This document shows positions 1-40,921 of a stretch of DNA of 40,921 nucleotides, piece after piece. Position 1 is the first letter of the stretch, and every line of letters starts with the position of its first letter. The notes beneath the pieces are model-generated. The model ran no database searches. It saw only the letters and a program-made list of their open reading frames with translations, and was not told where the DNA came from. This DNA comes from Bacteroidales bacterium. GTDB lineage: Bacteria; Bacteroidota; Bacteroidia; Bacteroidales; UBA7960. The stretch covers positions 1 to 40,921 of the forward strand of contig PWZB01000104.1 in NCBI GenBank assembly GCA_003567625.1. Reading direction: 5' to 3'. The translations under genes and the position numbers were made by a program.

Positions 1-1042
1 CTTGTTTGTTAATCCTAACCGGTATCCATGCAATACGGTCAGCTTTTCGGCGCTTATAATCCATATGCATCGGCAACTTAATTTCCAATGGTTTAAAATC
101 ATAACCCATTAGCTTGAATAAAAAGGGTTTTACTATCACCTCAAAAATTATGAAACTCGAAACCGGGTTGCCGGGCAATCCAAAAATGTATGATGAGTTG
201 GTTTTCCCAAAAACGGTAGGCCTGCCAGGCTTAACAGCAACTTTCTGAAAAAGAATGTCAACACCGCTTTTTTTCATCATCTCAGGTACAAAATCAAATT
301 CACCCATAGATACCCCACCGGTTAATATAACGACATCATTCTCATAAAGTGCCTTACCTATTGCCAGATTAGTTTCATCTTCATCATCAGGAATAATTCC
401 TTCATATATAGAGTCACAAAAACATTTATCAACCTGGGCTATGAGTTGAAAGCTGTTTGAATTACGAATCTGTCCGTTGCCGGGTTTATCGTATGGTTCC
501 ACAAGTTCGTCTCCGGTTGATAAGACGGCCACTTTAGGCTTTTTTGCAACCAGGGGCTTTACACATCCAACAGAGGCCATTATTGCAATGTGTTGAGGTT
601 TAATAAGCGTATTTTTCGAGATAACCCTATCACCTATTTCAACATCTTCTCCCTTATATGCAATATTATGATCTGTTTTCTTACCGGTAAAACGTATCAT
701 CCCTGAATCATCCTTTTCCGTGTGCTCAACCATTATCACGGTGTCAGCACCTTCTGGTACAGTTGCGCCCGTCATCACCTGCACACACTCCCCCTCACCT
801 ATATGTTTTGATGAAACCTCACCAGCAGCAATCGTCTCAAGAACCTTTAATGGCTTGCCCAGGTCTTCACTGCGACAAGCATAGCCATCCATAGCTGCTT
901 TGTCAAAAGGTGGCATATCAATATCAGAAACCACGTCTTCTGACAGAAACCTGTGTAAAGACTGCCTGAAATCAACCCTTTCAGTGCCCAGAAAACGTGC
1001 GTTTTCAAAAATTATCTTCTGCGCATCATCAAATGAAATCAT
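1..1042 (-). CDS. moeA: Molybdopterin molybdenumtransferase MoeA (3' end beyond window)
   Basis: Minus-strand translation from ATG at 1042: MISFDDAQKIIFENARFLGTERVDFRQSLHRFLSEDVVSDIDMPPFDKAAMDGYA...VMTGATVPEGADTVIMVE...LSTGDEL...LTGGVSMGEFDFV...KPGRPTVFG...FGLPGNPVSSF; classic MoeA motifs. Not in ORF track because it is open at the edge. Confidence 0.95.
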   Translation of the reverse strand, partial: MISFDDAQKIIFENARFLGTERVDFRQSLHRFLSEDVVSDIDMPPFDKAAMDGYACRSEDLGKPLKVLETIAAGEVSSKHIGEGECVQVMTGATVPEGADTVIMVEHTEKDDSGMIRFTGKKTDHNIAYKGEDVEIGDRVISKNTLIKPQHIAIMASVGCVKPLVAKKPKVAVLSTGDELVEPYDKPGNGQIRNSNSFQLIAQVDKCFCDSIYEGIIPDDEDETNLAIGKALYENDVVILTGGVSMGEFDFVPEMMKKSGVDILFQKVAVKPGRPTVFGKTNSSYIFGLPGNPVSSFIIFEVIVKPFLFKLMGYDFKPLEIKLPMHMDYKRRKADRIAWIPVRINKQ

Positions 1043-1339
1043 TTTATTCAGTTATTAAAAAATCAATTTTTAATTAAATACAAAATTAATGAATCTTTTG
1101 GTTAAGGATTATTTTTATGATAACATTTGATTTTTTAAAAATATTTTTAAAAAGCATTCGTATTATGCCGGAAATTTTAAGAAAAACATATAAAATCAAT
1201 CATCATCAAATAAAGATACGGGTTTTATAATAAGATGATCACGAAAAAAACAAAAAGTTAAGCAGTAACTAAACACATTTTAATCACACGCCCGCGAGTG
1301 TATAATTTATACAGAAAAAATAAAGCCCGGCAGAATAAT

Positions 1340-2071
1340 TCATTTATCGGGCTTAGCATTTAAAAGATCAAGTTCTTTATTAATAGCTTGTAAAAAATCA
1401 ACATTATGCTTTTTATAACAATATAGTGCCCAGTCGTAATGAACACCCCTAACATATACGGGTACGGTTTCAATATCTAATATTATTGCCATAGCAAACC
1501 TGTGATTTGCAGCAGGCCTGACTCTCAAAAAGTTACCGTTTCTGTCAATAATTACATTGAGGTCATCAACGGGCTTTTTACTTAGCTTTGGCTTTACTCC
1601 TAACTCCTTTTGGCTTAAATACCCATGCTTCTTTATAGAACTATATGTTTTTTCAAGATTTTGATATGTTTTAAACTTCTTTTTTTTATGGCTGTCTTTA
1701 CATAAAATATACTCATCGCATTCCATTAAAGGTTTTTTGTATTTAAAATATTGAAAAGTAGAACGAAACCACTTATGGTTGTTATAGTAATCAGGTATAA
1801 TTGGTTTTTTATTCAAATCCCAGTCTCCTCGTTTAACAAATTTATTGCTGAAAAAGATATGTCCTTTTAATGGTTTGCATGAATCATTTGATTCGTGCAC
1901 ATAGTGAGTAATATCATTTAATTTTACGTGTATTTCTCTGTTTATATCCAACCATTGCGAGAAATCATTGATCTTTTGCGGAGGAGTTATATTTAATATT
2001 TTATATTTGAAACAGGACCATAAAAACAAAACGTTTGCCTTTAACTTAGATATTATTTTTCTTTTTTTCAT
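1340..2071 (-). CDS. Hypothetical protein with ParB-like C-terminal motif
   Basis: ORF; VIIDRNGNFLRVRPAANHRFAMAIILDIETVPVYVRGVHYDW resembles small ParB/Srx-like domains. Confidence 0.6.
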   Translation of the reverse strand: MKKRKIISKLKANVLFLWSCFKYKILNITPPQKINDFSQWLDINREIHVKLNDITHYVHESNDSCKPLKGHIFFSNKFVKRGDWDLNKKPIIPDYYNNHKWFRSTFQYFKYKKPLMECDEYILCKDSHKKKKFKTYQNLEKTYSSIKKHGYLSQKELGVKPKLSKKPVDDLNVIIDRNGNFLRVRPAANHRFAMAIILDIETVPVYVRGVHYDWALYCYKKHNVDFLQAINKELDLLNAKPDK

Positions 2072-2265
2072 AATAACTTCCTTATATTTCTATCATGCTT
2101 TCTTTAGAGTAATTCTGATAATATCAAAGTGTTTTAAAAAAACGCTTCTCATTTATTTTTAAACAGCTTTATGTAATTATTTATACAAAGTTAAAGTTTA
2201 GTTTATTTTAGAATTAAGATAATGAAGAGAAAACAAAAAGTTACACAGGGATGAAACACTTAATC

Positions 2266-2949
2266 TCAAAGTTCAATAATCTCATACCTGTTTTCCAGGC
2301 AATTAACATACAAGATCTTTTTCAGCAGCAAGTTACCTTTTCCGGTTAGCAGCTTAACAGTTTCAGCAACCTGAAGCGAAGCAATAATGGCAGGTGTGAA
2401 AGCAGGATTTCCGAGTTCTTGTTCTTCACCTTTTTCTTTATCGGTATCATATATAAAATCAAGAGTTTGATCTTCGGGAAAAATGGTCGAAACGTACCCG
2501 TACCATCCGGCTATGGCACCATAAATAAGTGGAATTTTGAGTTTTTTACAAGCTTTGCCGACCAATTTACGTGACGGGATATTATCAAGCGCATCGCAAA
2601 CAACATGATGGTTTTTCAGTATCTTTTCTGCATTGTTATCGTCAAGATATTCATTGACAGCTACCAGTTTGATGTCGGGGTTTACCTTATTCATGCGCTC
2701 TTTCGCAGCAAGGGCTTTAGAATACCCTATGTTTCCCGTATCAGAAAACAGTTGCCTGTTAAGGTTTGATTCTTCAAAAACATCGCCGTCAATAGCAGTA
2801 ATATGCCCTATGCCCAGCCGCCCAAGCTCCTCAATGATAAAACCACCCAAACCCCCGCAGCCGACAACAGCCACCTTCTTTTCACGCAGGCTGCGATTCT
2901 CCTCCGCAGACAACATCTTTTCGTTTTTTATGTAACGTTGGTTGGTCAT
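2266..2949 (-). CDS. HesA/MoeB/ThiF family adenylyltransferase
   Basis: GCGGLGGFIIEELGRLGIGHITAIDGDVFEESNLNRQLFS Rossmann and NRQ motif; adjacent to moeA. Confidence 0.92.
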   Translation of the reverse strand: MTNQRYIKNEKMLSAEENRSLREKKVAVVGCGGLGGFIIEELGRLGIGHITAIDGDVFEESNLNRQLFSDTGNIGYSKALAAKERMNKVNPDIKLVAVNEYLDDNNAEKILKNHHVVCDALDNIPSRKLVGKACKKLKIPLIYGAIAGWYGYVSTIFPEDQTLDFIYDTDKEKGEEQELGNPAFTPAIIASLQVAETVKLLTGKGNLLLKKILYVNCLENRYEIIEL

Positions 2950-3072
2950 AAACTAGAACGCTATTTACCATTATCATAAATTATTGTTATTTGGCTAAAA
3001 ATTAAAATCAATTTAGCAAATAAACCAAAATGAATATGCTTTACTGCTTTACACACAATCTTTTGTATTTTG

Positions 3073-3375
3073 TTACTTTATTTCTATTCCATTTCGTTTG
3101 ATTTCTTCAAGAAATCCTGATTTATCGTTATTCTTGTCTATGAGGATAGGCTCAATTCTATCGTCTACCTGGCGTCTCAGCTTCCACAATAGAGGATTTA
3201 CTGAGAAATAGTCACCCGAAATATTGCTCACAACAACAGCAACATCAATATCGCTATCTTCTTTACTCGATTTTTTAGCATATGAACCAAACAAATACAC
3301 ATTTTCCAACTTAAAGTATTTTTCTAACAATAATTTATATTGCTTTACTTTATCTATAGCTTCATTTTTATCCAT
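3073..3375 (-). CDS. Minimal nucleotidyltransferase (MNT) domain protein
   Basis: VYLFGSYAKKSSKEDSDIDVAVVV = GSxAkg..sDxDv motif. Confidence 0.9.
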   Translation of the reverse strand: MDKNEAIDKVKQYKLLLEKYFKLENVYLFGSYAKKSSKEDSDIDVAVVVSNISGDYFSVNPLLWKLRRQVDDRIEPILIDKNNDKSGFLEEIKRNGIEIK

Positions 3376-3468
3376 TGTTGTAGTTGTTTGGTATTTTTAA
3401 TTATCTCTGAACATTTTTCGTATGTCATAATCGGAAAGTTCCCGCCAATATTGAACCTTTTCGTCCAT
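3354..3468 (-). pseudogene. Collapsed HEPN-domain gene (N- and C-terminal ends only)
   Basis: ATG at 3468 gives MDEKVQYWRELSDYDI (HEPN start-like); other frame gives TYEKCSEIIKNTKQLQQWIKMKL* (HEPN end-like) overlapping the MNT start. Confidence 0.6.
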
Positions 3469-3529
3469 TAGTTTTATGTATTTCAGTTCAAAGATATAAG
3501 ATTTTTACTAAAATACAGAGTAAAGATTT

Positions 3530-4453
3530 TTAATAAGTATAAGGATTATCAAAATCAACCACAGGGTCCTGCCCCAATTCTTTCAGTATCTTTTGCCCTT
3601 TGTCCTCGTTCAGAACGAAAGCTACGAACTTTTCAGCAAGTTCTTTATTTTGTGTTTTATGCGGGATGGTAAGTCCATAGACCATAGCTTCTCCGTATTC
3701 AACAATAGTTTCGCCCGGCCTGGTGCCTAAAGTTTCTACACTTACGCTTCTATACCAGTCATTTAAAGCAAAATTCCCCATACTAAGGCTGTCAGGCAAT
3801 TGCAAATATTCAAGTCCGTGCTGTACTGCAACACTCTTGTACAGGAAGATATAATCTATATGGTTGCTTTCCAGCAAAGCTATAAGGTCGGTTTCTTTGG
3901 GGCGTATATTATCCTTGTCTTTGGCAAGCATACGTTCTGCCAGCCCGGGCTCGCCGCGCATTTTTTCCTCCAGCTTGATTGTAAACACGCTCCTGACACC
4001 GCAAGGGTCCTGATCGGGGTTGCTGCGTCCGAATTTAACATCATCTTTCATCAAAATTTCAACCCAGTTATCAACACTTATCCTGTCGGCATATCTTGAT
4101 TTTTTGGTGTAAACGATGGCCATCTCATTTGTTGCGAAAGGAATATACCAGCTTGCATGATCGGGGATGAGCATGTTTTCAATAACCATATAATCTGCCG
4201 ACATAAAAACATCAGCGGGAGTTTCAAGATTTGCAACCCTGCGGGCTCCTGCCTTGCTGCCCCAAGCCTCAGAAAGTACTTTCACCCCGGGATTCTCTTT
4301 CTCAAAAGCCCGGGATATTTCATGTACAGGTACAGTTAAACTGCCTGCATGAATAACATGCAATGTCTGAAGCTCTGCTCTTTCTTTTCGCTCAGTTTGG
4401 CAGGACAGGAATAATAAAAACGAAACTACAAAGCAAATTAGAATCTTTTTCAT
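3530..4453 (-). CDS. Tungstate/molybdate ABC transporter substrate-binding lipoprotein (WtpA/ModA-like)
   Basis: Lipobox FLLFLSCQ; HAGSLTVPVHEISRAFEKENPGVKV, ADVFMSADYMVIENML, FGRSNPDQDPCGVRS. Confidence 0.9.
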   Translation of the reverse strand: MKKILICFVVSFLLFLSCQTERKERAELQTLHVIHAGSLTVPVHEISRAFEKENPGVKVLSEAWGSKAGARRVANLETPADVFMSADYMVIENMLIPDHASWYIPFATNEMAIVYTKKSRYADRISVDNWVEILMKDDVKFGRSNPDQDPCGVRSVFTIKLEEKMRGEPGLAERMLAKDKDNIRPKETDLIALLESNHIDYIFLYKSVAVQHGLEYLQLPDSLSMGNFALNDWYRSVSVETLGTRPGETIVEYGEAMVYGLTIPHKTQNKELAEKFVAFVLNEDKGQKILKELGQDPVVDFDNPYTY

Positions 4454-4751
4454 TACTAAGATTTTTTTGTAAAGTTATTGTTAATATTTATAAGTATAGA
4501 CCGGCTTTAATGCTAAAAAATTTATTTTTAGCGATTATACAACCCGACTATAATGGGGAACAATATAAATAAAACGTTTAGAAAAACGCACTAAGCATAA
4601 TCAATGTTTTATCTTGATTAAAGTAAGAGTTTGGTCAAAATTATAGGATTTAAGGGTATAATAAAAAGTCTTATATTTGACTTGACAAAACTTTCTATTT
4701 GAACTAATTGCGAAACATATCAATTTTACTTTCAGAAACAGATTAACAAAT

Positions 4752-6296
4752 ATGGCAAGAAATAATGCTAACAATAAAGAAGAGCCTATAGAAAAACAAC
4801 TATGGAAAGCTGCCGACAAACTCAGGAAAAATATTGATGCAGCTGAATACAAACATGTTGTTTTAGGATTGATTTTTCTGAAATATCTCTCTGATGCATT
4901 TTCAAAACTATATGAAAAGCTAAAAGCCGGAGAGGGTGAATATGCAGGAGCTGATCCGGAAGACAAAGACGAATACAAGGCAGAAAATGTGTTTTTTGTG
5001 CCTGAAAAAGCAAGGTGGAGCAATCTGCTTTCGAAAGCTAAGCAGACAACTATAGGAAAAACGGTTGATGAGGCTATGGATGCTATTGAAAAAGAAAACC
5101 CGTCATTAAAGGGAGTTTTGCCTAAGGTTTATGCCCGCCAAAATCTTGACCCTACAAGTTTAGGAGAGCTTATTGACTTGATTGGGAACATTGCATTGGG
5201 AGATACAAAAGAACGAAGCGCAGATATTCTTGGCCATGTGTTTGAATATTTCCTCGGTGAATTTGCTCTCGCCGAAGGAAAAAAGGGAGGCCAGTTCTAC
5301 ACTCCCAGAAGCGTAGTAGAGTTACTTGTTGAAATGCTTGAACCATACAAAGGAAGGGTTTTTGACCCTTGCTGTGGCTCAGGAGGAATGTTTGTACAAT
5401 CTGAAAAATTTGTTCTGAAACATAGCGGAAAAATAAATGACATTTCCATCTATGGACAAGAAAGCAACCAGACAACATGGCGACTGGCAAAAATGAATCT
5501 GGCAATCCGTGGTATTGACAGCTCACAAGTAAAGTGGAACAACGAAGGTTCATTTTTGAATGATGCCCACAAAGACTTAAAAGCCGATTATATTATTGCC
5601 AATCCACCATTTAATGTGAGTGATTGGAGTGGTGATTTGTTGCGAAAAGACGGGCGTTGGAAATATGGTGTTCCGCCAACATCCAATGCAAACTATGCAT
5701 GGATACAACATTTTCTTTATCATCTTGCACCAAACGGGCAAGCAGGTTTTGTATTAGCTAAAGGTTCTTTAACCACAAAAACAGGTGGCGAAGGTGAAAT
5801 ACGAAAAGCTTTGGTAGAAGCTAACTTGATTGATTGTATTGTTAACTTACCGCCAAAATTGTTCTTAAATACACAAATTCCCGCTTCACTCTGGTTTATG
5901 AGTAGAAGCCGGGAAAATGGCAAATTCAGAGACCGGAGTGGGGAGATACTTTTTATTGATGCCCGCAATTACGGACATTTAATAAATCGCAGAACAAAAG
6001 TTCTTTCAGAAGACGATATAAAGGAAATTGCCGAGACATATCATAACTGGCGAAACCCTGATGGAAATTATGAAGATATTAAAGGTTTTTGTAACTCAGC
6101 ACCTGTTGACCGGGTAAAAGAAATGGATTATGTGCTTACACCCGGGCGATATGTTGGTTTAGCAGAGGAGGAAGATGATTTTGATTTTAAAGAGCGGTTT
6201 TCACAACTGAAAAATGAATTTGAGGAGCAGTTGAAGCAGGAAGAGCAACTAAATGAAAGAATAACAGAGAACTTATCAAATATTCAAATACAATAG
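4752..6296 (+). CDS. hsdM: Type I restriction-modification DNA methyltransferase subunit HsdM
   Basis: [77 protein letters not shown]. Confidence 0.97.
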
Positions 6297-6299
6297 CTT

Positions 6300-6809
6300 A
6301 TGGCTAAACAGAAAAAAAAGTTCAGTGATATTATACCATCAGATATGGTCGATTTAGTCTATACTATTAGAGGGCAACGTGTAATGCTCGACCGTGATAT
6401 TGCTATGATGTATGAAACGGAAACAAGGACAATAAATCAGCAAGTAAAAAGAAATGCTGAACGGTTTGATGAAAGTGTGCATTACTTCAAACTTAATGAA
6501 GAAGAGTTTGCTGAGTTTAGGGAAATCTTGAAATCACAAAATGTGACTTCAAGTTGGGGAGGTGTAAGAAAGCCTCCAAGCGCATTCACTCAAAAAGGAA
6601 TATATTTGTTAGCAACTGTATTAAGGTCAAAAGCAGCGCACGAAGTAACAAAGCATATTATAAACACATTTACCGAAACTCAAAAGATATTGGATGAGAA
6701 CAAGCAATTAAAAAAGTATATTACAAACCTTGAGAAAAAAGCTTCTGAGCAAAATAAAATTATCAAAACATTGTACCTGATTTCAAATGAATTAAATAAA
6801 AAAACTTGA
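6300..6809 (+). CDS. ORF6N domain-containing protein
   Basis: IRGQRVMLDRDIAMMYETETRTINQQVKRNAERFDES ORF6N signature. Confidence 0.85.
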   Translation: MAKQKKKFSDIIPSDMVDLVYTIRGQRVMLDRDIAMMYETETRTINQQVKRNAERFDESVHYFKLNEEEFAEFREILKSQNVTSSWGGVRKPPSAFTQKGIYLLATVLRSKAAHEVTKHIINTFTETQKILDENKQLKKYITNLEKKASEQNKIIKTLYLISNELNKKT

Positions 6810-6844
6810 TATCACAATTTGTGATTTCAAGTTGAAATGCTAAG

Positions 6845-7621
6845 ATGAGTGAACTTAAATATGAAAATAGAATTGTAGCTTTTATAGACATTCTGGGTTT
6901 TGCAGAAACCATAAATAAAACGGATAAGGATGGAAATGAACAAATCAGCATTCTATCAAAGGCATTTCTCAGGATCCGTGAATTGCTTGGCATTGATGAA
7001 CCCGATGAAGACGTGGCACCAACAAGGGAGATAACACAATTTTCCGATTCAATTGTTGTTTCTTTTGCTGTTAACGAAGATAAAGAATTCAAATTTCTAC
7101 TTGAGGAATTACTCCATCTCCAGATCGAGCTATTGAAATATGACATTCTTATTCGAGGTGGCATTTATTATGGTTCTCTTGTACATAATGACAAGCTGTT
7201 GTTTGGCCCGGCCCTGGTGAAAGCTTATCGCCTGGAAAATGAGGCAGCCAACAGCCCCAGGATTATATTACCTAAAAGCATTAATGAGTTTGTGGCTGTT
7301 AAAAACATCGAAAAACTGATAGCCAACGATGAAGACGACTTTTTCTACCTCGACTATTTTGATTGCTGGAACCTGGAACTGATATTTCCTTCCGATGCAG
7401 CCTATGTTGAACATATGATGCGTCTGAAAACAAAAATATCTAAAGGGCTCAAAACCCAAAAACCGGGTATTTACAGCAAATATGGATGGATGAAAAGCAA
7501 GTGGAATAAAACAATAAAAAAATACAAGACGGCTAAAGAATTGAAGAAGATGAAACAAAATGAAGCAACAGAACTCTATGAATTTTTTGTTAATGAAAAA
7601 CCAATTGTAACTTCAATGTAA
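6845..7621 (+). CDS. Hypothetical protein, possible nucleotide-cyclase-fold protein
   Basis: VAFIDILGFAETI, TQFSDSIVVSF, RGGIYYGSLVH spaced like class III cyclase metal-binding elements. Confidence 0.6.
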   Translation: MSELKYENRIVAFIDILGFAETINKTDKDGNEQISILSKAFLRIRELLGIDEPDEDVAPTREITQFSDSIVVSFAVNEDKEFKFLLEELLHLQIELLKYDILIRGGIYYGSLVHNDKLLFGPALVKAYRLENEAANSPRIILPKSINEFVAVKNIEKLIANDEDDFFYLDYFDCWNLELIFPSDAAYVEHMMRLKTKISKGLKTQKPGIYSKYGWMKSKWNKTIKKYKTAKELKKMKQNEATELYEFFVNEKPIVTSM

Positions 7622-7693
7622 TGGTAATGAATGAGTGGAAGGAAACTAAATTAAACAAACATATTTCCCAAAACTTATCTAAAATCAATTTTA

Positions 7694-7933
7694 ATGAGCA
7701 ATAAAAACACATACAACTTCACGGTAGGCGAACTCATAAAAATACTTCAACAATACCCCGAAGATATGCCGGTGTTGGTTAGTGGTTACGAAAACGGCTA
7801 CGAAAACTTTTACCATCCGTTTGTTAAAAAAGTAAAACACCTGCCCGAAAACCCCTATTGGGATGGACAGTTTCAACTTGACGATAATGGAAAAGAAGTG
7901 CTGATTTTAGAAAGGGAGGTGAGGGATGACTGA
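7694..7933 (+). CDS. Small hypothetical protein in RM cassette
   Basis: Intact 79-aa ORF overlapping hsdS start by 8 bp. Confidence 0.6.
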   Translation: MSNKNTYNFTVGELIKILQQYPEDMPVLVSGYENGYENFYHPFVKKVKHLPENPYWDGQFQLDDNGKEVLILEREVRDD

Positions 7934-9101
7934 GTGGAGGGAAGCAGCATTACAAGATATTGCTTATGTGAATCCAGCTGAAAGCATCTCTAATGGAACA
8001 AAAGCAAAGAAAGTTCCAATGGAATTACTTGAACCCTTTACAAAAAGAGTTTCAGGTTATCAAATTGAGGAATATAAAGGTGGCGTAAAGTTTAAAAACG
8101 GAGATACAATTATTGCAAGAATTACACCGAGTCTCGAAAATGGTAAGACGGCTTTCATTGACATTTTAGAAGATGATGAAATTGGATTCGGTTCAACAGA
8201 GTTTATAGTTTTAAGGGAAAAAGAAGGACTAAGTGATAAAAATTTCTTGTACTATTTAGCTTTATCACCTGATTTCAGGGAAACAGCCATACTTTCAATG
8301 ACAGGAAGTTCTGGCAGACAACGGGTTCAGACCGATGTTGTAAAAGAACACTTGTTTAATATTCCTCCCCTTCCCGAACAACGCGCCATCGGCTCTGTCC
8401 TTTCCAGTTTAGACGACAAAATAGACCTGCTCTACCGCCAGAACAAAACGTTGGAGCAAATGGCTGAGGCGCTGTTTAGGCAGTGGTTTGTGGTGGGGGC
8501 TAGTGAGGATTGGGAAGTTGGTAAATTAGGCGATGTTATAGAATTATTTGATAGTATGCGAATTCCTTTATCTAAAATGCAAAGGGATAAGATGAAAGAT
8601 GGAAAATTATATCCTTATTACGGAGCTGCTTCAATAATGGATTACGTAAATAATTATTTATTTGATGGTGATTACATTTTAATTGGGGAAGACGGAACGG
8701 TAAGAACTGATGAAGGTTATCCGATTCTTCAATATGCAACTGGGAAATTTTGGGTGAATAATCATGCACATATTCTTAAAGCAAAACCACCTTACAATAA
8801 TTTCTTCATTTGGAATTATCTATCAAAAAAGAAAATAGACGAAATTGTTACTGGAGCTGTACAACACAAAATTAATCAGGGAAATCTTAAATCTTTAGAT
8901 TTTCCGAAATATCCAATTAAGTTAATTGAGCAATTTAATAATCAAACCAATAATATGTTTGATAAAATCAATAAAAATAAAACCCAAATTCGCACCCTCG
9001 AAAAACTGCGGGATACATTATTGCCGAAGTTGATGAATGGGGAAATACGTATAGAGGCGCACGGCCGTGCGTCTCAGAAAAAAGGCCGTGATGACAGATA
9101 A
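7926..9101 (+). CDS. hsdS: Type I restriction-modification specificity subunit HsdS
   Basis: Two TRD halves, IPPLPEQRAIGSVLSSLDDKIDLLYRQNKTLEQMAEALFRQWFV, LEKLRDTLLPKLMNGEIRI. Confidence 0.95.
   Translation: MTEWREAALQDIAYVNPAESISNGTKAKKVPMELLEPFTKRVSGYQIEEYKGGVKFKNGDTIIARITPSLENGKTAFIDILEDDEIGFGSTEFIVLREKEGLSDKNFLYYLALSPDFRETAILSMTGSSGRQRVQTDVVKEHLFNIPPLPEQRAIGSVLSSLDDKIDLLYRQNKTLEQMAEALFRQWFVVGASEDWEVGKLGDVIELFDSMRIPLSKMQRDKMKDGKLYPYYGAASIMDYVNNYLFDGDYILIGEDGTVRTDEGYPILQYATGKFWVNNHAHILKAKPPYNNFFIWNYLSKKKIDEIVTGAVQHKINQGNLKSLDFPKYPIKLIEQFNNQTNNMFDKINKNKTQIRTLEKLRDTLLPKLMNGEIRIEAHGRASQKKGRDDR
9054..9075. repeat. REP-like palindrome
   Basis: GAGGCGCACGG/CCGTGCGTCTC, 11-bp arms with one mismatch, immediately 5' of the RAYT start. 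Confidence 0.7.
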
Positions 9102-9276
9102 ATTTAAAAATAAATACCGAATTCAATCACACCGGATGCCAAATTGGGATTATTCGGGCAATGGTATTTATTTTATCACATTGGTTACGCAAAACAGGGA
9201 TTGCAATTTGGGGAAAATCAATAATGGCAAAATCATATTTTCCGATTTTGGGAAAATCGTTCATGATGAATTATAA
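9091..9276 (+). pseudogene. Truncated REP-associated tyrosine transposase (RAYT, Y1_Tnp)
   Basis: MTDKFKNKYRIQSHRMPNWDYSGNGIYFITLVTQNRDCNLGKINNGKIIFSDFGKIVHDEL*: RAYT N-terminus only; catalytic Tyr half missing. Confidence 0.85.
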
Positions 9277-9341
9277 TCCGCAATTCAAAGAGTACACAAA
9301 TATAAAACAAAATGTACGTTTTTCACACATTGGCTTAGGTA

Positions 9342-10139
9342 TTAAAAAGTAATTCGGTAACTAAGACTTGAGCCCATACAAGCATTTTCTTGATTATTGA
9401 TAAAAACCGTGCCATCACTGAGTGCCCGTATATAGCTATTATTAATCCCAAAACCATTAGACATCTCAGAATTAGGTCTATACGGCTCTGGTATTATCCC
9501 ACTCAAATTATAACTGCCTTGCGATGCAGTAAAAACAATTGTAACTATGCCGAAATTTCCTTTACGTATTAATGACAACCAGACATTGGCGTCTATTCCG
9601 GTAAAAATTTGTTCATTAACAATCAAATCATCTGAATCATATTTTTCATTCCAGTAGTTTTTTTCAGCATCACTTACAAACCTGTATTTTGACGACTGCA
9701 ATGCATCCCTGAAGTTGGGATTATTTTCGTTGTCTTCAGTAATTATAATATATGGTTCGCTTGGTGTGGTAGATGCTATTGTTGCTTTTTTATAAATTGC
9801 GATGGGTTTGGTTAGTCCATCATCATACTGTCGCGTTATCTCTTCGGTTTCAAGTTGAAGATACCGATTAAAGTGCTCAGGTAAACCCAAAGCACCTTCA
9901 AATTCAGCGACAACGCTATGTTTTTGTCCTAGCTCCTCCCATACAAAAAGCACCAGGCCTGGTGTAATCATCTTATGTCTGTTATCTACTTCATCTATTT
10001 TTACCTTACAACCGCTAAGAATGCAGCTGTAATATGGCTTAAAAAACTCTTCGATGGCTTTAAGGGGTTCGGCTTGTAGATCTATCAAGTCGTCTCCAAA
10101 CCAACGCTTGACTCCAAGTTGTTGTATTTGCCTTTTCAT
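9342..10139 (-). CDS. Putative tail fibre / receptor-binding protein
   Basis: Last tail-module gene; FVSDAEKNYWNEKYD fibre-type motif followed by a likely tip domain. Confidence 0.6.
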   Translation of the reverse strand: MKRQIQQLGVKRWFGDDLIDLQAEPLKAIEEFFKPYYSCILSGCKVKIDEVDNRHKMITPGLVLFVWEELGQKHSVVAEFEGALGLPEHFNRYLQLETEEITRQYDDGLTKPIAIYKKATIASTTPSEPYIIITEDNENNPNFRDALQSSKYRFVSDAEKNYWNEKYDSDDLIVNEQIFTGIDANVWLSLIRKGNFGIVTIVFTASQGSYNLSGIIPEPYRPNSEMSNGFGINNSYIRALSDGTVFINNQENACMGSSLSYRITF

Positions 10140-10154
10140 TATTGTGTTGTTATT

Positions 10155-10634
10155 TTAATTAGTAATAATTTCATATGTTTTGCCAGCTAAACGATATTTA
10201 TTTACTTCTTTTGTGAGTGTGTTGATACAAACGGAAGCAGGAGCAATAATAACAAAATCTGTTTCTGTTTCTGTCGTGTTTTCTCCATACAAAACAACTG
10301 ATTGATAGGGGTCTTCTTCTGAAGTAAGAGAGAATAAAACATAGTTTTCTTCACCTTCTACAATCAAATGCATGCTTAACGCTTCCTGGTAATAATGCAT
10401 TATAATTATATTCTCTCCGAAGACTTTGCTTAAATGGTTTTCTAATATCATTACTTGCGCCGTAACTTTAAGCACATATAACACTTCTTTGAAATGATCA
10501 ACAAGAAGCCCCATTGATTCGTTTGCTTTTGACGCAAATAAATCAAGGAAATCAAGCCTGACAGGTTGCCTTTTATGAAATGGCAATAGGGTTCGAGCTA
10601 ATATGTCAAAAGAGATTTTCATATTACATTTCAT
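10155..10634 (-). CDS. Hypothetical baseplate-region protein
   Basis: ORF between gpJ-like and fibre genes. Confidence 0.5.
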   Translation of the reverse strand: MKCNMKISFDILARTLLPFHKRQPVRLDFLDLFASKANESMGLLVDHFKEVLYVLKVTAQVMILENHLSKVFGENIIIMHYYQEALSMHLIVEGEENYVLFSLTSEEDPYQSVVLYGENTTETETDFVIIAPASVCINTLTKEVNKYRLAGKTYEIITN

Positions 10635-11424
10635 TTTCAGGCGTTAATAAAACAGAGCTTTGCTCATCATAATTAAAATAACCTGCATGGGTAACATAAA
10701 AAACGAGCACCCTTTGATAAACACCTCCTGCCGGTTTGGCTTCAAAATCATTAACTTTGACCGTTACAACACCGCTTACTTTAAGTATTTGCTTTATAAA
10801 TTGTTGTAAATATATGGTGCCGTTAAAACCCAAAGAAGTTTGATAAGCAGAAATCGCCTTGTTAATATTCTCTTCAAGGTTTACTGGGTTGTGATCCGGG
10901 CTATAGTATATTTCAATATCGTATTTAATCATATCCGGCGTAGTGCTTATAATAACAGTTTTGGTACCGGTAAATTTAACAACTGTTATATAATTTGAAA
11001 AAGCAAGTTTTTCTTCCGACGATAATTCACTAAGCTCGTCATTGTCTTTTTTTGCAACTTTGATGATAACTTCAGAGTCTTCAGTTTCCAATACGGCTAC
11101 GGCTGCGATAATTTGTGCTTTAGGATCATTGACAGCATATCCGAGCGAGCCGTCATCTTTTATGATCAAGTTATAGCCATATTGAAACTTTTTGCAAATG
11201 TCAGTATACCAGCCGATGGTGCCCGGGCGCAGAAAAGCAAGTTTATCATCAACAATCTTTTTATACGTAGAAACAATTACTTGTATTGCTCTGATGGCGG
11301 TTGCCATCACGAATGTCCACAACTTCCATTCTGCTACGTCAGAATCGCTCAAACCGGGATGTTTTGCCTTTGCTTCCTGGTTGAGTTCATCCTGTATATC
11401 TTTTATTTTCTCCGGATAATTCAT
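10624..11424 (-). CDS. Baseplate J-like protein
   Basis: Position after gp25; IKYDIEIYYSPDHNPVNLEENINKAISAYQTSLGFNGTIYLQQFIKQILKVSGVVTVKV. Confidence 0.75.
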   Translation of the reverse strand: MNYPEKIKDIQDELNQEAKAKHPGLSDSDVAEWKLWTFVMATAIRAIQVIVSTYKKIVDDKLAFLRPGTIGWYTDICKKFQYGYNLIIKDDGSLGYAVNDPKAQIIAAVAVLETEDSEVIIKVAKKDNDELSELSSEEKLAFSNYITVVKFTGTKTVIISTTPDMIKYDIEIYYSPDHNPVNLEENINKAISAYQTSLGFNGTIYLQQFIKQILKVSGVVTVKVNDFEAKPAGGVYQRVLVFYVTHAGYFNYDEQSSVLLTPENEM

Positions 11425-11726
11425 AATTCTAGTATGTTTTTATTAAATGAAATAACTTCCTTATCCTTTAATTCCTGCGCTATTTTAATATTAACCATTG
11501 CTGTTTCTATTATGATTTCAGTGCCTTCCATTACCGGGTATGAAAGATCGAGCACATCATTTTCAAAAGGCACGCCTGCTTCAATGGCTGCCGAATAGTC
11601 ATTTTTAAGATGCGGATTAAGCTCTATCACTTTCACAAACATATCTACGGCGCCATAATGCTGCACGGCAACATCGAACACGGTCTGATTTTTAATAGTA
11701 TTAATTGTTTTCATAGCCACCTTCAA
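11421..11726 (-). CDS. LysM-like tail protein (gpX-like)
   Basis: NTIKNQTVFDVAVQHYGAVDMFVKVIELNPHLKND. Confidence 0.65.
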   Translation of the reverse strand: MKVAMKTINTIKNQTVFDVAVQHYGAVDMFVKVIELNPHLKNDYSAAIEAGVPFENDVLDLSYPVMEGTEIIIETAMVNIKIAQELKDKEVISFNKNILEL

Positions 11727-11988
11727 TAATTATTTTTTGATTTTTAAAATATATTGCCTTGATCTTCATCCCAATGCGCTGGCAATGTTTTCTTGCTTCA
11801 CGCAAGAGCTCTCCGGGCTCATTGTCGAGAAGATAATTTGCAACATCAACCCCAACATCAGGCCTTGATTTAAGCAAGCCCTGCTGTGTAAGCAAAATTG
11901 TAAGTTTATGCTGCTCTACACCTTCAACATATCTGATATCGCCAGTGCTGATATCTATATCGCCGTTTTCCTGGTATTTAATATCCAT
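11701..11988 (-). CDS. GPW/gp25 family baseplate protein
   Basis: GDIDISTGDIRYVEGVEQHKLTILLTQQGLLKSRPDVGVDVANYL. Confidence 0.75.
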   Translation of the reverse strand: MDIKYQENGDIDISTGDIRYVEGVEQHKLTILLTQQGLLKSRPDVGVDVANYLLDNEPGELLREARKHCQRIGMKIKAIYFKNQKIIIEGGYENN

Positions 11989-12016
11989 TTTTATGCTCTT
12001 GCAATGTTATTTAAAC

Positions 12017-12571
12017 TTAACCATGTTTGACCTTGTCATTTTCTATATTTTCCGTCTGTGTTATTGCTAAAACATCCCCGGCCCATGATGTCGCTGCTGT
12101 TTTCAATGCCGCACCGCCATCGTTTGGCACCGGCACCCATGTTGAGAATACATTCTTAATCGCATTAAGGTCATTTTCAATATTATTCAGTTTTTCGACC
12201 AGGTCACCAATAACCACCAATCCACCAAGATTGCCGTTGTTAATTATTATTTCATTGCCTTTCAAAACAAGTTTCGTATCCGCAATCTTTACATGTATCT
12301 TTTCAAGCTTTTCAGCATTGAGCATGAACAGCCGGTTGCTGTTATCAAATCTAACTATCAATATTTTCGAACCTTCCTCCGGAAACAACACAAACCCCAT
12401 GTCGTCGCTTACTATGCTGCGAAGTGCCACATTGAGAAACTTCTGCCCGCCTACATCAATCGTACAGGTACATTTCTCCTGGTCAACCTCAAGCACTTTG
12501 CCGGTCATTACAGCGTTGTTGTTCTTAAACACACGCTTCATTGATTCATATAGTTCCACATCTTCTCTCAT
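12017..12571 (-). CDS. Baseplate assembly/spike protein (gpV-like)
   Basis: GKVLEVDQEKCTCTIDVGG...FPEEGSKILIVRFDNSNRLFML OB-fold spike pattern. Confidence 0.65.
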   Translation of the reverse strand: MREDVELYESMKRVFKNNNAVMTGKVLEVDQEKCTCTIDVGGQKFLNVALRSIVSDDMGFVLFPEEGSKILIVRFDNSNRLFMLNAEKLEKIHVKIADTKLVLKGNEIIINNGNLGGLVVIGDLVEKLNNIENDLNAIKNVFSTWVPVPNDGGAALKTAATSWAGDVLAITQTENIENDKVKHG

Positions 12572-13593
12572 ATATTAAGCTTTATTTCCGGTTCTATTTT
12601 CCTGCTTGCCCCGCTCATACCAAAACGTGTTTCAACGCCACTGATATAATATTCACCACCCCTGTCGGGAAAATCAGGATCCTCAATTATTGCTTTCATC
12701 CCTGGCTTGGCAAATGGCTGTAACAATGTTTGAAAATACCCGGAATAGCCGGTATATCTATACTTGTCAATTTCCGACTCGGCACGCTCTTTCAGTTGCT
12801 GCTCATCTTCTATATTATAAAACCACAATGTTCGCACGTCACCGTCTTCATCACCGGCAGATGCCTCTATTACCTCACCATCCTTTGTATAGCTTTTAGC
12901 AATTATCTTAATACGCACATCTTCCTTTTCCTGGAACTTAAGCTCATTTCGCCGCGGATTGATGTTAATATGAAAATTATACTTAACATCACCCGCCGAG
13001 TAATTATACAACCCTCCTACAAACAGTTTAGCCTGCGGAGTAAAAAAGATCGCAATGTTATAATACTCCTTGATGCTTTGCAAAACCTCAACTGACGATG
13101 CATCTTTAAAGCTGAAATTATAATACGTTGTATCAGGCACCTCTCCTTCAATTTCGTATAGTTTACCCTTGTCAGGCATTGCCAGGCACATATCAATAAT
13201 TTCTTTCAGTGTTATGTCTTCCCTGGTCTCTGATATATTAATCTGTCGCAATATATGCATGGCATCTTCACACTCGATTGTTAGCGGCGTGCCATAAATG
13301 ATCCTTGTAACATATCCTTCAAACTCAGTTAAGAGATGGCCGTTATAACCGAGTTTTATACTTACAGGATCTCCACGCTTGAATACTTCATGTGTCTTTA
13401 CGGCTCTTGTTTTCCCGGCATAGTGTAACCTTGCGGACAGGGGCACTCTTAATTTGGCCGTCTGCACAAGCTGGTGAACGCTGTGGTTGATCACCAGGTC
13501 ATTTACACCTGTAAACTCAGCGTTTCCTATTGTTGTCCGGCAATTTAATGTATAGGCCATAACACTAATCAATAATAATATCAAATACTTCAT
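12568..13593 (-). CDS. Tail hub protein gpD-like (start probably the internal MAYTLNCRTTIG)
   Basis: VNDLVINHSVHQLVQTAKLRVPLSA...FKRGDPVSIKLGYNG...EFEGYVTRI hub motif. Confidence 0.7.
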   Translation of the reverse strand: MKYLILLLISVMAYTLNCRTTIGNAEFTGVNDLVINHSVHQLVQTAKLRVPLSARLHYAGKTRAVKTHEVFKRGDPVSIKLGYNGHLLTEFEGYVTRIIYGTPLTIECEDAMHILRQINISETREDITLKEIIDMCLAMPDKGKLYEIEGEVPDTTYYNFSFKDASSVEVLQSIKEYYNIAIFFTPQAKLFVGGLYNYSAGDVKYNFHININPRRNELKFQEKEDVRIKIIAKSYTKDGEVIEASAGDEDGDVRTLWFYNIEDEQQLKERAESEIDKYRYTGYSGYFQTLLQPFAKPGMKAIIEDPDFPDRGGEYYISGVETRFGMSGASRKIEPEIKLNI

Positions 13594-14221
13594 CGCTAAG
13601 AAGTTTTATTTCGTACGGTTGCACATGCTTAGAACGTGCGGGGCGTAAATCAAGATCCGTTACTACCACTTTATCGTAGCCGCCCTCAAATAACAAGTCG
13701 GTAATTACCGATTTGATTTCAATAGCTTCATTTTTGTCGCATATTTCTTTGATCATCGCTATCTCATCCTCGGGATATATTCTGTCCTGGCCAAGAGCCA
13801 GTCCCTGTATTGTTATCTGATAATCTTCTGTGCTCACAATTTCCTTCACGGCACCTTTTCCTGCAGTCATCGGTGTATCAATAATGACCTTACGTCTTCC
13901 GATTCCCAGGCGGCATATAGGCAGATGATGGCCATCGAGCCAAACCGGCATAAAGCTTATCCGGCCGCTTGGTGTGGTAGCATAAAACGGTGTACCTGTG
14001 CGCCAGCTATGCAACCTTACAGGCTTTACCCCGGAGCCGCTTAAGCCGGGTATGTCAGTATCCAGCAAGGTTGCCGGGAAAGGCAACCCTTTATACCCAA
14101 AAGACAGCTGCCAAAGCATGTTAAGGTCAAACTCCGCTGCCTTGCGGATCTTATACTCAGTTATTGTACCTGAAAAATTAGCCATATTTTTTATCCTGTT
14201 ATGCCGCGCTTGCAGTTGCAT
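13565..14221 (-). CDS. Phage tail-associated protein, DUF6046-like
   Basis: Conserved position between tape measure and hub; start probably internal MANFSG. Confidence 0.5.
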   Translation of the reverse strand: MQLQARHNRIKNMANFSGTITEYKIRKAAEFDLNMLWQLSFGYKGLPFPATLLDTDIPGLSGSGVKPVRLHSWRTGTPFYATTPSGRISFMPVWLDGHHLPICRLGIGRRKVIIDTPMTAGKGAVKEIVSTEDYQITIQGLALGQDRIYPEDEIAMIKEICDKNEAIEIKSVITDLLFEGGYDKVVVTDLDLRPARSKHVQPYEIKLLSDEVFDIIID

Positions 14222-16511
14222 TTGCGCTGTTTATTGATTGCATAAGAGCTTCCACTACCTTACTTTTGAGCTCTTCCATACTTTCACCCGTTGTTTGTGT
14301 GTGAATGGTGAAGCTTTCTATCAGGTTGCCCATGTTGATATTCACGTTTGTTGCCCGCCTTCCGCCACCTGTTATGGTGCTGACGCTGCGGCCGAGCTCG
14401 GAATCGAGACCCAGAATACCTTTTTTATCTAAAAGAGTGCCGTATTCTTCGTCCAGGTCCTCGGTGTCAAAATCATCATCATCGTCATCATCATCGTCAT
14501 CATCGCCTTTTAAATATTTTTCTAACGCTTCCCGTTCCGCCATGCCTCTGTCAACTGCTCTTTGTGCTCTATTCAACGCTGCACGTGCTGCTCTTTCAGC
14601 TGTTTTTGCTGCTTTTTCAGTCTTATAGCCTAAATAGGTATCAGTATCTTCTTTCTCTCCGCTTTCAATTTTTTCTAATTGTTCTCTTGCCTCCTGTAGT
14701 TTTAGCCTAGATTCAAGTAATCCTTCCTCAATCTCTAATATCATCCCCTCAGCAGCCTTAACCCTTGCCTGCTTTAATAAGCTCTCAATATATTTCTCTG
14801 AAGCTTCCGTCAACTTCTCAGTTTGTGCCTCTTCAAAAGTCAAATTTTCAAAATGCTCAGGGCTAATCTCAACCAGCCTGTCATAAGCTGTCCTTTTTTG
14901 CTCAAGCGATGCATTCTGGTCGTGCACCACGCTCGTGAGCCTTTCAACTTCTACCTTTTGACTTACAACTGCTCGTTGAGCACGATGCCTCACATCCTGC
15001 ATAGCTTGCTCAGCCGCCGTAGCTTCATCAGTCCTTCGCCTCAAAAGAACATACGCCCCTGCAATAGCACCAATACCCGCAACAATCCACCCGATTGGTG
15101 AAGCCAGAAAAGCGGCATTGAACGCCATCTTAGCTGCGGTTGCAAGCTTTATTTGTCCGGTTGCGGCGAGCACTGCAGCCCGGTATATTGTTTTTGCTGC
15201 AGCTACTGTTTTGAGTAAAACAGCTTTGGCTGACAATGTTTTCATGTAAAGCACGGTTCGTTTAGTAAGCGCTATCATACCAACTCCAAGCCTTACAGTG
15301 CCCTGGTATAATTTAATAAACCCTACCCGCATAGCTTTCATTATCGGTATAAACTGCGTTGCCATTTGTGCAGATTGTGCGAAGGCTGCGGTCATTGGCA
15401 ACACCCTTTGTGTAACGTTGAACACCGACACTCCGAAATCCTTAAACCTGGCCTGCAGGCGCTTCATTCTCTCGGCATGCGTTCCCATGATAATCTCGGC
15501 CTGCTCAACAACTGTGTTGGTACCGGTGATCTTCTCAGTAAACTCATCTGCTCCTTCAGCTCCCTTCACCATGGCTATGGCGCTTGCAAAATGAGCTTCA
15601 CCAAACAACAGCTGCATCATTGACGTATCATCAACTATCTTATTAAGGGGCTTAAGTCTTTCGGTAAGCGTAAGGCTTGTATCAGCAAGATGGTGAATAT
15701 CAACACCTGCCTCTTTCAGAGCATCGGCCGTACGTTTTGGCATGAATTCCGCCCTTGATAACCTTCCGAGTACTGCCTGGAGTGCAGTACCTCCTTCGGC
15801 GCCCTGGCGACCGGCACGACCTAATATCTGAATATAAGTGAGTGTCTCTTCAAACGAAACCTTAGCGGTTTTGGCAGCCATACCGCTTCTTTCAAGAGCT
15901 GCCGTCATGGGCTGTACTTCCTCGCTACCTTCTTTGGCTGCAGCACCCATGGCGTTCATCATCCTTTCCATTTCTGCTGCTGCTGCTATCGGGTCTGACA
16001 TATCAACCTGGAACTGGTTCATTGCAGTTGTTAAAGCACCGGTTGCAGCAACTGTGTCGCCTCCAAGTACCTTTTCGAGTTGCTTAGCGCTTCTCGACAT
16101 CTGATCCAATACTTCGGGAGTTTGTGCCAGCTCGGGCCCGAGCTGGCTTAATATCATTTTATAGGCTTCGACACCTTTGGCGGCATCGGTACCAAATTCC
16201 TTAGCGGTCTTCCTGGCACTTGCGCCAAGTTTTTGTATTTCTTCATCTGTTAGCCCGGTTATCGCTTTAAGATCTGCAAGGCTGCTTTGAAATTCTACTC
16301 CCGGGCGTGTCAGGTTATCAAGGCTGCGGTGTGCTCCCTCAATTACCTGGGCGGCCTGGTTGAAATAAAGAAATTGCTGTCCCAGGTCCCTGAACGATGT
16401 CTGCGACTGCATCAGCTTACGATGCATACTGCCAAGTCCGCCGCCAACCCTGTTCATGGTTTGGCTAACCTGGTCACGTAATCTTATGGTAAATTCGTAA
16501 GCGTTATCCAT
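14199..16511 (-). CDS. Tail tape measure protein
   Basis: 770 aa; TP901-type core, hydrophobic segment ASPIGWIVAGIGAIAGAYVLL, coiled coil. Confidence 0.9.
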   Translation of the reverse strand: MDNAYEFTIRLRDQVSQTMNRVGGGLGSMHRKLMQSQTSFRDLGQQFLYFNQAAQVIEGAHRSLDNLTRPGVEFQSSLADLKAITGLTDEEIQKLGASARKTAKEFGTDAAKGVEAYKMILSQLGPELAQTPEVLDQMSRSAKQLEKVLGGDTVAATGALTTAMNQFQVDMSDPIAAAAEMERMMNAMGAAAKEGSEEVQPMTAALERSGMAAKTAKVSFEETLTYIQILGRAGRQGAEGGTALQAVLGRLSRAEFMPKRTADALKEAGVDIHHLADTSLTLTERLKPLNKIVDDTSMMQLLFGEAHFASAIAMVKGAEGADEFTEKITGTNTVVEQAEIIMGTHAERMKRLQARFKDFGVSVFNVTQRVLPMTAAFAQSAQMATQFIPIMKAMRVGFIKLYQGTVRLGVGMIALTKRTVLYMKTLSAKAVLLKTVAAAKTIYRAAVLAATGQIKLATAAKMAFNAAFLASPIGWIVAGIGAIAGAYVLLRRRTDEATAAEQAMQDVRHRAQRAVVSQKVEVERLTSVVHDQNASLEQKRTAYDRLVEISPEHFENLTFEEAQTEKLTEASEKYIESLLKQARVKAAEGMILEIEEGLLESRLKLQEAREQLEKIESGEKEDTDTYLGYKTEKAAKTAERAARAALNRAQRAVDRGMAEREALEKYLKGDDDDDDDDDDDFDTEDLDEEYGTLLDKKGILGLDSELGRSVSTITGGGRRATNVNINMGNLIESFTIHTQTTGESMEELKSKVVEALMQSINSANATASAA

Positions 16512-16545
16512 TTTTTTCGTATATTGGCCGAAAAACTATGCGCTT

Positions 16546-16746
16546 ATGAAAGGCAAGTTGGTATCGGCTATTGTTTTTATTGCTACTCTTGTTTATATAC
16601 TTATGTGGGTATGGCCGCCTTTGTGGTGGCAGGTACCCGTTGCAATATTTTTAGCCGGCACCAGTGCAGGTATTGTTAGAGGATGTATGAACGCCAGGCT
16701 GTCTGACCTTTTTCAATCTTCCGATAAGAACGACGACAAATCATAG
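16546..16746 (+). CDS. Small membrane protein encoded antisense to the tail operon
   Basis: 66 aa with two hydrophobic segments filling a gap with no minus-strand ORF. Confidence 0.4.
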   Translation: MKGKLVSAIVFIATLVYILMWVWPPLWWQVPVAIFLAGTSAGIVRGCMNARLSDLFQSSDKNDDKS

Positions 16747-16921
16747 TTCTTTGTAGCAAGCTCCATCTCTCTTATTCGTTCCAGGTGTCCTATTTTAACG
16801 CCCAGCTCTTCATCGGTCAGTTTCTCTGGCTCATCACATATCCTGTAATATCTCAACATTGCATGCAGGAAGCCGAAATAATCCCTGCCGGCATTTTCCC
16901 TGGCGCCGGCTACAGCTTTTT
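16713..16921 (-). CDS. Frameshift extension of the tail assembly chaperone (-1 frame)
   Basis: Open -1 frame KKAVAGARENAGRDYFGFLHAMLRYYRICDEPEKLTDEELGVKIGHLERIREMELATKNYDLSSFLSED* with no start, joined at AAAAAAG (16916-16922). Confidence 0.8.
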
Positions 16922-17233
16922 TATGTAGCTCTCCTGTATTTTGACAAGCTCCGTAAGCTTGCTTGATGCAGCAAGAAAGAGCTCATCGTCTTTTTTTATC
17001 TCCTCATCACCTCCAAGCCAGCATGATTCCAGGATCGCCTCGTTCCATTTATAGGGATCTTCGCCCCCCGTAATTGATGCAAATGAAAGTTCCTTCCTGC
17101 CCGGCTTTTTCAGATAACACACCTTTCCGGCAGTGCCAATTTCAAAGATCTCGCCGTGCTTTTGCTTCCACTTTGCTATCTGTTCGGCTGTAGCTTGCCC
17201 GCTTGCAGCAGGCTTTTTTTTATCCTTTGTCAT
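16910..17233 (-). CDS. Tail assembly chaperone, short form
   Basis: 107 aa between tail tube and tape measure; ends ESYIKKL* at the slippery site. Confidence 0.75.
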   Translation of the reverse strand: MTKDKKKPAASGQATAEQIAKWKQKHGEIFEIGTAGKVCYLKKPGRKELSFASITGGEDPYKWNEAILESCWLGGDEEIKKDDELFLAASSKLTELVKIQESYIKKL

Positions 17234-17244
17234 AATATAATTAA

Positions 17245-17664
17245 TTAACCGCTATATTCAACTCCGAGTGCAATAAACGGAAGTGCTATTTCCATAAACT
17301 TATCGTTTTGCCTCAGATTTTTAGACACTTCCGAGATTGAAGCAAACTTCACCACGTCAACAACGACAGGGCCGCCGCCTTTAGGCACATAAGCGACCAC
17401 TATATCAAACTCGAAGTCTGTTATGTCATCGTATCCGTTCTGTCGTGCAAAACGTATCATAGCTTCAAGCTCGCTCTGCATAAGCGTGAGTGTGCCGTCA
17501 TAAGACTTATTGCCGTACTGAATGCCCATGGGCTTGTCACCTGCACCGTAAACAGCTTCTTTCTCCCGTGCCGGCTTATACTCAATGCCTCGTATGCCTA
17601 AAAACTTACGACCAAGAGCTACTACCTCTAAATTTGACCAGCTGTATTCTTTTGAATTAAACAT
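17245..17664 (-). CDS. Tail tube protein
   Basis: 139 aa directly downstream of the sheath; YGAGDKPMGIQYGNKSYDGTLTLMQSELE. Confidence 0.75.
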   Translation of the reverse strand: MFNSKEYSWSNLEVVALGRKFLGIRGIEYKPAREKEAVYGAGDKPMGIQYGNKSYDGTLTLMQSELEAMIRFARQNGYDDITDFEFDIVVAYVPKGGGPVVVDVVKFASISEVSKNLRQNDKFMEIALPFIALGVEYSG

Positions 17665-17700
17665 TGTCTTTTGTTTTACTTAGTTATTAAAGTTTTATTG

Positions 17701-18879
17701 CTATTGCTCCAAAGCCGGGTTTTTAAAACCGAGCTTAACTACGATCTTCTTGAGTGTTCCCATCGGTGTGATCTCGCAGACAACTGCCAGTTCACCGGTA
17801 GAAAGGACATTCTGCCCGGGGTCAACATAAGCTTCGAAATTGCTTATTTCATTTGACATAAGCAAGTCAACCGCATTTTCGATCCGCTTTTCAAAGTACT
17901 TACATGTAGACGCGGGCAAATTGCCATCTTCATCAACCTCAACATTATCAAGAAGCTCGTCAACATAAGTAACGTAGGTAATAGTGATTGCTTTGTCGAT
18001 CGTCCGTCCAAGCGACAGGCTGTTATAGTCGTCGGTTAGCGGTGCGGCTACGGGGTCATCGTTGAAATAGAACCCGTTTTTGCCATGATAGGCACGTGGA
18101 AAGATAAATCCTTTCGTATGAAGTGCTCCCCACATGCTTTCGCAATCTTGTGCTTTACTGCCATCTGTCATCCATGCACTAACAGCTATGGCACCGTCTT
18201 TCACGCGGCCCAAGTTGCGATGTACAGCGATATCTGCCATCCTTCCTATTGTAAGTCCAATGGCAGCAAGCCCATCTTCATTATCAGCCCACATTACTAT
18301 ACCCACACGGTTGTAGCTTGATTCGCGCAGATTAATAAGGTTACCGGTTTCGCCGTCCCATGCGAAGGCAGGCAATATAGCCCTTGCAGGCTTATAATCG
18401 TCCGCATAATCATCAAGAAGCGATTGAAGGTTTGCCATAGCAGCTTCTACGTCTGCATCAATCCCATTCGTAATTGTAGGTGAATACATTTCGTCCGGCT
18501 TACGATTAATGCCCAGCACCCTTATCTTGCCACCGGCTGCATCAAGCAGCTTTTTTACGATATTGCCGGCTTCGGTTTTATCGCAAACGGTTTCGAGGGT
18601 TGTGGTGTCTGAATATAGTATAATCCATAATTCAGCACCATCGCCGGCTTTGTCGTAAAATGCTTTTATACATTTATCAGCCAGCGGGTTATTTTCGGCT
18701 GTGATTTTAAGCGTTTCAAGATCACGTACACTGAATATCTGCTTAGGCTCATTAAGTCCAATGCCGTCAGTGGCTGAACCGCTTAGCACCAGCCCGGCGA
18801 TGCCGTCCTGCGTGGGTGTAACCCCGCCCAGCCCGCCTTCGCCTAATTGTATATCAACCTTTGGTAATCCCATGATCAA
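17701..18879 (-). CDS. Contractile tail sheath protein (DUF2586-like)
   Basis: MGLPKVDIQLGEGGLGG...DGIAGLVLSG; C-terminal strand-rich region VVCEITPMGTLKKIVVKLGF. Confidence 0.8.
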   Translation of the reverse strand: MIMGLPKVDIQLGEGGLGGVTPTQDGIAGLVLSGSATDGIGLNEPKQIFSVRDLETLKITAENNPLADKCIKAFYDKAGDGAELWIILYSDTTTLETVCDKTEAGNIVKKLLDAAGGKIRVLGINRKPDEMYSPTITNGIDADVEAAMANLQSLLDDYADDYKPARAILPAFAWDGETGNLINLRESSYNRVGIVMWADNEDGLAAIGLTIGRMADIAVHRNLGRVKDGAIAVSAWMTDGSKAQDCESMWGALHTKGFIFPRAYHGKNGFYFNDDPVAAPLTDDYNSLSLGRTIDKAITITYVTYVDELLDNVEVDEDGNLPASTCKYFEKRIENAVDLLMSNEISNFEAYVDPGQNVLSTGELAVVCEITPMGTLKKIVVKLGFKNPALEQ

Positions 18880-19145
18880 TGTCTTTTAATGATTTTTAAT
18901 TCGCCCTTTTTTAGAGTTCTTTGATGATTTTGCGCCAAGCTTTTTTCACGAAATACCTGCCCGTCCGATGTGCGGTAAAACACATCACATTTGGGGTAGG
19001 CTTTAAAATAGGGTTCTATGCGCTTGTCAGCTTCAGGAGCCTTAGGCTCTTCCTTTTTGGTTTCATCGGCACCGGTAGCAGAAGTGTTTTTCAACTCTTC
19101 TGCTTTTTTATCCTGGTTGCCTTGTTTTTGTTTGTTCTTTGACAT
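18876..19145 (-). CDS. Hypothetical phage protein
   Basis: 89 aa, charged N-terminus, overlaps sheath start. Confidence 0.5.
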   Translation of the reverse strand: MSKNKQKQGNQDKKAEELKNTSATGADETKKEEPKAPEADKRIEPYFKAYPKCDVFYRTSDGQVFREKSLAQNHQRTLKKGELKIIKRH

Positions 19146-19146
19146 T

Positions 19147-19605
19147 TTACTTTAATTTTAAAATTATTATTGCAACAATTATTAATATAATTAATGGCAG
19201 CGCAACACCGGCAGCATTTGCCCATCCACGCCACAACTGTTCTCTCCTGCTTAAAGGTGGTGGTTTAAACACTTTTTGCGAAACTTCAACCCTCACCGTA
19301 TCTGTTATGGTAACACTATCACAATCAGCTCTTATTTCAAGCGCATCTTCATAGGCGCTTTTCCAGTAGCTTATTTTTGCCCGGCTTTCTGGATCTTCGA
19401 TAACAACCGTATCGCCCGGGACCATAAACGGAATTGTATCAAGCATTATCCTGGTAACTATACTGTCGCGTGGCACTGTTACACTATACTCAACATCAAC
19501 CGTATCAATAACAGTGTCGCCGTATTTTTGAATACAACGCTCGTAAGTAGTACAGCTGCTGATTATCATTACGAGAATGAACGATATTATAAATGCTGTT
19601 TTCAT
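19147..19605 (-). CDS. Candidate unimolecular spanin (lipobox plus C-terminal TM)
   Basis: N-term MKTAFIISFILVMIISSCTT lipobox; C-term GVALPLIILIIVAIIILKLK TM; next to amidase. Confidence 0.6.
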   Translation of the reverse strand: MKTAFIISFILVMIISSCTTYERCIQKYGDTVIDTVDVEYSVTVPRDSIVTRIMLDTIPFMVPGDTVVIEDPESRAKISYWKSAYEDALEIRADCDSVTITDTVRVEVSQKVFKPPPLSRREQLWRGWANAAGVALPLIILIIVAIIILKLK

Positions 19606-20039
19606 AATTCCCTGTATTCTTCACGTGCATCAAAACACGGGCACGCTTTTGCCACACCCGGAAAATCTCTGTGCCCTTGTACTTTTGCCAACGGGTATTT
19701 TGCCTGCAGCTCAATTATCAAAGACTTCAGGCTTGTTTTTTGCGCAACAGTCCTGTTGTCAATTGCATTTCCTTGCGTATCAATTCCGCCAATGTAAGCA
19801 ACATGTACGCTGTGGTGGTTTTCGCCACGCACCCCATTGGCAATCTTATCATCAGGCTGCAGCTGAGTTATTCTACCATCCGGCTCAACTATATAATTAT
19901 ACCCGGGATTACGCCAACCAAGCGTGTTTTGCCAATAGTTTTTTATTGACTCAACAGTAGCTGTCTGCGATGTTGCAGTACAGTGAGCTACTATGTAATT
20001 AATTTGCCTCATTACTTTTCCTGGTGTTTTGAAATACAA
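19602..20039 (-). CDS. N-acetylmuramoyl-L-alanine amidase (endolysin)
   Basis: INYIVAHCTATSQTATVESIKNYWQNTLGWRNPGYNYIVEPDG...VQGHRDFPGVAKACPCFD amidase_2. Confidence 0.93.
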   Translation of the reverse strand: MYFKTPGKVMRQINYIVAHCTATSQTATVESIKNYWQNTLGWRNPGYNYIVEPDGRITQLQPDDKIANGVRGENHHSVHVAYIGGIDTQGNAIDNRTVAQKTSLKSLIIELQAKYPLAKVQGHRDFPGVAKACPCFDAREEYREL

Positions 20040-20380
20040 TCCAATTCCTTTTTAAGCTTACTGTTATCCCGCTTGAGCGTCGAAACTTCTCTCATTAGTT
20101 TATCAACTTCTTTTCGTAGTTTCAAATTTTCCTCACGTAGTTCCTTCATTTCACCACTTATCGCCGTGTATTGTTTGTTAAAATCCAATGCAGTCCTTTG
20201 CCACATCTCAATGATATTTTGCATGTTCTTAATTACTAGGCTGTCGGCTTCCGCCTTCTTTCTCCGCCTGCCGTAAAACCAACCTGCAAAGCCTGTTGCT
20301 AACGCAGCAAGCGCCGGTATGATAACTTTGTATACAATTGGTTCTATCATTGAGCTTTTTGAGAAATATTGCAGAGACAC
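20012..20380 (-). CDS. Membrane-anchored coiled-coil protein (holin candidate)
   Basis: IEPIVYKVIIPALAALATGFAGWFYG TM plus long coiled coil, upstream of amidase. Confidence 0.5.
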   Translation of the reverse strand: MSLQYFSKSSMIEPIVYKVIIPALAALATGFAGWFYGRRRKKAEADSLVIKNMQNIIEMWQRTALDFNKQYTAISGEMKELREENLKLRKEVDKLMREVSTLKRDNSKLKKELDCISKHQEK

Positions 20381-20449
20381 CTAAGCGTCCCTGCAATATT
20401 TTAATTAAAAAATGAACGTGCTACCTGCAGCTATTGAATACTGGTTATT

Positions 20450-21472
20450 TTACCCACTAATATCGTATTTGCTTACAATCGCCCCAATGGCTTCCTGCTT
20501 CTTAGGCAATGCTATAAAGTAATGCCTGAAATTAATTAGATTTTCCTGGGTCAATGGGTTATCCTTTGCCGCACTCATATATGTTTTTGTACTACCTGTA
20601 CACTTAAACATTCGTGGTGCATAAAAAGCCACACTTGCCTGGAAATCCTTAGTGCCCGGAACGCTGCCAAACGCTTTCTTTTCTTCCGTATCGCCGTCAT
20701 AAAGCGGGTTTTCAGAATATGGGTAAACTTCAAAACTATACATGTTGGCTATTTTGCCGCTTGTATAGTTATAATACTGATCCCTGAACTTCTGATCTAC
20801 TTCGAGCAGGTCATTAACGTGATCCGAGCACAGGATCAGTATGCGGTTTTTTTCAGGCACCTTCAGGTCATCGAAATGTTTTTTCATCTTAATTATATCC
20901 TTACGTGTTATTGCCTTCCGGTCAACATCAGCTAGCTTTTCTCCTGTTGTGACTACAATTGGTGTGGCTGCAGTATGGGATTGAGGGCCGAATGCATGAA
21001 CAGCTTTATCGTGCTTAGTTTCTGTAATTACAGCCTTATGCCTCTCAATAACACTTGCCATCTTATCATGTGAGATTGCAAACAGCTCATCGTCGGTTAT
21101 CTTGGTTGCCTTGGTTTGAAATTTGTCAAGACTTATAGATATATCAGCATCTGCCAGGTCTTGTACATCAATCGGATAGGTTGTGTTGTTTACCAACACT
21201 TCCGGGTCAGCCCCGACATCAACAAGGTGAATAACGTCGTATTGTGCGTACTGGCTAAAATCAGGTATTTTGGCAAGAAATGTAGCAGCATCATCATGAC
21301 GAAAGGCTTTCACCATTTCGCCTGTCCAAACTTCCGGAAATAGTCCTGTCTTAATACCATCGCTTTGTGGTATGAATGATAAGCCGGCTCCGGCAGCCGC
21401 ACCCAGCGGTCCTGCTATCATAAGCCCGACCAGTATATTCATCATTAGAATTACGAATTTCATCGGTTTCAT
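20450..21472 (-). CDS. Major capsid protein
   Basis: 340 aa after protease/scaffold; VNNTTYPIDVQDLADADISISLDKFQTKATKITDDEL, ENLINFRHYFIALPKKQEAIGAIV. Confidence 0.8.
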   Translation of the reverse strand: MKPMKFVILMMNILVGLMIAGPLGAAAGAGLSFIPQSDGIKTGLFPEVWTGEMVKAFRHDDAATFLAKIPDFSQYAQYDVIHLVDVGADPEVLVNNTTYPIDVQDLADADISISLDKFQTKATKITDDELFAISHDKMASVIERHKAVITETKHDKAVHAFGPQSHTAATPIVVTTGEKLADVDRKAITRKDIIKMKKHFDDLKVPEKNRILILCSDHVNDLLEVDQKFRDQYYNYTSGKIANMYSFEVYPYSENPLYDGDTEEKKAFGSVPGTKDFQASVAFYAPRMFKCTGSTKTYMSAAKDNPLTQENLINFRHYFIALPKKQEAIGAIVSKYDISG

Positions 21473-21511
21473 TGTCTCTGTGTTTTTAATTGGTTTATGA
21501 ATAAATTACTT

Positions 21512-22471
21512 TTATTTCAAATTCGGTTCGAAGCCGTAATGCTGGTTAAACAACAGCTTGTAGGTTTCTACGTCGTCGCTCTTGAGCTGCTCGAGCTCCG
21601 CTTCGGTATAGTCTTCCCACTTCTCTTTTTTTGTCACAGCACCACCACCTTTTGAACCTGCGCCCTTATCAATAAGTTCTGTTGGCTTAACGGCAGGTTC
21701 TATGCCGCCGAGTGTTTCGTTAAGCATGTCCAGTCCGACCTTGTCGCCAAGGCTGACGTAATGCTCTTTTTGCTTTTCGGTGATGCGCTTCTCACGTATC
21801 GCCGTTTCAACAGCATTTGTGATAGCTTTCAACCGAATTTCAGACTCTGATGTCTGGAGAGTTTCGATCTTTGTATTGAGAGCTCCAATAGCCTCAAGGA
21901 TTGTTTTTTCGTTGGCATCTTCTGCCAGGCCGAGTTTTAATGCAATGTTTTTCATTGTTTGTTTTTCTTTTGTTTTAATTTCAGGTAAAAAAGAAAGATC
22001 GGTATCATCGGTCAGGGTCACATACTTTCCGGTTTCACGGTTTTTGATCGCCATGGCGTCGTCATTGGCTCCTATGTCACTAACGCTTACTTCATCAAGC
22101 CGCCACTTGGTTAATGTGGCATATTTTTGCCCCGGCATCAGGTGTTTGCTGTCTTCTGAAAATTCAATGGGTGTAAGTCCCGGGCTCACCATTTTATATA
22201 TTCCCTTATCCCACTTATCTGCTACTTTCTTGGCAAATGGATCCTCGGTGTCGAATTCAAGCTCGCCCATTACTTTCCCGTCTTCTTTCCTTACGTTATT
22301 AACCTTGCCAATGGGCATGATCTCATCTTCAGTGCCGCGCCACGGTCTCATATGCATCCACAACAGTATTGGATTCTTTTTGTATTGTGAAAGATCGGCA
22401 CCTTCGGTCAGCACCCTGAACCCTTTCCGGTTTAACCGTTCACTGCTTATTACGACAGTTCTGTTTTTCAC
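21512..22471 (-). CDS. Prohead protease fused to scaffold (Mu gpI-like)
   Basis: N-terminal protease-like domain; C-terminal MKNIALKLGLAEDANEKTILEAIGALNTKIETL Mu I-type scaffold; internal ATG at 21955. Confidence 0.8.
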   Translation of the reverse strand: MKNRTVVISSERLNRKGFRVLTEGADLSQYKKNPILLWMHMRPWRGTEDEIMPIGKVNNVRKEDGKVMGELEFDTEDPFAKKVADKWDKGIYKMVSPGLTPIEFSEDSKHLMPGQKYATLTKWRLDEVSVSDIGANDDAMAIKNRETGKYVTLTDDTDLSFLPEIKTKEKQTMKNIALKLGLAEDANEKTILEAIGALNTKIETLQTSESEIRLKAITNAVETAIREKRITEKQKEHYVSLGDKVGLDMLNETLGGIEPAVKPTELIDKGAGSKGGGAVTKKEKWEDYTEAELEQLKSDDVETYKLLFNQHYGFEPNLK

Positions 22472-22540
22472 TTTCTTTTGATTTTGATTTTAATCATGCA
22501 ACTGCAAAAGAAACACAGCCTGATACTATTTGCAAATTTT

Positions 22541-22578
22541 ATTGTCATACTGACAATAAAACTTGTCAGTATGACAAT
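22541..22578. promoter_or_regulatory. Tandem dyad operators in divergent late-gene control region
   Basis: TTGTCA-TAC-TGACAA (22542-22556) and TTGTCA-GTA-TGACAA (22563-22577); also a 15-bp inverted repeat overall. Confidence 0.75.
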
Positions 22579-22632
22579 AATGTTTCCTTTTTGCCTTTCG
22601 ATTATTTTCTTTTGTAAAAAATAATATGAGAG

Positions 22633-23121
22633 ATGACATCAGAGATTAAGAAGAAAAAACGGGTAAGGGATGAAAGTAAATACGAACATGCCTGGCTTTT
22701 GTTTTCACAAAAAGTAAGCCGGCAGGAAATTGCCCGCAGGGTAGGTATTGCCGAAAGAACACTTACACGTTGGATTACAAATGACGACTGGCACTCAAGA
22801 CGTGCTGCAGCAAACATAACTCGTGATGAGCTGATCAATAAAACCCTTAAGCTTATTGACGGGCTTTTGGAAAAGAGCCTTGAGGATGACAGTGCTGACA
22901 GCAGCGGACTGGCTGACAAGCTTAGCAAGCTTGCCGGGGCAATAAAAAACCTTGACAAGCAAGCCAACGTGGTTGATATCATCCAGGTCTTTATGACTTT
23001 CAATCGCTGGCTCATGAGCCGGCAGGCTATTGATGCCACGCTTACTGACGATCTGATCAAAACAATCAACAGGTATCAGGATACATTTATCAATGAACGT
23101 TTAGCACATCAAAAAGAATGA
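22633..23121 (+). CDS. Terminase small subunit-like HTH protein
   Basis: SRQEIARRVGIAERTLTRWITNDDWHSRR; directly upstream of TerL. Confidence 0.75.
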   Translation: MTSEIKKKKRVRDESKYEHAWLLFSQKVSRQEIARRVGIAERTLTRWITNDDWHSRRAAANITRDELINKTLKLIDGLLEKSLEDDSADSSGLADKLSKLAGAIKNLDKQANVVDIIQVFMTFNRWLMSRQAIDATLTDDLIKTINRYQDTFINERLAHQKE

Positions 23122-24635
23122 ATTTATCGCAGGCACAACAGGCAATAAAGCGGTGGCATGAACACTTCAAAAAAATACAAAGCCACACCACGCTAACCCT
23201 TTTTGAAACACCGGACGAAAAGCAGGTGCGTATAAAAAAGGCCAAGAAGGATTTTGCCTGGTTTGTCAGCTATTATTTTCCGCACTATGCCGAATATGCC
23301 ACGCCAAACTTTCATGTCAGCCTGGCAAACTATATTAAAAAACACCCCGAATCGCAAACAATAGTAAGATGGGGGCGGGGGCTCGGCAAATCGGTTGTAT
23401 GCGATATATTCATCCCGATATGGCTCTGGATCAATGGAGAGCCGGTATATGAATTGCTGATCGGTAACAACCTTGATAAGGCAAAAATACTGCTGGGTGA
23501 TGTCCAGCTGGAATTCGAAGCAAACGAAAGGCTTATACATGACTATGGCAGGCAAGTGGTTGGTGGTAACTGGACTGACGGCTACTTTGTTTGCAAGGAT
23601 AAGTTTATCGGTAAAGCAATCGGAATGGGGCAGGATGTAAGAGGTTTGCGGAGTGGTGCACAGCGTCCCAATTATATTGTTGCTGACGATCTGGAAGATA
23701 AAGATACGGTAAAAAACCCCAAGCGGCAAAATGAAGCCGTTCAGTGGATAGAAAGGGCTGTAATACCCTGTATGGACGGGCCAATACAAAGATATGTACA
23801 CCCGAACAATAATTTCGCTCCGCGTACAATACAGGAAGAGTTATGGCAAAAACATCCCGACTGGAAAATGCACCGTGTAGATGCATGCCCGGACCCTGAC
23901 CGCAAACCCGTATGGTATCAGAAGTACACACAAAATTATTACAAGAAACGGGAAGAGGCTATCGGCACTATAGCGCTCGATGCTGAATACAATAACAGTC
24001 CCTTTATCGAAGGCAGTGTATTTACGGCAGACATGATCCAGTGGGCTAAGCCTCCAAGGTGGGATCATTTTCAGATGCTTATCGGTATGTGGGACCCGGC
24101 TTATTCCGGGAAAAATGATTATAACGCTGTAAGGATATGGGGGTTGTATAAACACAACTTCTGGCTTATGAAAAGCTTTGTCAGGCTGTGTAAAATGAGA
24201 GACGCGCTTTGGTGGATGTACAACATCAATGCTGAAATGCCGCAAGGTGCATACATACACTGGAAGGTTGAAAGCCAATTCTGGAATGATCCTCTGCGGG
24301 AAGCTATTGCACAGGTAGAGGTAAAATGGCAAAAGATGCCTCATCCGCCTGTCAACATCTCAATTATACCAAGCTCGAAGGTTAAAAAGATTGACAGGCT
24401 GTTGAGCATGCATCCATATTATCAGAACAGGCGAATTTATTGGAATATAAACGAAAAAGCCAATAACGACACACAGGCAGGAATGGCTCAGCTGCTTGGA
24501 ATAGAACCGGGATACCGGACACCCGACGATGCTCCCGATGCTGACGAGCAGGCTATAAGCCAGCTGGTGAAAGCAGACAAACAAATGGCGTTCGACCCTG
24601 TGATTGGTAAAAGAGAAACAACGCATTCATGGTAA
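23118..24635 (+). CDS. Terminase large subunit (Mu gp28-like)
   Basis: RWGRGLGKSVV Walker A, YIVADDLEDKDTVKN Walker B, nuclease MWDPAYSGKNDYNAV. Confidence 0.93.
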   Translation: MNLSQAQQAIKRWHEHFKKIQSHTTLTLFETPDEKQVRIKKAKKDFAWFVSYYFPHYAEYATPNFHVSLANYIKKHPESQTIVRWGRGLGKSVVCDIFIPIWLWINGEPVYELLIGNNLDKAKILLGDVQLEFEANERLIHDYGRQVVGGNWTDGYFVCKDKFIGKAIGMGQDVRGLRSGAQRPNYIVADDLEDKDTVKNPKRQNEAVQWIERAVIPCMDGPIQRYVHPNNNFAPRTIQEELWQKHPDWKMHRVDACPDPDRKPVWYQKYTQNYYKKREEAIGTIALDAEYNNSPFIEGSVFTADMIQWAKPPRWDHFQMLIGMWDPAYSGKNDYNAVRIWGLYKHNFWLMKSFVRLCKMRDALWWMYNINAEMPQGAYIHWKVESQFWNDPLREAIAQVEVKWQKMPHPPVNISIIPSSKVKKIDRLLSMHPYYQNRRIYWNINEKANNDTQAGMAQLLGIEPGYRTPDDAPDADEQAISQLVKADKQMAFDPVIGKRETTHSW

Positions 24636-25015
24636 AAGAAAGAAAAGATTACGGGATTATTTATAAGGGTTTTGTTTGGTTAAAAACTCGGTGGCGTCGA
24701 TGGCAAAAAAAACGGCAAGGAAAGAAAATTGAAAAACTGATTAAAGAGGCAGAAAGATTAAAAGAGCTAACCGGCTATAAATATTTAGTACTGCTATTTA
24801 TGGGCAGGTATAGGGTGTTGCCGAAACAAATGATCAAGACATGGTGGAAAGCCGGTATGTTCAAGCAAGGAGTAACATTGAGCATGATTGAAAAAAAAGC
24901 GATATATGTAACCAAACCGAAAACAACAAAAAAGGAAAACAATGGCATACTTAACAAAAGAAGAGCTGACAACACATCTGCGAAGCGAATCAATTGCGTC
25001 AATAACACGCAATGA
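24629..25015 (+). CDS. Hypothetical basic protein
   Basis: 128-aa ORF overlapping TerL end and the gp36-like start. Confidence 0.4.
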   Translation: MVKERKDYGIIYKGFVWLKTRWRRWQKKRQGKKIEKLIKEAERLKELTGYKYLVLLFMGRYRVLPKQMIKTWWKAGMFKQGVTLSMIEKKAIYVTKPKTTKKENNGILNKRRADNTSAKRINCVNNTQ

Positions 25016-25349
25016 CAACGCGTTGGCACAAAGCGCAATAGATGGTGCAATAACCGAAGCAAAGGGTTACCTTTCACGCTTCGACACTGATGCTATATTC
25101 AGCGCAAAAGGCAGCGACCGCAATGAGCTGCTTTTAATCTTTGTGAAAGATATTGCTGCCTGGCACCTGGTGAATATCGTTAACCCTAATATCGAGATGA
25201 AGCTTCGCCAGGACAGGTACGAAAGAGCTATAAGCTGGCTAAAAGATGTACAAAAGGGGATTGTAGAACCGGATTTGCCAAAGCCGGAAGATGTTGATAC
25301 AAGCCTTACAAAATATGGAAGTATAGAAAAAAATGAATATGACTGGTGA
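24942..25349 (+). CDS. DUF1320 / Mu gp36-like protein
   Basis: AYLTKEELTTHLRSESIASITRNDNALAQSAIDGAITEAKGYLSRFDT. Confidence 0.85.
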   Translation: MAYLTKEELTTHLRSESIASITRNDNALAQSAIDGAITEAKGYLSRFDTDAIFSAKGSDRNELLLIFVKDIAAWHLVNIVNPNIEMKLRQDRYERAISWLKDVQKGIVEPDLPKPEDVDTSLTKYGSIEKNEYDW

Positions 25350-25368
25350 GCAGTAAAAACAAACAACA

Positions 25369-26655
25369 ATGACACAGACACAGATATTGGACAAATACGG
25401 AATGCCTCTTAATGCCGTGACAATGGCAGACAAGGAGTATACAGACAAGCTGAAAAAAATTGTAATTGACCTGGCAGTTCAAACGAGAAACCTTACAAAG
25501 AAGGATATAAGGTCATGGCGCCAGGCATGGCAGATGGCAATTGATCATGAAAACCCGCGCCGGCGGGAGCTTTATAATGTTTACACGGATACCGACATAG
25601 ACGGTCATCTTACCGGCACAATATCGCAGATCAACAACTCTATAAAACAACGTACATTCAAGATCATAGATAAGAAAAACAAAAAAGAAAAAGAAGATTT
25701 GACCGAGCTTCTTGAAGCCGAATGGTTTAAAGATTTCTTGAATTTTGCACTTGAGTCACGTTACTGGGGACATTCGTTGATCCAGCTTGGAGACGCGGTA
25801 ACTGTGGACGGGAAGCGTAAACTTACGAACGTTGAACTTGTGCCACGTGTTCATGTAATACCTGAATATGGTGTAATTTTGCGTGAACCCGGCGATGAAA
25901 TTGACAGCGGTATTAACTACAGGGAAGGCAGGCTCACGCAGTGGATTGTCGAAGCGGGCAATCCCTATAACCTCGGGCTATACCTGAAAACATCACCACA
26001 TGCTATTTCAAAGAAAAACATGGCTGCATTCTGGGATACGTTCGGGGAGCTGTTCGGCATTCCAATAAGAACCGCAAAAACCAGTAACACAAACCCTTCA
26101 GAACGCTCTAAGCTAGAAAAGATGCTGCGCGATATGGGTGCAGCGGCATGGGGCTTGTTCTCTGAAGGTACAGAGATAGATATACGAGAAACCAATACCC
26201 GCGATTCTTACCAGGTATTTGATCAACGGATACTGAGGGCAAACTCGGAAATGTCGAAAATTGTACTTACAGAAACTATGACCACCGACGACGGATCTTC
26301 GTACAGCCAGAGCAAAATACATGAGAACATGTTTAAGCAAGCTGTTGGAGCCGAGGCGGACAGGATCAAGGATATTGTCAATAACCAGCTGCTGCCAAAA
26401 CTGGCTAATCTTGGATTCCCTTTTACACCAAATGATGTCTTCGAGTGGGATTATACCTATGAATATACACCCGAGCAACGAACACAGCTCGAACGCACCC
26501 TCCTTGATTATTTTGAAATAGACCCGGAGTACTTCATCGACAGGTACAACATACCTATAACCGGCGTAAAAGAAAGATACGGACTGTCTTTGAGTAAAGA
26601 CCGGGTAAAAGAGCTGCTTGAAAAAAAAAGCACCGACCCGGATTTTTTCGTATAG
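25369..26655 (+). CDS. Portal protein (DUF935, Mu gp29-like)
   Basis: LYNVYTDTDIDGHLTGTISQINNSIKQRTFKI..., WVIEAG-type core, NTNPSERSKLEKMLRDMGAAAWGLF. Confidence 0.9.
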   Translation: MTQTQILDKYGMPLNAVTMADKEYTDKLKKIVIDLAVQTRNLTKKDIRSWRQAWQMAIDHENPRRRELYNVYTDTDIDGHLTGTISQINNSIKQRTFKIIDKKNKKEKEDLTELLEAEWFKDFLNFALESRYWGHSLIQLGDAVTVDGKRKLTNVELVPRVHVIPEYGVILREPGDEIDSGINYREGRLTQWIVEAGNPYNLGLYLKTSPHAISKKNMAAFWDTFGELFGIPIRTAKTSNTNPSERSKLEKMLRDMGAAAWGLFSEGTEIDIRETNTRDSYQVFDQRILRANSEMSKIVLTETMTTDDGSSYSQSKIHENMFKQAVGAEADRIKDIVNNQLLPKLANLGFPFTPNDVFEWDYTYEYTPEQRTQLERTLLDYFEIDPEYFIDRYNIPITGVKERYGLSLSKDRVKELLEKKSTDPDFFV

Positions 26656-26675
26656 GGGCAGCCCGCAGCTGCCCT

Positions 26676-27944
26676 GTGCACGATGCAACGGAGAATGATT
26701 ATTTCAAATACCAGTCCCTGTTCAATGCTCTTTCGGATTTCCCAACACATACCCTTGCATCGCCCCGCAACCGTGAAGTGGTCAATAAGATCATTGAAAG
26801 CTCATCGAAAGGCAATTTCAAGAATACATTTTCGGAAACTACCAGAGTATATACCGAAAACTACCACGACGCGATAAGCTCCGTGTGGGAAGATCCTGCG
26901 CCCGGCTCTGATAACTATAAACACCAGGCAGCTTTTAAACACAACGCTGCCAATGTAGGCGCCTATAAGGCTCACAGGATTTCAGATGAGCTGATAAAGG
27001 CTGAAAGCAAAGAAGACAGGCAGAAGCTTGTAAAAAGATACAATCAATACCAGGCTGTTGAATATAATGCCATGACGGCACGCTGCCGCACAGCAAGGCA
27101 GATGCTTGGATTTGAAGATACAAAAGACCTGTATCCTAACCTGGAATGGATCAGGAGCCGATCGGCGAATCCCCGTGAAGCTCACCTGAGATTAGTCGGC
27201 CTGGTGTTGCCAATTAACCATGAGTTCTGGCAGGATAACCAGCCCGGCAACCTGTATGGCTGCAAATGCGACTGGCATCAGACAGATGCAGCGCCTGCAC
27301 AGCGTACGCCAAAAAGTGTGCCGCCTAGCCCGGGACTGGACGGCAACCCGCTTAATACCGGCAAGCTCATTACACGTAAACATAGCTATTTTAAAAAGGC
27401 AGTTAAAAAGGATGTTAACCATGCCATACATGATTTGCCGGATGATGCTAAATGGCTTGAGTTTGAATTGCAGGGCAAACCGGTGAAGGCGCATATGCTT
27501 CACGATTCAGGCGAACTTAAAAAGAATATGCAGATAACTAATGATTTGGTTAATTCATCTAACAAGATAAAATCAGTTGAACTACTGCCAGAAGTACATA
27601 AAGATGACTTTGACATAAAGAAAAGCTATTATCCAAAGTCTTTTAAGTTTAAAGACAAAAATAAAAACCCTGACGCAACAATAACTTTAACAAATAACAG
27701 GAAATGGGTAGCTGATTTTAAAGAAATAGGCTCTCACTTAGGGGCAAATTTAGGTGTTGCCTCTAAGCAGGCTGATTATGCAATAATAAAACTCAAAAAA
27801 GGATATGAGCCAAGCGATAAAATGATTAAAGATAACGTAACAAGCAAAGTTAAATCAGGTGAAATAAAAGGAGCAATCGTGTTTAATGATAAAAGTGAAG
27901 TAAAATATGCTCATCCTGCTCATATAATCACAACAGCCAAATAA
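26676..27944 (+). CDS. Mu gpF-like head morphogenesis protein with C-terminal toxin-like domain
   Basis: SPP1 gp7/Mu F core (RTARQMLGFEDTKDLYPNLEWIRSRSANPREAHLRLVGLVLPINHEFWQDNQPGNLYGCKCDW) plus about 150-aa lysine-rich CdiA_C-like tail. Confidence 0.88.
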   Translation: MHDATENDYFKYQSLFNALSDFPTHTLASPRNREVVNKIIESSSKGNFKNTFSETTRVYTENYHDAISSVWEDPAPGSDNYKHQAAFKHNAANVGAYKAHRISDELIKAESKEDRQKLVKRYNQYQAVEYNAMTARCRTARQMLGFEDTKDLYPNLEWIRSRSANPREAHLRLVGLVLPINHEFWQDNQPGNLYGCKCDWHQTDAAPAQRTPKSVPPSPGLDGNPLNTGKLITRKHSYFKKAVKKDVNHAIHDLPDDAKWLEFELQGKPVKAHMLHDSGELKKNMQITNDLVNSSNKIKSVELLPEVHKDDFDIKKSYYPKSFKFKDKNKNPDATITLTNNRKWVADFKEIGSHLGANLGVASKQADYAIIKLKKGYEPSDKMIKDNVTSKVKSGEIKGAIVFNDKSEVKYAHPAHIITTAK

Positions 27945-27964
27945 CACCGAAATGTTATTTGGCT
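27935..27964 (+). terminator. Hairpin at gpF stop codon
   Basis: AGCCAAATAACA-ccgaaa-TGTTATTTGGCT, perfect 12-bp stem; includes TAA stop. Confidence 0.65.
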
Positions 27965-28061
27965 ATCATTAGCACCAACTCGCAAGTCAGTACTTAGTTT
28001 TTACAAACTCAATTACAAATATAATAATAATTTTTCAATTGTCAAGAAAAATCGAATAAAA

Positions 28062-28535
28062 ATGGCTTACGATTTCAAAATATTGGTTCAAAAGTTCCGG
28101 AAGCTTTCGCGTGAAGCCCCGCAGTTTATGGACAATGTGGCGCCACGAGCAATAGGTACGGTATCGGCAAGATATTTTAAGCAGGCATTTCAGCGTGAGG
28201 CATGGGACGGTAAGAAGTGGCCGGAAGTGAACCGGCGCAAAAACACCTATGTGCGTAAAAAAGACGGCAAGGTTATGAAAAACTATGCCAAGGGCGCTGC
28301 AAGGATACGCCCGATACTTACAGGGCCCACCGGCGACCTTGGCAGAAGCCCCCAGTTTGAGCCGGGCAAGTCAAATAAGGACAGGGTGGTGGTATCTGCT
28401 AAATCGTACGGCGAGTTTCATAATAAAGGTAAAGGCAACCTGCCCAAACGGCAGTTTATGGGAGTAACAAACGAACTCAGCCAGCTTATTGCTGAAGAGC
28501 TAAATAAACAATTTCATCAATTTTTTAACAGGTAA
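28062..28535 (+). CDS. Phage virion morphogenesis protein (Mu gpG-like)
   Basis: FKQAFQREAWDGKKWPEVNRRK...ILTGPTGDLGRSPQF...YGEFHNKGKGNLPKRQFMGVT. Confidence 0.85.
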   Translation: MAYDFKILVQKFRKLSREAPQFMDNVAPRAIGTVSARYFKQAFQREAWDGKKWPEVNRRKNTYVRKKDGKVMKNYAKGAARIRPILTGPTGDLGRSPQFEPGKSNKDRVVVSAKSYGEFHNKGKGNLPKRQFMGVTNELSQLIAEELNKQFHQFFNR

Positions 28536-28572
28536 TAACAATGAAAGTTCACCAAATCAAAATTATCAAAAA

Positions 28573-29070
28573 ATGGAATCAATCTATCAAAAAACATCAA
28601 AACGCCTGGACGAAAAGGTCGGTGATCTGAAATGGATTGACCTGGACAGCGGGCAGCTCGACTACCGGGAATACCGTGCATCAATTGATTTCCCGGCAAC
28701 GCTTATTGATATAGCTTACCCAAGCTGCGATGATATGGGGCACTCGGGCAGGCAGGATTGCAATGTAACCGTTACGATACGCCTTGTATCTATGGTATTT
28801 GACGAAACCAACATTGCGGCGCCCGAAGACGTAAGAGAAAAAGGCCTGGGGCAATTCAGGCTTATTGATCAGATACAGAAAGCACTGCAGCTGTGGCAGC
28901 CGGATGATGATAACATGGATGTTTTCAGGCGCAGAAGCATTACGAAAGAAAAACGTGAAGACGGACTGACCGTGCATCGCATAGTGTACAGTACAAGCTA
29001 TTACGATGACAACAGCGCAGCTGAAGAGCTGACCAAGATCGAGCCTGACATAAACATACAAACAAAATAA
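28573..29070 (+). CDS. Head-tail connector region protein (hypothetical)
   Basis: ORF after gpG; YRASIDFPATLIDIAYPSCDDMGHSGRQDCNVTVTIRLV. Confidence 0.6.
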   Translation: MESIYQKTSKRLDEKVGDLKWIDLDSGQLDYREYRASIDFPATLIDIAYPSCDDMGHSGRQDCNVTVTIRLVSMVFDETNIAAPEDVREKGLGQFRLIDQIQKALQLWQPDDDNMDVFRRRSITKEKREDGLTVHRIVYSTSYYDDNSAAEELTKIEPDINIQTK

Positions 29071-29079
29071 TGTAACAGT

Positions 29080-29289
29080 TTATACCTGCTTAACATTATC
29101 CAGCTCACGCAGTGCAGCCTTGGCATTGAACGATAGGTAACGGTAATAAGTAGTGAGTGAAATGAAATAGACAGGAGCAATATGATTCTCATAAACCCAC
29201 TTTTGCGTGACACCGCGGCGTGTATGCTCAAGGGTTATGTTCTGGATCCTGATGATCAGACGTAGCTTATTTGGGTTCTGATAGCTCAC
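29080..29289 (-). CDS. Short HTH-like protein, candidate late activator (GTG start)
   Basis: GTG at 29289: MSYQNPNKLRLIIRIQNITLEHTRRGVTQKWVYENHIAPVYFISLTTYYRYLSFNAKAALRELDNVKQV; -7 box TATTTTTG at 29308-29315. Confidence 0.5.
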   Translation of the reverse strand: MSYQNPNKLRLIIRIQNITLEHTRRGVTQKWVYENHIAPVYFISLTTYYRYLSFNAKAALRELDNVKQV

Positions 29290-29352
29290 CGTATAGGGAA
29301 TTATATACAAAAATACTGACTCCGCCTTTAATAAGGAAAATAAGTTATAAAC

Positions 29353-29381
29353 AAAAACCCCGGGTTGATTGCCCGGGGTTT
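29353..29381 (-). terminator. Intrinsic terminator of the early operon
   Basis: AAACCCCGGG-loop-CCCGGGGTTT followed on the minus strand by TTGTTT. Confidence 0.85.
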
Positions 29382-29410
29382 GTTTCATCACAGCTCGCTA
29401 AGGAACTGCC

Positions 29411-29514
29411 TCAGGTTAGTGTAGTGCCTTGTATGGCATCCTGGAACATCATGTCGAGAGTTTCGGCGAAATGCTCCGGGCTGTCTGCCGTGAGCAAATG
29501 TTTTTTTGTTTTTT
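29411..29514 (-). pseudogene. Promoterless/startless ORF remnant
   Basis: LKKTKKHLLTADSPEHFAETLDMMFQDAIQGTTLT* protein-like but lacking ATG, abutting the lipoprotein gene. Confidence 0.35.
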
Positions 29515-30093
29515 TTAATCAAACTCAACGAACTGTTCGTAAACCCTCATGTTTTTAGTAACCTGGATATAAAAATCAATAATTTCCTGGGTCATGTCCG
29601 GGTTTGTTGCGTATACTTTGCCTTCAACTCCATACCTTAATAGATTTATGGAATCAAGTTTATTGCTCTCCACTAAACTTATTATACTATCCTGTTGAGC
29701 ATATATTTGTTCAAGATTTTTTCGGTGCTCTTTCATCTTCTCGTATAAGCTTTTTATTCTGCTCCTAAATATGTCTGACTTCTTTCCATCTAATTCATAC
29801 AATTCCCCATACACCATTGCCTGTTCGTATTTTATCTTACTTAGCTTTTGCTGTCTCTCCCCTTCTGTTTCTAACAAATGATAAGTTACTAAAGCTTCGC
29901 CAAGCTTTGTAATAGTATCTATTGACACTATTTCAATTTTATCAACAGATATTCCTTCAGGAATATCATGTTCGATATACGTCTTAATAGTATTATAAAT
30001 ATCCTGTTCAAGCTTTTCTTCCTGGCTTTGGCAAGAAAATAATGTGATTGTAAGAATGATAGCCAGGAGTTTTTGAATTTTTTTTGTGTTCAT
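29515..30093 (-). CDS. Lipoprotein, phage cargo candidate
   Basis: LLAIILTITLFSCQSQ lipobox; helical charged body; AT-rich. Confidence 0.65.
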   Translation of the reverse strand: MNTKKIQKLLAIILTITLFSCQSQEEKLEQDIYNTIKTYIEHDIPEGISVDKIEIVSIDTITKLGEALVTYHLLETEGERQQKLSKIKYEQAMVYGELYELDGKKSDIFRSRIKSLYEKMKEHRKNLEQIYAQQDSIISLVESNKLDSINLLRYGVEGKVYATNPDMTQEIIDFYIQVTKNMRVYEQFVEFD

Positions 30094-30137
30094 AATAAAA
30101 ATATTTGATTAATAAATTATTAAATTAAGGTTTAAAG

Positions 30138-30353
30138 TTATAGTTTTTTTCCAAGTATTTTTTTTACAACCACAACAAAAAAAGCAACAATTATAGCAAT
30201 GAGTGCCATAATTACCGTAAAAAAGCTGATTATAAGAGGTGAAACAATTATAAGCCAGTGCCATTCAATTATGCCTAACACCTTAAGGGTTATTAATATT
30301 AACCCCGTTATTGTAAGCAGCTGTGGCACTGTTATTTTTTCCTTTGTTTTCAT
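30138..30353 (-). CDS. Small membrane protein, phage cargo candidate
   Basis: 71 aa, two long hydrophobic segments. Confidence 0.55.
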   Translation of the reverse strand: MKTKEKITVPQLLTITGLILITLKVLGIIEWHWLIIVSPLIISFFTVIMALIAIIVAFFVVVVKKILGKKL

Positions 30354-30685
30354 ACAGTCTTTAATATTTCATTCTTAATCTTATAGTCAACGCTTGCTTC
30401 CAGTCCTTCCAGGTCAAGCCCGTCATCCGGTATATTATTGAGCATGTTTATCATACATCTTGCGTTTATGGCGTTGAGTGTTATGGAATAGCTCTTGCGG
30501 CGCTCGGTGAGCTTGCGTGCAAATTCGATGCGCTTGTTTATTACAAATTCCATTATAGCCCTGCCTGTGATGGTTTTGTAATCGGGCCTGCACCTGCCCA
30601 TCATCTCGTAAAGCACGGCAAGTTCCACGAGCGACAGCTTCAGTTTGCACCTGTATGGCGTATAAGTATATCCTAATTGTTCCAT
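30350..30685 (-). CDS. Hypothetical early-operon protein
   Basis: 111-aa ORF in tightly packed operon. Confidence 0.6.
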   Translation of the reverse strand: MEQLGYTYTPYRCKLKLSLVELAVLYEMMGRCRPDYKTITGRAIMEFVINKRIEFARKLTERRKSYSITLNAINARCMINMLNNIPDDGLDLEGLEASVDYKIKNEILKTV

Positions 30686-31089
30686 ATTTCGCTGTTTAGG
30701 TATGTTTCTGCGTACTTCTTAGCCACTCCGCCGGGAAGGCGGTTGAAGTATGTTTGAATGTAATAGTATGCCTTAGCCTGTTGAACTTTACTCATCTGGT
30801 TCCACCTGGTTTGCGCCTTCTTTTTTGAAGACAGGCTTTTGTGGTCGTATCTGTCCCAAAACATCTCGAAGCTGATATCACGCTTAATCTCTGTAAGCTT
30901 CGATGCCTTGCTTTGTTTTACCATTGCTTTCAAATCGTCAATAGTTGGCGGTATGCGTTTAAGTAGCCATGCCTGCTGCAGCCTATCCATGCCTGACCGG
31001 TTTTCAAAAAAGCAGAGATACCCGTCAGAGCCATAACGGAATTCCAGCTCACCTTCGAAGTTGCTTGATGTAAGTACCAGGGTTTTCAT
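30673..31089 (-). CDS. Hypothetical early-operon protein
   Basis: 138 aa; FEMFWDRYDHKSLSSKKKAQTRWNQMSKVQQAKAYYYIQTYFNRLP, replication-associated C-terminal type. Confidence 0.6.
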   Translation of the reverse strand: MKTLVLTSSNFEGELEFRYGSDGYLCFFENRSGMDRLQQAWLLKRIPPTIDDLKAMVKQSKASKLTEIKRDISFEMFWDRYDHKSLSSKKKAQTRWNQMSKVQQAKAYYYIQTYFNRLPGGVAKKYAETYLNSEIWNN

Positions 31090-31334
31090 TTTTCAGACTT
31101 TTGGTTTTCATCTATTGTTTTGGAAACATGCATTTCAGCGTTTTCCCGGGTCTGATTAGCATCGGGTATAGGCATGCTTTTTACCTGCTTATCAACTTTA
31201 CCCACAACTACGCCATGCTCGGTATCAACCACATAACTGACAACACCGGTGCTTATCTGTCTTTCTATCGTCGCGTCTATAGTGCTGCACTGCTCCATCA
31301 TCCCGTTTGAATACATTATAAAAAATCGTTTCAT
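31086..31334 (-). CDS. Hypothetical protein
   Basis: 82-aa ORF overlapping next gene by 4 bp. Confidence 0.5.
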   Translation of the reverse strand: MKRFFIMYSNGMMEQCSTIDATIERQISTGVVSYVVDTEHGVVVGKVDKQVKSMPIPDANQTRENAEMHVSKTIDENQKSEK

Positions 31335-31369
31335 GTTGAAATAAGGTTTAATTGTTATTGAAACTAAGT

Positions 31370-31798
31370 TTAATTTGATTGTGCAAGTTGTTTTTCGCGC
31401 TCAGCCTTTTCGGCTTTTTTTCGTTCTATGCTTCTGAGTTTTTTGATCAGATGCTGCAGCTCATCGGGGTTCATCTCGTAAAGCAGCTTACCTGCTATGC
31501 GTGGCTGCTGCAGGTACTTATTGACGTGCCGCCAGTCCTCGTTTGTTTTGTATATGCCCATGCGCTGCAGTATAGTAAGAACCTGCGATCGTAATTTTCG
31601 CAGCTGGGCGTCCAGCTCTTGTTTACGCTCATCCTCGTACCGTTGAAGGTTCGATATAAGCTCGTCCAATTCTCTCTCGTTGAGCTCTTTGGTGCTTTCA
31701 ACGCCATAGGGTGCAAGCATGTCTTTTTTGTAGTCCATCAGCCCTGTGCGTGCCAGGATGGCGTGAAAGATGCGTATTTTGTTTTTTATTCTTGACAT
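31370..31798 (-). CDS. GemA-like (gp16) regulatory protein, tentative
   Basis: KIRIFHAILARTGLMDYKKDMLAPYGVESTKELNERELDELISNLQR. Confidence 0.5.
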   Translation of the reverse strand: MSRIKNKIRIFHAILARTGLMDYKKDMLAPYGVESTKELNERELDELISNLQRYEDERKQELDAQLRKLRSQVLTILQRMGIYKTNEDWRHVNKYLQQPRIAGKLLYEMNPDELQHLIKKLRSIERKKAEKAEREKQLAQSN

Positions 31799-32145
31799 CT
31801 GTCTATGTTTTTAAGACTCTTTCCTATATCGCTGGTTAAATAAACAAGGTCTTTTTCCTGATCTTCAAACATTATCTTTTTGCCCATTTCCTTTGCGATA
31901 CAAAACTCAATACGTGCGCCTCTCGAATTAATCCAGTCAGACAGCATGTATATTGCATCGCAGTACATAAGCTCTTGTATGTCTTTTATCAGACACTCTG
32001 TCCAGAGAGTATCGTCATCATTGATCTCCATAGGGTTGACAACTTCATATCCTTGCTCTTTAAGGCTTATTTCAGCTAATTTGAATTTATGTTTTGCAGG
32101 CTCCAGTCTTATTCCTGATATTGCTCCTGATATGTATACTTTCAT
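31786..32145 (-). CDS. DUF4406 domain protein (deoxyribosyltransferase-like fold)
   Basis: MKVYISGAISG...A...L...GYEVVNPMEI...CDAIYMLSDWINSRGARIEFCIAKEMGKKI. Confidence 0.85.
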   Translation of the reverse strand: MKVYISGAISGIRLEPAKHKFKLAEISLKEQGYEVVNPMEINDDDTLWTECLIKDIQELMYCDAIYMLSDWINSRGARIEFCIAKEMGKKIMFEDQEKDLVYLTSDIGKSLKNIDRCQE

Positions 32146-32272
32146 TTGTTTGCTTTTTAATATTAAAATAAAGTCAGCTGTATCCCTTCTTTTTTTAATT
32201 CCTCCGGCAGAAATTGTTTTAATCTTTCAAGTCCCTTTTTCGTTATAAGTCATATTACCTTTTGTTTTCGCT

Positions 32273-32314
32273 AACAGTCAATAAAGCACATTGAAACGTG
32301 CTTTATTGACTGTT
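32273..32314. repeat. Perfect 17-bp inverted repeat
   Basis: AACAGTCAATAAAGCAC-attgaaac-GTGCTTTATTGACTGTT. Confidence 0.85.
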
Positions 32315-32315
32315 G

Positions 32316-32567
32316 TCAGCTCATCACTTCCTCAACCAGTAAAGCCTCAGACATCACAGCAATAACACTTTTCAAATCATATAAATCATAATCGAAAACA
32401 CTGTCTGTTTCCAATGATCGAAAGCAATGCCTGAACTTATCCTGTGTGTGCTCTTTTTTCAGCTCATCATGATAGCCAATGCAGACAAACGTTGTGCCGG
32501 TGTCATCAACCACATTGCTTACCGGTTTGCATGTTGTGCCCTTGGGGCATTCTTTTCTACAAAGCAT
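32316..32567 (-). CDS. Hypothetical cysteine-containing protein
   Basis: 83-aa ORF. Confidence 0.5.
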   Translation of the reverse strand: MLCRKECPKGTTCKPVSNVVDDTGTTFVCIGYHDELKKEHTQDKFRHCFRSLETDSVFDYDLYDLKSVIAVMSEALLVEEVMS

Positions 32568-32803
32568 AAGTTTCTTTTTTTCGTTATCAGACTGTTTTCA
32601 ACAACCGGCATCTCCGACACCGTTATCTTATAATTGCTATTTCTCGCTTTCAGATAGTAGTGCTTCATCTGGCAATCGCCAAAGTGGCAGTACTGGTTCG
32701 TGTCCTTATCGAAAAACCCGTCCAAAACAAACCCGTTATGCTTTTTGGGAGCAAGCTCCCTGTCGCATATATGGCACTTTGGCGTATCTTTCAGTTGATT
32801 CAT
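32519..32803 (-). CDS. Hypothetical protein with CxxC motif
   Basis: CHICDRELAP...CHFGDCQMKHYY zinc-ribbon-like. Confidence 0.5.
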   Translation of the reverse strand: MNQLKDTPKCHICDRELAPKKHNGFVLDGFFDKDTNQYCHFGDCQMKHYYLKARNSNYKITVSEMPVVENSLITKKRNLCFVEKNAPRAQHANR

Positions 32804-32808
32804 AACTA

Positions 32809-33411
32809 TCAGCTTACGTGCATACAGTAATGCCTTGATGTTTTAAGGCCAAATGTCTCGTACGTTCTGCACCTGTCCCAGTGACTTTTCATCGAGACCG
32901 ATGCTTTCGGCCTGTTGTGATTGCGCCTTAAGTTCTCAGCCATTGAAATGCATTCAAGGTTTTCGGGCGCCACATTCATAGTGTCGCCATCTCGAAAGAT
33001 AATTATATGCCCTTTAGGTATAGAGCCGTTTATTTGCTCCCATACGAAACGATGCAGCAGCATCCATTTGCCCTGCGAGATCCTAATGTATTTATAAGAA
33101 ATGCCGGCTCGCTTGTGATGTCGAACAGTTACATCATAATCTTTTTTCGTATTCCACGGAAGCTGCCCGGGCTTGAATCTTGTTTCGGCTGACCTGCCAC
33201 CCGCCTTATACGATATACCTTTATTCCAAGGCGTAAAACCTTTCTCAAACCTATTGTCAGGTTTTATCAGCCCGTTTCTGTTCCGAAACCCTTCTACTGA
33301 TGATGGCGTCCTCCCGAGAGCATCTCCAAGCTCTTCATCAGTCTGATGAAGGTTGTCTTTCACATAGCGATACTCCCGGGTAGTCCACCATTTAAAGCTT
33401 TTCTTTTTCAT
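32809..33411 (-). CDS. HNH endonuclease with SANT/Myb-like N-terminus
   Basis: WTTREYRYVKDNLHQTDEELGDALGRTPSSVEGFRNRNGL; LHRFVWEQINGSIPKGHIIIFRDGDTMNVAPENLECIS. Confidence 0.85.
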   Translation of the reverse strand: MKKKSFKWWTTREYRYVKDNLHQTDEELGDALGRTPSSVEGFRNRNGLIKPDNRFEKGFTPWNKGISYKAGGRSAETRFKPGQLPWNTKKDYDVTVRHHKRAGISYKYIRISQGKWMLLHRFVWEQINGSIPKGHIIIFRDGDTMNVAPENLECISMAENLRRNHNRPKASVSMKSHWDRCRTYETFGLKTSRHYCMHVS

Positions 33412-34019
33412 TATATGCTCGAAAAATTAAGGTCAACAACCTGGTATTCTCCTGATTTGTCCTGCTCCCATACACGGAAGTACTTCCGGCTATCCGGGCG
33501 GCGGATGCTCTGCTCAATAAGGTCAATAGCCTCATGGAATTCTGGGTGCCTGCTTTTTGCAATCTTACTCCGGTACCTTATCAGGTTCATCACCTTCTTA
33601 GCATCAAGCTTCCCCCTGTAGGTACTAAATGCATCCATTATAAGCTGGCGGATCATTTCATCAATGCCGCCGGTGTTTGATTGCAGAAAGCTGTTGAACT
33701 TCTCTTTTGCTGCTGTAATCAAAGCATCATCAAACTCTATACGTTCAGCGATATTTACCTCAACCTTGATTGACCGGTCGAAATTGTACCAGGTAAAATT
33801 GCCTTTCCGTTCGCCGGGTTTTACTCCAGCCTCTTTAAGAGCAGCCTGAAAAACCTCCTGGCTCGCCTTGTCAATGGTCTTTTTATATTCTGCCAGAAGG
33901 CTGTTGATCTTTTTAGCATCACGCAAAAGCTTGTTTGCGTTTTTTTCACGTAGCTTTTCAGCTTTAGTGATCCGGTGAGGAGGGATCTCCAAACCGTTTT
34001 CATCTATCCATTTTTTCAT
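33411..34019 (-). CDS. DUF3164 family protein
   Basis: MKKWIDENGLEIPPHRI...; Mu-like early gene family. Confidence 0.8.
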   Translation of the reverse strand: MKKWIDENGLEIPPHRITKAEKLREKNANKLLRDAKKINSLLAEYKKTIDKASQEVFQAALKEAGVKPGERKGNFTWYNFDRSIKVEVNIAERIEFDDALITAAKEKFNSFLQSNTGGIDEMIRQLIMDAFSTYRGKLDAKKVMNLIRYRSKIAKSRHPEFHEAIDLIEQSIRRPDSRKYFRVWEQDKSGEYQVVDLNFSSI

Positions 34020-34024
34020 TTTTG

Positions 34025-34468
34025 TCAGAGTTTTAGTTTAAGAAATTTGTTTTTTATCAAGAACTTATATAATTCATTGTGTGCGTCGTGGTATTCGCTA
34101 AGTGCAGCTATATGGATACGGTATTCATCCTTAATCTCTTTAAGTGCACTTTCATATCCATTTTCTTCAAATATATCAAGATACACAGGCTTATAATCTC
34201 GCAGAAAAAGCACGTCTTCATTACGTTTCATCCTTACAAACCAGCTCCAGTAGCCGGCTTTTCCGTCTGTCAAAAGCCTTTTCATCAGATCACCGATATA
34301 CGGGTGTTTCTCGTGCTCAATATCAAGCCAGAAGCTTTCAACCAAAGCTACCCCGACACTAAATTCGAGCACATAAAAGTTATCGCCAAAAGCTTCTACC
34401 AACGGTAGTTCGCTGTTACACTTTCCCGTTAACAGTGGTGTTTGCTTTGTTTTTACCGATGTTTTCAT
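34025..34468 (-). CDS. Hypothetical early protein
   Basis: 147-aa ORF. Confidence 0.55.
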   Translation of the reverse strand: MKTSVKTKQTPLLTGKCNSELPLVEAFGDNFYVLEFSVGVALVESFWLDIEHEKHPYIGDLMKRLLTDGKAGYWSWFVRMKRNEDVLFLRDYKPVYLDIFEENGYESALKEIKDEYRIHIAALSEYHDAHNELYKFLIKNKFLKLKL

Positions 34469-34643
34469 TGTATATTATGTTTAAAATTTGCCTTTCACGT
34501 TTTCTTACTGTATCGTATTCATAAGACAGTTTAACCAGATGCGATGTTGTCGGCTTGCGTGAAAACATCCTGTTTTCAATCCTCCAGATCTCGTTGTCTG
34601 TTTTCAGAAGCTCTTTTTCCAGTTGATGTACGTGGCATATCAT
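34416..34643 (-). CDS. Hypothetical early protein
   Basis: 75-aa ORF with helical charged sequence. Confidence 0.45.
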   Translation of the reverse strand: MICHVHQLEKELLKTDNEIWRIENRMFSRKPTTSHLVKLSYEYDTVRKRERQILNIIYNENIGKNKANTTVNGKV

Positions 34644-34839
34644 TATTTTTAGATTTAAAGATTAAATTTGCCAGCAATAACAAACCCGCTCCGGTCAATG
34701 ATGTACCTATCTGCCTTAACGCCCAGTAAGGGCCTTCGCCGGCTTCAAAGCACAGCATCAACAACGCAGCGCATAAGAGCAACCCGCTTATCAGGTCTTT
34801 TATATGTATTGCTTTTCTTCTCATATTCCTGTTTTTCAA
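34576..34839 (-). CDS. Small membrane protein
   Basis: Two hydrophobic segments. Confidence 0.45.
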   Translation of the reverse strand: MKNRNMRRKAIHIKDLISGLLLCAALLMLCFEAGEGPYWALRQIGTSLTGAGLLLLANLIFKSKNNDMPRTSTGKRASENRQRDLED

Positions 34840-35119
34840 TAGATTTTACTTGCATTAGTGCATCAAACAGCTGCCTTTTAAAAACCTTATCCTGTAAAGC
34901 AAGCTGTATGGTTTGCCTTAGTGAGTTATAGCAGGTGCATCGTTGACGGCCAAGATGATTCATAACACTCGTTTCTGAAAACCCATAATATATCGCCAGC
35001 AATATAAATGCATGCCTTGCATACGCCAGCTCTTTTACCCGGCAAACATCATTAAGCTTTGTTTTTTCCGTAATCTCAAATGTTTGCTGTATTATTTTTT
35101 CAAGTTTCCTTAGCTTCAT
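34745..35119 (-). CDS. DnaA domain IV-like DNA-binding protein (tentative)
   Basis: VKELAYARHAFILLAIYYGFSETSVMNHLGRQRCTCYNSLRQTIQLALQ. Confidence 0.5.
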   Translation of the reverse strand: MKLRKLEKIIQQTFEITEKTKLNDVCRVKELAYARHAFILLAIYYGFSETSVMNHLGRQRCTCYNSLRQTIQLALQDKVFKRQLFDALMQVKSIEKQEYEKKSNTYKRPDKRVALMRCVVDAVL

Positions 35120-35759
35120 TGTTATTGTTTTTTTGCTTTTCTATGCCTTCCCAGTATTTTGCTGCGCCTTCTTTCCATATCTCATAAGTGCCGTTCCCAC
35201 CATACCTGCTCATTGCAAACGCCCTGAAACCTTCTACCCTGATCTTCACATGTGAATCAAACCTTATGCTGCGTGCTACTCTTCCCGCAGGCTCCCTGCC
35301 CTCTGCATGAGATACAAACACAAAAAGCTTTGTCCTGAACATATCTATCAACCTTTTATAATCGTTGTAGCTCATTCCTGCATACTGGATGCTGTCAATC
35401 ATAACTACCAGCGGGCTCTTTGGCCGGCTTAATCTTTCGATAAGCTCATTTACCGGCTCTTTGTCGAGCAAAACCACTCGTCGTTTCACATCCATCATGC
35501 CCACATCTTCAAATGCTATCTTCATGCTCATGCTCATGCCTTCCTCAAGGCTATCGTAGGCAACCCTGCAAAAATTTGCAAAGTACCGGGCAAGCTGCAA
35601 GGCAAGGCGTGTCTTGCCATTTGCGCTGGCTCCCCACAAGAGCCATGAACCTGCCAGTTGCGGTTTACCTATTAATTCAAAGAACTCACCCTCAAAATCT
35701 AATATCTTCGGTTTATAATTAGCTAACTGCGTTACACTCACGGCGCGTCCATCCCTCAT
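35100..35759 (-). CDS. RecA-like P-loop ATPase
   Basis: LLWGASANGKTRLALQLA Walker A; SPLVVMIDSIQYAG Walker B. Confidence 0.75.
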   Translation of the reverse strand: MRDGRAVSVTQLANYKPKILDFEGEFFELIGKPQLAGSWLLWGASANGKTRLALQLARYFANFCRVAYDSLEEGMSMSMKIAFEDVGMMDVKRRVVLLDKEPVNELIERLSRPKSPLVVMIDSIQYAGMSYNDYKRLIDMFRTKLFVFVSHAEGREPAGRVARSIRFDSHVKIRVEGFRAFAMSRYGGNGTYEIWKEGAAKYWEGIEKQKNNNNEAKET

Positions 35760-35771
35760 ACTATTGTGCGT

Positions 35772-36644
35772 TTAATTCTGCTTTTTTTGTTTCCTGATTT
35801 CAATCTGAATGCGACGAAGTGATCCGCCGGTTGAGTTGCATATCTTACGTACATCAGCTTTAGTGTAATTCGCTTTTGCAATCGCAGATATTTGAGTTTT
35901 TACGAAATCGCTCCATGCTTCCTTACCGTCCGGGCTTATCTTTTGAAATTTATTACCAAAGCGGCTAAACAGTTCCGCATATCCTACTTTCTTTCGCTCC
36001 AGGTTGCTTTCAATTTTTCTCTTAAGCCCGTCGGCGCCCATCATATACCAACCACATCCACGCTCGGTAGCATTCCATAACGCTTTTAGCTCAAGAAACG
36101 CCGGATAATCCAAGTCTCCGGCCTCATCAAGAATTATAAGCGGTGTCGGGATTGAACGAATAAAGAAAACCAGGTCTTCATATACATCTGCATACCTGCC
36201 TGTGTGGTTTACGCCAAATTCACGTGCAATCTGCCTGATCAACTTTTGCTTGGTTTTTACCTGGCTGCAGTCAATATATACTGCATGTTTGTTTTCACGC
36301 ACATAACAGCGAGCGGTGTAAGTTTTTCCAATGTCTGCTTTGTCTGCCAAAAGCCCGCTCTGGTTGTTCTGTTGGCACCACTTAAGCTGCGAATAGATAA
36401 ATGCAAAAACAGGGGTTTTAGCTGTAAGCCACTCCATTTGCTCCCCCATTTGCACATTGAGCTTACGGGCAATGCTTATCCAGTTGGCATCAGATATTAC
36501 CCGTTCAATCTTTCCTTTTTTTATCGTTGACAATTGCGCAGCACTGATGCCGAGTGCTGTTGCCATCCTGGCATCGCTGGTGTAGTTTGGTCTGTAATGT
36601 TGAATTGCAGCCAACACCTTGTGTTTCATTTCTGTTGTAACCAT
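35772..36644 (-). CDS. MuB-like target-selection ATPase with N-terminal HTH
   Basis: HTH at N-terminus; LADKADIGKTYTARCY; PTPLIILDEAGDLDYPAFLELKALWN; next to MuA. Confidence 0.88.
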   Translation of the reverse strand: MVTTEMKHKVLAAIQHYRPNYTSDARMATALGISAAQLSTIKKGKIERVISDANWISIARKLNVQMGEQMEWLTAKTPVFAFIYSQLKWCQQNNQSGLLADKADIGKTYTARCYVRENKHAVYIDCSQVKTKQKLIRQIAREFGVNHTGRYADVYEDLVFFIRSIPTPLIILDEAGDLDYPAFLELKALWNATERGCGWYMMGADGLKRKIESNLERKKVGYAELFSRFGNKFQKISPDGKEAWSDFVKTQISAIAKANYTKADVRKICNSTGGSLRRIQIEIRKQKKQN

Positions 36645-36668
36645 AACACGTTCTTTTTTAATTAATAA

Positions 36669-38693
36669 TTAGAAATCATCTACTGCTTTGTTCTCGTAGA
36701 ACTCTATGCTGTGACCGTAATCAAGGTCATCAGTATCGTTATCGGTTTCCTGGTCAGGTTTTACGTCCAGTACTTCCGGCTCTTCGTCCTCATGATAATT
36801 TGTGTCTGCCGGCTCTATAACAGCCACTTTTTTGTATTTTGACGCCTTCTCGTCTTTTACCATCTTGTGGAATTTCTTTTGAAGCTTATCCTGCTCAAGG
36901 CGGATCTGCTCATCTTTCTCGGTGCGCTCGACCTTGGCTTCCTGGTACCGCTCAACCTTGATCGCCTTACCTATATATTTGTCGTCCTGGTATAGATGCA
37001 CTTCGTCAATCTCGTTATCTTCACATGCAACATATCTTGCCCTCACTTCGTAATTGCCGGGCTTAAGCCTTTTAAGAAGATCGTAGCTTTCGATTGAGTA
37101 TTTATTGTAAAGCACACGCACAAATGTTGAGTTCGTAATTGATGTTTTTGCTTCCTTTCCCAGGTATCTTAATAGTAGGTGTGCTTGTGGTGGTGCAAGG
37201 TTGGGGTTTTGATTTTCGACTAATACCTGCCAGCGTGTTTTGCCCGGGTATTTCTTTTGGTCGGGATGCAATGTATTGTTATGCCGGTTTATACTCTCAA
37301 TGTCATCTGCTATGATTGCCTCTGCCGGCAGCCTCTCTTCTTTGTAATCCTCATCCTTGTTTTCGCTCTTGGTTTTATAAGCCGGTGTAAGGTACCACCT
37401 GCCTACACCTGTTTGGTATCTCTTCTCATCGCTGTATTTTTTTGACCTCACAGCATGTTCAGCCCTTTTGCTGCGGCTAAGCCCGGACGGGCAAAATGTG
37501 ACTTCTGCAAACATCCTATTCAAGTCATCTTCAATGCTTTCCATAAGGAAGTGTTCCACTTCAATCTCACCTGGCCACATCAAACCATTAAGTAATAAAT
37601 TATTATACATATTACGGAAAGTATCATATACATCTTCAACAGTAAGCGGTCTTACTACATGTGTATATCCTATCCATGCCGAGCTTTTCACGTCAACGGC
37701 AAAATAACAATTGACTTTTTGCCCGTCAAGTGTGCGCCGTGGCAGTGTGCGGTCGTCCATACTAACCTTGCTGCATGAGTAATCTGGTAGTTTGCGGTTG
37801 TTATATGGTGATTTTCCTGTAATATGATCAATGCGATTGTTGCGAATAGAGTCAATAAGCACCTCGTTTTTCTTAAGGTAAAAGCGAATGGTTGAAGGTG
37901 CAAGCAGTATCTTTTTGCCATTTTTGTCAACGAAGTTGGCGGGATTAAGTATTTCGCCGGTCTTCTCGGCATCGGGTATGGTCATTTTGCCGCCAATGAA
38001 AGCATTATAGTAGTCTGTAACCCACTCGCCAAAAGGCGCATTTTCCATGCAATAGATGCTTACAATCAACTGTTCAATAGTATCGTTAACACGGCGTCGG
38101 TTTTGGTTGCCCAGGTACCCGGGTATAAGAGCCTCATATCCTTTTTCCTTGTACTCGTTAAGTTTTTGCTTGAACCTTCGGCGGTTTTTTGGCAGCCTGC
38201 GGGGCCAGCGTGCCTTGGCATCTTCACTCATCGCATGTACACTCTCAATGATCTCTGCTAATACATCCCTGGTATTTCCGCCACATTTCCGCCTCATACC
38301 CACACGCATATTATATACGCTTATAACAGCATTAAGCACACAGGCGTTGGCATAATACTTGTCTATCTCGTCAGGTTGCAGTGTTGAGCCGTCTGGCTTT
38401 ATATATGATGAAAGAAATGCATAAGCTGCATGGTCGTGTTGTATATGCTGCTCAAACCTATTAATCACCCTGCTATTCGGATCGTAGCCGGCTTCCCGCA
38501 AAACTTTCTTGCGCCGCTCGCGCATACTGTCCCATATTATCTCTACCGACTTGCTGAAACATGCCCGACCACGGGTTTTTAGGTATCCTCTCTTTTTATC
38601 ACTCTTAAATAATTCATAGCTCAACCCTGCATTAAGCCACTGCTCGAGGGTGATTGTGCTTTTGTGTTTGCCGTTGTTGTATTGCATGGGCAT
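36669..38693 (-). CDS. Mu-type DDE transposase (MuA-like)
   Basis: 674 aa; CYFAVDVKSSAWIGYTHVVRPLTVEDVYDTFRNM, catalytic core and Mu C-terminal domain layout. Confidence 0.92.
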   Translation of the reverse strand: MPMQYNNGKHKSTITLEQWLNAGLSYELFKSDKKRGYLKTRGRACFSKSVEIIWDSMRERRKKVLREAGYDPNSRVINRFEQHIQHDHAAYAFLSSYIKPDGSTLQPDEIDKYYANACVLNAVISVYNMRVGMRRKCGGNTRDVLAEIIESVHAMSEDAKARWPRRLPKNRRRFKQKLNEYKEKGYEALIPGYLGNQNRRRVNDTIEQLIVSIYCMENAPFGEWVTDYYNAFIGGKMTIPDAEKTGEILNPANFVDKNGKKILLAPSTIRFYLKKNEVLIDSIRNNRIDHITGKSPYNNRKLPDYSCSKVSMDDRTLPRRTLDGQKVNCYFAVDVKSSAWIGYTHVVRPLTVEDVYDTFRNMYNNLLLNGLMWPGEIEVEHFLMESIEDDLNRMFAEVTFCPSGLSRSKRAEHAVRSKKYSDEKRYQTGVGRWYLTPAYKTKSENKDEDYKEERLPAEAIIADDIESINRHNNTLHPDQKKYPGKTRWQVLVENQNPNLAPPQAHLLLRYLGKEAKTSITNSTFVRVLYNKYSIESYDLLKRLKPGNYEVRARYVACEDNEIDEVHLYQDDKYIGKAIKVERYQEAKVERTEKDEQIRLEQDKLQKKFHKMVKDEKASKYKKVAVIEPADTNYHEDEEPEVLDVKPDQETDNDTDDLDYGHSIEFYENKAVDDF

Positions 38694-38703
38694 TTGTTTT
38701 TGT

Positions 38704-38750
38704 TGCTCCCGCCCCGGACTCGAACCGGAGTGTGTGCCACCCGGGAAAAT
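38704..38750 (-). other. tRNA 3'-end-like (T-arm plus acceptor) fragment
   Basis: Minus strand TCCGG-TTCGAGT-CCGGG-GCGGGAG; no 5' half found. Confidence 0.4.
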
Positions 38751-38754
38751 TTGC

Positions 38755-38792
38755 TACATTTGTGTGTTAAACTTTAAATTGTAGCATTATGG
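38755..38792 (+). promoter_or_regulatory. Promoter/leader copy 1 (TACATTTG -7 box)
   Basis: TAnnTTTG box plus 24-bp leader repeated at 39182. Confidence 0.6.
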
Positions 38793-39040
38793 AAAAAGAA
38801 CTTTGGTTAAAGTGCCAGGATATGATTAATAAGGGTACGCCTGAGCTTATCACTCATATCCTTTTCGATTATTTAAAATCAGAACTTAGTGAAAATGAAC
38901 TTAAGCCTCTTGGTGATGTTGAAGGCTTTCTTGTAAAAGTTTTTAAAGAAGATCCTACTTTGGATCCAAAGCATGTTATGCAGTTTCTTATTTCCCTTTC
39001 GAAAAAGGGGTATATAATTAGTCAAAAACCTATGCCTTAA
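38789..39040 (+). CDS. Hypothetical 83-aa protein, opposite to the early operon
   Basis: ATG follows a TAnnTTTG promoter and repeated leader. Confidence 0.6.
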   Translation: MEKELWLKCQDMINKGTPELITHILFDYLKSELSENELKPLGDVEGFLVKVFKEDPTLDPKHVMQFLISLSKKGYIISQKPMP

Positions 39041-39169
39041 ATAGCCTATATACCCAAATTCGTCAACCAGGTATTTTTTATCTAACAAATAGTGTTTGCC
39101 GACAATAACTGCAAGCCTAAAATTGTGTTTCGGTTTTGTCATCTTGTTTGCTTGTGCATTCATTTGTTT

Positions 39170-39205
39170 TATTTTTGTGTCAAACTTTAAATTGTAGCAT
39201 TATGG
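39170..39205 (+). repeat. Promoter/leader copy 2 (TATTTTTG -7 box)
   Basis: AAACTTTAAATTGTAGCATTATGG identical to 38769-38792. Confidence 0.8.
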
Positions 39206-39239
39206 GAAAAAAAAGTTAAAGCATGGCGAGTTAACTTTG

Positions 39240-39581
39240 TTATTTCTTATGATAACAAGGTTCTCTTAATGAGGCATCAAACCTCAATCCATGCGATTCT
39301 GCAAAATGTTGCATACTTTCAACATGTTCTTTGTAAGATAGGCGAATTCCCCCCAGAGAAGCTCTTATCGCCTGCCGACAATGAAATAGTTTCTCAACAT
39401 AATGTTTTTGAGATTGCGTATTTCCGCTCCTCAGACTTAACTCGAATTTCTGCAAAAGACTTTCGAGCTTTGATTTATGACATTTTTCAATGCAAGCTTT
39501 GTTTTGGTTTTGATGTTTTTCACCAGATGCAGTCAAGGATACATGAATTTCCTTTTCCTCATTAATAATTTGTTTTTTCAT
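39240..39581 (-). CDS. Hypothetical early protein
   Basis: 113-aa ORF with coding-like composition. Confidence 0.55.
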   Translation of the reverse strand: MKKQIINEEKEIHVSLTASGEKHQNQNKACIEKCHKSKLESLLQKFELSLRSGNTQSQKHYVEKLFHCRQAIRASLGGIRLSYKEHVESMQHFAESHGLRFDASLREPCYHKK

Positions 39582-39616
39582 AGCTCATATTTTTTAGTTT
39601 ATAATTAAATAGTGTT

Positions 39617-39805
39617 TTATTGCTGTTTCAACAGCTCCTCGCGTTGCCTTATAATTTTTATAAGCGCCTCTTTTACCTTTTGATGCCTTTTGGCACCTGG
39701 GCGATTCAAGGTAACTTTTACATTATATTTTGTCAATCCTAACATCTCACCTGCCAACACGTAATCACCTTGACGTTTTTTTTGTTTTATTTCTTCTATT
39801 GTCAT
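39617..39805 (-). CDS. Ner/Cro-like DNA-binding regulator
   Basis: MTIEEIKQKKRQGDYVLAGEMLGLTKYNVKVTLNRPGAKRHQKVKEALIKIIRQREELLKQQ; divergent from repressor; internal start preferred over 39838. Confidence 0.75.
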   Translation of the reverse strand: MTIEEIKQKKRQGDYVLAGEMLGLTKYNVKVTLNRPGAKRHQKVKEALIKIIRQREELLKQQ

Positions 39806-39833
39806 TTTTTTAATAATTTTGTTTAATAATGAG

Positions 39834-39859
39834 TACAAATATACAACATTAAGTTTGTA
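39834..39859. promoter_or_regulatory. Lysogeny switch: divergent -7 boxes within an inverted repeat
   Basis: TACAAA...TTTGTA; minus box CAAATATA 39836-39843, plus box TAAGTTTG 39850-39857. Confidence 0.6.
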
Positions 39860-39887
39860 TTATCCAAACCTTTGGTAATATTTTTTT

Positions 39888-40328
39888 ATGAAAAATTCAA
39901 TTTCATACCGCATATCTCTGATTATGAAAGAGTTTAATTTAAACAAAAACTCTTTTAGTAAAGCTATTGGAATATCTAATAACGTAACTATTGGAAGAAT
40001 AATCAACGAAGATAGGCAACCAAGCTATGAAGTTTTATACAAAATAATACAAACCTATGGTAGTATTAATAGCGATTGGCTTCTCACCGGCAAAGGTGAA
40101 ATGCTAAAAAGTTCAGAGCCTGCCCAAAGTCTTGCAGATAATGCAGAAAAGAATAAACCACCACCAGGCGATTGCAAGCTTTGTAAAGAGAAAGATAAGC
40201 ATATAGAATCTCTCAAGGAGCATGTTGACACTCTTAAGTTTGACCTTCACCGGTGCCGGTCACGCCTTGATGAATACGAACAAAAAAACCCGCCAAAAAA
40301 TGACGGGCAAAAAAGAAAGGCTGGCTAA
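39888..40328 (+). CDS. HTH phage repressor
   Basis: NLNKNSFSKAIGISNNVTIGRIINEDRQPSYEVLYKIIQTYGSINSDWLLTGKGEM XRE-type repressor. Confidence 0.88.
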   Translation: MKNSISYRISLIMKEFNLNKNSFSKAIGISNNVTIGRIINEDRQPSYEVLYKIIQTYGSINSDWLLTGKGEMLKSSEPAQSLADNAEKNKPPPGDCKLCKEKDKHIESLKEHVDTLKFDLHRCRSRLDEYEQKNPPKNDGQKRKAG

Positions 40329-40417
40329 TAAGTTAATAAATATACTACACCCGTGCAGCTACATATTTATATAACCGCAAAAAATACAAATTGTACACGC
40401 CACACACACGTTTTTAG

Positions 40418-40514
40418 AGTGCTGTTTTTAGTTAATTAACTGTATATCTTATATTTAAGTGTCGTTTTTGTTGTTTTATAAGTGCCATTTTATGGTATTA
40501 AGGGTCTGTTTTTA
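40418..40514 (+). repeat. Imperfect direct repeats, candidate transposase-binding sites
   Basis: AGTGCTGTTTTTA, AGTGTCGTTTTTG, AGTGCCATTTTAT, GGGTCTGTTTTTA at 40418, 40458, 40481, 40502. Confidence 0.4.
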
Positions 40515-40588
40515 ACACTTCTTTAACAGTATTTAACATGTTTTTGGGTATTAAAGCCCCTTCAATCCATCAAAAAATAACCTTTTTT

Positions 40589-40624
40589 GCCCCCCCAACT
40601 GCCCCCCCAACTGCCCCCCCAACT
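40589..40624 (+). repeat. Tandem repeat GCCCCCCCAACT x3
   Basis: Three exact 12-bp copies. Confidence 0.95.
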
Positions 40625-40921
40625 ATCATTTTTCACTTTTTTCTGTCCTGGCATTTTGCCCGCACAAACCACCCCGGCAACGTCGTTTTTTTACCCTTAA
40701 AATACCAATAAAATAGCGTTTTAGGAGTGTTTTTTTGTATCTTTGGACACAACCAGCCACTAAGTGATTCCGTCTTTTAAAATAAAGGACATAAAACGGA
40801 CACAAATGGACATTTTGAAATAGAACCAGGTTTTTGTTATGTGTTTTGTTTTACTTTATCGACGGGGTTTCCGGGGTTTTTTGGTTATTTTTGTTTTGTA
40901 CGTTTTGAAATGTCGGCCATA

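Follow-up and report, generated by a model that had tools for sequence, protein, structure and literature searches.

A probable -1 ribosomal frameshift in the tail assembly chaperone gene of a Mu-like Bacteroidales prophage and the variation of its slip site in Bacteroidota phages

We posit with high confidence that a 107-aa gene of a Mu-like prophage in a Bacteroidales genome encodes a tail assembly chaperone, and that a -1 ribosomal frameshift at A_AAA_AAG near its end would yield a 173-aa fusion. Such a frameshifted chaperone had been proposed from this stretch of DNA by itself (hereafter the original prediction), and the gene order, the conservation of both reading frames, the closely pinned junction and, less strongly, the predicted fold all point the same way. 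The decisive evidence that the cassette exceeds chance is its conservation in relatives and not the heptamer alone. The comparison shows that both frames and their junction are conserved, and that the relatives have more predicted downstream structure and more SD-like elements than expected.

Prophage setting and the short product

The window (the whole stretch of DNA that was analysed, 40,921 nt) is an entire contig of a 2.38-Mb metagenome-assembled genome that is 88.9% complete. It contains a Mu-like prophage with genes for a transposase (PHROG 310), an AAA ATPase, DUF3164, Portal_Mu and a Mu F-like protein, together with a Mu-like protease, a DUF2586 sheath, a tube, a tape measure protein and baseplate genes. 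The terminase, portal and Mu F-like genes are located on the plus strand (23118-29070), and the remaining structural and early genes on the minus strand. The type I restriction-modification genes HsdM and HsdS adjoin the prophage, with an ORF6N-domain gene between (4752-9101, +). Close to its C terminus the tape measure protein (14199-16511, -) has 11 aspartates in a row (KGDDDDDDDDDDDFDTED). The gene for the Mu-type portal has GAT TTT TTC GTA TAG at its end (26622-26700, +), with T_TTT_TTC in phase; its -1 frame continues directly into the Mu F-like head gene, whose sole early start is a GTG at 26676. This junction is possibly a second frameshift, or merely a pair of overlapping genes.

According to Pfam and PHROG assignments, the gene order in the window is sheath, tube, 107-aa gene and tape measure (Table 1), so that the 107-aa gene is flanked by the genes for the major tail (tube) protein and the tape measure protein, as in systems of the lambda G/GT type. 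About 150 relatives were collected from viral and genome collections and dereplicated to 123 loci, which derive from several orders and, where the record names a host, nearly all from Bacteroidota. The tube and sheath genes are located upstream in 115 of these loci and the tape measure gene downstream in 114, the exceptions being mostly truncated contigs. The family was found in 74 of 325 genomes of the Weeksellaceae group, 11 of 400 Flavobacteriaceae and 18 of 400 Bacteroidaceae.

Table 1. Positions of the chaperone cassette and its neighbours in the window, and loci of the related +1 clade.
Feature	Position	Strand	Basis
Tail sheath, DUF2586	17701..18879	-	PF10758, E 1.6e-49; PHROG 907
Tail tube protein, upstream neighbour of the chaperone gene	17245..17664	-	PHROG 9206 and 4579
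0-frame ORF, 107 aa, putative short tail assembly chaperone (lambda gpG-like role)	16910..17233	-	PHROG 19076; relatives 36-58% identical
SD-like AGGAG, 8 nt upstream of the heptamer	16931..16935	-	sequence; enriched at this position in relatives
Candidate slippery heptamer A_AAA_AAG, 0-frame phase	16916..16922	-	sequence; slip point common to relatives
0-frame stop TAG, two codons past the A-site codon	16910..16912	-	sequence; spacing kept in most relatives
Hairpin GCCGGCG/TGCCGGC, 7 bp, 10-nt loop	16887..16910	-	-12.3 kcal/mol; begins 5 nt after the heptamer
-1 frame (KKAVAGAREN...SFLSED*), predicted helical C-terminal extension, lambda gpT-like position	16713..16922	-	alignment; AlphaFold2 model
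Tape measure protein, downstream neighbour of the chaperone gene	14199..16511	-	PF10145, E 2.1e-23; PHROG 28
+1 clade loci	L256-L277 (16 loci), L387-L415; e.g. L384 near 10557		conserved +1 frame

A Pfam search returned no family for the 107-aa product, and the PHROG that it matches carries no function. Tail assembly chaperones are highly diverged, so that a sequence match to a named family is helpful but not defining. The AlphaFold2 model of the short product is confident (pLDDT 93.3, pTM 0.80; 67-sequence alignment), and its best PDB match by Foldseek is 3fgx (E 3.9e-3, probability 1.00), whose title says uncharacterised. This same entry is the only one returned by a PDB sequence-profile search, where the match is weak (E 0.56). 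The HK97 tail assembly chaperone gp13 (2ob9), matched weakly (E 0.89, TM 0.43), is the sole other phage tail protein near the top of the PDB fold matches, and several named tail assembly chaperones are found among the weaker matches in BFVD. The fold matches lean in this direction but are not strong; together with the gene order they fit a tail assembly chaperone, here of a Bacteroidota prophage that is Mu-like and has a contractile tail.

Frameshifted tail assembly chaperones of dsDNA tailed phages have been described, with lambda gpG/gpGT as the model (Xu, Hendrix and Duda 2004, as cited in PMC5009743 and PMC2628397). The present gene is similar to it in its place between the major tail protein and the tape measure protein and in having a short product and a -1 fusion, which in the window is predicted. 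It differs in that the family lacks Pfam sequence similarity, the slip core varies (GAA, AAA or GTA before AAG) and the 0-frame stop usually follows only two codons after the slip. The tail chaperone of phage Mu has been reported to shift by -2 at about 2.2% (PMC3498833, PMC2628397). The phage in the window is Mu-like and carries its chaperone gene in the same genomic place, but its conserved second frame is -1, and the Mu-type -2 (+1) arrangement was not found there. The original prediction had counted Mu among the phages with frameshifted chaperones upstream of the tape measure; the -1 shift that it gave for the window differs from the -2 reported for Mu itself.

The two reading frames and their junction

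The 3' end of the 107-aa gene reads ...CAG GAG AGC TAC ATA AAA AAG CTG TAG on the minus strand. The predicted heptamer can be read directly in the sequence at 16922-16916, in the slippery phase near the end of the ORF; it has the X_XXY_YYZ form of canonical bacterial -1 cassettes, in 0-frame phase and within the overlap of the two frames. A -1 slip at this site would add 67 residues after IKK, and the -1 peptide that had been given for it proved exact. AlphaFold2 models the added domain as helical (pLDDT 88.5; 62-sequence alignment). This domain has no family in Pfam or PHROG and no match in a fold search, and an Rfam search gave nothing credible.

AAAAAAG alone is common, with 50 copies in the window. 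Avoidance of the in-phase heptamer, considered as possible evidence of slipperiness, is absent from the host (39 observed versus 25.7 +- 5 expected in 72,468 codons of host ORFs), and because it is not avoided in the slippery phase, the heptamer may be only weakly slippery by itself in this host. Among the tRNA genes of the genome (88.9% complete), tRNA-Lys UUU was found and CUU was not, so that AAG would be read by a tRNA that prefers AAA. The full arrangement is rare: among ORFs with at least 90 aa, 2 of 68 in the window and 2 of 295 in host DNA have a canonical heptamer in phase within their final 20 codons and, beyond the stop, a -1 ORF that runs for at least 45 codons.

In 120 of the 123 loci the -1 frame continues beyond the 0-frame stop for 50 codons or more. 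Its translation carries the conserved motif LRYYxHIxDPDxLSDEEWA...ELxxIRKxE, and differences between relatives are distributed as 0.50/0.38/0.64 over positions 1, 2 and 3 of its codons. In 28 loci the overlap of the frames is just 13 nt long, leaving only the last four codons as possible places for the slip. The Winoviridae phages pippi8-1 (L015) and lotta8-1 (L018) and the phage fF4 (L217), an inducible myovirus of F. columnare (PMC7761591), have both frames, with A_AAA_AAG as the slip site in pippi8-1 and G_GGA_AAG in fF4.

The GenBank records of these three phages annotate the two halves as separate hypothetical proteins. In line with this, the -1 ORF could stand alone as a small gene whose translation begins at a start of its own, by coupling or re-initiation past the TAG, and the window does contain an ATG at 16859, late in the -1 frame, that opens a 48-aa ORF. 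The original statement that this frame has no start of its own is thus correct only in part. In the relatives, 22 of 122 -1 ORFs lack an ATG, and 8 lack ATG, GTG and TTG alike, so that independent initiation cannot be general. Moreover, conservation (KALxxA) extends to the residues that immediately follow the slip and precede most of the ATGs, and a -1-frame start lies within reach of the SD-like element in none of the 46 loci that have one. We therefore consider a separate gene very improbable. Two frames conserved as protein, the second without a general independent start, are what characterizes the lambda G/GT type, and the gene model of pippi8-1, lotta8-1 and fF4 should be a frameshifted pair.

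Slippage of the RNA polymerase on the run of A residues could also join the frames, and runs of six A in the window and of six to seven A in about one third of the relatives would allow it. In about half of the family, however, the junction is unchanged although the site is G_GAA_AAG (4 A) or G_GTA_AAG (3 A), and ribosomal slippage is in keeping with the structure and the SD-like elements near it. Runs of three to four A are too short for polymerase slippage, which excludes it as the general mechanism; for the cassette as a whole we rate it lower still than a separate gene. Least credible of all is that the -1 frame has decayed or reflects an error in sequencing, a reading that the comparison contradicts: a few relatives have short -1 frames (30, 38 and 43 codons in L050, L077 and L081), but the reading frame and protein motif are kept in 120 of 123 loci from several orders.

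The predicted hairpin is present and begins 5 nt after the heptamer, within the 5-8 nt spacing of canonical -1 cassettes, though its stability is unexceptional for its own composition (z -0.58 versus dinucleotide shuffles). It pairs 16910-16904 with 16893-16887 and hence differs in detail from the 6-bp stem with a 12-nt loop that had been described. As stand-alone evidence the hairpin of the window was dropped on account of the shuffles. Family-wide, the 57 nt after the slip site have an excess of predicted structure (mean z -0.83 +- 0.13 relative to a null of recoding that is synonymous in the -1 frame), and two stretches further downstream have none under the same null (z -0.10 and -0.02). 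Judged by these predictions, downstream structure is selected across the family.

From these features we infer how the fusion would be produced, in what ratio, with what movement of the tRNAs and for what role in tail assembly. The majority of ribosomes would terminate at the TAG (16912-16910) and release the 107-aa short chaperone. A minority would slip by -1 at A_AAA_AAG, where tRNA-Lys (UUU), occupying both the P and the A site, would re-pair to AAA AAA, helped by the hairpin downstream and probably by the AGGAG upstream. The slipped ribosomes would produce the 173-aa fusion, which ends in the helical domain. If the roles follow those of lambda gpG/gpGT, the short form may coat the tape measure protein and the fusion may recruit tube subunits. 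In systems of the lambda type the fusion is a minor product that binds both tape measure and tube and is missing from virions.

The upstream SD-like element

The AGGAG upstream of the heptamer was missed in the original prediction. Its predicted duplex with the 16S tail CACCUCCUUUCU has -7.4 kcal/mol, although this tail may not be that of the window's host, whose own 16S tail is not in the genome assembly (88.9% complete). E. coli dnaX combines A_AAA_AAG with an upstream SD-like element and a downstream hairpin (PMC3711429, PMC5009743), and all three recur in the window, arranged as in dnaX. It differs from dnaX in the gene and its purpose, in that the dnaX shift truncates the product while that of the window would extend it, and in that ribosomes of Bacteroidia are reported to sequester the anti-SD (PMC8710568, PMC9976891).

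In the relatives, SD-like 5-mers are found 8-10 nt before the P codon in 46 of 123 loci, compared with 27.7 +- 4.0 expected under synonymous recoding, and none of 300 synonymous shuffles reached 46. The duplex energy with the 16S tail at the site is -6.39 kcal/mol versus -5.02 kcal/mol expected (z -6.7 to -7.1); other segments of the chaperone gene range from z -2.9 to +3.8, so that the synonymous null is somewhat too narrow. Lys-Glu is encoded as AAG GAG in 26 of 64 cases at the site and in 138 of 920 at other places of these loci. Bacteroidales give the clearest signal (43 loci, z -5.9, excess about -2.4 kcal/mol), with SD-like elements in excess of the synonymous-codon null. The Weeksellaceae, whose 16S tail reads CAUCUCAUUUU, have such an element in 1 of 25 loci, with no significant excess (z -1.4), and in these 25 loci elements matching their own altered anti-SD are not enriched either. 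This comparison is consistent but weak, because only 2.7 SD-like loci were expected by chance.

An origin of the excess in codon-pair preference or shared ancestry, unrelated to pairing with the 16S rRNA, would concern the SD-like signal and not the frameshift itself. The position was picked after inspection, the rows are related, the null is narrow as described above, and the signal weakens upon thinning below 55% identity (z -1.3 to -2.8 with n of about 10 in Bacteroidales; z about -2 with n of about 40 for all rows). Against this stand the strength of the signal at the site, the local preference for AAG GAG, the Weeksellaceae result and the Bacteroidales effect, which stays near -2.4 kcal/mol after thinning below 65% identity (z -4.0 to -4.8). 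We regard an origin without 16S pairing as unlikely on balance, but as a serious competitor. A similar case is known from the same class, in that prfB +1 sites of Bacteroidia keep a perfect SD-like AGGAGG despite the reportedly sequestered anti-SD and are lacking in Weeksellaceae (PMC8710568). The chaperone family parallels this case in having an SD-like element upstream of the shift site in a class with occluded anti-SD, without function being proven by the parallel. The two differ in that prfB is a host gene shifting +1 at a stop codon, whereas the window has a phage gene with a predicted -1 shift.

Slip-site drift and a change of direction

A canonical X_XXY_YYZ with both frames open is present in only 48 of the 123 loci; 71 have a Z_ZZN tetramer only, and 4 have no recognised site. 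The original prediction expected both frames and the heptamer to be conserved in homologous prophages and took the lack of the heptamer as grounds for rejection. The second frame is indeed conserved as protein, but the demand on the heptamer was too strict, because most relatives lack a textbook one. The codon pairs before Leu-stop are GAA_AAG (41, preceded by G), AAA_AAG (25), AAA_AAA (14), GTA_AAG (about 20) and rarer forms, and the site type changes at least 48 times on a tree of 122 rows with many unresolved forks. By this comparison it is the slip point that is conserved and not the heptamer itself. Single-slip sites of the form NNA_AAG are known from IS1222 (G_CGA_AAG, A_AAG; PMC5009743). 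Many relatives resemble it in having only NNA_AAG, mostly with GAA or GTA before AAG, unlike the window, whose own site is a full heptamer. A search by heptamer only would miss about 60% of the family.

Within the same chaperone family, a nested clade has a -1 frame of just 4-30 codons and a conserved +1 frame of 55-59 codons, with the gene order unchanged (sheath-tube-TAC-TMP). It was sampled by 16 genome loci from a Weeksellaceae genome search and 23 dereplicated viral loci, the two sets overlapping in some sequences. The predicted slip core is invariably TTT_CGC or TTT_CGT. In the 31 tallied sites, which are those with a TTTTTT run, the codon after TTT is always CGC or CGT, with CGC in 27, compared with a background use among Arg codons of 8-11% for CGC and 14-22% for CGT. 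Re-pairing by +1 from UUU to UUC fits best, because a -2 slip would need a T run, which members with TAC TTT CGC lack. A UUU_CGU core is used for the +1 shift of influenza PA-X (PMC3498833), and TTT_CGC has been proposed for the tail chaperones of HF1-group haloviruses (PMC7230728). The +1 clade has the same core, and HF1 shares the gene type as well; the likeness concerns the relatives and not the window, and differs in that here one homologous family uses either -1 or +1. In a tree of 59 rows all +1 members fall into one supported clade (100/99) nested among -1 members, which calls for one switch of direction; whether -1 would be the ancestral state depends on the root.

We give about even odds to the combined proposition that the Bacteroidales anti-SD, though considered occluded, stimulates the -1 slip in the chaperone gene, and that the site is fluid, ranging from A_AAA_AAG to NNA_AAG with one -1/+1 switch at UUU_CGC/U, while the fusion strategy is kept. 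Frameshifting in tail chaperones is a familiar phage device; what we describe is most likely an instance unannotated in this Bacteroidota phage family, with unusual variation there. No published frameshift in these Bacteroidota phages was found in the open-access literature, where the gene family, the drift of its slip site, the SD-like signal and the -1/+1 switch all appear to be undescribed. On the sequence evidence the cassette of the window is well supported, and the SD-like signal and the switch of direction would be the parts most worth testing. The finding provides a probable function and a correct gene model for an unannotated protein pair that is deposited as two unrelated hypothetical proteins in many Bacteroidota prophages. 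The switch offers a single gene in which the direction of frameshifting can be compared between homologues. If functional, the SD-like signal would serve as a natural reporter to ask whether the anti-SD of Bacteroidales ribosomes can become free in the course of elongation, a question raised by the prfB case (PMC8710568).
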